The notes under the pieces were generated by a model. The model was given only the letters and a program-made list of their open reading frames with translations, was not told where the DNA came from and did no database searches. This document shows, piece by piece, positions 1-64,000 of a stretch of DNA of 64,000 nucleotides. Numbering within the stretch: position 1 is the stretch's first letter; every line of letters starts with the position of its first letter. Source of the stretch: Chrysoperla carnea (Eukaryota > Arthropoda > Insecta > Neuroptera > Chrysopidae); the NCBI RefSeq assembly GCF_905475395.1, contig NC_058338.1, positions 95,341,435 to 95,405,434 on the forward strand, written 5' to 3'. Position numbers and translations under genes: made by a program.

Positions 1-52
1 GCGCTAATGCTTTAACACGTAGCGATCGTTCTCCTTCTTTATAACCTTCATG
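1..52 (-). mobile_element. Right end of a hAT-type MITE (family MITE-1)
   Basis: The first 52 bases match one terminus of the MITE family seen complete at 7113-7424 and 41075-41376, including the inner motif AGCGATCGTT and the terminal inverted repeat ending CCTTCATG at base 52. The element is cut by the window edge, so its other end and target duplication cannot be seen. Confidence 0.75.
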
Positions 53-409
53 ATTCGGGCATTGCGTTGCTAAAGAAGTCCTTGCTGTATCCGAGAGGGT
101 AATAAATAATAACTTAAGCTGGTGTTAATCAAAATCATAAAAAAAGTTCCGTTTCTCTGATATTCATCCAAAAACGAATCTACCAAACGAGGATATTAAC
201 TTGAGTAAATTCGATGATCACTTCTGTAATTTCTTGTCTTTTTTGATTAATTATTTTACGTTGAATAGAAAGAAGTCGGTTTCTCAGTCGAAATTTGATC
301 AAAAATTCATCAAAAGAATTTTTATAAGACCAATTGTCTATACATATAAAATGTTTTGTCCTGAATGACTGACTGAAACTGACGGATCAACCCAATTAAA
401 TAAACGTAC
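53..409. other. Non-coding flank or intron, nothing recognised
   Basis: AT-rich sequence downstream (in minus-strand sense) of the cysteine-rich exon. I see no coding signal, repeat family or RNA gene. It is probably intron or 3-prime flank of that exon's gene. Confidence 0.4.
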
Positions 410-683
410 TCTGTACGACGCAAATCCTTGGATGATGAACAGTAACAAGAAGCAAAGCAATCCATTTCCGTTAATTCATTTGGTAATTGGCTACCAACAT
501 CATATTCTGTATTATTCCAATAGCATTTGTTGGGATTCGCACTTATTGTTCGAAATATTTGACAATCGTAAGCCCTTGGGCATTGGTTTTTAGCATCTAA
601 TATTGGTGTACATTGCATTTCACGATAAATTTTTGCCATTGCCATTACACGATTTTCACCACACGTATTTCCATCTGTTTTCA
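410..683 (-). CDS. Internal exon of a cysteine-rich, VWC-like secreted protein
   Basis: The minus-strand reading frame is open through the exon and encodes about 91 residues with eight cysteines. The order is CGENR, a long helical-looking stretch to MQC, then NQC, YDC, NKC, and a terminal C-FAS-C-Y-C cluster. The last part (CYWNNTEYDVG...CFASCYC) resembles a von Willebrand factor type C module, which has a C...CxxCxC pattern in secreted matrix or signalling-antagonist proteins. The upper boundary is a good splice acceptor (TTTTTCGTTTCAG then TGAAAACAG) ending at 684. The lower boundary is set at a possible donor, GTACGT, after ACAGA, and is less certain because the frame stays open to 322. 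No signal peptide or other exon was found. The spaced cysteines and acceptor argue for a real exon; the gene's identity is unknown to me. Confidence 0.55.
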
Positions 684-768
684 CTGAAACGAAAAATTTA
701 TTACTGGGTGTCTTTTTTTTAAGTTGCAATATGCTTGAAACTCGATTAATAAATTTAATCGAGAAAAA

Positions 769-1150
769 TGCTTCAAACGAAAAATGTTAGTTTCAAAGGC
801 ACACATCTTATACCGGCATCGAATTCGTTATAATTTGTCAGGTTCAAAACTCACTCTGATTCATAACTGACCAACATTAGATGAACACTTTAAATTAGAA
901 AGTTGTTCTTTATAAATAATGCAAACATTTTTTTTGTAAGCCGAATAGTTTAGACAGATAATTGATACCAAAAATTTAGCTTTTTATGCATTTGTTCATT
1001 CAATTTTAACAAAAATGGTCTTTTATAGAAAAACAAACCACTTTTATTGGATTTATTATAAAATTTTTTTTAAGAGTGCCTAAATTTCGCACAATCATAC
1101 GAAATAACATTTTTAATATGAAAAAACTATTTTGGGTAATACTTTTCCTA
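769..1150 (+). repeat. Truncated copy of TIR repeat family D
   Basis: Starts with the terminus ATGCTTCAAACGAAAAATG and continues with sequence shared with 17613-18153 and 55376-56314, such as CACATCTTATACCGG and CACTTTTATTGGATTTAT. The second terminus is missing. No coding capacity is visible. Confidence 0.6.
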
Positions 1151-2420
1151 AGGCCTAGTGCACGGCAACTGATTATTTGACACCCCTTAAATCCGCCAGC
1201 GATAATAAATTTTTATTTTTTCGATTTATGGCCACTCTGTCAATAAAAATATCAAATAAAAAGCAAATCAAAATAAATTTTTTAATACCATTTGTAAAAT
1301 TGTGTTTATAATATTCCCAAATTAATAATGCTTATCACGTTTTATTGTATTTTTTTCTAAATATGGTCACAGTTCAAATTTAGATAACGGATCACCTCGG
1401 AATATAACGAAAAAAGGCTGAATTTTTATTCAAACCTTTATTTTGATGGTATAAATATTGTTTCAAGTCTGCGTCCTTAGATATTCCAGGTCAAAGGTCG
1501 CGAAAATCAGTTTTTTCGTAAATATCTCGTTTCTTTTGCCTTCAATCGTACATTAATATTTATGGAATTTGATAAAGGAATAAGGAAGATAAGAATGGGA
1601 CAGAAAAAAACTTGCTGGAGTAATATATAAGAAAACTTACCAGAACACAATAATATGTTTAAAAAGAAAATAACAAAAAGCGAATAGAGTCATTTTTCAG
1701 TCAGTTTTTCTTTTTATAATTTCTTGTAAAAAAAATAAATGTTTAGATTTTGTCTGAAGCACAACAAAGCTAAATACCTACTAATTGAATTTTATTTTTT
1801 TACACTTTTTATTTACAAATTATCCGTAAACATTTTATGCGTAGTAATAATTATTGTAATTATTGTTGATACTTTTGGACATAAATTAAAAATATATATT
1901 CATCGTGGTTTGAGATAAGTTTAACAAGCTACTACTGGTAACTCGAGGTTGCAGGCATTAATGCATACCATTATACTATGTATAATGTAGGCACTGAATG
2001 GATTTCGTATGCATTTACAGGTCCCATCGAACAAGGAGTATATTTCGAGGTATTTTGGACCGCTGAATCCGAATAAGCAACTTGCTCATCGCTCAGAGTG
2101 GGGGGAAATTTTTTATAAACAACATAGCTCCTAAATTATTGAAAATTTTACTAAACAATTTTTCGTCTAGATACGACGAATAGAACCGGAAATATGGTTA
2201 AAATTGTAAACAAAAATGATCATGCATAAGGAGGCGCACAGCGCTTGGTTTGAAACGTCCGTAGATTACCCAATACATAATATTTTGGTACTTTAAGGTA
2301 TTCATTTTAAAGGTATGAGTCTATATTTTAATGTTATGCACATAAAAATACGTTTTATGCAGTACCAACGAAGCTAGCACGATTTTAACTATTAAGTTTT
2401 ATCATTTTTCTGGCCCGCTA
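1151..2420. other. Intergenic, no feature recognised
   Basis: AT-rich sequence without a convincing reading frame, tRNA or shared repeat on either strand. Confidence 0.4.
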
Positions 2421-2423
2421 TAT

Positions 2424-2459
2424 AAGCGCTCTCTTTCGCTAAGTCGAAAGAGAGCGCTT
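2424..2459. repeat. Perfect 15-bp stem hairpin
   Basis: AAGCGCTCTCTTTCG (2424-2438) is followed after six bases by its exact reverse complement (2445-2459). A second, overlapping CGCTAAG/CTTAGCG pairing lies around the loop. Could be a cruciform or the core of a small MITE; no other copy seen in the window. Confidence 0.8.
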
Positions 2460-2479
2460 AGCGAAAGAAAACCTCACAT

Positions 2480-3434
2480 AGTTATATATGAGAAAATTGC
2501 AAATTTGTTCTAGTTTAAGAATATTTTTTCAAATATCTTTATTAAAACTTGAGTTATTGCAACCGAACAAGAATTGATCCTAAAATACAAAATTGTTGGA
2601 ATCTATATAAAATTATAAAAATTTGACCACCAGCTCTTGAATCAATATACTTACCGGCATTTAATGATTCAGAGAATAGGTAATAAATTTTATGTGTTTA
2701 AATTTAATTAAACATTTTAAACAAGGTCAAATTATAAGAGGCCGAGTTTAATAAGAATTTATCAGATTGTATATGTGAATGTTTTGTAACTCTTCTTCGC
2801 ATCGGCCTCGGTTCAGACGTAATATATTGAACAAACATTTCAAAACGGCTGCAAATTTGAGAAGTTGATGTTATTATTTACGCGAGGTAAAAAGCCACAA
2901 AAACGGTAGGTTATTATCGTAAAATTAGTTCAGACATAAACTTTAGATCAGATAATTTAATATAAAAAATATCAATGCTTTTTTTTTCATAAATTTATTA
3001 ATTAATAACTAAGTAGGTACCTGGATGGCCGAGCTTTACTCGGTATTCTTTAAGTTAAAAAGTCACAAAAATTTTATCACTAATACAAGGAACCATTTAA
3101 AATGTCTCCACACAAATACCAATTTGAATGTCCCGGCAATGTACTTTTTTTCTTCGAAAATAGATGTCAGGAAGAGTCATATTTTGCAAGGGAAGTTTTT
3201 TCTGAAAACACGGATAAAAATGAAACCAAGCTAAATCTATTAATTGGTTATAATAATCGATTAAAATCGCTATATAAACTACTGGACTTGTTTCTTTCTT
3301 TTCAGATTTTATTTAACATAATAGGGTTTTTTATTTTTAAACCAAAAAAACGTTATTTACAAAAATTATCAACAAAAAATAAACAAATATATTTTAAGGA
3401 AAAATTATCTAAAATATATTACATTAAAATGATT
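2480..3434. other. Intergenic, no gene; GAGCTTTACTCGG repeat trace
   Basis: Contains at about 3016-3041 a GTACCTGGATGGCCGAGC motif whose reverse complement recurs at about 46636-46660, so it is probably an end fragment of a dispersed repeat. A plus-strand frame at 3102-3443 has no domain, codon bias or splice context and is not supported as a gene. Confidence 0.4.
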
Positions 3435-3435
3435 T

Positions 3436-4401
3436 TTATTTAGTATGAATACGTTTATGACCAATTACAGAAATTTTATGTCGAAATGTTTTATTACAAA
3501 TATTACATGAAAATGGTTTTTCTCCGGTGTGAATTCGTTTATGTGAAACTAGCGAACCTTTCTGAGCAAATGTTTTATTGCAAATATTACATGAAAATGA
3601 TTTTTCTCCACTATGAATTCGTTTGTGTGAAACTAAATTACCTAGCAGACTAAATGCTTTATTACATATATTACATGAAAATGGTTTTTCTCCGGTGTGA
3701 ATTCGTTTATGTAAAACTAAGTTATAATGCTGAGTAAATGCTTTATTACAAACATCACATGCAAATAGTTTTTCTCCGTTATGAATTCGTTTATGTCGAA
3801 CTAAATCACTTTTCTGAGTAAATATTTTAAAACAAACACGACATGAAAATTGTTCTTCTCTACTGTGTATTCGTTTATGTCGAACTAAGTTATAATACCG
3901 AGTACATGTTTTATTACAAATATCACATAAAAATGATTTTTTTTCATAATTATCTTGTATTTTTTCATAATTTGTTTCATCTTTAATTATGAGCTCTGTA
4001 TTTAATTGTTTTTCAAGCTTAATATTTTCGTAGTTAATTAAAGTAGTTGAATTTTTCTCATTTTCATGAATGTATTCGGTGCTATTTTCCAGTTTTTCAT
4101 TTTTAGTTGGTATACATTCCAATGAATAACAATCGTTTAGAACTTCATTCTTAATTCTGCCGCCAGGTTCCATTATAAAACTATGTTCCAGGCCTTCTTC
4201 AATGTGTCCACTTTCCATGTTGACATCGATGTCTTCTAATATTTCCTCTTTTATTATAAATTCTGTATTTAATTGTTTTTCCATTTTAATATTATTTTCA
4301 CAGTTGATTGTAATTGAATTTTTATCATTTTCATGAATGAGTTCAGGTTTCTTATCACTACTGGTATCTGGGTTTTCATATGTAATGCGTACACGGTCCA
4401 T
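3436..4401 (-). CDS. Six-finger C2H2 zinc-finger protein, single exon
   Basis: 321 residues from the first in-frame ATG (4401); the frame is open slightly further upstream but without another ATG before an in-frame TAA. Residues 157-319 hold six classical C2H2 fingers (Cx2C-x12-Hx3H) with TGEKP-type linkers (variants HSREEQF, HNGEKLF, HSGEKSF), so a nuclear DNA-binding transcription factor is expected. The first 150 residues are acidic, low in complexity and contain an internal duplication: residues 22-52 and 111-142 share IHEN(D/E)KNS, EKQLNTE and IIK(E/D)E. IKEE, IKNE and IKDE match the psi-K-x-E SUMO-acceptor consensus, which is common in repressive zinc-finger proteins. No ZAD or BTB domain is present. 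An AATAAA overlaps the stop codon (3435-3440). Insect C2H2 families expand quickly, so no orthologue is assigned. Confidence 0.85.
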   Translation of the reverse strand: MDRVRITYENPDTSSDKKPELIHENDKNSITINCENNIKMEKQLNTEFIIKEEILEDIDVNMESGHIEEGLEHSFIMEPGGRIKNEVLNDCYSLECIPTKNEKLENSTEYIHENEKNSTTLINYENIKLEKQLNTELIIKDETNYEKIQDNYEKKSFLCDICNKTCTRYYNLVRHKRIHSREEQFSCRVCFKIFTQKSDLVRHKRIHNGEKLFACDVCNKAFTQHYNLVLHKRIHTGEKPFSCNICNKAFSLLGNLVSHKRIHSGEKSFSCNICNKTFAQKGSLVSHKRIHTGEKPFSCNICNKTFRHKISVIGHKRIHTK

Positions 4402-4596
4402 TACAATTTGTTTCACTGTCTTCTCGAAATTGATTATTTAAAGTAAATTTTATTGCAAGGTTAAATATTAAATAAATTTTTGATTATATAATATATTTTT
4501 AACAATTTATGTAAACATGTTATAACCTAAAAGTTATTTCAATGATTTGAATGATTTTAAGGTTGATGATCCTGATGACTATATTATAATAAAGGG

Positions 4597-4958
4597 TGCG
4601 TTCCAATATACACTGTTACTACTGTGAAAGATGGCGTTTATTCAGTATACTTTTATTGCCAGCTGTTGACAAATGTTAAATAATCAGGTAGTCTAAAATT
4701 GGAACTACTGAAAAAACGGCCCATTAATTTTATTGCCAGTTGCCGGGATATATCTGATTTGAATTTGAATATTTTTATTGGCCTTAAAAAATAGTAAGTA
4801 CAAGTACAAATTTTAACTACTGAATTCGGGTCTTCTTCTGATATTAACTAGTACGAAATATTATCACCATTTGGCGAGTTGCAACTCCCAGTTATCAATA
4901 ATAGTTACTGGTTAAAACGGAATACAGTTCAATATATACTGTCACCCCGTTTTTGGAC
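4597..4958. repeat. Dispersed repeat family F (MITE-like)
   Basis: Shares long stretches with about 29470-29780 (TTGGAACTACTGAAAAA, TACTGAATTCGGGTCTTC, TTATTGGCCTTAAAAAAT) and more weakly, inverted, with about 24180-24310. Its ends, near GTTCCAATATACACTGTTAC and CAATATATACTGTCACCCC, look like imperfect inverted repeats. No coding content. Confidence 0.5.
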
Positions 4959-4984
4959 ACCATCCAATTAAATAACAATAATTA

Positions 4985-5538
4985 TACCATGTATATATGA
5001 AATATACATAGTATATTAAGTTTAGTCCCAAGTTTGTAACGCTTAAAAATAATGATGCTGGGAAAAAAATTTTGTCATAGGTGTTCATAAAATCATCTAA
5101 TTAGTCTATTTCCGGTTGTCCTTCCGTCCGTCCGTCTGTGGACACGATAGCTCAAAAACGAAAAAAGATATCGAGCTGAAATTTTTACAGCGTACTCAGG
5201 ACGTAAAAAGTGAGGTCAAGTTCGTAAATGAGCATCATAGGTCAATTGGGTCTTGGGTCCGTAGGACCCATCTTGTAAACCGTTAGAGATAGAACAAAAG
5301 TTCAAATGTAAAAAATGTTCCTTATCAAAAATTAAACAACTTTTGTTTGAAACATTTTCTTGTAAATATCACTGTTTACCCGTGAGGGCGCCAATTAGGC
5401 GGAAACTTTATAATATGTACTATACTTGATTATCAGTTATGTATATGTCACATGTTTGTATGTGTAATGTGATAAAGAAATCAACACTGACTATGCATGG
5501 TATTTCAACAATTAACTCAGTCAATTGTTTGTTTTCAT
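4985..5538 (+). mobile_element. GTCY-core repeat, copy 1
   Basis: Begins ACCATGTATATATGAAATAT, contains CCGTCCGTCCGTCTGTGGAC, and ends TCAATTGTTTGTTTTCA. The same order is found in about ten other copies here. A tetranucleotide GTCY core is characteristic of mini-me/DINE-1 (Helentron-like) non-autonomous elements of insects; that assignment is inference. No protein is encoded. Confidence 0.75.
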
Positions 5539-5539
5539 A

Positions 5540-6460
5540 AAAAATTTCGCAGTTCAACGAAATAAATTATTGTTTGAATATTGTTTAATAATCCAAAATG
5601 GGATAAATTGAACATAAAAAAGACAACTGTGACGACGAATACAAAGGAATTAAAGGATCTAAAAATGAAACACAATTACAATTTTTTGTTTCTATATGAT
5701 AATAGTTTGATCCTTCTCGCGAGCGCCATTGTGGCCATTCACTGAAACTTAGGGCAAAGATTTTAAAATAATAAAGTTTAAGCAGCTATACACCTCACGA
5801 TTTTCGTGTAAACTATGGTTGAAATACTGATGTAGCTTCATCAAATGTGAGTAAATAAATTTTTTAAAGATTCAGAGAGATTAGATCATGAGACTTTTTT
5901 TCGTGAAGTTTTTTTGAAGTTGAGGCTCCAGGCAGAAAGTCTATGCGACCATCCACGCCTTGTGGGAGAAAATTCAGATCTGCTTCACCACTATTTAACG
6001 ACATTTATGCATCATGATCAAGGAAAATTTCGACAAAAATCTATGTGCCATCAAGATCTTGGAATTTTAACCTTATGAATTAATAAATAATTTACAATTT
6101 TTAATTAAAAAACTGTGGTTTCTAACAAAATTACTTCTTGCGTTAATTTTGAGCCCGTAGAGAACTTAATCGGCAACATATTTTGTCATGACTATCTTCC
6201 GCATGGATATAGGAATATTTTAAAAGGGATGGAGTATAACCGAGTGGGGTGAGTCTCACTCAGGGGGAAGAGGCAGGCTATCATTGTGCCTACTTTCTAT
6301 TGGCTGTTAACTAGGCGCATGCTGAAAGTATGCTCAAAGCCTTCTTTAAGTGTTTTTGATTCGTTTGTAAGCATGGAAACATGTTATGACATATGGTTGA
6401 CGTGTGTGGACAACATAAATAAATAATCTTGTATTCAAGAGAAAAGTAAAATTTGTAAAG
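5540..6460. other. Intergenic between two inverted GTCY-core copies
   Basis: No gene recognised. A segment near 5720-5750 (GCGCCATTGTGGCCATTCACTGAAACTTA) recurs inverted near 30405-30440, so part is repeat-derived. Confidence 0.35.
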
Positions 6461-6461
6461 A

Positions 6462-6947
6462 ACAAGTGAAAACAAACAATTGACTGAGTTAATTATTGAA
6501 ATGCCATGCATAGTCAGTGTTGATTTCTTTATCACATTACACATACAAACATGTGACACATACATAACTGATAATCAAGTATAGTACATATTATAAAATT
6601 TCCGCCTAATTGGCGCCCTCACGGGTAAACAGTGATGTTTACGAAAAAATGTTTCAAACAAAAGTTGTTTAATTTTTGATAAGGAACATTTTTTACATTT
6701 AAACTTTTGTTCTATCTCTAACGGTTTACAAGATGGGTCCTTCGGACCCAAGACCCAATTGACCTATGATGCTCATTTACGAACTTGACCTCACTTTTTA
6801 CGTCCTGAGTACGCTGTAAAAATTTCAGCTCGATATCTTTTTTTGTTTTTGAGTTATCGTGTCCACAGACGAACGGACGGACGGACGGACAACCGGAAAT
6901 GGACTAATTAGATGATTTTATGAACACCTATGACAAAATTTTTTTTT
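6462..6947 (-). mobile_element. GTCY-core repeat, copy 2 (inverted, truncated)
   Basis: Reverse orientation to copy 1: starts ACAAGTGAAAACAAACAATT and runs through the GACGGACGGACGGACAACC core. It loses the ATACATGGTAT terminus at about 6947. With copy 1 it forms an inverted pair 0.9 kb apart. Confidence 0.75.
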
Positions 6948-7112
6948 TACGTTTGTGTGAACATTCCTTGATTTTAGTAATGAAAAAATCGTTCCTTACA
7001 ATGAATTAATAATTAATGAATTTTTTCCGCCTCAGGTTTTTTCAATTTTTTATGAGACAACTCGACATTGCAAATATGTAAACAAAACATTGACCATCTT
7101 AACAGCTAGAAC

Positions 7113-7424
7113 CATGAAGGTTATAAGAAGGAGAACGATCGCTATAGAAAATATTGTCCCCGAAATATGGATAAAATAAGTGAGGCGCTGCAACCGCTAA
7201 GTAGTATCAATAAAAGCGGGCTGTTGTGCGCTAATTTGAAATGATATATCAATTTGTAGATTATGCAACTAACTCCATCTACTTGTACTCATAAACAGCT
7301 AACTTCGCAGATACTACTTCTTGATGACAGCGTGCCTGGTGGCTGAAAAATGAACTATAAGTTCTACAAATTTTCAGGGACAGACGCGCTAATGCTTTAA
7401 CACGTAGCGATCGTTCTCTTCATG
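7113..7424 (+). mobile_element. hAT-type MITE-1, complete, 8-bp target duplication
   Basis: 312 bp starting CATGAAGGTTATAAGAAGG and ending GATCGTTCTCTTCATG, flanked on both sides by GCTAGAAC (7105-7112 and 7425-7432), a perfect 8-bp target duplication. CA...TG ends and 8-bp duplications are hAT superfamily traits. The right inverted repeat has a short internal deletion relative to the left. The interior matches 41075-41376 in the opposite orientation. Non-coding. Confidence 0.85.
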
Positions 7425-7432
7425 GCTAGAAC

Positions 7433-8246
7433 ATAAACAAATAATCAATATGGCGATGACTGGGTACCATGAAGGTTATATGCTTCATGCTGGGTACCGT
7501 GCGAGGGTGATTACCGAGAGTGAGGAGAGAATGTCCCTATCCTACTCCTACCTGCACAAAAGCATTCCCTGTTTACTTCTACAATGGATAAACCCACAAT
7601 TGATAATATTCAGCAGCCATTATAGATATAGTTCACAGATTACAGTTTTTAATTTAAAATAAACTATAACCTGTGATATAGTAGTTTATTTATCATCTCC
7701 ATTTTTACATTTTGACATAACTTTCAGCTAAGTGAAACTCTAAATTGACCTGCCAAATCACCATCAAGCTTCATCATGAGGTTACTTCTTTAGATGTAAC
7801 AAAAACCTGGATGTTATTCTATTCAAGGATTAAAAAGGATCAACAAATAATAATAAAAACACTATAAGAAAAAAAATATTTTAAAATTTTATTAAACAAT
7901 ATTTTAAAAGTATGCATTTACTTTTTAAGACATCTTTATCAACGGTTTCCTGTGTGCATATACACGACTTCATATCAAACGCAATGCTCCAATTTTGAAA
8001 CGTTGTAGGGGAATCCTTCTTAATAAATCAATTAAGATATGTTTTTTTTTGTATTAAAATGGCCGTCATACACCAAAACACGTTAAAGTGAGTTGTTTCT
8101 GATAAGTCATTTCAGGACGGCTGGAATTGAGAAGCTATTGGTCAGGGTCTTGTTTATTAACTTATTTTACACAAAAATTATTATAGTACTTTTCTTTTCA
8201 GGGGCTTGAAACATTCAATTATTTCCTATGTGAACATCTTCAATAC
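7433..8246. other. Intergenic, no feature recognised
   Basis: Short frames only, without domain or splice support. Confidence 0.35.
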
Positions 8247-8248
8247 AT

Positions 8249-8829
8249 AGGGGAAGCTGGGGCACAGGAGAACAATCGGAAGATTAATATCTTATTCCAA
8301 GAGAAATTTCAGACCGAATTTCACAGATTTAATATGAGATCAAGCCGTTATCTTAATACGTCTATTGTTTAGTTATACTGAAAATATTGATTTTTTGAAA
8401 ATAAAATGGACGATTTTTCACTTGGAAGTGGTTATAACTTAAGTGGCTTAAATCTCAGCCTCTTTGAAACCACTCCCTCCCTCCATTTAGCCAATTGAAC
8501 TGTAGCCTTTACCACGATGCCCCCTCGAATATAATATATTTTTTTTTTATTATCAAGTCAAGAAAACAATTTTTATTCTCTGAAACACTGGTATTACGGT
8601 TTACGGCATTTCTTACAGTATGACGTAACTTAAACAGCAAATTATTTTCATTGTGTCAAAAAAATATATCAGGAAAATTTCGTAGCTTTGCTTCATTGCT
8701 ACCTTTTACCTGACGTAGCTCAGCGTAACTTCTGTACTAAAACCTTCCCCCTTCTAACCGAGCTTCCGAATGTGTACCAAAGTAGACTCCGTAGTCAAAG
8801 CAAGAAAATTGTACCACACTTTCCCCTAT
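8249..8829. mobile_element. MITE with AGGGGAAR inverted ends
   Basis: Left end ATAGGGGAAGCTGGGGCACA and right end TTGTACCACACTTTCCCCTA are imperfect inverted repeats about 580 bp apart. No open frame spans it. A clear target duplication was not found, so superfamily is open. Confidence 0.5.
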
Positions 8830-9570
8830 TCAGCATGTTGCACAATTAAAAAAATGTTCACGCTTCCTGAAAAGGCGGAAGAATAACGCACCAAGACACT
8901 TCCCTTAAATTATGAACTGTCGTTGCAGTTTAAATGCAAGCAAACACAAAATGAAACAAATCCGAAAAATAGTTTAAGAAACGATCGCTCGTAAATCTTC
9001 GTTTCAACGTAAGTTTGGACCTAAATTTAAAAGAAATCATGTTTTTATTTAATTTATATTGTGATCGGATCTTAAGATTTTTTCTAATTTACGGAGATCT
9101 TTTCAATCATCTCCAGGAGGATCATAGAGTTTTGCAAAAAGTATAAGTTCTTATAAAAGTTTGAAAATGGTCATTTCCATAAACATAAATAAAACGTAAT
9201 AGATTTGTTCTGCTTTCAGTTCAAGCTTATTCAGGAAGTTTAACGTTCTACGGTTAATTATAGAAAATCCTGTATACTTTGTGCATCGACATTTTTAAAA
9301 ATAAGGCTAACTTCCTTTAAATTCGAACCAAAACTTGCATATCCAAAAAATAAAAAATCATGATTGATTCCACCTTAGACTATAATATTGATATAAGGCC
9401 TAACGAACATCGACGACATCTGGATACGCGGATACATAAAAATTGATCGTATCTATAAAAGATTTTTTTTTTTTTTTTTTTTGGGCAAAAGGAACGTGTT
9501 TTTGTTAATTGTGAAAAAAGTTATAAATATAATTAATTTTTTTCGTTTTTGATTGGCTGTTTTAGTAAGT
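8830..9570. other. 3-prime flank of the PP6 gene
   Basis: AT-rich, downstream of the PP6 stop codon in minus-strand sense, and so likely to include its 3-prime UTR. Holds an 18-bp poly-T run near 9464-9481. No other gene seen. Confidence 0.4.
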
Positions 9571-12500
9571 TTATAAGAAGTAGGGTGTTGTATTTCTTGG
9601 TGGAATGACACGTTCTGAATCAGGTACCGCTTTAAATATTTTCGCTTGACGATTATCTGTCGAACTAAATTCTAATATACTGGCAATATTTCCACAACGA
9701 TAACAATAATTTGGTGCTGACCATACGGTTACTAATTTATCATCAAACATATATTTATAACCTGAAATAAACAAATTTCCCATTAATAATATTATTTGTC
9801 TTTAGCCTCTCCCTTACAGTGCTACTTTTTGGAGGCCCTAGTCACCTAAGGATGAGATCGAGAACGCACTACTTTTTTCTATGTGCATGGTCACGTCATT
9901 TCTCACATACAGAAAAGAGACAGGCTCATTCTTTGTGTCAGTTTGTATAAACAAATTGATGTGTTAAAAAAATATCTCATTTTCCTGTTATGAAATACAA
10001 ATTATTAACGCTTAGTTTTCCCTGGATATGTTTTTCGATTAAATTCGTGTACCAATTAGATAATTATTCAATGTCGTTGCCGCATTTCGTCTTATTTTAA
10101 GTATTTTGATAGTTGGAAAATCGAATTTCTTTCAATGTTCACAATTGAACCGAATTAAATTATATAAAACCAATAAAAGAAACATAATACTAATACTTCA
10201 AAAGTTTGGGGATAGTAACTTCAAAAATCGTATTGCCAATCAACTTTTTTGTCGATGAATCGTGTAATTATGGTGTAAAATGGAACGAAAATTGCAAAGA
10301 ATGATTTTTTTTTAATGCAGGACGAGGCTCCCGTCGATTGTGGGGCTCTGGGCATTTTCTAAGAGGGACCAATTGGAAAAATGGGGCCTTCTCCTTATCC
10401 TTTCTAACTAGTTGTGAAATACCATCTTCTCAATAAAACTGTCTGATCACATTGATCTGGGTACTGAGCCACTCTATTCCCGTTAAAGGGAATGAGGCAA
10501 CGGACTCGTTAGCACGAGAAAGGTCGTCTCAAACAACCCTATCACTTGAGCCTGTCATTTCCATAGCAAAATGCTCCGTAATTTACAGTTTTATTACTGG
10601 AATTTTGCGCAGAGCATGTGACAGGCTAAGCTGTAAAAAATCACAGCAAGACAAGTAGTTGTATTGAGTAGAAACTCGCTAGAATACACTTGAGAATGCA
10701 GAGTGTTGGGACACTTGACACGACACTGCCGATTGGAGATGGTAACCTTCATAACTTGGGGACCTGAGATGATCCAATTTGTAGAGCCTTAATGGAGGAC
10801 AATGAAATATCCATTTATTTTATTTGTAAAAATCTACGAAGAGCTAAGTATAGAATGTTAGGGTTTGAAATCTTGGACCCATAAATCCTGGAAGCAATCC
10901 CGGAACAGAAGCTGTTAGAATTCTGCGTGGCTTCTGATCTCGACAGAATTCTATAGCTTCATCTGTTGAACATAGCACCTCCTAGGCGTTTTGCTTCCGG
11001 ATGACAGACTGTTCTCAAGGCGGGCAGACAGGAATCCTTGATCTAGGTTCTAGGGTCCCAATTACTGTACGCTTCCTATCAGTATTATTAAGATCATCTT
11101 ACCTTCATGTACTAATTGATGTGCACGACATATTAGTGACAATGCATTTACGTCCATAAATTCATGTGTGACTCGAGCACCAAATAAGTAACCAGCACCT
11201 CTTGGACTTATCGACCATGTATCAACATCCTCTGGATCGGACCATACTAAATCACAAAATGCACCTTTGTGTGGTATTTCTTGATTACGATCAATTGATC
11301 GAATTTGATCTAATGTTATGATATCGGGACTTAGACCACCATGTACACATAAAATTTGTTCATCAATTAACTGCAAAAAAAGGAACGAGCTTGTAAAAGA
11401 ATTGTCAAAAAGTACTTAGGCCCAGGTCCTGGGATCAACATCCGGGGCTCGTAGACATTTTTTTTTTAAATTATACAAATGCATTTCAATATTCTTAAAT
11501 ATTAGTTTTACAGAAAAGATGATCAGGTCCGAAATTTTTATGTTTTTAAACAAGGTGGGGCGTTTAGAAAATAATTTTCATAAAATTCGCAGACAACAAA
11601 TTTTGATCGCGTTTTCGAACCCATTTTTTTGTATTTTTTCAATTATTTAGAGTGACTATTTTGAAAACTGCGATTCTGATCAATTTTTATACCATGTATA
11701 TATGAAATATACATAGTATTATAAGTTTAGTCCCAAGTTTGTAACGCCTAAAAATATTGATGCTACAAAAAAAAAAATTGGTATAGGTGTTCATAAAATC
11801 ACCTAATTAATCCATTTCCGGTTGTCCGTCCGGCCGTCCGTCTGTGGTCACGATTACTCAAAAACGAAAAGAGATATCAAGCTGAAATTTTTACAGCGTG
11901 CTTAGGATGTAAAAAGTGAGGTCAAGTTCGTAAATGAGCAACATGGGTCAATTGGGTCATGGGTCCGTAGTACCCATCTTGTAAACCGTTAGAGATAGAA
12001 TAAAAGTTTAAATGTAAAAAATATTCCTTACAAAAAAATAAACAACTTTTGTTTGAAACATTTTTTTGTAAACATCACTGTTTACCCACGAGGGCGTTAA
12101 TTAGGTACAAATTTTATAGTATGTATTAATATAGGAATATCAAAGTGAATATCTTTTGTTATTTACATGACGTCAAAAAAAACAAACGATTGCGCATCAA
12201 CACTTGCGCATTATATGAGAATATCAGTTAAATTTGTCAGATATGTATGTATGTGAAATGTGACAGAGTTATCAACACTGCCTATACATGGTATTTCAAC
12301 AATTAACTCAGTTAATTATTTGTTTTCACTTGTTTAACTAGATTTTTGTATTTTTTGAGTCAAAATTAGTCTAAAAAAATTACTTTTATTAAGATGAGAA
12401 ACTAAAAATATTTCTCGAATTTTTGCATTTTTTTTAAGGAGTAAGGAAAAATTCGAAAAAATCGAACCAAATTTTATTTTTTCCAAATTTGATAAAAATG

Positions 12501-14963
12501 ATTTTCTACTCATTTTGACCCAAAAAAAAAAAAAAAAAAAAATCCAGTTAAAAAATTGATCATAATCATAATTTTCAAAATAATCACTCTAAATTATTGG
12601 AAAAACACCAAAAACTGGATTCGAAAATTTCGATCCCAGTTTTTAATCTCTGATTTTTATGAAAATCATCAACTAATTTTCAACTCTAAAAATACAAAAA
12701 TGTACTTAAAAAATATTGATCAGAATCATAGTTTTCACTATAAATGATTTAAAAATAATCAAAAAATGGATTCCAAAATATCGATCAAAGTTTTGGCTCT
12801 GATTTTTTTGAAAATCATATTCTTATTTAGAATAATAATTAACATTGGTTAATAAACATTGCAGCTTAGAGGCCGATGTACAAACAATTTTAGGAAAAAC
12901 TTTTTTTCTGTAGCTCGCAGAATTAACTTCCTGTAAAATAGTGACCGAATATCATCATATTTTGACATAATAAAATGTTCCCTTGTTCGAAAAGAGTTTC
13001 TTGTTTTTATTGACCTAACATGATTAACACACGTTTGAACCCCCTCCCCTTCCTCCCAAAATCATACTTACAGCGGCCACAGTTAATAAATCAAAAACTC
13101 GACAACAATACTTCCATGCATTAGCATTACCATATTTACTTAAACATTCATCATAAAATCCATAAACTTGTGTTATCTGTCGACTCTCATGGTTGCCACG
13201 GAGTAACGTTATTTTATCGGGCCAACGTGCTTTTAACGTTAACAATCGTGTTAATGTTTCTAAACTATAATATCCACGATCCACAAAATCACCCATAAAT
13301 ATATAATTTGTGTCAGGTACTTGACCACCACATCGAAATAGTTCTTCTAAATCGTAAAACTGCAACAAAAAAGAACACAATTATATTCGTTATATCCAAT
13401 AGTCGTAAGGTTAGAGTAGCTCTGCTGAGGTGGGACATACTTAGACCAAAAAGTCCGTTGAGATACTGAGAAAAGGTTGAACCATCCCTGGTCCCTACTC
13501 CATGAACCATTTGGAGCATTTTTAACCCCCAAACCAAAAAAAGAGGGTGTTAAAATTTTGACCGCAATGTATGCCTGTCTGTGGCATCGTAGCGCCTAAA
13601 CAGATGAACCAATTTGGATTTTTTTGTTTCGTTTGAAGAGTAATTTAATGGGGAGTGTTCTTAGCTAAATTTCGAGTATGAGTTTAGAGTTCCGTACCCG
13701 GAACAACTAAAAAATAGACGATGATCCTTAAAATCGGTTCATTTTCGAAAAGGTTCTAAAGAAAAGGTAATTTAATGGAGAGTGTTCTCGCGGATTTTAT
13801 AAATTTCACTTGTAAGAACAGCAAGAATGCTTTAACGTGAACCGAATTCAAATCTAAGAGGTCGTCAAAGAAAGGCTGGCTCAAGTGAGTCTGTCTTCTC
13901 ATAACTGGAGAGCTGGACAGTGATAGGCAAGATGATACATCGTTTCTTCCCCCTTCCCACTGTGATAAATCCTGCAATAATCGTGATGCATCCTGTAATA
14001 CCCGCAACGATTTTGCTTAAAAGGCCCGTCTGTCTAAAAATAGTCTAAAATTAAAATTAGTCTAAAACATTTTTTTAGACTAATTTTGACTCAAAAAATA
14101 CAAAAATCTAGTTAAAAAATTGATCAGAATCATAGTTTTCAAAATATTCACTCCAAATGATTTGAAAAACACCAAAAAATGGATTCGAAAATTTCGATCT
14201 AAGTTTTTTGTTTCTGAATTTTATAAAAATTATTTTCTCAACTAATTTTGACCTAATAAATACAAAAATCTAGGTAAAAAATTGATCAGAATTATAGTTT
14301 TCAAAAATAATTCCTCTACCTGGTTAAAAAACATTTAAATTTCGGACTTTAAAGAATATTTGAATCGATTTCGGCTTAAACAATCAACGCGAGTTGCAAA
14401 CACTATTTTTTAGCTGATTACTCATTGAGCGTGACTTCTTAGATTTCCCTGATTTCCATAATAAATCTCTATCATTCTATTTTTACTTTCCGATCACTGT
14501 CAGAAAGGTACCTCGGGGAGTAAAATTAATTTTTTTTTCCCTAAAATGACCCATTTTTAAAATTTGTGCTTACTTCTCCTCGAATACGTTTAAAACTTTA
14601 CCTTTTTCGATAAAATAAAAATGGTCCTTACATTTCATCACGAAGTATTTAATATATTACTCGTTTTACCGAGTTCAAACAAAAGAAAAACTTTGATATA
14701 AGTTCCGAATTACCTAAACGTAGCATGCTTTGAGAATTTGGGATACATTTAATGGAAAGAAGGCGAAATATTAAAATATATTAGATTGTTAAGGTTACCT
14801 GTCCATGAATATCCCCACAAACCGTCACAGGTGTTGATACTGGTTGCACATTTGATTCCTCTAACAATAAATCACACACCAAATCACATAAACATTTCAA
14901 ATCGTTTTCTGGTAAATATTTGCATTCTTTTGCAATTTCTATCCATTTATCAAGATCTGCCAT
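9571..14963 (-). CDS. PpV: Serine/threonine protein phosphatase 6 catalytic subunit
   Basis: Complete gene in four coding exons: 14799-14963, 13072-13359, 11103-11370 and 9571-9761. They join in frame (phases 0, 0, 1) to 303 residues, the length of Drosophila PpV. It is a PPP-family metallophosphatase that removes phosphate from Ser/Thr and works with SAPS-type regulatory subunits in cell-cycle and signalling control. Metal and phosphate ligands are present: GDIHG (D51, H53), GDFVDRG (D79, D82, R83), RGNHE (N111, H112), CVHGGLSP, and a later [11 protein letters not shown] loop. The C-terminus [12 protein letters not shown] is the PP6 signature and separates it from PP2A (DYFL) and PP4. All donors are GTAAG/GTAAC and all acceptors have pyrimidine tracts. 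The introns carry a non-LTR fragment, a GTCY-core copy, a hAT fragment and other repeats, but no coding defect is seen. Confidence 0.97.
10440..10960 (+). pseudogene. Non-LTR retrotransposon fragment (RNase H and C-terminal Cys domain)
   Basis: Lies antisense in PP6 intron 3. The frame at 10452 reads [14 protein letters not shown], the usual RNase H C-terminal motif of non-LTR elements (G-N-E-x-A-D-x-L-A-R-E). Further on, 10700-10830 reads [13 protein letters not shown], a stop, then [13 protein letters not shown] and YFICKN, a degenerate C-x2-C...H-x4-C tail. A stop and a frame change show it is dead. A sister copy is at 26505-27065. Confidence 0.75.
11687..12335 (+). mobile_element. GTCY-core repeat, copy 3
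   Basis: In PP6 intron 2, antisense to the gene. Both typical ends (ATACCATGTATATATGAAAT and AATTATTTGTTTTCACTTG) and the CCGTCCGTCTGTGG core are present. Confidence 0.75.
12336..12830. repeat. Family G AT-rich repeat units
   Basis: Repeated blocks of the type AAAAATTGATCAGAATCATAG, GGATTCGAAAATTTCGATC and CTAATTTTGACC occur more than once here and again at about 11590-11690, 14035-14310 and 48520-48980. Units are roughly 150-200 bp and diverged. Non-coding. Confidence 0.5.
12860..13045 (+). pseudogene. hAT transposase C-terminal remnant
   Basis: Matches the 3-prime part of the hAT element at 53397-54337: AACTTTTTTTCTGTA, CAGAATTAACTTC, GACCGAATATCA, TTTTTATTGACC and CCTAACATG occur in the same order. 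Only the last part of the transposase and the 3-prime tail remain. Lies in PP6 intron 2. Confidence 0.65.
13530..13775 (+). repeat. Family E (GTCT-core) repeat in PP6 intron 1
   Basis: GGGTGTTAAAATTTTGACCG, then CTGTCTGTGGCATCGTAGCG, AGAGTTCCGTACCCGGAAC and GGTAATTTAATGGAGAGTG. The same order is found at 28995-29290, 43090-43380, 50065-50375 and, inverted, 25590-25790. The short GTCT core suggests a second Helentron-like family. Confidence 0.65.
14035..14310. repeat. Family G AT-rich repeat units in PP6 intron 1
   Basis: Two diverged blocks with the ACAAAAATCTAGTTAAAAA, TTGATCAGAATCATAG and GGATTCGAAAATTTCGATC motifs of family G. Confidence 0.5.
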
Positions 14964-14969
14964 ATTTTT

Positions 14970-15760
14970 AAATTTTTGATTTTTCGTATTTATATGAAAC
15001 TTTTATGAATTAAACAACATTGATAATGATTCAAACACAATTCAAAATATGGAAATGATTTTAAATATTTTTTTTTTTTTAAGTAAAAAGTTTTGTAGAA
15101 ATATTTTTATTTTATAGAATTGTTCGAATTACGATTGAAAAAAATATTCTGTCAAACTGAAATAATCATCTTTGATGTATAACCTCTATTTTAACGTTTA
15201 GTGGGCTGCCTACTCGCCTCTAAATATTCGTCTATTGTTTGCGGTGAGCTGATGTAACTTTTGAGGGAATCTTATCTTAATTAATTAAGATTAGGTATTT
15301 ATTAAGTATCTTAGTCATTATTTAGAAAATGATTCAAAAGCTTTTTGTTCCTATCCAAATATTTTGTTAATTTTGTTTAACTTAAATTGGCGTTAATACT
15401 TTTTTTTTTGGTAGGCTAGAGTTCATCACAGACTTATAATTAAAGTTTTGCTAGAAGTCTAGTCGGTGGGGCTGGGGTTCATCAACTTGTATATTTCACA
15501 CTTGACTATCAAGTTTTTAGCTTAAAATTAAAAAAAAAAAAAGCAAAAGTTTCTAAGTTTGTTTGTTTTTAATTAGAGCAGAAGGGTGTATTATTTCTCT
15601 TTAATCCTAAGAAAATTGACTACAATCTTCGATTGGGTGACGATTTTTTAAAATTTTTTATTTTTGTAAAATGTTTATTACGAATTCGCAATCGTAAAAT
15701 ATTGATTCACCTTTTAGATTATTATAAAATTGAACTCTTTTGCTAAATCTATAAAAAAAG
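14970..15760. other. Upstream flank of PP6, no gene seen
   Basis: Would contain the PP6 5-prime UTR and promoter in minus-strand sense. I see no decisive core promoter motif in this AT-rich DNA. Confidence 0.3.
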
Positions 15761-15763
15761 TCT

Positions 15764-16096
15764 TGACACCAAATACCGCGTAAAATTTTAAAATGACCGC
15801 ACCATTAAATCCAACATGGCCAAAACACAATTTTTTTTTAATGGATTAATGATTGAAAGCTTGAAGCACAAGTTTAAAAAAAAATTTTGTTGCTTTCATC
15901 TGATGTGTCCGTGATTTTATAATAAGCAAAATGGGTCCTGACATCAAATAGATACATTTAGACATCAAATGCCGCTCAAAATGGCTGCCATAAAATTCAA
16001 CATGGCCAATTCCCAATTTTTTTCATGGATTAGTTGAAAGCTTGAAGCACATGTTTTTGAAAAAAAGTTAGTGCTTTTGTCTGATGTGCCAATGAT
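15764..16096. repeat. Diverged direct duplication of about 170 bp
   Basis: Two blocks, about 15764-15930 and 15935-16096, share in order ACAxCAAAT, CCGC, ATxxAACATGGCC, ATGGATTA, TTGAAAGCTTGAAGCAC and TTTxxTCTGATGTG. The copies are diverged, so the duplication is old. Confidence 0.55.
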
Positions 16097-16296
16097 TATA
16101 CCCGGTATATATGAAATATATATCAAGGTATACTAATTTTAGTCCAAAGTTTGTAATGCTCAGAAATATTGATGATATGAACAATATTTGGTATAGATAT
16201 ACATAAAATTACCTATAATGTGTTCGCCCGTCTGTCGGTCAGCATGATAACTCAAAAACAAAAAGAGAAAGAAATTTTTATAGCGGCGTGTTCAAG

Positions 16297-19051
16297 AGCT
16301 CCGTATAGTTAGCAGATAAAATTGTTATTTTTCACTCAAACTATTTCCATTCATTTGGGAATCGTTTGGGATGATTTGGGAATATAATTTTAGAATTTGG
16401 GAATTATTAGTTTTCCTGTAATTAATGATTCTTTTTTCAGCGTATAGTTAGCAGGTAGGAAATTAAATCCACTTAATTTTTATGTTATTCGAAAGGAAAT
16501 CATTTGGGAATTACGATAAACACGGTTTCAGAGTTTGGGAATGTATAATTAATTAATTACACCTATTTTTTAGTTGATTGATAGGTTATGTTAATTAACC
16601 GTACACCTGAACCATTAATTGTTATATAGCAGTATGGCGCCAATATTCAAATATTACTGAATAATTTATTTTATAATTTATGTAAATGTTAAGTTTTATT
16701 TTGCCTTAAAACTGTTCTTATTCAATTGGAAATCGTTTGGGAAGATTTAGGAATATAATTTTATTATTTAGGACTGATTAGTTTTCATGTAAATAATTAG
16801 TTTTTCAAAGCGTATACTTAGAAGGTAAAAAATTAAATTTTCACCATTTTTACGTTATTTGATAATAATTTACATGGAGACTAATCTAATTAATTTGGGA
16901 ATCATATTAATCACGGTTTCATCATTTGGGACACTAAAATTATTTTATTACTTACATTTATTTTTTAGTTGATTTTTTGTGGTTATATTAATGGCGGCAA
17001 TATTCAAATGTTACTTCATTTACAATAATTTTGTTTTTTAATTTATGTAAATGTTTATTTGACATTAAAACTATTTTTATTTAATCGGGAAATTTTCAAA
17101 GATCAGGAATCGTTTGTGAAGGTTTGTTTGAAGTGTTTTGGGAGTGATTAATGTCAAAATATTCAATGGATATTTTCTATATGATCATTTGTATCATTTT
17201 TTATGTAGGTGCAGATTAATGCTTTATGCGAAATTACTTTCAAATTTTTCTTATTTTTATTAAAGATTAATAATTCGTCCAATAAAAGAAGTGTTAATTA
17301 AGAAGTGTGAAGTGTGGATAAGATGTGGATAGGAAGGAAAATTATTGATAGTCTAACTGTTTATTCTAATAAAGATAAATAAATTGATCATGAAATAAAA
17401 ACTGCATTTGTATTGATAAAATTGTAAATAAAATATTTATTCTCTTATAGTAGGTACAAGCTAGCGTAGGAGGTATTTGAAATGTATTTAATTTGGTTTT
17501 CTTTTTGTACTACTAAATCTCACAAATTTGGTTGAGTTGGTTTGAGCATTTTACAGAGTTTTTAACTTGATATATACGTAAAACTCGAAAAATAAGTTGA
17601 ACCCCGGAAAATGCTTCAAACGAAAAATGATATATTCAAAGGTACACATCTTATACGGGTATTCAATTCGATCAAGTTTTCGGGTTCAATAAAAAATTCA
17701 ATCTGATCCATAACTTACAAACAATAGCCGAGCACTTATTTTTTTTTTGTAAATAACCGAATAGTTGAGACAGAGTTTTAATTTTTTTGCGTGTTTCTTC
17801 ATTCCAATTTGAACAAAAAATGGTTTTTATGGAAAAATAAACCACTTTTATTGGATTTATTAGAAAATATTTTTCGAAGAGTGTCTTGATGATGTAGAAA
17901 CAATTATAAGTTATAATTATTTTGGGTAAAACTTTTCAGTCTGTTTTTTCGTTAACCATACTGTTTTCGGCAAATGTTTCGAACAAAAATGTTACATTTT
18001 TAACCATAAAAACTTTCTAATTTAAAGTGTTTCTCTATCTGTTACCAATTACGGAGTAGATTGAGCTTTTCATTGAACTTGAAATCTTAGGTCAAGTTTA
18101 TAAATATCTGCGTAAGATGTGCGCATATTCACCCAAAATGTTTTGTTTGAAGCTTTTTTTTATCGACAAAAGTTATTTATCGAGTTTCAAGTATATGCTA
18201 TAAACTCTTTATATGAAGCAGGGATCAGGCGTACTTGAGTTTGCGAAATTATATCAATTAAAAACGGGAATGCATTAAACACCATATATTATCTATGCCA
18301 ATATAGTGATAATATATCGTATTTTAAAATGAAGTATCATTTGAATATTGCCGCCATTAATATAACCACAAAAATCAACTAAAAAATAAATGTATTTAAT
18401 AAATTAATTATACTTTCCCAAATGATGAAACCGTGTTTAATGTGATTCCCAAATTAATTAGATTAGTCTCCATGTAAATTATTATCAAATAACGTAAAAA
18501 TGGTGAAAATTTAATTTTTTACCTTCTAAGTATACGCTTTGAAGAACTAATTAATTAAATGAAAACTAATCAGTCCTAAATAATAAAAATATATTCCTAA
18601 ATCTTCCCAAACGATTTCCAATTGAATAAGAACAGTTTTAAGGCAAAATAAAACTTAACATTTACATAAATTATAAAATAAATTATTCAGTAATATTTGA
18701 ATATTGTCGCCATACTGCTATATAATAATTAATGGTTCAGGTGTACGGTTAATTAACATAACCTGTCAATCAACTAAAAAATAGGTGTAATTAATTAATT
18801 ATACATTCCCAAACTCTGAAACCGTGTTTATCGTAATTCCCAAATGATTTCCTTTCGAATAACATAAAAATTAAGTGGATTTAATTTCCTACCTGCTAAC
18901 TATACGCTGAAAAAAGAATCATTAATTACAGGAAAACTAATAATTCCCAAATTCTAAAATTATATTCCCAAATCCTCCCAAACGATTCCCAAATGAATGG
19001 AAATAGTTTGAGTGAAAAATAACAATTTTATCTGCTAAGTATACGGAGCTG
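16297..19051. mobile_element. Foldback element with ~0.72-kb inverted arms and 8-bp target duplication
   Basis: The left arm (about 16297-17020) is reverse-complementary to the right arm (about 18325-19051), ending AGCTCCGTATAG and TATACGGAGCTG. TGTTCAAG flanks both sides (16289-16296 and 19052-19059), an 8-bp target duplication. CAG...CTG-type ends plus 8 bp suggest the hAT superfamily. Each arm is built from tandem units carrying GTATAGTTAGCAGG and ATTTGGGAAT motifs. The roughly 1.3-kb centre carries a family D element (17613-18153). No transposase is visible, so it is non-autonomous. Confidence 0.85.
17613..18153. mobile_element. TIR repeat family D, nested in the foldback centre
   Basis: Ends GCTTCAAACGAAAAATG (left) and TTTTGTTTGAAGC (right) are inverted repeats. 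The interior shares ACCACTTTTATTGGATTTAT and ATCTTATACGGG with copies at 769-1150 and 55376-56314. About 541 bp, non-coding. Confidence 0.65.
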
Positions 19052-19509
19052 TGTTCAAGACGTAAAAAGTGAATTTAAGTTCGTAAATGAGCAACATAGG
19101 TCAATTGGTTCTTGAATCGTAGAATCCATCTCCAAACCGTAATAGATAGAGCAAAAGTATAAAAGGTGTTCTCTATGGAAAAAATTAACAACTTTTGTTT
19201 GAAATATTTTTTCCGCAAACATCTTTGCTTACCCGTGAGGACACAAATTAGCCTAGAACAAAAGTCTCCATTTTCTAAAACTATACAAGATGGAAAGTTG
19301 AAAAATTGAATGTAGCTTCAAATCCTTAGTCTTAAATTTTCATATCAAACTTGTCGGATAATATGAAATTTCGAAAGGACGCGGTCAGGGCTCACCATTT
19401 ACTTGAGATAAATGTTTGATAATCGAAAAACATTCATGATCGAAACTGTCTATACAGGGTGTTTCAACAATTAACTCAGTCAATTGTTTGTTTTCACTTG
19501 TTTTATAAT

Positions 19510-20227
19510 AAGTTGCCCTGACCAGTGCTTGTACATTTTTCAATTTTCCATTATTATTTGTCGTACTTAAAACCTTATTAGAAATGCATATAATAATTAG
19601 ATTTTTCGATAAACTTGTAAAAAAATTTCATTATTTTGATCTGAATTATTATTAATTTTAAAGTTTAATTAAAAAATTTGAAATAAAAATTTAATAAAAA
19701 ATGTGTAAGATGGCATCACTCTCCAAGCAAATTGCCTAGAATTTGAAGTGTAATGAATAAGATTGGCCAAGCCCTAAATACGAGACTTTTAGATTGTCAT
19801 ATGTTCGTTTTATTTTAATGGAATGTATAAAAATTAATAAAATTTAATTATTTGATATTTGATAGTTTAATTTATTTAAGGTACATTTTTTTCATTTCTA
19901 TTTTACTAAACAATTTTCTGAAACAATTCGTAGCGGTAGATGAAACAAAAAAAAAAAAACATTTTTTTCCAATACCTGCATGACGCTATACAGTAAGATG
20001 GCCGCATTTTTCAGTATTTTTTTTTCTATGATATAAGAATTTATATAGCTCGAAGTGTTCTCACAAATTTATGTGACGACTCATTTTTTGACGATTTATG
20101 TCAAACGATAGAACTTGTCAAGTTTAACGAACTTTTTCCGTGAATTTACTATTTGTGTGAGTCAGAAAGTTTTGAATTGAAAGAAATGCCGTGAATACAA
20201 AATTTTTTGTGCTATTTTTAGGTAAAA
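19510..20227 (+). other. Upstream region of Cdc42
   Basis: The 5-prime UTR is expected here. GCTATTTTTAG, five bases before the run into the ATG, could be a splice acceptor for a UTR intron, which would leave a leader of only GTAAAA in this exon. No core promoter element is clear. No other gene seen. Confidence 0.35.
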
Positions 20228-24417
<4,190 letters not shown>

Positions 24418-25585
24418 TTATAGGTTTGGCATGTGCGCGTGCGTGGCAAGGCGCATATTGTGCGGTTTGATTACTTTTTATTTTATATTTTCTGAACTAT
24501 TAATAATTAAAATATTAATAATTATGATAATCATCCAAAAAAAAAAAACAAACAATAATTTAAACAAAAATATTTTAAATAAAAATAAAAACAAACATTT
24601 AAAAATCTCTTTTTTATGTCTTTCGGCTAAAATTTTTGTTGTCCGATCACTGGAAGATCACATCACGTCGTAGAAATATGAATTTTTTTTATACGACGAG
24701 CGTTAACAAAATTCGAAGAGCTGCGTACAAAATGGATGCAACAATAAGTGTGTATGTAAGTTTAATTTTGGCGCCTTGAAAGTTTAGAACTAAAATCTAC
24801 CTCAAAAAATAACTAGACACGGACTCAAAAAGAATCGTGATACTCAGTGACTGATTGCTGGAGTTTGATAACCTATCTCTCAACAGTCAAAAGATCGTCG
24901 CGGCGATGTCAAAAATGGAGTAAAAATTGCGGTAGCATCCTAACTCCGAATTTTGACTATTTGAGATAAAATATTTATATCGTTTACGAATCGCCTTAAT
25001 ATTTTCTTTTGTTTACAAGTCCAAGAGGCTTCGATTCAGAAGTATTTATATTTTCTTAAGACCCGCGATAGAAAAAGTAGGTAGCATCATATGAAGGAGC
25101 CTGTCTCTTAATTCTAACTGTCTAGTGTCCCCAATCTTGACTTTATCTTGGAAATAATTATATATGGAACGACTTGTTGGAAGTAGCTATTTTTTTAAAA
25201 TTATTTGTTCGTCAAGATTATCACCATACAAGTCGCTGCGACATCAGAAGTAACGTAAAAAGTTGTGATAGCGACCTATATTCGAGATTACAACGAGATT
25301 ATGTTTGAATAGTCTCGATCTTCTTTTTTGCTTACAAATGAAAATATTTTATCCATGAGATACAGTCTTTTATGGTCGGGGCTGCTTATTATGATTGTCA
25401 GGACTGTCGTGATGACATCAAAAGTGGCGAAGAGCGAAGTACGCAGGTCGTTGCATTGAATAGGCGACAAAGTTGTAGCAGAGAGTTCTTTTGCATCAAT
25501 TGTTTCGTGCTGAGACCTTTATTGAAATTGGTCTTGTTAATATACAAATGAAATTTACAAAATTTAAAACATCTTCCAAAAAATG
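24418..25585 (+). other. Cdc42 3-prime UTR and flank
   Basis: AATAAA hexamers at 24578-24583 and 24584-24589 are the first plausible poly(A) signals after the stop at 24417. Further downstream no gene or known repeat was recognised to about 25585. Confidence 0.45.
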
Positions 25586-25589
25586 CTGT

Positions 25590-25795
25590 TTTGTTTCTTG
25601 TAGCTTTCGCCAAACTGAACCGACTTGAAACATACGGAAGAACACTCTCCATTAAATTATTTTTCAAACAAAAAAAAATTTTTAATCGGTTCATCCATTT
25701 AGGAGCTACGAAGACACATACACACACACACACACACTGACACACAGCGATCAAATTTATAACATCCCACTTTTTGCGTCGAGGATTAAAAAGAG
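25590..25795 (-). repeat. Family E (GTCT-core) repeat, inverted copy, with CA microsatellite
   Basis: Reverse complement of the family E order: ACTCTCCATTAAATTA, AATCGGTTCATCCATTTAGG, then a run of about 14 CA dinucleotides ending CACTGACACACAG in place of the GTCT core, then AAATTTATAACATCCC. The microsatellite probably grew from the core. Confidence 0.6.
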
Positions 25796-26504
25796 TTTGG
25801 ATAATTTCTTCAACTTACAACCAAAACTACTGGAGTTAGTAAAACAAAATTACGTCAAATTAGTTTTTTTTTTTTGTAATCGATTCTTTAGGATGAAAAA
25901 GAATGGATGAAGGAGGGGAGCGAATCTTCTGTTGTAGGGTTTATTATGGGAAATATTTTTTCCACTCAAAATTGAATTTACATAGACTCTTCATAGTTTA
26001 CTCCCTTTTTCACGTATCCGAAAAGTACTCAGCTCTTCGAAAATTTCTATAATTAATTGTAGGTAGTTGTATTAATAAAAATATAATTAATAATTTTATA
26101 CATATTTAAAAAAAAAATTATATATATATATAAATATAAACTATATTAATAAAAAAAAAAATTAATTTTTCTCGGGAGGAACAATTTTCAACATAAAATG
26201 GCTTTGCTGCTATAATTAACCCCTTTCCTTCTGATTATAAACTTGTACTAATTTTTATATAAAACGAAATAAAATAAAAAGTTACTTTTGTTTATTCAGG
26301 CCAGAATATGTTGACAAATCATTTTCTTTTTTTTTATTATTGAGAGAAGGATCGAAGTAAAACAATAACTAATTATCGAGATTTCGGGCGTTACCATAGA
26401 AAATATTCGATTAATTTAAAAAAAAAATCGATTTTTGCATTTAGTTTTTGTTCAAAATTGCTCTTTTTCGAGTATTATAAAATTCCGAACTAATAGTAAT
26501 ACTA

Positions 26505-27065
26505 ATACATAAGAGGGGTATTTCAAATAGGTCCGTAGCACCTAGACCAAGAAGTCTTTGTGCCCTTCTTAAGAACAACCTATCACCTGGAGGTGACACG
26601 TCCCGAGTAAGAGATGCTATTTTAAGTAGATGAAGTCTGTGGTGGTCATATGCCACTAAGAAAGTTCACAGCTTTGGATGTTTCACCGACCTCCATGCAG
26701 ACCTTACAAGTGGGATCATCAGAGATCTCCATGTTATGAAGATGGTAGTTCAATCGACTGTCCTGTCAAGAGTCCCACCACCCTTTTCAACTGTGCTCAA
26801 GTGTGTTTCAGGCGATCACAGTCGATTGGTCTAGCTGTCGTTATGCACAGTTTGGCCTGCCGAACACATTGCGTAAAGTCCCAATAATCAGTATGGTCTT
26901 GTCGTAGCCATCCCTTGATTCGGTAAATTACGTAGCATTTTGGTAAAAGGAGTGTTTGAGACGACCCTTCGCGTGCCAACAAGTCTGCTGCTTCATTCCC
27001 TTTACCGCCAGAGTGGCCTGAAACCCAGGTCAGTTTGATTGTGTTATTCAGTGCAAAGGTTTTAG
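26505..27065 (-). pseudogene. Non-LTR retrotransposon fragment (RNase H end)
   Basis: Minus-strand frames read TWVSGHSGGKGNEAADLLA and REGSSQT (RNase H C-terminal motif). Later comes HNMEISDDPTCKVCMEVGE, a Cys-rich tail, then a frame ending in RLLGLGATDLFEIP. Related to 10440-10960 and better preserved, but split between frames. No target duplication found. Confidence 0.75.
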
Positions 27066-27069
27066 AAAG

Positions 27070-28285
27070 TTGCAATTTTAAGAAAATGGTTTGCCTCCAT
27101 TTTCGATAAAAATGATAAATATTTATTAAAAATAAAATTGCCAAGTCAACATATTTATGGCGGGAATTTTTAATTTAAAAAAAACAACAAATAGCACAAT
27201 ATTACTTCTGATTCTGAAGAAAATTTGCTGGGGGGTAGTGGTCAGTGGATGTTGAATTTTATATTTAACTTATAAAAATATTAAGTACGTATGACAATTT
27301 TTTAATTTATTTTTACTCAAAATCAAAGAGAATAGGATAGAGAAGACTTCAAAAGGATATTACAGTCAAAACAAAATCGGTTATAACGACACTGGAGATA
27401 CCCAGATCCTTCTTTAACCTTTTGGGGTTCCTGAGCACTATAAGTCTATCGTCACGCCATTGTTGACATACAGAAAAGAAGCAGATACGCTTTTTGGAAC
27501 GACAAGTGGCGAGAGTGCTGAGTGGAGCCTGGAAGTTTCCACAATCATGGTTTTGGGATAACTTTAATTCCAATCGGAACGGCATTTTAATTGTTAAAAT
27601 TTTTCCGCGCAAATTGTGAAACATTCAAATATTGCGTTAATTTTGGGATAGCGAAATTTTCAAATTCGTCATAATAATCGATTACTCATTATATGTCGTT
27701 CTGCACGATTTTGATTGTACTTTTCAGCTCTCTTCGAAGTAGAAGTGAGAAAAATAAAGCACCTAAATGTGTCACTGTCTTACGGTCTAAAAAAACCTTT
27801 GATTTATTTCCTGATCAATATACTCTCTCTAACCTGTACTCTTTGATTCAAAATATAATAATTTTGTTGTCACAATTTTTTATTATATTTTTGTTGTGTG
27901 TTTTTCTTTTTTTGAAGGGTTCCTTAATAAAATGTTAAATAAAAAAGGAACCTTTGTTTTGAATTTATTCTCTATTCACATTTTATTTTGAAAATGTAGA
28001 AATGAAAATTGAAAAAAACAAAAAAAAAAAACTAAACAATTATTTGAAATGAAAAAATTTCTGGATAAAATGTAATATTGAGGCGTTTGAAAAAACAAAA
28101 AATTTGTACGTTTCAATAAAAAAAAAACTTTTATTATTATTTTCTTCTTTTTTTTTTTAATAAAATGAAAAGCTGCGTCATAAACCAAAGTGAAAAAATT
28201 GCTGAGTGTTTTATTTCTTTCACTAGATGTATAACCGATGAAAAATCAACGGAATCTACTTTTTTTTTTATGAAAAACGAAAAGT
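27070..28285. other. Intergenic, low complexity, no gene recognised
   Basis: Contains long A and T runs (for example 28020-28160). Short frames here lack any domain or codon signal. Confidence 0.35.
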
Positions 28286-28287
28286 TT

Positions 28288-28429
28288 GAGAGAAAAATAG
28301 TATATTACAACCTAGTTGCTGATCTAAGTAAAGAATTTCTCAGATCTCATGTTTGTCACCCTCGGTGATGAACATGAGATCTGAGACATTATTTACTTGC
28401 TCCCGTGGTGTGTATACTATTTTTCTCTC
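28288..28429. repeat. Palindromic MITE-like hairpin
   Basis: GAGAGAAAAATAGTATA at the left pairs with TATACTATTTTTCTCTC at the right. The centre forms a long stem from TCAGATCTCATGTT and AACATGAGATCTGA with a TCACC/GGTGA cap. The whole 142 bp can fold on itself. Confidence 0.75.
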
Positions 28430-28994
28430 CGACTGAGGCGGAAAGCGGCAAGTTTGTTTTGCAAAGTGGGCAGAAATTTGACACTTTTGGCACGACGGTG
28501 AGAGTAAGTTTTTACAATAATATGGAAGGACTTTAAAGAAGCCAGTTGAAGATTTCGAATGATATGAGAAATTTTAGTTCAATGATTATTTCAGAAGATA
28601 CTGTATTTTAAATCCAGAAGTGTCAATTTTGCTTGGTAAACAAGCATCTTCGTCCAAATAACTCGGGAATTTTTATAGATCATTTTCAAGAAAAATAAAC
28701 AAACTTTCGAGTGGTCTTAACTTTGTTGTACAATAATTTTTAAATTTGGTACCCTTCTAAAAACTTCTTTAAAATTTAGAAGTAATATTTCTTACCCTTT
28801 CTATCTTCTGTAAAAAGCGGCAAGCGACAAATTATTAGATTCCAAAATTAGAAATCACAAGTTTCTAAAATATACCCCAAAACTAGGAATTAAATGTTTT
28901 CGAATTAGTTATTGCAGTTTCAAATTCGATAATTTTTCACAAAGATACAGCTGTTTGAAATTTTGTTAAAAGTTTCGTTTTAACCACCGGCCTA

Positions 28995-29295
28995 AAAAAA
29001 AGGGATGTTATAAGTTTGACCGCTCTGTGTGTATCTGCCTGTCTGTCTGTGGCATCGTAGCGCCTAAATGGATTAACCGATTTTGATTTTTTTTTATTTC
29101 GTTTGAAAGATAATTTATTTGAAAATGTTCTTAGCTATGTTTCAAGTGCGAGTTTAGGGTTCCGTACCCGAAAAAACAAAAATTTGGCGATTATCTTCTA
29201 AATCGGCTCAGCTTGGAAAATACTTTATGAAAAAAGATAATTTAATGGATAGTGTTCTTAGATATGTTTCAAGTGCGAAAAATTTGTCGGTGTCA
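28995..29295 (+). repeat. Family E (GTCT-core) repeat
   Basis: GGGATGTTATAAGTTTGACC, CTGCCTGTCTGTCTGTGGCA, AGGGTTCCGTACCCG and TAATTTAATGGATAGTG in the family order. Confidence 0.65.
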
Positions 29296-29469
29296 GTAGT
29301 GTATTCAAGCTGTTTTATAACGTCTAGATTCTAGAAAATGATCTTATAGAGTTTTAAAAGTAAACTTTGATTTTATCTTATGATATAATTTCGATAGTAG
29401 CATTAAATCTGAATGTCAAACTGTAGCGTCAATCTTCAATTTCCAGATCGATCCATGTTATTGCCTAAC

Positions 29470-29785
29470 CTATTTGGATCAACAACAATACATAGTTATT
29501 GATAAATGGTAAGTAATCAAGTGGGTTAAATTGGAACTACTGAAAAAGTGGTCCACTTCCAGTTGAATAGTACAAATTTTAATCGCCAGTGGAGGGATTT
29601 ATATGATTTTAATTTGAATATTTCTATTGGCCTTAAAAAATGATAAGTATTGCCATCTGGTAGTCGAAATTGTAACTACTGAATTCGGGTCTTCTGATTT
29701 TAATTAATACGAATTATTATCACCAATTTTCGACTCCCTGTAATCAATATTAACATAATATATTTTTTGTTATAATGTTTTCTAA
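29470..29785. repeat. Dispersed repeat family F
   Basis: Shares TTGGAACTACTGAAAAA, TATTGGCCTTAAAAAATG, ACTACTGAATTCGGGTCTTC and TATTATCACCA with 4597-4958. Confidence 0.55.
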
Positions 29786-29794
29786 ATATCTAGC

Positions 29795-30108
29795 TGTGAA
29801 CTACCCGCTTCGCTGGGCAACTTCGATTTTAAATTCAAAGATTATTGTGTTATATGTTATATGATCGTTATGTTACATTCATTTCATTAGTCGTCACTTT
29901 CCTCCTTTTGTTCTCAATTTCGTTTAACATCTACAATTATCAGTGTTTCTCTACTATATTATGCATCTATTATACATAAGATCTTTTGTCTTGATTCACT
30001 CTATCGATTAGAAAAATCCGTTGCGTAGTTTTAAAGATCTAAGCATACATAGGGACATAGAGACCGACGTCGAGAAGTGACTTTATTTTATACTATGTAT
30101 TGATTATT
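29795..30108 (+). mobile_element. Non-LTR/SINE-like repeat with CCCGCTTCGCTGGGC motif
   Basis: CTACCCGCTTCGCTGGGCAA near the left and AAGTGACTTTATTTTATACT near the right bracket the element. The same CCGCTTCGCTGGG-type motif recurs at about 40440, 58670 and 59210. Motifs of this kind mark short non-LTR-derived repeats in many insects; the exact family is not determined. Confidence 0.55.
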
Positions 30109-30109
30109 A

Positions 30110-31840
30110 AATAATATTTAGAAAGCGCATCTGTCTGTCTGAAGTATTTTTAAACTGGAAGTATTTTACTATTTTAAAACTGCTTCAAAATATCGATTGC
30201 AATTCAATTTGATAAAACATTTTTAGCGTCAGAAAATGATACCATCGTTAATTAATTAAAGCTTAAATATTTTCAGCTTTATCGCTGATTTTTATCTAGA
30301 CAGCTCTTTGATCGAAATTATACCATGTGAACAAATTTGGCGCTAGAAGCTAGCGTCAAACGTCACAATGAAATCGCACCTTGAGAAAAACGTAAAATTA
30401 AGTTTCAGTGAATTTCCATAATGGCGCTCTTGAGAAGCAGGACTTAGGCTACTTCTCTATTCTTTTCTAGCCCCTGGTGGAAAAAATATTTGAAAAAATA
30501 ATAAGTCTTAACAAGTCTTAGGAAACTCTGAAACAGTCTTAGAAACTTTTAAAAAGTATTAAGAACTCTGAATAACTCTGTATTAGACTAGTCCGAAAAC
30601 GTTGAGAAATTCAAAGTTCCTAAGATTTTTTCAGAACTTCTTATTCTTTCTTCAAATATTTTTTCCATCAGGGGTACAACTTGTTGATATCTTTATTTGA
30701 CTTTTGTTTCTTTGTGTTTGATGTGAACTTCTTTATCCTTCTCTATCAACTTGTTTAGATTTTTATCTTATTCTTATTACTTTCTTTTAAAACTTAAAAT
30801 GTATTCCAGTTAGGTCACATAAACAGTCTTTAGCTTTTTACGATTTGACGCTGCCGAAGTTTTTTCCCATCCAGATGGCAGCACGGCCTAAACTGACCTT
30901 TTATCACAGAAAAGTAAGTATATCCTATTTTTATAATCAGGATTAATTTTGAAAGTATTGGATAAATAAATTTATAATATGTATTTTTTTATGAATTAAT
31001 AAACTTTTTTGTTTTCTGTCGCTTTTACATGATGTTGGACAAAGTTCTATTTTTTCAGCTAGGTGAATTCCTAATTTGACGACAAAAAGCCAATATCAAG
31101 CGTTATCATGATGGTACATTTTTTTAATTTGACGCTGCACATAGTTTTATTTTTTTCAGCTAGGTGAAATCCTAATTTGTCGCTCAAAGCCAGCGTCAAG
31201 CGTCATCAGGAAATTACATCTTTAGGTTTAGAACCATCTTTTAGAGATGGTTCTCACTCTGGTGTCAAATCCAGTTAGTATATTTTCGAAGTGTTTATTA
31301 GCGTCAGTGTAAAATAACATATCTATGATTATTGTAAAGGATACGGTAGGCTACAAAGAGGCAGGGAGGGATTTCAAAGAAACTGGAATTCATAGATATC
31401 TAGTATATTAGATGCCTATGTTGGAATTATTATATTTTATCTACGGCCGCTTGTAAAGGATTTTAGGAATACTTTTTTCAAAAATAAATCAATGAACAAA
31501 TATTTAATGCATGCGTGTTTTAAATAAAATTTTTATTCATTATATAGACGTACTTTCATAATACAATAATAATTTTAAATTAATTTTACAATTATCAATA
31601 TATAATATATTTTTTTAAATATATAGAATTAATTTTTAATTTATTTATATATTTTTTTTTTACATAATTAATGAGGTTTGATTAAATATTATTATATCTT
31701 AATTAATTAATATTGGGAGATAATGCAATATTTTTTTTAATTTTATTTTTTTTTTTTTATAATTATTTCATTTATTAGGTTAAAATATATAGATTTATTT
31801 AATTTATTTAGGTTAGATTCGTGCTTTATTAAAAACTACA
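30110..31840. other. 3-prime flank of the MIP gene, no gene seen
   Basis: A block GCTAGGTGAAxTCCTAATTTG followed by GCC(A)xxGTCAAGCGTCATCA occurs twice (about 31058-31110 and 31160-31215), an old direct repeat. The far distal part is AT-rich and probably 3-prime UTR of the distal MIP isoform, with an AATAAA (minus) at 31825-31830. Confidence 0.4.
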
Positions 31841-31845
31841 ATTCT

Positions 31846-31895
31846 TTAACCCCACATTCCTTTTAAGTTGTTCCAACCTGGATCTCGTTTTGATA
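31846..31895 (-). CDS. Mip: MIP distal alternative last exon: DPGWNNLKGMW-amide
   Basis: After acceptor TTTTCCAG the frame (completing a G-TA valine codon) reads VSKRDPGWNNLKGMWG then TAA. KR is the cleavage site, the two Trp are six residues apart, and the final Gly gives the amide. The peptide matches Drosophila MIP EPTWNNLKGMW-amide closely. An AATAAA lies 16 bases after the stop, which seems too near to be the working signal. Confidence 0.9.
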
Positions 31896-34800
31896 CTGGA
31901 AAAGAAAGTACAGATATTAATAAAGTATTCAAATAGAAAGTAACAAGATCTAAAAGGGACAATTTTTACGATTTTTATTAAGCTATTTTTAATGACCTGA
32001 GATTAAAGTGGTTCGGTTGTCACGTGGCTAGTTTACTAGTTAACTAGGCAATTTGTATGACGTTAATGTAAGAAAATGCTCTAAAAATATCGTAAACCAG
32101 GGAATTTGTATGACGTAAATGTAAAAAAATGCTCTAAAAATATCGAAATAGCGTTTAAACCAAAGTTCTATTATGTCTTCTTTTAGGCAAACGCCGTAAG
32201 GTAATGTTTTTTTTTGAATAAACAAAATCTGTGATACATTTTCTTCATGATGAAACCATTTTTGAATTTCGCATTTACCAATAGGACTTTTCATTTTAAA
32301 ATCACGATTCACATTTGTTTCGTACTAAATGATTTATAACCAATGTGATAAAATGAATAACAAATATCTTCTATCTTAGTCCTACTTATTGCTGTCAGTA
32401 CGAAAAAATAAACTCTGCACTTGCGCTTATGACATGATGAAAAGGCCTATTAATTTTTGTAAAATGAACATTATTGTAAGTTTTTAAATTAAGTACTGTG
32501 TTAAAAATCATAATTTTAAAATGAAATTTTGAAAAATTTTGCCCCGCAAGAGGCCCCAAAACTGTGTTTATTGTGATCAAGGAACTTTGAACTATCATTT
32601 ACCGCAAACAAATGAACATACACCGTACTGTCTCAAACAGCCGGACTACTTTAAAAGTAGTTTTAAACAAAATTGTGTAAAAAGGTAGTCAACGATATAA
32701 AATTAAAAAACAAATCTAGAACCATTAACCGTTTCTGTTAGCTGTTAACAAATTACTTTTTGTCAAATATTTAGTCTAATCCAGATGTGAATTGTATAAG
32801 CGGCAACGTTGTACTATTTAATTCTGTGAGACTGTGCTGCTTGATATACTGTGTGCACAGATGAGCAAAATATGAGAGTATGAGTTGTAGCGTTGACACA
32901 TTTACCGCATTAATACAACTACTATTTAGAGAAATGTATTTTCTTTTATCTAAGATATCACATTCTCACTCACTCCGATTGAAATACGTTAACATCACTT
33001 TTAGATTGATGTCTGTGTGTTTGCATGTATGTTCGTTTGTTCTCGTGAATGAAAAGTGATTTCGCATTTACGCTAATCGGAATATAATATATAATAATAA
33101 GCGAAAATTTTGTTAATTATTAAAATTTGAGAAAATCAAACAATATTTATGCGCTGATAATTTTTCCTATAAAAATAATATTTACGAGAATATTAATAGC
33201 TTTCAAATATCTGTGATGTAATCGTTTTTATCGACTAAATTTATTTAACTAAACATGTAAATATTTTTTTTGAATACAATCTATGTTTTTATCTTTATAA
33301 ACGATGGGCTTAAAATACCGTTATAAATGGGAGAAGAGGGGGTGAGATCTATTTCTCTTAAAAAATGAGCACTGAAATTCATTTCATGAAAGTTTTTATT
33401 GTATAAAAACTTGCAGTATGCTTACATGAAGCTTTGACTAAAGGCTTTATCGGCTACAAGTAATTATGGTGCAGTAAAAGATATAACAAAAATCAACTAA
33501 TAAAACAAAATGAAATAAACCGCTCATTTTATGCCAAAACCTAGTCAAATTGGTTTCTCAGGTGTAAATTATTCGTAAACCATGAGTTAGTTTCTATTTG
33601 TTAATAAACAATAAACTGTTAATTAAATGATATAGTTCATATACAAGCTGACTTAAGAAAATTAATAAATAGGCAACTTGTATTATGTATATGTTATGTA
33701 CATATATGAGTTTTTCGAACATGAAAAAAAACAATCTTATACATGTATAATATATATATAATATAACTATAGCGGTTTCGAGAATGCCGTAAAAATATCG
33801 TAATTATTCGGCATTTACGTAATGCCGTATATTTACCGTTATAATTTTTTTATATTATAATATTTTGGCCAGTTTTTATACTATAGTTATCTAATATATA
33901 TACTGCACTTACGCGGTATAGTTAAACACATTTCACCAGGCTTTAGCAAAATGAGCGGGGTTTATTTAATTTTCTTTTATTCAGTTACATCTTTGACTGT
34001 ACTATTAGTTTTTATTAAATTTTACATACAAATCGTACACATATAAATCGCAAGCGTAAAACTTCCCATTAATATTTAAAGCCTTATGTGCATTAAAGCC
34101 TTACCATTCTTACTAATTAAGCACGTATTAACGCACGAGTGTGAAAATTTTGCCAATAAAGTTTTTCCTTGGATATTAAGTGAGTTCTCCGATCTCTCCT
34201 CTCATCGTAATTTTTGTTCAATAACTTCAAGTAGTTTGAAATTGACTGAAATTTGATTGGTTCCATTTATATGATAAAATGAAAACATTCGAATAGTTTT
34301 CGAATAAGCTATCTCTGGTTGAAAATATTTTACACTCGTGCGCTGATAGGTTCTAATAATAGTTATATGACAAACCTTAAAAATTAAAATCATTACCTTT
34401 TTTTACATCGAAAAAGTTTCTGAAAATATAAATCGAATAAATAATGAATTTAGGGGTGGGGAAGTTCAAAACTAAATAAGTATCGATAAATAAAATGTCC
34501 AAACATGGAGACTAGAGAAGGAGACCGAACTCAAGCGGGAGAATTGACAAAAGTCATTGCAATCGTGTAAGTTACTTAGTTACTTTTTGTACCACTAGTG
34601 TCGCTAATTTCCTTTTGCACTGAAGTGAATATAGCATAATAATAATCCAATTAATCTGCGAAACAGATGACAAAATTGCTATTAGAAAACAAAAAATATG
34701 TTGTCATAGAAGAAAACAAGCCAAGAAACATTGCGTTTTTTGTTTACGGCTAAGTTAACCTAGAAAATTCCCAAAAATAAAAAAAATGGTTTTCTTGCGA

Positions 34801-37800
34801 TAAAAATAAAGTTGACGTCCAATGCATAAAAATTAAATGGGAAAGTTATAGGTCTCAAAAAAACCTGTCGATTGCCGTCTGGTAAGTAATTTGGATGCGT
34901 AGATACCGAGAAAACTTAAAAGAAATGAGCGAAAATAGTCGTTTTTAAATTTGTTTATAATTTTTTCTTTTTTTCATTTTATAGTTGATATTTGGTGAAG
35001 TTATGAGTAATAGGTTCCACAAACCCCCAGTTTTTTTTTTTTTTTTTTTAATTTTGAAAATTTTTCGAAATATCGCTTTTTTTACGAAAATAAAAAACAT
35101 TCCTGTTGGTCGAGGGATTATGGTAGAGCGGTTTTTCGAAGCTTAATCTCTTTATCTAGACTTTTTCTAACATAATTTTTTCTTCAGCAAGTGAATTTTG
35201 TATTTTTTTTCATGACGAAATCGGGCCTCAAAAAATTATAATTTTTTTGGATGGAGTTTTTCTCGGTAAAAAGTAAAACTCGTAGAGCTCTGAAACTTGC
35301 ACACGTTGTTAATAAATTCTTTTTTTACATTTAAAAAAATATTTGCAATTGTTATTTTTCGTGGAACGACCGCATTGATTCCGTCAAAGTCGAGTGTTTA
35401 TGCATCCCATTTTTTTTTGAGGCCCGAATTTGGCATCAAAAATTTCTCTTTCTGCTAAAATATTATGTTAGAAGTCTAGGCGAAGAGATTAAGCCTCGAA
35501 AATTTGCATCTACCATAATCAGTCGACCAAGGGAAAAGTTTAAGATCAAAATTTTTTGATTAAAACACTGAAGGTTTTTGAACCTATTACTCTTTAACTT
35601 TTAACTTTAACCAAATATCAACTTTAAAATGGAAAAAGAAAAAAGTTATAAATAAATTTAAAAACGACTATTTTCGCTCATTTTTTCAAATCTTAGCATC
35701 TACGCATCCAAATCGGACTTACCAGACGTCAATTGATAAGGTTTTTTTTTTTTTTTTTTTTGAGATCAATAACTTGCCCATTTAATTTTTTTGCATTGGA
35801 CGTCAACTTTTATCGCAAGAAAAAATTTTTATTGCAAAGAAGACCAATTTTTTTGACTTTTGCGAATTTTTTAGGTTAAGTTAGGCATTTATTAGCCGTA
35901 AACAAAAAAGCTATGTTTCTTTTCAAGTTTTCTTCTATAACATCATATTCTTTGTTTTCTGATAGCAATTTTGTCAAATTTAACATTTGGCCTCCGTAGA
36001 TTAATTGGATTATAAATAGGAGTGAAGTAAGCAAAATAACCAATTTATTCTTCAAGTGAATACATATATATACGAACTACTACATATTTCGCGCCTTACA
36101 CTCCCTCCACTATTACGGTACAAAAGGAACACTACTGACATCTTATTTGTGACTGCCATTTATTTACATGGAGTTCGGTCTCCTTCTCTAGCCTTCATGG
36201 GTCCAATGGTCCAACAATAATCATATATTTTATTCATAAAACGCACATTTTACAGAATATACTTTTTATATAATACTTACAAGGACATGTTTTTATTTTA
36301 TTTAGGAAAACAACTCTCGTATAACACGAAAAATTTTCATGGCATAAATATAAAATATTATGTCACGAATAAATATGTCTTTGGAAGTTTGGAATATAAT
36401 TCGTCGTAAAAGTTTTTACTTAAATCGAAAAAAAACAAAATAAATAAATAATTGTATTGTCATTAGCCGCAATTCGTGTTATATGCGATTGTTAACATTT
36501 TGTGTTTTTGTTTCTAAATAAATAATATTAACTTAACCCCACATATACTTTAAATTGTTCCAGCTGGATTTCTTGGGTGCTGTAAAAAAAAGAGGAATCG
36601 CTCGTTTACATATCATGCAAAATGCAAATATTTATATTAATAAATAGCATTCAATTTTTATTTGGGAATACTATATCCTACATGTTGGGTTGCCACATTA
36701 AGTAGGTATTCTGGTCTAGAATCTTCAATTGTAGGCATTTTCCAAACTAACATTACAAAAAAATGAAAATCATTTTTGTAGCCATTTTATCATATGATAT
36801 TTATAAACATTTTTAAAATATAATAAGAATAGTAAAAAAAATTAATTCTACGAATTACAGGCTGGTGAAGTGAGACGTACGAGTCCAGCCCTTGTAGAGA
36901 TCCGAAACAAAAAATTTTGGAAAAATTGTTAATTAGTAAAGATGTTGCTATCGTCTGTACCTCAGCCAAAATAAAAAAAATTTTTAACAAAAAGAAAATC
37001 GACTTCAAAAAAAAACTTTTCGAAAACAAATTAATATGCACTAAAAATGGAAAAAATAACGATAATAAAATGTGGTTAAAATGTTATTCTTGGGGTCGGT
37101 GTCAGCCAAGGAAACAACTCTGACAGAACAGTTTGCTACATTAGCTTGGCTGACACCGACTCCAAAAATAACAATAATTTTAATTACATTATATTATCGT
37201 TATTTTTTACTTTTTAGTGCATGTTAATTTGTTTTCGAAAAGTTTTCTTTTGTAGTCGGTTTTCTTTTTGTTTGTTTTTTTTATTTTCTGATTTTTTAGT
37301 GAAACAGAAGTACACTAACTAACTTGTCATTAAAAAAAGAATCATCCAAATCAGTTGGATTGATATTGAGTTATTCGCCCTCTTATCGTACATACTTAAT
37401 GCAAATTTAAGACTTTTATGGTTTTCTCATGGATGTCGTTGTCAGAACTGAACCAAAATGAAATGGGACCACACGGGAAGCACCAGCTTTCAAATAGATC
37501 TTCAAAATTGGTTTACTCAGTCAAAAGTTCTGAGGTAACACACATAAAAAAAAAATTAAAATACAATCGAATTGATAACCCCCTCCTTTTTTTTGAAGTC
37601 GGTAAATAAATTATTTCACAAAATGGCGTCGAAATGAAAAAAAAATTGTTTTTGCATTTTTTAAAAATAATCAAAATTGAAATTTTTTTAAATCCAACGT
37701 TCATACGATAGAGAGATTTATAAAGAAGATTCCAACCAATTTTCGGAAGGAATCTTTCAAAGGAATCGGTCGAGTAGAATTTGAGATATCATGTCAACCA

Positions 37801-40800
37801 CCTCGAAAAATACGGTTTCAAGGAAAACGCGTTTTAAGTTTGAGAGACAATTCTGGCAGAGTAACTCGAATAAAAATATTACTCACTTTGGATTAATTGG
37901 AGATCCCAGAATTATACATTGGGTCTTCTTCTACTTCATAAGCAATGTCTTGCAAAGTTATTTCTGCTAACCGAGCTGTTTTGCCTTCTTTTGAAGCAGC
38001 AGAAACTCACATTACAGAGCGATCAATTCGCACTTCGTTAAAGAAAATCCGGCGTATCACCGAAAATAATTCGAATTTGGAACAATTCGTTTAAGGACAT
38101 ATTCTTACAGGTCTAACCTTTATAAATATGCAAAAAAATAGATTTATTCAAATTTCTAGACCAGAATACTGCCTTAAGGTATCGTTTTTCTTCTAAGGTA
38201 TCTCCAGACAACGTCAAGTTAGCAAGACATTCTTAATATTCAAAATTCATTTGGGCATGAACAGGAACAAGGCAATTTCTAGTAATAATTTCGCCATTTT
38301 CCGTCATTTCAATTTCGACATATTACTCTTCTTGGTATAATGCACTGCTTTGTTCCCGTACATTTGCGAGTTTACGGACCTTAATACAATCAGAATTTAC
38401 TCTAAGCCAATCAAAATTTATATATAGCATCATGCTTGGACTAAATTAAATGCTTGCTAGTAGCCGGGGGGAATAAATTCTTACCTGTGATCGCCTCAAG
38501 ATTCTAGAGACATTTTTTATAAATCCTTTAGCAAAAATTAAGTATCATAACTCACCAAATTTGGTGAATAATTGGAAAAAGACTAATGGTTTAATATACA
38601 AAAAAAAAAACAGCTTATAAACAAGGATAGAAAAATGTAAGACATATTACCTGGTCCTTTGTTTCCGTCATTGGGCAATTGATTTGCTTGAACTTCATCA
38701 ATTTGGTTGTTACGTTTTCCCCATCCAGCCTAAAAATAAAATCCAGATATATTATTTTGGTACTGGTTGTAGCGTTGACAAATTTACTATCAGCTATTTA
38801 CAAGGGCGTCGCCAGCCGATAGCAGAGAAGGGCCGTAAATTAAAATATAGGAGAAAACGCGAAAGTTTTTATAATTTAACAAGTGAAAACAAACAATTGA
38901 CTGAATTAATTTTTGAAATACCATGCATAGTCAGTGTTGATTTCTTTATCACATTACACATACATACATGTGACACATACATAACTGATATTCAAGTATG
39001 GTACTTACTATAAAATTTCCGCCTAATTGGCGCCCTCACGGGTAAACAGTGATGTTTACGAAAAAATGTTTCAAGCAAAAGTTGTTTATTTTTTGATAAG
39101 GAACATTTTTTACATTTAAACTTTTGTTCTATCTCTAACGGTTTACAAGATGGGTCCTACAGACCCAAGACCCAATTGACCTATGATGCTCATTTACGAA
39201 CCTGACCTCACTTTTTACGTCCTGAGTACGCTGTAAAAATTTCAGCTCGAGATCGACGGACGGACGGACGGACAACCGGAAATGGACTAATTAGGTTATT
39301 CTATGAACACCTATAGCAAAATTTTGTGCGTGGCATCAATATTTTTAAGCTTTACAAACTTGGGACTAAACTTAATATATCTTGCATATTACATATATGC
39401 ATGGTATAAAAATAAAACCTAATTTACCATTAATTTACCTGAAAACATTCATGGAACTAGAGCTAAATTTTGGGGGATCACAAGGGTTTGTGATGGTGAA
39501 AACCGTGGACTTTTTGTGTGTTTTGTGTGTTTTGTGAGCTAAAAATTTCTTTTTCTACTATTCCTTTCTTCCCCCAACCATCGTATTTTAATAAAAGGCG
39601 CCCTTTTCCTAAAAACTTGTTGTCAAAAATGATTTTATTTAGTTTTTGTACGCTATATATCAAATTTATCAGAATATATTAAGTTTAATCCCAAGTTTAT
39701 AACGCTTAGATATGGATGCTATAAACAAAATTTTGATTTAGTTATTCATAAAATTAAATTAATTAGTCCATTTCCGTTTGTTTGTCCGTTAACACGATAA
39801 CTCGAAAGCGAAAAGAGATATCGAGCTGTTTTTTTTTGTATCGTGTTTCGGACCCAAAAAGTGAATTTGAGTTCGTAAATTTTCAACATAGGTCCATTGG
39901 GTCTTGTAAACCGCAAGACGCAGAATAAAAGTTTAAATGTAAAATTGTTTAATATAAAAAAGTAAACAACTTTTGGTTGAAACTTTTTTTTGCAAATAAC
40001 TTTGTTTTCCCGTGAGAGTCTAAATTAGGGCAAAATATTTGTTATCTCTTTCTCAAAAACTATAAAAGACGATTAGTTGAAAATTGTAAGGTAGCTTGAT
40101 TGATTCTAATTTCATACTAAACTCATCCAATAACGGAAGTTTTGAATTCAGTAGAATTTTACTCTTTTAAAGCAAGTGCTTTGAATCATTTTTGTGAATC
40201 TCTGCCCCTACCTGCTCCCCTTGGCGACGTCCATGACTATTTAGGTGAGTAATACAACTACAATTTAGAAAACTATATTTCTTCTCTTTCAAAAATATCG
40301 CGTTTCTAAGATATGTCGTTAGAAATAAGAGAAAAAAACCTTAATTAACAATAGGGTACTTTCGGTATTGAAAAATAAATTATGAAATTTAATGAAAATT
40401 AAAATTGATGTAGAAATATACTTAAACTAGAGTGATACCCACTCGCTTCGCTGGGTTTAAAAGTAAAGATTGATAAAGATTGCTCTCGCTTATTCCGTTT
40501 CTATAAACCTCGAAATAATGGTAAGGATTGTTTAACACAGGTAAAATGTATGTATGATTTTCTATTAATCTAATAGTCGTAAATATTCATTGAGTATATC
40601 AGAAAAGATGGCCGTGAAATATTTTATATTGACTATTTTTACAGAAATCTGTAATTTACGGTAATGTTAAATGACTACTTTTACAGAAATCTGTAATTTA
40701 TGGTAATATCAAATTAAATTAATTTTTAAATTTTATTTTTTATTTTTTATTAATAAATTTTTATAAATTATATCTACTATATTATGTGTTATTCTAAAGT

Positions 40801-43800
40801 ATGAGCTATATTGCTGTACAGTTTCATTAAAAATCATTCGCTAGTTTTAGCGTGAAAGCGTAACAAACAAACAAGCAAACATGCTTACTCTCGCATTTAA
40901 AATATATAGAGATATTCTGATTTTGATTCATAAAAGCATATTATTGTATTATTATATTGAGCTAAAACACGATCCGCTATGCGAGCACGTGAGCTAAAAC
41001 GCGATCCGCCATGATGTGATGTCATATAGGCAAAAATAATACGCACTAATTACTAATTTGTTGATGGCTTTCATCATGAAGGTTATAAAGAAGGATTAGC
41101 GCGTCTGTCCCTGAAAATTCGTAGAATTTATAGTTCATTTTTCAGCCACCAGCCGCGCTGTCATCATTAAGTAGTATCTGCGAAGTTAGCTGTTTATGAG
41201 TACAAGTAGATGAAGTTAGTTGCATAATGTACAAATTGATATATCATTTCAAATTAGCGCACAACAGCCCGCTTTTATTGATACAACTTAGCGATCGCAG
41301 CGCCTCACTTATTTTATCCATATTTCGGGGACAATATTTTCTATAGCGATCGTTCTCCTTCTTTATAACCTTCATGGCTTTCATGGTAATTGTAGGTTAT
41401 GTTACCATCAACTTTATTTATACATACGATAATTACATACGCTACTGGTTTTTTACCAATATTACGTCACCAAAATGGCTAACAGTGTTTTTGCGAGAAT
41501 AAAAAAGTGTTTATTTTGCCGAAATATATTTTTTTGTGGCTTTTTATAAGGAAAATCAACATATTGAAGTACATTTTAAAACATTGTAGCATACACTATT
41601 GGTGTAAACAACGGAACCCTTTGATGCGTGCATGCATCTGACTAATTTTTCTCTATGTATGCATGGAAAAATACAATTTTCCATGCATACATATACAAGA
41701 TGTTCTATAATTTACTGCAGAAGTCTTCATTTCCAAAATAATTTTATAAAAACGAATGAAAAAGTTCTTTAGAAAATTTCGATCTGAGGTTTAATTTCCG
41801 AGACAATTAACCAAATTAACTAATAAATTTATCCAATAACAGATCACTTAGAAATATAAGGATGTCTTTATCGTTGCATATAATTATCAAATTATCTATC
41901 TCACTTTTTTAAAATTTCTATTAAACCTAGTCCAGTAATCTATGTCTATTATTAGTTATTACATACCTGGTATAATTACTGGGTAGAGTTTAATAAAAAT
42001 TTTAAACAGTAGATACATAATTTGATAATTAAATGCAACGATAAAGATAGCAATTATTACTGTTTTACTGTTGTTGTCTTTATCGTTGCATTTAATTAAC
42101 AAATCAATCAATCTCACTTTTTAAAATTTTTATTAAACTCGACCCAGTTACGATAAAGACATGCTTCTATTTCTAAGCTCTACCATTGGATTTAATATAT
42201 TTGGCTAGTTATCTCGGAAATTAGAACTCGGATCGAAATTTGATAAAGAGCTTTTTTGTTCGTCTTTATAAGCTTATTTCGGAAGTCAAAAGTTTTACCA
42301 TCATTTATAGAACACTTTGTATATCGGTCATAAATCTATTTTCTATTATATCATAAATAAACATACAAAAAAAAATTATTGTTTTGCTAATAATAAAAAA
42401 ATAATAATTATGAAGTGAAAAATAATATGTGACAAACATCATAATATATTGTTGTGTATGTTTTACAACAATCATAAAAATATTATTAAAAAAACAAGTG
42501 AAAACAAACAATTGACTGAGTTAATTGTTTAAATACCATGTATAAAAAGTGTTGATTACGCATTCGTTTTTTTTTTTACATATAAGCTTACACAGAAAGT
42601 AATAAGAGTATCTTTTCCTCACTTCCTCAGTGGATATAGTAATAAACAAACAAACACATACATAATATATGTAACATATAAATTTAAAATAAATACAAGA
42701 GGTACCTGTATATATACTATATAATGTTTTGAAGCTAATTTGCGCACTCACGGGTAAACAATGATGCTTACGAAAAAATATTTCAACCAAAAATTGTTTA
42801 TTTATTTAATAAGAAACATTTTTTACATTTAAACTTTTGTTCTATCTCTAACGGTTTACAAAATAGGTAATACGGACTAAAGACACAATTGACCTATGTT
42901 GCTTATTTACGAACTCGACCTCAATTATAACACTGTGAACACACTTTAAAAATTTCTTTCTACCGCGGTTTACGAGTGGGGCCCCACGGACCCAAGACCT
43001 TGATCTATGTTGCTGATTTACGAACTCGTACTCATTTTTTACGTCCTGAGCACGCTATAAAAATTTTAGCTTGATATCTCTTTTCGTTTTTTAATCCCCG
43101 AACCAAACTAGGGGTGTTATAACTTTGGCCGGTATGTGTGTTGGATTTTTTTTGTTTCGTTTGAAAGGTAATTGAATGGGGAGTGTTCATAGCTATGTTT
43201 CAAAAGCGAGTTTAGAATTCCGTACCCGGAACAACTAAAAAATAGGCGATGATCCTCAAAATCGGTTCAGTTTGGAGAAGACTCTAAGGAAAAAGGTAAT
43301 TTAATGGAGAGTGTTCTTAGATACGTTTCACGTGCAAGAGTAGAGTTCAGTATCCGAAAAATTTTTAAATTTTGTAAATTTCACTTGTGAGTTATCGTGT
43401 TGACAGACAGACCGGTCAGCGGACAACCGGAAATGGACTAATTAGGTGATTTTATGAGACCTATACCAAAATTTTGTTGATAGTATCAATATTTTTAAGC
43501 GTTACAAACTTGGGACTAAACTTAGTATACCTTGATATATTTCATATATACATGGTATAAAATTATTTATCCAGGCGGGAGTTATACCAAACTAAATTGA
43601 TGTGAAAAACTAATTCGTATAATATTAAAAACATCGTAAAATATTTTGAGATTAGAAGATATAAAGCAGGGCCTACAATCTATCTACAATGACAATATGT
43701 TATGTCGACATTCTTTTGACGAATGTTTTGTGTATTCCACACAGGGGAAGGCGAACAATAACTCCTAAAAATTAATCCTATGAGAATAAAAAATTCTCTA

Positions 43801-46800
43801 AATAATAAATTAATGTCGCAGTGTAGAGAAATGTTTTTCTATTTTTATTAATTTAGACGAATGTTTTTAACTCGATATAAATCAAAATTATTTAATTTAA
43901 ATGATTTCCGTAAAATCTTTATCAATTTCCAAAATAAAATAGTGATCAATTCTTCGATCATACGGAAGAAATAGTTAAGAATTAATATTACTGAACAATT
44001 TTTAAACTCTTTTTGTGAAAGAAATATATCGTAGGTACACTTTTTAAAGTACTGTAAAATACCTTGAAAATAAAAAAAGTTACAAGTCATTTGCATGAAA
44101 ATTAATGGAGTTATAATGAAAAGAAAGTTTCTCGTACCTTTTTATTCAGCACAAAAACTAATGAATTTACCACGGGAATTAAAATTAATGCTTGTCGCTT
44201 TCCAATTTACGTTATTTAGTACTGACAACGTGCACAAAAAGTTTTGGATATATATTTTTTGAAATATTGGAATTAAAATGCAAAACAAATTTTTTGAAAA
44301 AAACAAAAATTTTTCTTTATCGTTAAATTACTCGAAAAATAATAACGTTACAAAAAAAGTTAAGAGGGCAAAAATTTTGCTGTTTTTCCGCAGAATATTT
44401 TCTTTTCTTTTTCGAGTTATTTAAAGATAAAAATATGTTTTTTTTTTTCGAAAATTTTTTTTGCATTTAAATTGATAAATAAAGTAAATTTTCAAGCGGC
44501 AAGCAATAATTTTAGTTCCCGTAGTAAATTCAGTTTTTGTGCTGAATAAAAAGAAAGGAACGAGCAATTTTCTTTTCATTATAACTGTGTTAATTTTCGC
44601 GCAAATGCCTTGAAACTTTTTTCTTTTTCCAGGCTTTTGTAGTACTTAAAAAGTGTGCGATGTACGTTTTTCAAAAAACGACGAAATTTTTCAGTTATTT
44701 AAGATTAAATACTCCGAATTTCAATCGCCAATAACCCGGAAAGTATCGAGTCATTTAAGTATTTTCGAAATATACTTAAATGACACTTTTTGCATACAGT
44801 TTATCACTATATCGATTTCTGTTGCCATTTTCAACATTTGTCCATGCCATGTCCAGGGGTGTTTACCATCGCCTAGGCGTAATATTGGTATTATCAACAG
44901 TCATTACTTCAAAATATTTCGAAGCACTAATTCATTCTTTCCATAGCGTAGCAACTCGTACCATAATACCTTGGTCTCCTTTTCTGCGTTTTTGATATTT
45001 ATGTCATTAAAAAAATTTGCTATTTGTTTCAAAAATTCATTACAATTATTGCTTTTTTTATTGCACATTTGGTAATTTTTTTGCAAACAAAATCATTTTA
45101 ATGTGTTATATTGATATTAGTAATTTTTATACCATGTATATATGAAATATACATAGTGTATTAAGTTTAGTCCCAAGTTTGTAACGCTTAAAAATAATGA
45201 TGCTAGGAAAAAAATTTTGTCATAGGTGTCACTAAATCACCTAATTAGTCCATTTCCGGTTGTCCGTCCGTCCGTCCGTCTGTGGACACGATAACTCAAA
45301 AACGAAAAAAGATATCGAGCTGAAATTTTTACAGCGTACTCAGGACGTAAAAAGTGAGGTCAAGTTCGTAAATGAGCATCATAGGTCAATTGGGTCTTGA
45401 GTCCGTAGGACCCATCTTGTAAACCGTTAGAGATAGAAAAATAGTTTAAATGTAAAAAATGTTCCTTACCAAAAATTAAACAACTTTTGTTTGAAAATTT
45501 TTTTCGTAAACATCACTGTTTACCCGTGAGGGCGCCAATTAGGCGGAAATTTTATAATATGTACTATACTTGATTATCAGTTATGTATGTGTCACATGTT
45601 CGTATGTGTAATGTGATAAAGAAATCAACACTGACTATGCATGGTGTTTCAACAATTAACTCAGTCAATTGTTTGTTTTCACTTGTTCTTTTATTTGATT
45701 ATGTCAAAAAATCCTCTAGCACACTTGTCACTGTATCAATGCTTTTGCCGTCATCAGTTTTTACCCTCTTTTTATCATGTCGTTAGCGGTTATTATTTTC
45801 ATTTTAATAAATAAATACGTACAAACGAAATGCACTGACGAAAGTACACAGATAAATTTGACAGATATTTACCCAGCTGAACAGACAGTTAATGCCATAA
45901 AATATTATACATAGAGAACGCCATTGCCCAAAATTTGCGATATGATGAATGAGAGAAGAAGAATGTCAGTTAGTTTCTATGTGTCCTTGTCTAATCTATA
46001 TGTCATTGGCTAGATATTGTTTACATTACACAAAATATCTATAAATCATATGATTATCACATATGACTATGACAAGGACACATAGGAACTAACTGGCAAT
46101 CTTCACTCTCATTCTTCATATCGCATCCACTTTTAGGCCAGCATAGCCCTCGCGTTATCTATATATAATATATAATATCTATAGTTAATGCCGATATGAC
46201 ATCACATCAGGGCTCGCTTCTGTTTTAGGTCATATGATATACAGTTTAAAAATTACGTTTTTTAATTTTAATAAAATTAAACAATTATATGCTTTTATGA
46301 CTCAAACTCAGAATATTTAAGTATATTTCTACATAAATTTTAATTTTTTTCTAATTTCATAATTTATTTTTCACTACAGTAAGTACCCTATTGGGAGCAA
46401 CTAACTGCTTTACTGACACTCAAACATTAAATTAAGATAGGTTTCAGTAGATGGCGTTGTTCCACGATTAGTATGTAGGGAGTTTTTTGGACAAAATGTC
46501 GATCTAGCTGGGTTTCATTTTGAGAAAACGTCGTTCTCTCTCGGAAACGTCTCCAACGATTTTCATGACATTTAGTATGCAGGAGATTTCGGGGCGAAAA
46601 ATGAAACCTAGGCTAGGTTTTATTTAAAATAAATAACGAGCAAAGCTCGGTCATCCAGGTACTAACTATTAAATAAAGAAACAAATATATTTACTTGTAA
46701 ATTTTTCCATGCACGCTTCTCCAAATCAGCCCGACCACCCGGTACAACAACGATAAAATACGGTAATGGAGCACCCGGTTGTCCAACAGCACCATTCTGC

Positions 46801-49800
46801 TGTAACGATGATAATATTGATAATATTTTAGTTGAATCAGCAGGTCCAACACCAACAGCACGTTTACCCCAACCACCACTATGTAATTGATCCCAACCTC
46901 TTTTACCCCAACCCCCTTGTAATTTGTCCCATGCCCGTTTTGTATAATAATGGTCTTCAATCTGATCTGGTGTACCATCTTCATTCATTTCATCCATGTC
47001 ATCTTCCTGTAAAAAACAATTATTACAATTATTATAGTAATTAATAATTAATATTCTTTTTTTTAAATTATCTTTTTTTTAAATCGTATATAGGGTGTAT
47101 CGTAATGAACGAACGTAACCAGGCAATAGTCATTATTTACATCTATACATTTTTCATGCTAAATGTAGGGGAAAGTATTATAAAATGATCCCTCGTTTTT
47201 TTATGTGAACTATTGATGGGACGAATGTTGAATTTTGTATATTCGCGAATGCGAATGCGAATGTTAACTTTCAAATGAAGCGCTCACAAATTCTAATGTA
47301 TTAACTTAATTAATTATTATAAATTATTTCTCCTGCATGCTTTTTTCTGTCCATATCTAATCTTCCGAAAAATATACTCACGGACTAAAATTGTACCGCT
47401 TAGGAAAAAACAGGTTAGACAAATAAATAATAAATAATTTTAACGAAAAAATATTTTAAATGAGTTGAATAATAAGTGTATCAGGCAAACATGATTCGAA
47501 TGTAACAGTTTTAACAACTGTAAAGATATTTAAAATGAAACTATTTTTAAAATATGTTCTCTTAATATTAATTTCATAACTTTTTATTTTTTTCACTTCT
47601 AGTAAGTTTGTTGTTGTTTTTTAGTTACGAGTACAGGATAGCCATGAGTTACGGTAGCCATGGAAGCGGAATTCCACACGGGTCGAGCTAGTATATATAA
47701 TTCTTCACTAACGTAAAAGAGTCCGCCGTATAAGTCTATTCAAAGCAAACCATTTAAAGCAAAACAGTCCATTTAAAGCAAAATTCAGTTTTTTTTATTT
47801 TAAATTGAGGATAGTTTACTATAATTGCATTTGTCCAAAATTCAAATTTAACAGCGATTAAAAAATTTGAGTAAAGTACATATGAGTGAATTTTGGGGTT
47901 ATTTTGCAATTTATGATACAAAAAAAAAAAAACTTTTAACAAAATGAAAACCAACTTCAATAGAAAAACTTTTCCAAAACAAAGTAATATGCACTAAAAA
48001 GTAAAAAAATAACGATAATATAATGTAGTTAAAATTATTGTTAGTTTTGCAGTCGGTGTCAGCCAAAGAAATAACTCTAACAGAACAGTTTGCAACATTA
48101 GCTTGGCTAACACCGACTCCAAAAATAACAATAATTTTAACTACATTATATTATCGTTATTTTTCTTACATTTTAGTGCATATTAATTTGTTTTGGAAAA
48201 GTTCTTCTTTTGAAGTCGGTTTTCTTTTTGTTAAAAGTTTTTTTATTTTTATTTTGTGATTTTTAGTGAATCTGAAATACACTTGTTTGTCACTAAATAA
48301 AGAATCATCGAAATCGGTTTACCCAGTCGAAAGAACTGAGGTAACACACATAAAAAAAATACAACCGAATTGAGAACCTCCTCCTTTTTTGTTTGAAGTC
48401 GGTTAAAAATGATGATGATTTTGTGTCAAATTGTTGCCATACAATCGTCATTTGAAAACAATAACTTTGATCAAATTGACGAAATATCTTTTTACAAATT
48501 CGAAATTTATTGTTTTAAAACAAATAGGGCAATTATTTTTGAAAACTACAATTTTTTATCTAGGTTTTTGTATTTTTTGGGTCAAAGTTAGTTTAGAAAA
48601 TGTTTCAAAAAAATCAGAAACAAAAAACTTTGATTGATATTTTTGAATACATTTTTTGCAGTTTTTAAAACCATTTCGAGTGATTATTTTGAAAACTATG
48701 GTTCTGATCAATTTTTTAACAACATTTTTCTTTTCCTTGGGTCAAAATTAGTCTAAAAAGTGATTTTTGTCAAGATGGGAAACTAAAAACATTTCTCGAA
48801 TTTTTGAATTTTTTTAAGGGGTTTTGAGTTTTTTTACCTCTTTTGTTTCCGGTTTTGATAAAAATAATCTTCTAAACTAATTTTGACCCAAGGAAAACAA
48901 GATTCTAGCTAAAAAATTCATCAGAGGCAAATGGATTCGAAAATGTCGAACAAAGTTCTTTACCAGAATTATAGTTAAAAAAAATTGTTTTCACTGATTG
49001 AAAAACAGTTATTTCGGACTTGATGTATCAGTCCGATTTCGGATTTCAACCAAAAAAGAAAAACAGATGACGTTAGTGCATCAATTTCTTAAAAATATTC
49101 GAAATTTGTCACTCAAATTATATTTGCAGTAAAGCTAATGCAACTACAGAGATTTTTTTGGAAGCGGGATAATGGCGCACCCTTATTTCTACCGTTGAAT
49201 TTCGTAATCTATCACCATATGGGCCTTAAATTATGAAGAATCCTTATCTCATAATATCAAATTTCCATTTTTTTCTGGAAATATTATAAAAATGTTTTTT
49301 TTTACAAATTTCAAAACTTTGTCTCTAGAAAAGGAAACTTTTCCGACTATAAGTGTATTTAAAAATTATCCTTTTTTTTTAACGTTATGTACCCTTTTAT
49401 TGACATCGTGTTGTTATCACTTAGGTCATTCTGTATAAAGATACATAAATTATCCTGTCTGTTGTAGATAATAGCATATGTAACATTTAAAAATTGAATT
49501 CAATTTATTTAAAGCTATCTATTATTCTAGAATTACTAGAAAAATAACAGAAGAGACTAGACGAGAGATAAAATAAAAAAATGTAATCATAAAATAAATG
49601 TAATAATTATATATGAAATCGATTTTAAAATACATTATTTTAAATAAAAAAGCAAACGAAAACAAACAATTGACTGAGTTAATTGTTGAAATACCACCGT
49701 ATAGGAAGTGTTGTCAAATGTCAAACAAAGCCCATAGCGGCCTTAGTCTAGAAAGTATTTTCTAGAATTTTTTATCGTTTTTTGAGAATTTTCCACAAGA

Positions 49801-52800
49801 CCACTAGTTTTGTAGAAAATGGACACTAAAGTTCAGTCCTAATTTGCGCCCTCATGCATAAACTGTGATGTTTACGAAAAAATGTTTCAAACAAAAGTTG
49901 TTAATTTTTGTAAAAGAAATATTTATTTTTTCTATTTGTAACAGTTTACGACAGAGGTCCCACGGACCCAAGACCTTGATCTATGTTGCTGATTTACCAA
50001 CTCGAACTTATTCTTTACATTTTGAGCATCTTTAAAAAATTTCAGCTTAATATCTGTTTTCTTTTTTAATCCCCGAAACCAAAAAGGGGTGTTATAAGTT
50101 TGATCGCCATATGTGTCTGTCTGTCTGTGGCATCGCAGCGCCTAAACGTATGAACCGATTTTGTTTCGCCTGAAAGGTAAGTGAATGGGGAGTACTCTTA
50201 GGGTTCCGTACCCGGAACAACTAAAAACTAGGCGATGATCCTCAAAATCGGTTCAGTTTGAAGGCTCTAAGGAAGAGATCATTTAATAAAGAGTGTTCTT
50301 AGATAAGTTTCAAGTGCGAGCTTAGAGTTCCGCACCTGAAAAATTTCTTGGGGGTTTTTTAAATTTTGTAAATTTCACTTGTGAGTTATCATGTTGGCAG
50401 ACAGACAGAAAGACAGTCTATCGGAAATGGACTCTTGAATGGAAGTGATTCTATGAACATCTATAACAAGGTTTTGTTCGTATCATCAATATTTCTAAGC
50501 GTTACAAACTTGGGACTAAACTTAGTATACCTTAATATATATTACATATATACCGGGTATGATAAAAAAAATTGAAATTTATTACTTATTTGTCACTATT
50601 TAATTACAATTAATTTTTTATGTAGAGAAAGCTTTAAAAAAAATAGAGCTTTTAAAAAAAGATAGCTTTAAAATACTACTATCATAGTAATAAATCTGTG
50701 AAGTTGATTAATTCGTTTTATATACGCTTTTTTAAATCGATAAATTGATTTTAAAAGACAGTTATTGCTGTTATTGACTGCCACTTGTTTACAAGATTAC
50801 GAGAGTTGGAAAAACTGTAAAAGTTCTATTACCCTATAATCCAATTAATCTACTACATAGACCAAATGTTAAAATTGATAAAATTGCTATCAGAAAACAA
50901 AAAATGTGTTGTATCCTTGTGTGCGTAGTCATGGTAGGGACAATAAAATCGATACCAGCGCTTTAAGTGAAAAATTTTGGCATAAAAGGGGGCTGTTATG
51001 ACTAACTTGCAATTCTTTACATGTTATAGTAAATGTCAAATTAAAATTATTGAAAAACACGAATTAATTAAACTGAATGCATTAAAAATTATGAAAATAA
51101 TAAATCAAATTGCACAAATATTATTTTTCAAATGTAAATTATCATAATTATTTATTTAAATTTGTGAGACAATAATATTAAATTTTCAATTTAAGTCATA
51201 AATGCAATCCATACAATTATATATGTATCCATACAATTCTATAATTAAAGTAGTGTATTGTTACCATGGAAACGCCTCCAATAAAACTCACACGCGGTGC
51301 GAATAGAAAAAACAAGCAAAGAAGCATAGTGTTTGCGGCTAATCAATGGCTTGCGATTAAAAAAAATTTGGAAAACGGTTGACCCTGCAGGTCATCCCTA
51401 TAACTTCCGCTAAGTATTGAATCATAACGTGTAAAAAATTTTATCTATTCTGATGTTATATCCACTCGCATTTTATTGTAATTAGATGTGATCTTAGACT
51501 ACAATCTAAATTTTTTTAAATTTTCAAATCGCGATAACTTTAGAATGAATAAACCGATTTTCACGCGGTTGGTGACATTCGAAGCAGTTTTTGAAGCTTC
51601 TTGAAGAATCTTTAAGTTTCAATTGGCAGAACAAAAAATTTTGAGGTTATTCCGAAAAAACGCTTTTTTGGGTTTTCTTTCGTCAACGATAACTCACGAA
51701 CGAATCAACCGATTTTGACCGGACTGGTGGTGATCGACGTGGATTTTTGATGTTGAGAGCTAATTAGTTTTTGGAATTGATCGATACAGCCGTTTAAAAG
51801 TTATTAAAAAAAAAAACAATTAAAAAATTTTTTTTTGCAGTTTTGTAATCTATCGGTTCGAATCGGTCCAAATAGGCCTCAAAATTTAAGTTTGGTCAAG
51901 CCCTTTCGAATATCACCAACTGCGATCAAATCGGACAAGCCGTTCAAAAGTTATGAGAGGTTTACACACACACACACACACACACACGCACACTCATACA
52001 TACATACAGCCATACAGACATCCTCGCGAAAGTAGTCAGGGAAGCTTCCTGACACCTTAAAACGTCGAGATCTGATGAAAACTCGATTTTGGCAAAACGG
52101 GGTGAAAACAATAACTTCACTTTAAATGGAAAAGTTCTAGATCTGAAAAAAACCTATCGATTGACGTCTAGTAAGTACGCTTTAGACGCGTGGGTGCCGA
52201 CAAAACTTGAAAGAATGAGCGAAAATAGTCGTTTTTAAATTAGTTTATAACTTTTTTCTTTTTTCGAAAAAAACTGCGTGAAAACTTTGCTCTTGGTCGA
52301 AGGATTATGGTAGAGCGGTTTTTTCGATGTCTAAGCTTCTTCTAACATGATCTTTTAATAGCAAGTGAAATTTTATAATTTTTGATATTGGAATCGAGCT
52401 ACGAAAACGGGATTTTTTTTGGATGGTTTTTCGCTGTAAGAAGTGAAACTCGTAGAGCTCTGAACCTTGTACACGTTACCATTAAATACTTACTTTACAT
52501 TAAAAAGACATATGCAATTGTTATCTTTCGTGAAACGACGGCTATAATCCCGTTAAAATCAAGTGTTTCTGCGTCTCTGATAGTAATTTTGTCTGGAGTT
52601 CAACTGCTATTTTGATTTTTAAGGGATTTAAATTTGTAAATCAAATTTGTAAAATTTCATAAATTTAACAGTATTTCAACATTAACATGTATTTAGCCAA
52701 CTAATGCAATGGTAAATCGAAAATTAGGGGACGGCAGTTGCTCTGATTGTCCTTATCAAGGTACGTCCGTATTTTCGTATTTGCAATACTATAAGGTACC

Positions 52801-55800
52801 TAATTTAAATTAGGCTCTAAAACAATATCATCACAACTTACTCTTTACGCACACATGCGCTTGGTCGGTGTAAACGTTACGGTATTGGTCCGCAGTCACT
52901 CGCGCTGCCATCTTGTAAGTGACGAACGAGGTTTTATTAACGAATGAAGTAATATGTTACTGTCTAGTTTTATAATTTTTCGTCCTAAGAAATGGTAAGT
53001 TTTTTTTTCATATACAGGGTGGGCCTTTTTAATATACACCTAAATATATCGTTTTGTAGTAAACCAATAAAAAAAATAGCTTAAACAAAAATCGCGAAAA
53101 AAATGGTTTAGATGAAAAATTTTAGTTTTTTTATGAGACTCAACTTTCTAATTTAAAATGTTATTCTATTTCTTACCGTTTATGATTGGCTATGGTGGCG
53201 TTGGATGATAAATTGGCTATTACAGTAGCCCATAGTACCAGGTCTAATCTGATGTCAGAACATGATGTTGTCCATCAAACTCTGCAACTTTTTATTTAAA
53301 CACAATACTCCAAATTTTATGGAATACATTCTACATTCTTGAACGATATGTATAAAACAGTTTTAGTATGAAATGGTCATCATATTCATCGAAACTCAGG
53401 CCCGTGCGCAAGGGAGGAGTTTTGGGGGCCATTGAGAATCTGTCCACATAAAATTTGAACTAAGAATATACACCTGTAAATTTGAGATCGGTACATAGAG
53501 GCATAGGTACTTTGTCGTCGAGTACTTCAAATAGAAATCCTGGATCTTGGCGAGGCTATCGAAGTAGTTGATGCTGCGAAATATGATATGATTCAAAGAA
53601 GATAAAAAAGGAAAGGCTGGAGAAGAGCTCAGGAAAATTTTCAAAACCATGAGCGATATCTGCGATGAATACGACATAGAAGTGCGGAAGCCAAGGCTCG
53701 TGTTAGAACAGACTCAACGCTCGAAAGATTATAGATCGAATTTTGAAATATCGCAATATTTTATCAAATTTAGCATGTCTCTTTCTCAATAAAATGAAAA
53801 ATTTAGTAGAAACTTTTACTCGACTTTTTGAACTAGATTATTTAATTTTGTACGATGATTTCCGTGGCATCTAGGTCGACGAAGTTAAACTTTTTCGAAA
53901 ACACATTGCCGGACAGTATGCCAAAAACTCAACCGAAGCACTCGATATTTGAAATAAAGATGCGTTTCTGAATGTTTAGTAAATGCTTTGCTTTCTGGCA
54001 GTTTTGCCTGTGGCAACATCGACGAATGAACGCTCCTTTTCAACCTCGCGTTGTCTCAAAACATACCTTAGATCGAAAGTGTTTGAAGATCGGCTAAACG
54101 GTTTAGTCTACGCTCAATATACATCGCAATGTAGAGGATCGCTGCAGACAGAGTTTTGGAAAAGTTTTTTTCTGTACCTCCCAGAATTAACTTCAATAGT
54201 GACTGAATATCACATTTGACCTAATTTAATGTTTTCTTACTCGAAAAAAGAATTTTTTGTTTTTATTGACTTTATGACCTAACATGGTGAATGGAAGTTT
54301 GAACTCCTCGCTTGGACATTTCATGCGCACGGGCCTGTACGAAAACCATTGCATTTAAAAGTTAATAGATCGTATTATTTATTAAATAGAATTTTTTCTT
54401 TTGTATTCTTTTTTATTTTTGGTTGATAATTTGGTGATATGTGATTGAATCTTTTCCATGCATTTGTAAATCCTTTTGATTTACAAAGTTTTCTCAATGA
54501 TATAAAATTACACGAAATCTAATGATATTTATTTTTGCAATTTATATAAATATCATATTTTATTTTGTTTTGAATTTGGTTTAATGAACTGACTAAGGTG
54601 TTATAAACTTATAAAGGTTAAATAAAAGTAACAATCGTGTATTTTTATTCGTGTATTTATAAATTTATTTCTAATAAAGAAACCGAATACTTTATAATAC
54701 TTCTAATGTTTCAATATTTATTATTTACAAATGATCAAAAAATAAACTTTCTCGTTTTAAATACTAGGTGTCTTTTTTAAGTTGAAAAAAAAATTTTATC
54801 GATAACAAGTGAAAACAAACAATTGACTGAGTTAATTGTTGAAATACCATGCATAGTCAGTGTTGATTTCTATATGACATTACACATACAAACATGTGAC
54901 ACATACATAACTGATAATCAAGTATAAGTACATATTAAAAAATTTCCGCCTAATTGGCGCCCTCACGAGTAAACAGTGATGTTTACGAAAAAATGTTCCA
55001 AACAAAAGTTGTTTAATTTTTGATAAGGAACATTTTTTTACATTTAAACTTTTGTTCTATCTCTAACGGTTTACAAGATGGGTCCTACGGACCCAAGACC
55101 CAATTGACCTATGATGCTCATTTACGAACTTGACCTCACTTTTTCCGTCCTGAGTACGCTGTAAAAATTTCAGCTCGATATCTTTTTTCGTTTTTGAGTT
55201 ATCGTGTCCACAGACGGACGGACGGACGGACGGACAACCGGAAATGAACTAATTAGGTGATTTTATGAAGACCTATGACAAAATTTTTTTCCTAGCATCA
55301 TTATTTTTAAGCGTTACAAACTTGGGGCCAAACTTAATATACTATGTATATTTCATATATACATGGTATAAAAATGCTTCAAACGAATATAGGCGCACAT
55401 CTTACGCAGACATTAAACTTGACTAAGATTTTCAAACTCAATGAAAAGCACACCTTACCCAAAACCTCTTAATCGATAGATGAAAACTTTAAATTAGAAA
55501 AAATTCGTAGCGAAGGAGTTGCGTCAGCTAAGCGAATTCCCTCAGAGAGTGAAAAATAACACATTTTTCTAAAAATCGAATATTGCATTTTTATTTTTCA
55601 AGAATTTTTATTTCGAAAACTAAACGTTTAGAGAAAAAAACCTATGAAATACCGAAATCCTTCTTGTCACCAAATTTAATTCAAATCGGACTCAAATTGC
55701 GACCGCTAGAGAGTTTAAATATATATATAAATTTTTAACCATGGTCATTTTTGACATCTAGTAGGTAGGTTCGATGAACATTTGAATAAATTTTATCGAA

Positions 55801-58800
55801 ATTCCACCATCAGTACAAAAGCAATAGCTCCATTTCCCTTGACAATTCGCTAACAATTGTCATTGGTTAAGAAAGTAACATTTTTTGTTCGAAATATTTT
55901 TCTGCAAACCGTACAGTTTTAGACAAAAACGGACTGAAAAGTTTTAACCAAAATTATTATTTCGTATAATTGTTTCTGCAAAATCTATAGACACTCTTCG
56001 GAAAAATTTTTCCCATAAACCCAATAAAAGTGGTTTGTTTTTCTATAGAGACCAGTTTTGTTCAAATTGAATGAACAAATGCACAAAATGATAGATTTCT
56101 CTATCAATTACTGTGTAAACTATTGGTTTTACAAAAAATTTGTTACAACAAAAATTGTTAGCGTATTTATAAAGAACAACTTTCTAATTTCAAGCATTCA
56201 TCGAATGTTTATCAGTTATGAATCAGAGTGAGGTTTTAATTGAACCTTAAACTTCGAATTCGATGCCGGTATACAAAATGTGTCCCTTTAAAACTAATAA
56301 TTTTTGTTTGAAGCGTTTTCCTCGATTAAATTGATTTATCAATTTCAAGTGACACTCTGTAAATTGAGAAGATGAAAGTATTAAATATCCATTTTCCTCT
56401 ATATTGTTTGATTTTAAAGTGATTGGTTTTATTTTGATTGAAGTCTGTTTTGTGGTAAAAAAGAAAACTTCAAATGATTTTGTGTCATAGTTTATCTATA
56501 CTTACACGATGCAATTGGAAAATACATTACGAAATACAACTAGGTTAGGTTAGGTTATATTGGCTGTCCACGAAGGACACAGTCAGGCTATAGAACCGAA
56601 TGTGATACCATATATGTGTTTTACCATCTTTCCGCTGATAATTTTATTTATCAGCTCCTAAATTTCACAGGCTGAGTGCACCTCCTTCATGCATAAATCA
56701 TGCACTACACCAGCCCATCACAACTATTAATTAAATTAATTCTGTTGCGACGGCGGGAATCAAACCCGCTACCCTATGCATACCGTGTACGGCATTGGTT
56801 ACGCCTTAACCAACTGAGCTAATAGGGCGACAAATACAACTAAGTTCAAGAAATTATAGGGTGTCGGGCGAATAAACGATCAAACTTTAAAGACTAATTT
56901 TAAGCGTAAAATGTTTATTATGCTTTTTCTAAAGACGCATATTTAAGGCATTACGAGCCAAAAATAATCGAGTAAAGAAAGGAGGGGTTCAAATTTTTTT
57001 CATCATGTTAGGTCATAAAATCAATGAAAACAACAAATTTTTTTTCGAGTACAACAACATTTTATTATGTCAAAATGTGATTTTCAATAATTTAACTCTG
57101 CGAAATATAGAAAAAAAAGAGTTTTCCAAAATTTTTGAGTAAGACTAAACCGTTTATTCAATCTTTGACATTATCGGTCTAAGGCAGGGCTTCTTAAACT
57201 TTTGTAATTCACGACCCCATTTATGATTGCGAGTTTCTTGACGACCCCATACAAATATAAAAAAAAAATAAATTAATATTTTTTGATGATTTATTTATTA
57301 GGTAACAATATACATATACATATGAAAATATATAAGTTTAGAATTCGTTTTGAAACATACAAAAATCTAAAATTAAAAATTGCACAAAAAATTATAAAAT
57401 TGTATTTATTATAGTTTCAAAAATAAAAGTGTAAGTTAAAAATTTAATGAGATGGATGTGCCTGTTTTTTATTGCATAACAAATCAAATCTTGGTGGAAT
57501 GTTTGAAACTGCTGGACGTAAAACCTCTTCAACATTTTTTATCGCTGAACGATATTGGAATTTAATATGTGTTAAAGCTGTTTCTTCAGCATTAATACCT
57601 AGAAATTTTGTTGATAATTATTTCTCGGGATTATTTCGGCTTTTAGAGATTGACAAAAATAAATTTATATTTTTTATTAATTCCAATAACATTTCATAAT
57701 TCATAGTAAATGTTATTCAAGTTATTATAATACTCTTAATAGAAATGCAGGTACAAACAATCTTTCCGAACTAGAAGATTTTATGATATATTTATCTACG
57801 ATAATTGTTATTTTATCTTTATAACAATAATTTTACAAGTTAAAAAACATTTTCTGTTAAATTGTGTTCTTACCTCTCGCGACCCCAGAATTTTGCTACG
57901 CGACCCCAAATGGGGTCGCGACCCATAGTTTAAGAAGCCCTGGTCTAAGGTATGTTTTGAGACGATGCAAGCTTTAAAAAGTGCGTTTATTCATCGCTAT
58001 TGTCATGGGTAACACTGCTGTAAGAGAATACTTCATTACAAATATCAAGTCCTTCGAATGAATCTTTAGACGTACCATCCGGCAAAGCGTTTTCACCTAA
58101 GTTTAACTTCCGTAATCCAGATATCACGGAAATCATCTTACAAAATAGTACGGTTCCATAGTATTGAGTATGGTTCAAAAAGTTCATCACAGGTGTCTTC
58201 TTCAAAGTTTTTATTTATTTCATTTATAATTATTAATATTTGAGAAAGTAGTTGTAAGTAGCATTTTTTCACGAATCTAGTGTCTGGAGAGGCAAAAATA
58301 TTGCTTCAAGAGAATTAGAAACAATTAAAAAAAATTTTTTTAAATTGTTTTTTATTAATTTTACAAATATAAATGGTTTTTCTAAATTATAAATTTAAAC
58401 GCCAGTGACATCGTGACGTCAACACATCGTTTTTAACAACACCACCGCGCGGAAAAATTATAAAATAACATGCAAAATGATAAATGGTTTGTTTCTAAAC
58501 TTGCTTTCAATATATTATAACGTAATTTTTGAATAGAAACAAGCTGAAAAATGTGATTTTAGCTCACTTTCCGATTCCGATTGGCTCACTGCCACAATGG
58601 GTGTAAATACGTCACTACCCTTTCTTTTATTAAAAAATTTAACTATTTTTATTAATAAATAGCAGATACCCGACCGCTTTGCTGAGCAATTTCTACTTCA
58701 AAAACAAAGACTACCGCGTTATAGCCCTCAGTTTCCTTACCCTTGCTTTTCCTCCCTTTTGTTCACAATTTTATGGATTTTAACTTTTTTGAAAAATAAA

Positions 58801-59854
58801 ATTTTGTCCATGATACTCGCTGGTATTCATCTAACTTTCTATAGATGAAATAATTTTTAAAATCGGTTAAGTAGTTAATTCAAAAGTTTCATATAAACTT
58901 TCATCTTCTATCCCCCCTTCCCCCTTGAAGAATTTTGAAAATAGTAATACAGGAAACTTTTCTTTTGAACCATGTTCATATATCATTTTTTACATTTCCA
59001 ACTTCAAAATTGACTGAGTTTCATACAAACTTCCAACATTTGTTTTAGCCTCTTAAGGAATTAATTTCCGAAAATTCTTTCTTAGTGCACACTTCCGCAA
59101 CTTAAGGAACGTTTGTCAAAATTCCATGCTACTTGAGCCAGCGGTTTCAGCTATTTGAGCCTCGAGTTAGTCAGTCAGTTTCTTCTTTTATATATACAGA
59201 TAGCAGTTACCCACCGGCTTCGCTAGGCAATTGCAATTTTAAATACAAAAAATATTTCGTTATAAACTTCACTTCATTTGCCATCACTTTTTTCCGCTCG
59301 TTGGTTTTAATTTTTCGCACCCGCTACTTCACTGGACGTGCCGCCCAGATTAATTGGAGTGATTGATTTTTTCCTTTCTTGATTAGTGTAATATTTATTT
59401 TTATGGAAAGAAAAATTGGATGGCAATTTTAATATTTAAAATATGAATAAGGAAACATAGTGTTCGTGAGAGGAAAGAAAAAATTAATTATAAAACCGTA
59501 AGTCTTAGTAGTTCTGTATCAAATATTCTTTCTAAGATAATTGATTTTGTAAGAAAAACAAAATTTTCGTACAAAAATTTCCGATATCATAACGCTTGTG
59601 AGAATAATAATTATTTTTTGAATATTGAATATATTGTATATCAAAAGAACCTTGGTAACATTATAACATATGTATATACGTTCATCTATATTTGTCTATA
59701 AAATTATTAACATGGAGTTCCCATATACAAAATTCACATCCCCTGTGTAACCCCTTAGTCGACGAATTACTAAAAATCTCTTCTTAGTGCTCCCTTACGT
59801 TACTTAAGGAACGTGTGTACAAATTATCATGCTTCTCGACCCAGTGGTTTCAGT

Positions 59855-59920
<66 letters not shown>

Positions 59921-61239
59921 ATATGGGGTGACCGAGCATTTTGCCGAAGACCGAACCTTGGGCGATCCTCGGTTACCGTTATTTGCCGAAGTTCGGCTAA
60001 TACCGTGGCGCCAGAGACAATTTTCTCTATAGAGAGTATACTCGAGTCACGGCTGCCGTTCGTATGCCTAACCTTACTTATATTACCATGATTTTACTAG
60101 TAGAAATAAACATACTGTGAGAGCTGTGCAGTTTAAAAACATTTGAAATATTTTTTTTTAAACATATGTGATAAATAAACATTGTTTGTCCTTATTGGAC
60201 TCAGTCTTACTAACAAATTTTAACATAGTCCTACTACTTTTATACTACTACTTTTTGATTCTCTTGGTTCTATTGTTAAAGTATTATGGTATTATGCATA
60301 AGTTGAACTTATAAATTTTTTTGAAACCGTAAAAAATAACGTCAAAGTTTATATATTTTTTAAAAATTGGATGTTGTTTTACAAGAAAATTTTTTTCCAA
60401 TGAATAATAAGAATGACATATTTCTGGAGTTCCTAGGACCTAGATAAGAGTAAAAAAATTAAGTTGTTTAACAAAATTTATGTTTTTTATTTTGCTATTT
60501 TAAAATAGCTTATCTTTGGTATCTTTATCTAGTGTATTTAATACTTCAAAAATAATACAACTGGCAATTTAGGTTAATTCAGTAGATTGGTAATCACACG
60601 GTAAATGGAGAACCGAACATCGGCCATAAGCTGGTAATGTGTTCAGCCGGAATTTGGCCGAGGCTCGGAAGCTCGGCCACCGATATTGGCCGATGCGCTG
60701 CCCAGTGGTAAAACCCCATATGGGATATATAGAGTAATAAAAAAAATTACTTAAATATACTTTAGATTAATTATTATTTCATGAATGACTAACAAAAATT
60801 CTCAAAAGTTCTCTATTGTAAATACTAAAGAGACAAATTTGCACACTATCCATTTCAGTTAGGTGCCTTAAATAACATACTTCCTCAACGAATAGCGTAG
60901 TTGTTGTGGCAATTATGACCAAGTGCCTAGTTTTGGCTTTCTTTCCACGAATTTTTGTACCTGATAAAATGTCTTCTCAAAACGTACCCTGGCCCTATAT
61001 GAACTAAAACTAAATTTGAATAGCACAATTCAAGCAGATAGATGAGTAGATAGTATGTACTTACTAAATACATAGGCAATCCGTTTCCAGGTGTGATCAC
61101 TATGCTGTTGAAAATCATTAATAAAATCATCCACATTATGAAACCATCACTTTTTGTTGATAAAAGTCTTATTGAACAGCACTTAGTGATTAACGACTCC
61201 ATTATGATGCAAAATGTTGGAGGGAGAAGGACTTAAAAT
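31846..61239 (-). CDS. Mip: Myoinhibitory peptide / allatostatin-B preprohormone, two alternative last exons
   Basis: Coding exons are 61065-61202 (after a 5-prime UTR acceptor at 61240), 46695-47006, 38651-38729, then either 36533-36579 or 31846-31895. Phases agree at every junction (0, 0, 1) and give 191 or 192 residues. The product is secreted: residues 21-37 form a hydrophobic signal core. Basic sites (KR) release AWDKLQGGW-amide, GWDQLHSGGW-amide and AWKNLQAGW-amide, the last assembled across the 46695/38729 intron. The final peptide is SSWNNLKYMW-amide or DPGWNNLKGMW-amide, depending on the last exon. MIPs are brain-gut peptides that inhibit visceral muscle and hormone release through the sex-peptide/MIP receptor. 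A 49-residue spacer ending LEKR separates peptides 2 and 3. The joining of exon 61065 to the rest rests on phase, signal peptide and splice sites, not on transcript data. Confidence 0.88.
31900..34505 (-). other. Intron of the distal MIP isoform; no gene recognised
   Basis: Between the two last exons. Includes a short direct duplication (about 32047-32090 and 32101-32143, shared GTATGACGTxAATGTAA and GCTCTAAAAATATCG). If the proximal exon is used, part near 36300-36530 is its 3-prime UTR. Reading frames here are short and unsupported. Confidence 0.45.
34512..36191. mobile_element. Foldback element 2, long inverted arms
   Basis: Ends CTAGAGAAGGAGACCGAACT and its reverse complement (to 36191). 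The arms match over several hundred bases, for example AAAATAGTCGTTTTTAAATT against AATTTAAAAACGACTATTTT, and both carry GTAGAxxCxxGAGAAAACTT-type and GACGTCCAATGCA blocks. About 1.68 kb, non-coding. I could not find a target duplication. A fragment of the same family is at 51540-52600. Confidence 0.7.
36533..36579 (-). CDS. Mip: MIP proximal alternative last exon: SSWNNLKYMW-amide
   Basis: After acceptor TTTTTTTACAG the frame (completing a G-CA alanine codon) reads APKKSSWNNLKYMWG then TAA. KK is the cleavage site, the Trp spacing is six and a terminal Gly is present. The exon is a diverged paralogue of 31846-31895: WNNLK, MWG and the stop are conserved, with Y in place of G. AATAAA hexamers (minus) lie near 36297-36305. 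Confidence 0.88.
36993..37604. mobile_element. Palindromic MITE-3 with GAAGTCGGT end, copy 1
   Basis: The left 280 bp is palindromic about 37120, for example GGTCGGTGTCAGCCAAGG against CTTGGCTGACACCGACTC. It is followed by a single-copy tail ending TTTTTTTTGAAGTCGGTAAA. A sister copy is at 47947-48405. Short frames here come from the element. Confidence 0.75.
37880..38570 (-). pseudogene. Unidentified degenerate coding sequence
   Basis: A minus-strand frame at 38451-38161 reads through about 90 codons with protein-like composition (VRKLANVREQSSALYQEE, stop, YVEIEMTENGEIITRNC, MNFEY, stop, ECLANLTLSGDTLEEKRY). After a gap, about 38080-37900 reads FSVIRRIFFNEVRIDRS, a stop, then TARLAEITLQDIAYEVEED. 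A small intron with GTAAGA donor and TTTAATTTAG acceptor may lie at about 38430-38487. At least three in-frame stops and one or more shifts mark it as broken. I do not recognise the family. It lies inside the MIP gene on the same strand. Confidence 0.45.
38651..38729 (-). CDS. Mip: MIP coding exon 3 (completes AWKNLQAGW-amide)
   Basis: 79 bases, phase 0 in and 1 out. Reads AGWGKRNNQIDEVQANQ, then LPNDGNKGP and G. AGWGKR completes the third MIP started by AWKNLQ in the previous exon; the rest is a non-conserved spacer leading to the dibasic sites of the alternative last exons. Acceptor TTTTTAG and donor GTAATA. Confidence 0.9.
38878..39412 (-). mobile_element. GTCY-core repeat, copy 6
   Basis: Inverted orientation: AACAAGTGAAAACAAACAAT at the left, GACGGACGGACGGACAACC core, and TATATGCATGGTATAAAA at the right. 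Confidence 0.75.
39650..40145 (+). mobile_element. GTCY-core repeat, copy 7 (old, diverged)
   Basis: Degenerate plus-orientation copy: TATTAAGTTTAATCCCAAG, TAGTCCATTTCCG, AAGAGATATCGAGCTG, AACAACTTTTGGTTGAAAC. The GTCY core has decayed to TTTGTCCGTT. Right end lost. Confidence 0.55.
40425..40912 (+). mobile_element. Non-LTR/SINE-like repeat
   Basis: Starts near GATACCCACTCGCTTCGCTG and ends in AGCGTGAAAGCGTAACAAAC, AAACAAGCAAACATGC and AAAATATATAGA, a tail type typical of short insect non-LTR copies. Non-coding. Confidence 0.5.
41075..41376 (-). mobile_element. hAT-type MITE-1, complete, 8-bp target duplication
   Basis: 302 bp starting CATGAAGGTTATAAAGAAGG and ending CCTTCTTTATAACCTTCATG, flanked by GCTTTCAT on both sides (41067-41074 and 41377-41384). 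The inverted repeats are about 21 bp and perfect. The interior is the reverse of 7113-7424. It is the youngest-looking copy. Confidence 0.88.
41651..42322. mobile_element. Inverted-repeat element with sharp internal hairpin
   Basis: At 41654-41695 ATGTATGCATGGAAAA pairs with TTTTCCATGCATACAT. A larger inverted arrangement runs to about 42322 (TTCTATAATTTACTGCAGAAG against TTTATAGAAC; AATTTCGATCTGAGGTTTAAT against ATTAGAACTCGGATCGAAATT; TTTATCGTTGCAT in both directions). Non-coding. Confidence 0.55.
42495..43562 (-). mobile_element. GTCY-core repeat copy 8 with a family E insert (composite)
   Basis: The outer part is an inverted GTCY-core copy: ACAAGTGAAAACAAACAATT at left, ATACATGGTATAAAA at right. 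At its core site a family E repeat (about 43090-43390, plus orientation, ATCCCCGAACC to ATTTCACTTGT) is inserted. The same junctions occur at 49653-50565. Confidence 0.75.
43563..44100 (-). other. MIP intron, no feature recognised
   Basis: AT-rich intronic sequence without coding signal or recognised repeats. Confidence 0.35.
44102..44593. mobile_element. Inverted-repeat MITE with TTAA at both ends
   Basis: TTAATGGAGTTATAATGAAA at left against TTTCATTATAACTGTGTTAA at right; the inverted repeats extend into CCTTTTTATTCAGCACAAAA and TTTTGTGCTGAATAAAAAG. TTAA on both sides is the piggyBac-type target, so a piggyBac-derived MITE is possible but not shown. Confidence 0.6.
44594..45126 (-). other. 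MIP intron, no feature recognised
   Basis: Contains short frames only. An ATTTAAGTATTTTCGAAATATACTTAAAT-like palindrome sits at about 44754-44782. Confidence 0.35.
45128..45690 (+). mobile_element. GTCY-core repeat, copy 9
   Basis: Near-complete plus copy: ATACCATGTATATATGAAAT, CCGTCCGTCCGTCCGTCTG, ending AATTGTTTGTTTTCACTTG. Among the least diverged copies, so useful as a family reference. Confidence 0.8.
45912..46163. mobile_element. Palindromic MITE
   Basis: The left arm with GCGATATGATGAATGAGAG and GTTTCTATGTGTCCTTGTC pairs with the right arm GACAAGGACACATAGGAAC and TCATTCTTCATATCGC. The outer ends ATAGAGAACGCC and GGCGTT-type GCGTTATCTAT also pair loosely. About 252 bp. Confidence 0.7.
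46490..46665. repeat. Dispersed repeat ending GAGCAAAGCTCGGTCATCCAGG
   Basis: Blocks TCGATCTAGCTGGGTTT, CGGAAACGTCTCCAACGATT and TTTAGTATGCAGGAGATTTC are shared with 21890-22000 and 22420-22560; the GTACCTGG end also occurs near 3016. Probably a non-LTR-derived element. Family not determined. Confidence 0.5.
46695..47006 (-). CDS. Mip: MIP coding exon 2 with two and a half peptides
   Basis: 312 bases, phase 0 in and out, acceptor TTTTTTACAG, donor GTAAAT. Encodes an acidic leader EDDMDEMNEDG, then KR-AWDKLQGGWGKR, GWDQLHSGGWGKR, a 49-residue spacer with a hydrophobic PLPYFIVVVPGG patch, LEKR and AWKNLQ at the exon end. The second peptide has seven, not six, residues between Trp. Confidence 0.93.
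47010..47940 (-). other. MIP intron 1, near part; TAAAATGATCCC repeat trace
   Basis: The motif AAAATGATCCC near 47183 also occurs several times at 62700-63140. No gene recognised. Confidence 0.4.
47947..48405. mobile_element. Palindromic MITE-3, copy 2
   Basis: Same design as 36993-37604: palindrome with AGTCGGTGTCAGCCAA and TTGGCTAACACCGACT, TAGTGCATATTAATTTGTTT arm, and a tail ending GAACCTCCTCCTTTTTT and TTGAAGTCGGTTAAAA. The tail is shorter than in copy 1. Confidence 0.75.
48520..48985. repeat. Family G AT-rich repeat units
   Basis: Carries ATTTTTTATCTAGGTTTTTG, GAAAACTATGGTTCTGATCA and CTAATTTTGACCCAAGG, related to 12336-12830 and 14035-14310. Confidence 0.5.
49653..50565 (-). mobile_element. 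GTCY-core repeat copy 10 with a family E insert (composite)
   Basis: Outer inverted GTCY-core copy with a family E repeat (about 50065-50375) at the same internal site as in 42495-43562: TTTTTTAATCCCCGAAACC on one side and AATTTCACTTGTGAGTTATC on the other. Confidence 0.75.
50570..51535 (-). other. MIP intron 1, no gene recognised
   Basis: Near 50825-50915 shares AATCCAATTAATCTxC, AAATTGCTATCAGAAAAC and AAAAAATxTGTTGT with the arm of foldback 2, so part derives from that family. Confidence 0.4.
51540..52605. repeat. Fragment related to foldback element 2
   Basis: AGCGAAAATAGTCGTTTTTA, GGATTATGGTAGAGCGGTTT, AAACTCGTAGAGCTCTGAA and CGTGxAACGAC occur in the same order as in 34900-35400. A CA microsatellite (about 51963-51988) interrupts it. 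Single arm only. Confidence 0.6.
51963..51990 (+). repeat. CA microsatellite
   Basis: About 13 consecutive AC/CA dinucleotides with one CGCA interruption. Confidence 0.9.
52610..53390 (-). other. MIP intron 1, no gene recognised
   Basis: AT-rich intron sequence; CAGGGTGGGCCTTTTTAATA at about 53016 resembles the start of common insect repeats but no second end was found. Confidence 0.35.
53397..54337 (+). mobile_element. Non-autonomous hAT element with transposase remnant
   Basis: Ends CAGGCCCGTGCGCA (left) and TGCGCACGGGCCTG (right) are perfect 14-bp inverted repeats with hAT-type CAG...CTG. The plus strand at 53645-53740 reads EVRKPRLVLEQTQRS, and 53983-54219 reads ATSTNERSFSTSRCLKTYL and SKVFEDRLNGL, the hAT C-terminal dimerisation region. 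Frames between are broken and the N-terminal catalytic part is deleted. The 8-bp flanks (TCGAAACT, TACGAAAA) do not match. Confidence 0.85.
53983..54219 (+). pseudogene. hAT transposase C-terminal dimerisation domain
   Basis: The 78-codon frame holds LPVATSTNERSFSTSRC and LRSKVFEDRLNGLVYAQ, matching the T(S/N)ERSFS...LK(T)YLRS...RL(N)GL pattern of hAT dimerisation domains. It is the tail of a broken transposase inside 53397-54337. Confidence 0.85.
54806..55372 (-). mobile_element. GTCY-core repeat, copy 11
   Basis: Near-complete inverted copy: ACAAGTGAAAACAAACAATT, core GACGGACGGACGGACGGAC, end ATATACATGGTATAAAA. It abuts family D at 55376. Confidence 0.8.
55376..56314. mobile_element. TIR repeat family D, longest copy
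   Basis: Left GCTTCAAACGAATATAGG, right TAATTTTTGTTTGAAGC; inverted repeats extend diverged into TTCxAACTCAATGAAAA against AATTGAACCTTAAACTT. The centre has TAAAAGTGGTTTGTTTTTCT shared with the other copies. About 939 bp, no coding frame. Confidence 0.65.
56543..56831 (-). mobile_element. tRNA-derived SINE with GGTTA-type tail and 11-bp target duplication
   Basis: Read on the minus strand, the head is tRNA-like: GTCGCCCTATTAGCTCAGTT, an A box TAGCTCAGTTGG (56810-56821) and a B box CGGGTTTGATTCCCG near 56754-56768, an internal RNA polymerase III promoter. A tRNA-unrelated body follows, ending in TAACCTAACCTAACC. AAATACAACTA flanks both sides (56532-56542 and 56832-56842). Because the acceptor stem does not close and the body is long, it is a SINE rather than a tRNA gene. 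Confidence 0.9.
56930..58240 (-). pseudogene. hAT transposase remnant, interrupted by another hAT element
   Basis: Minus-strand homologue of 53397-54337. 57945-57975 reads CATCGTCTCAAAACATAC (the LKTY part) and 57080-57180 continues with AAACGGTTTAGTCTTAC and the GCAGAGTTAAATT tail. Upstream, 58205-57987 holds an acidic frame (DGTSKDSFEGLDICNEVFS) that fits the middle of such a transposase. The insert 57185-57942 splits it. Confidence 0.65.
57185..57942. mobile_element. Complete 758-bp non-autonomous hAT element nested in another hAT
   Basis: Ends CAGGGCTTCTTAAACT and AGTTTAAGAAGCCCTG are perfect 16-bp inverted repeats. GTCTAAGG flanks both sides (57177-57184, 57943-57950), an 8-bp target duplication. 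Subterminal GACCCC/GGGGTC motifs occur at both ends. A 75-codon frame at 57472-57699 (GRKTSSTFFIAERYWNL) shows no recognised domain. Confidence 0.9.
58650..59200 (+). mobile_element. Non-LTR-derived repeat, copy with TATATA tail
   Basis: Starts near GATACCCGACCGCTTTGCTG and ends TTAGTCAGTCAGTTTCTTCT then TTTATATATACAGATAG. Immediately followed by a second, related copy. Confidence 0.6.
59201..59916 (+). mobile_element. Non-LTR-derived repeat, second copy, ending in a (TA)30 tail
   Basis: Starts GCAGTTACCCACCGGCTTCG. Its 3-prime part (ACTTAAGGAACGTGTGTAC, CAGTGGTTTCAGTTG) matches the previous copy (CTTAAGGAACGTTTGTC, CAGCGGTTTCAGCT). It runs directly into about 30 TA dinucleotides (59857-59916), so the microsatellite is likely its expanded tail. 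Confidence 0.6.
59917..60725. mobile_element. TIR element with CCCATATGGGG ends
   Basis: TATCCCATATGGGG at left and CCCCATATGGGATA at right form inverted ends; subterminal GC-rich parts contain CGGCC/GGCCGA motifs unlike the AT-rich surroundings (for example CCGAGGCTCGGAAGCTCGG). Flanking TA could be a mariner-type target, but it lies in a TA microsatellite, so this is not proof. Confidence 0.55.
60730..61060 (-). other. MIP intron 1, start
   Basis: Follows donor GTAAGTAC at 61064. The frame of the exon stays open a further 46 codons into it, but the strong donor and phase agreement argue against read-through. Confidence 0.5.
61065..61239 (-). CDS. Mip: MIP exon 1: 5-prime leader and signal peptide
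   Basis: Begins after acceptor TTGTTTACAG, with 37 bases of leader then ATG at 61202. Coding part 61065-61202 gives 46 residues: a 22-residue N-region, hydrophobic core GFIMWMILLMIFNSIVIT, then PGNGLPMYL at a phase-0 donor GTAAGTAC. Met23 would give a shorter, more usual signal peptide. It is joined to exon 46695-47006 by phase and role; no other frame nearby needs this signal. A transcript would settle it. Confidence 0.7.
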
Positions 61240-61244
61240 CTGTA

Positions 61245-62245
61245 AACAAGAAAAAAATTATTGTTTTTAATAACCAGATCTATTTAAGACGTCATTAAAA
61301 TGCAAAAAATTTAAGTTTGCTCTATCAGATTCAAATTACGCTATATAATTACGCCTAGTCCTATTATCTACCGCAAAAGATAATTATAGCGTAAATCAAA
61401 ATTAGTGAGTTTCAAAAAAATTCCATTCAGAACTTAGTATGTAATACTACTAAACTTTGGTCAAACTTTTCAAATATGTGGTTAAATTTTAAGCCTACTA
61501 TAATATTACGAATATGCAACCCTAGTCCCATTATCTAGTGCAAAGGTGAATGATAGCGAAAAAATAACATCAGAATAATAACAGATGAAAATCTTGATCT
61601 AAAATTAGTGGGTTTCAAACAAAAATTCATTCAGATCGGTTAAAATTTGGCTGTATTATCAAAAATTAGATTTTTTGAATTCCATGACTTTCTACTTTAT
61701 TATATTATTTTAAATGAAAAACCTATACAAATCGAATAGTATAATAAACAAGTCAAATGTCAAAAAGTTTCATAACAAATCAGTAAAGTAAATAAGAAGA
61801 AATGTATGTATTATATTCAATATAGCAACAGGTGAAATAACTCCACTTGTTTTCCACCCTCTCTAAAACGCTACGCTCGCTTCACCGTTAGACATTTCAA
61901 CAATAATAATTATACAACCCATCAAGTTGTTTGGTAACATTTAACACAGGAAAATCATTCAGAATATTGTGTGTCAGGAAAAATCATTTTATTTTATATA
62001 AATATGACACAATAAATAAATATTCATTTTACACCAAACTAACGCGAACGATTTGAACTTAGAATGAATGATTAAGGTCGACATTTTTGATTTCTTGTAA
62101 AACTGCAATTCCAGTATTGCTATTGTGTTCTGTAGCTGTTCATTTTGAGGTGAAAATACATAGAGTGGACTCCGAAAATAATTTTAACAAACCGTGGATA
62201 AACTCTCGAGGTTTACACAAATGACTTCCCAGTATAAATAAAAAC
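61245..62245 (-). other. Upstream intron or flank of MIP, no gene recognised
   Basis: Because 61239 is a splice acceptor, a further 5-prime UTR exon and the promoter should lie upstream here or beyond the window. Nothing specific identified. Confidence 0.4.
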
Positions 62246-62247
62246 TC

Positions 62248-62522
62248 GACCGACTCGAAACGACGCGATTAAATGTTATGAAATTCTTATCGGCTTCGTT
62301 GAGGTGTCGATCGAAGCGTATTGACGGCAATGTTATCCGAAAAGAATTCCAGAACATTCAGTAGAGTCGTTTCGAGCCGGGAGAGCTTTTTTTAAAATTC
62401 TTTCCTAATCGATATCGCGCGAACAACAAATTATATCGACTTCGTTGAAGTGTCGATCGAAGCGTATTAACGGCAATATGATCCGAAAATATCATAACAT
62501 TATGTCGCGTCGTTTCGAGGCC
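62248..62522. repeat. Inverted ends enclosing a direct repeat
   Basis: Outer parts CTCGAAACGACGCG (62255-62268) and CGCGTCGTTTCGAG (62506-62519) are inverted. Inside, GTGTCGATCGAAGCGTATT followed by ACGGCAAT occurs twice (about 62304 and 62449) in direct orientation. GC-richer than the surroundings. Probably a decayed transposable element. Confidence 0.6.
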
Positions 62523-62535
62523 AAGGGCGTACCTA

Positions 62536-62554
62536 CGCACACACACACACACGC
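62536..62554 (+). repeat. Short CA microsatellite
   Basis: Nine CA dinucleotides next to the inverted repeat. Confidence 0.85.
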
Positions 62555-62689
62555 ATACTTCTTCTCCAACTTAGTGTTAATGCCTTATCCTAACTATGAA
62601 ACGTAAAGATATATTGAAAATTTCGATTTCGAAAATCGGACCCATTACAATAACTTCCTATAGTGGAAAGTTAAAAAGCATATTAGTGG

Positions 62690-63400
62690 AAAGTCCTACA
62701 CAATGATCCCTTAGGGTAAAATGATCCCTTTTTAAGTGAACCATTAAAGCCATCTACTTATATTTATCGATAGATGGCTTCCACGATGATCAAATTAATC
62801 GTTAAACGAAGAGTTATGGTGATGTAAAAGCTATTTAGTGCTTCGTAGCAAAAATATTAATTTTACTGCTTTTTGATCTATGATAAGACAAATTTCCACG
62901 TAAAATTTCTTTTTTGTGTGCTAGTTTTCGACGGCTGGTTGTTTTACTTTTGGCATATGTTGACTTTAAATAATAATTTACGACATTTTGATAGGCGTAC
63001 AATAAATTTTTAGGTCAGTTTTTATGAGGATATTCAAATATGTCGTTTGACGGGTAAAATGATCTCCTTTATATAGATTAAAATGATTTCTATTTTGTGT
63101 GTAAAATTAAAATAGGTAAAATGATCCCCCCATCATGTGGTGGGTCTTAAATGTGTTGATTTAAATGATTTTACCAGTGACTTTTTTGTTTATACTAATC
63201 GTTGATGCAATGTAAAAGAACAATTAATATTTTATTCGAACTGATTGGTAATCTTTTTACCGCCTATTCTTACAAGGTCGGTAAAACGGCCCCTTTTGAG
63301 AAATATTGGAATATTTAAGGTTTATACATATCTTGAATAATATGGTTATAAAATACATTTTTTCTTAGGGGGATCATTATGGACCACCTTACTCTATATG
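62690..63400. repeat. Dispersed repeat with TAAAATGATCCC motifs
   Basis: ACAATGATCCCTTAGGGTAA, TAAAATGATCCC, GGTAAAATGATCTCC, GGTAAAATGATCCCC and the inverted GGGGGATCATTATGGACCAC occur within 700 bp; related to 47170-47200. The outermost copies are inverted relative to each other, as in a TIR element. Confidence 0.55.
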
Positions 63401-64000
63401 TGGCTCAAAATAAATCGATTTTAGTTTTATCGATTTAGCTTAAATAGGATCGATATTGGATGGTTATTTCATAAGGGTGACAATTTATAAGACTATTGTC
63501 AAGATCGGGTAGGGCCGAAAAACATTTGATCGGCTAAAATTTTCAAAAAAATGAGGAAGGTAATCTAAATAAAAACGATGGTCGTGGTCGAGACACCTTT
63601 TAAGGAACAAGTGAAATTTACAAAATTAAAAAACCCCCGACAAATGCAATTTATTCCTTGTAAGCCGATTTTTAGAAACTTAGCTATAAAATGTTCTCAA
63701 TCAAGTCGGTTCGATCATTTAGCGGCAACGATGCCTCTGAGAAACACACAGACGCACAGATAAACACTTTAAACTTATAACACTCCTTCTTAAATCAATA
63801 TCAAAGTGATGTTCAAGGACATCAGATGAGATGAAAAGGATACTTAGAGAGCTATCATTTTTTGGGCCAAATTTTTGGAAATATTTTAATTGAAATTGAA
63901 ATATTTGAGTTGAGTTTGTTCTTTTGAATTATTATTTTGAATTGCCTAATTATTTTACCATTTCACTTTTCAAAATAAATTGAGCCAGGTTTATTTGATC
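63401..64000. other. Window end, no gene recognised
   Basis: Short frames only. AAACACACAGACGCACAG near 63740 resembles the decayed core of a family E-like repeat (TTTTTAGAAACTTAGC, CAAGTCGGTTCGATCATTTA upstream). Confidence 0.35.

What the first reader, a model, noticed from the sequence alone, without database searches (positions are those of the whole stretch)
31846..36579. Two alternative last exons give the MIP prohormone different final peptides
The sequence shows two exons 4.6 kb apart, both in phase with exon 38651-38729. Each encodes a basic cleavage site, a W(X6)W peptide, an amidation glycine and a stop: KK-SSWNNLKYMWG (36533-36579) and KR-DPGWNNLKGMWG (31846-31895). Since each ends the frame, a transcript can carry only one. 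The exons look like an old duplication, WNNLK-x-MWG being kept. Established knowledge: MIPs act as C-terminal amides on one receptor, and Drosophila EPTWNNLKGMW-amide matches the distal form. Inference: alternative 3-prime end choice switches the peptide between tissues or stages.
Basis: partly seen in the sequence, partly recalled or inferred. Interest (0 to 1): 0.85.

Follow-up and report, generated by a model that had tools for sequence, protein, structure and literature searches.

The report
Lacewing MIP gene's two alternative endings
In what appears to be the green lacewing genome, the gene for the insect signalling peptides called MIPs has two related last coding pieces, each ending the protein with a different peptide; the sequence is real and looks preserved, but it has not been shown here that both are used.

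Summary
On the minus strand, MIP exon 38729-38651 ends in phase 1. Two exons (36579-36533 and 31895-31846) follow it in frame. Each has a strong acceptor, a dibasic site, a W-X6-W core, an amidation Gly and a stop. Only these two sites in the 559-Mb genome match a degenerate core pattern. The cores are 25/30 nt identical, while their flanks are close to random pairs: an old exon duplication with the core kept. The assembly matches Chrysoperla carnea inChrCarn1.1, chromosome 2, by scaffold count and chromosome length. Best reading: alternative last coding exons giving DPGWNNLKGMW-amide or SSWNNLKYMW-amide. The architecture is published for termite CNMa, locust myosuppressin and beetle DH37/DH47. 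[quoted passage not shown] A tissue or stage switch is untested: no transcript, peptide or related-species data were available. The signal-peptide exon was not found in about 177 kb upstream. New member of a known kind; moderate interest.

The parts
46695..47006 (-). MIP exon A, phase 0 in and out: EDDMDEMNEDGTPDQIEDHYYTKR AWDKLQGGW-G-KR GWDQLHSGGW-G-KR ... EKR AWKNLQ|
   Evidence: one match in the genome
38651..38729 (-). MIP exon B, shared: completes AWKNLQ|AGW-G-KR, then spacer NNQIDEVQANQLPNDGNKGP; donor gtaata, phase 1
36533..36579 (-). Proximal last coding exon: (A)PKK SSWNNLKYMW-G-stop
31846..31895 (-). Distal last coding exon: (V)SKR DPGWNNLKGMW-G-stop
36297..36532 (-). Candidate 3-prime UTR of the proximal exon, with a U-rich stretch (best 50-mer has 29 T; 1.1% of 50-mers on this strand reach that) and AATAAA at 36302 and 36297; a donor-like GTAAGT follows at 36280
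   Evidence: AATAAA is common here (2.7 per kb), so weak
31747..31845 (-). Candidate 3-prime UTR of the distal exon, AATAAA at 31830 (16 nt after the stop) and several more
   Evidence: weak for the same reason
34504..36199 (.). 1.7-kb fold-back repeat element lying between the two alternative exons
   Evidence: nested inverted arms; member of a dispersed family (49 matches including itself; 634 first-look candidates, 40 scored); predicted MFE -668 kcal/mol against -317 to -407 for 4 random segments of equal length

Best explanation
This is the MIP (allatostatin-B) gene of a lacewing whose last coding exon was duplicated long ago. The shared exons give three MIPs (AWDKLQGGW-, GWDQLHSGGW-, AWKNLQAGW-amide). 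Exon B is then joined to one of two last coding exons of the same phase, so each precursor ends in either SSWNNLKYMW-amide (proximal, after KK) or DPGWNNLKGMW-amide (distal, after KR). Shown: exons, phases, acceptors, processing motifs, uniqueness in the genome, a similar core with flanks that do not align. Inferred: that both are spliced and secreted, that the distal form is the older one (it keeps the Drosophila MIP4 core), and that the proximal exon is either used as an early 3-prime end or passed over in favour of the distal one. Regulation by tissue or stage is a guess.
For: Exact anatomy and frames. Zero such features in 2782 simulations. Only two matches to the core pattern in 559 Mb, both perfect. 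Core 25/30 nt identical, reached by 2e-5 of 200,000 random 30-mer pairs; the upstream flanks score 26 against a 95th percentile of 30 for 284 random pairs of window segments. The core's only amino-acid change is G to Y; two further codons differ at the third base only (by eye). Both acceptors are among the strongest on the strand by the simple score used. Published precedents: termite CNMa, locust myosuppressin, beetle DH37/DH47.
Against: No RNA or peptide evidence. No related species was searched, so conservation is inferred only from the pair itself. The downstream flanks score 31, slightly above the 95th percentile of 30, perhaps from A/T-rich runs. The signal-peptide exon was not found in the window or 160 kb above it, so the full precursor is not reconstructed. 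KK is commonly a poorer cleavage site than KR (recalled).
Confidence: 0.75

Rival explanations
1. The proximal exon is a skippable cassette exon, not a separate 3-prime end: its UTR splices on to the distal exon, so all mRNAs share one 3-prime end, as in termite CNMa. The peptides differ in the same way, but regulation is by exon inclusion.
For: A GTAAGT donor-like site at 36280 lies just after the first AATAAA signals of the proximal exon; GTAAGT occurs 0.23 per kb on this strand. The termite CNMa mRNA that includes the stop-bearing exon carries both exons.
Against: The site has a poor exonic side (CTT|GTAAGT), and AATAAA signals precede it. It is one of three GTRAG words in the 2 kb examined (36280, 36099, 35722), so chance is not excluded.
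Confidence: 0.3
2. Only the distal exon is used; the proximal one is a relic or is spliced at negligible level.
For: The proximal copy is the one that departs from the Drosophila MIP4 core: Y instead of G, and KK in place of KR. No transcript evidence exists here.
Against: Flanks have lost nearly all similarity while the core, frame, dibasic site, amidation Gly, stop and a top-1% acceptor stayed intact. A relic of that age would be expected to have decayed.
Confidence: 0.12
3. Both exons are used, but in the same cells at a fixed ratio, without a regulated switch; the gene merely makes one more paracopy variant.
For: Simplest reading of a duplicated terminal exon. In locust myosuppressin and termite CNMa one form dominates in read counts (62 against 8; 931 against 75), and the passages read give no tissue data.
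Against: Nothing direct. A U-rich stretch in the proximal UTR and not in the distal one hints at regulation, but weakly: it is the best of many overlapping 50-mers, and the distal candidate UTR examined was shorter (99 against 236 nt).
Confidence: 0.45
4. KK is not cleaved, so the proximal form is one 34-residue amide NNQIDEVQANQLPNDGNKGPAPKKSSWNNLKYMW-NH2 rather than a decapeptide.
For: KK sites are less often used in insect precursors (recalled, not looked up). The distal copy has KR.
Against: The pea aphid paper calls a KK/RK-flanked peptide (PeaNPLP) flanked by typical cleavage sites, though it doubts that this precursor is secreted at all (PMC13302288 section 3.1).
Confidence: 0.2

Closest known systems
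Termite (Zootermopsis) CNMa gene, two CNMamides by alternative splicing (PMC4237046, CNMa section read)
   Same: Shared 5-prime exons; two successive exons each with a related amidated peptide; a stop in the first excludes translation of the second
   Different: Other peptide family; there the stop-bearing exon is a cassette, supported by transcriptome reads; here nothing is shown at RNA level
Locust myosuppressin gene (PMC4237046, passage)
   Same: Shared first coding exon joined to one of two alternative exons, each giving one related amide
   Different: One peptide per precursor; here three MIPs are common to both precursors and only the last differs
Beetle DH37/DH47 gene (PMC6585902, passages)
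   Same: Alternative last coding exons ascribed to exon duplication
   Different: CRF-like hormones; the same paper counts 7-8 allatostatin-B paracopies in the beetles studied and the passages seen report no alternative last exon for that gene
Pea aphid MIP gene (PMC13302288, passage)
   Different: Details are in a supplement that could not be opened; whether MIP itself is spliced, and whether at the last peptide, is unknown
Drosophila MIP4, EPTWNNLKGMW-amide (PMC4204809, passage)
   Same: Same core WNNLKGMW-amide as the distal peptide
   Different: Different N-terminus; I recall it lying inside a single-form precursor in the fly

Membership tests
Insect MIP / allatostatin-B precursor gene | Several W(X5-7)W-amide paracopies between dibasic sites | tested here: met
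   Five predicted peptides, each with a dibasic site before it and Gly after its last W; one is X7 (GWDQLHSGGW)
Insect MIP / allatostatin-B precursor gene | N-terminal signal peptide | tested here: inconclusive
   No convincing first coding exon in about 177 kb above exon A
Insect MIP / allatostatin-B precursor gene | Peptides activate the sex peptide/MIP receptor | not testable with these tools
   A candidate receptor exon exists at C2:14.62 Mb with no close second copy; Srw/rhodopsin-type by Pfam, identity as MIP receptor by recall only
Alternative last-coding-exon neuropeptide gene (CNMa / myosuppressin / DH37-47 kind) | Two exons of the same phase after one shared donor, each with its own acceptor and stop | tested here: met
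Alternative last-coding-exon neuropeptide gene (CNMa / myosuppressin / DH37-47 kind) | Exons are related by duplication | tested here: met
   30-nt core 83% identical; the only direct repeat listed with a copy in each exon
Alternative last-coding-exon neuropeptide gene (CNMa / myosuppressin / DH37-47 kind) | Each exon has its own polyadenylation site | tested here: inconclusive
   AATAAA near both, but the word is common on this AT-rich strand; a donor-like site at 36280 allows the cassette model
Alternative last-coding-exon neuropeptide gene (CNMa / myosuppressin / DH37-47 kind) | Transcripts of both forms exist | not testable with these tools
   No RNA data available

The most novel reading that the evidence does not exclude
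The duplicated terminal exon makes a regulated switch: one cell class (for example ELAV-positive neurons, through the U-rich stretch in the proximal UTR) skips the proximal end and makes the canonical WNNLKGMW-amide, while endocrine or glandular cells make WNNLKYMW-amide, so that a single MIP receptor sees ligands of different potency or lifetime. As far as the searches made here show, no such switch has been described for the MIP/sex-peptide-receptor pathway.
Probability: 0.15. Interest if true: 0.6.

Novelty: new member of a known kind. Interest (0 to 1): 0.4.

Why it matters
MIPs act through the sex peptide receptor and bear on sleep (PMC4204809, title and abstract in the listing) and mating receptivity in flies (a reference title seen); gut roles are recalled. 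If both forms are made, the lacewing gene is a natural experiment that changes one peptide of a cocktail while holding the others constant, which makes the question 'do MIP paracopies differ in function?' testable. It also adds MIP, a multi-peptide precursor, to the neuropeptide genes diversified by terminal-exon duplication.

Tried and rejected
Beetle and aphid origins were considered first, from GC content, a mitochondrial-like fragment and the look of the peptides. A search for the assembly's statistics listed 5 papers, none taken up. Chrysoperla carnea was then proposed from recall, and its genome note agreed: 337 scaffolds and chromosome 2 of 100.74 Mb, against 337 contigs and C2 of 100,744,152 bases here. 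The total span differs slightly (559.49 Mb held, 560.25 Mb in the paper), and no sequence-level check of the name was made.

Search for the signal-peptide exon: scans with several donor and hydrophobicity scores, in the window, to 60 kb above it and to 160 kb above it. Candidates 60142 and 51327 were read in sequence and 113291 in the listing only; none was accepted. Further terminal or cassette MIP exons: a W-X5-7-WG motif search of both strands of the window gave the three MIP copies of the exons above, the two terminal ones among five hits, plus two others judged spurious (one search lists six hits in all: 36562, 31875, 46931, 46895 and the two spurious ones at 37073 and 57908; AWKNLQ|AGW is split by an intron and so is not a hit). 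Chance as explanation: rejected. Recent tandem duplication: rejected, flanks do not align. Pfam on exon A: no family at E 0.001. Rfam on the window and 60 kb above: one tRNA. Six peptide strings from this gene in the paper library: 0 papers; WNNLKGMW in 3 papers, WNNLK with 'neuropeptide' in 3. PDB search with the candidate receptor exon: 8 distant matches, seven of them orexin receptors. Viral, metagenome and prokaryote collections were not searched for this gene.
Full report
WHAT IS THERE. The finding lies on the minus strand. Exon 38729-38651 begins in phase 0 with (A)GWGKR, completing a MIP whose first half, AWKNLQ, ends the upstream exon 47006-46695. It ends ...GNKGP plus one base (phase 1) at a gt donor. 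The proximal exon 36579-36533 and the distal exon 31895-31846 both continue that frame. Joined, the two precursor ends read ...NKGPAPKKSSWNNLKYMWG-stop and ...NKGPVSKRDPGWNNLKGMWG-stop; ending the upstream exons one or two bases short of the donor makes the proximal exon read as nonsense.

MORE THAN CHANCE. A scan for a splice acceptor followed, in this phase, by a dibasic site, W-X5-7-WG and a stop finds only these two exons in the window (the distal one also from a second acceptor at 31949) and none in 2782 simulated 64-kb sequences of the same dinucleotide content. A looser feature, any Gly-ended or Gly-dibasic stretch after a dibasic site, occurs 0.29 times per simulation. A degenerate DNA pattern for WNNLKxMWG, with up to two mismatches, hits the 559-Mb genome only at these two sites, both without mismatch. 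Both acceptors are among the best on the strand by pyrimidine content (top 0.75% and 1.4% of 1326 YAG sites).

AGE AND CONSTRAINT. The two exons share 25 of 30 bases over the core, a level reached by 2e-5 of 200,000 random 30-mer pairs of the window. The 300 bases upstream align no better than random pairs (26 against a mean of 22 and a 95th percentile of 30, 284 pairs); the 300 downstream are marginal (31), perhaps from A/T runs. In the repeat search of 30500-39500 the core is the only direct repeat listed with a copy in each exon. Within the core, one codon differs in amino acid (G to Y) and two differ only at a synonymous third base. The duplication is therefore old and the core appears to have been kept in both copies. 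This is inference from one genome: no relative was searched, since the collections offered here are prokaryote, viral, plasmid and metagenome ones.

WHOSE GENE. The assembly has 337 contigs and contig C2 is 100,744,152 bases. The genome note for Chrysoperla carnea gives 337 scaffolds, chromosome 2 of 100.74 Mb and chromosome 1 of 139.98 Mb (PMC10116181, part 1 of 2 of the text); total span differs slightly (560.25 Mb there, 559.49 Mb here). Exon A has one match in the genome. The gene gives three shared MIPs, AWDKLQGGW, GWDQLHSGGW and AWKNLQAGW, then one of the two WNNLK peptides. I could not find the exon with the signal peptide in the window or 160 kb above it, so the precursor's start is missing from this account.

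HOW IT PROBABLY WORKS. Exon B is joined either to the proximal or to the distal exon. Because each ends in a stop, the translated precursor ends in only one of the two amides. Two routes are open. In the first, the proximal exon is a real 3-prime end, with AATAAA at 36302/36297 and 36234 (the word is common here, 2.7 per kb). In the second, it is a cassette exon whose UTR splices from a GTAAGT at 36280 to the distal exon, as in the termite CNMa gene, where the mRNA including the stop-bearing exon carries both (PMC4237046, section on CNMa). The sequence does not decide. A U-rich stretch in the proximal UTR (29 T in its best 50-mer, a level reached by 1.1% of 50-mers on the strand) would suit an ELAV-type factor (recalled mechanism), but that is only an idea. 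A 1.7-kb fold-back repeat sits between the exons; any effect on splicing is unknown.

WHAT IS KNOWN. Related architectures are published for termite CNMa and locust myosuppressin and for beetle DH37/DH47, where exon duplication is proposed (PMC6585902, passages). The beetle paper counts 7-8 allatostatin-B copies; the passages seen mention no allatostatin-B splicing. Passages of four other papers name splice forms of other neuropeptide genes and not of MIP: tenebrionids (PMC9552230), a ladybird (PMC12194362), non-pterygote hexapods (PMC4770511) and a cockroach (PMC12604039). [quoted passage not shown] Six strings from these peptides occur in 0 papers of the library. So this gene's pair is probably undescribed in the open literature searched, but the kind is known. 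NCBI has annotated this genome and may already list isoforms.

RECEPTOR. A PF10324 search gives 7 matches. One exon, at C2:14.62 Mb, looks like the C-terminal part of the sex peptide/MIP receptor as I recall it, and its only other match in the genome is 33% identical. This fits one MIP receptor, but the name rests on recall.

VERDICT. Observation confirmed; interpretation right on anatomy and duplication, unproven on usage and on a tissue or stage switch.

Noticed in passing
L008 (G000:C1:138886126-138887466, minus): A full-length, uninterrupted 542-codon bacterial-type COX1 frame near the end of chromosome 1. It reads like a Rickettsiales gene (recall): either a gene transfer or symbiont sequence built into the scaffold.
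   Followed up: partly
window 34504-36199: Fold-back repeat element of about 1.7 kb with nested inverted arms, member of a dispersed family; the other listed matches are 74-91% identical to its left part.
   Followed up: partly
window 36973-37285: Second long hairpin (313 nt, arms 84-93% complementary, predicted MFE -146.5 kcal/mol) in the intron just before the proximal exon.
   Followed up: partly
window 46695-47006: Between its MIPs exon A carries a long non-MIP spacer (AVGVGPADSTKILSILSSLQQNGAVGQPGAPLPYFIVVVPGGRADLEKR); with four MIPs per precursor found so far, the count is lower than the 7-8 reported for beetles.
   Followed up: no
L009 (G000:C2:59569181-59569471, minus): Nuclear fragment resembling insect mitochondrial COX1 (insect character by recall).
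   Followed up: no
window 3436-4437, minus; 26797-27174, minus; 322-786, minus: A C2H2 zinc-finger frame, an RNase H fragment that suggests a transposon, and a cysteine-containing frame without a Pfam match.
   Followed up: no
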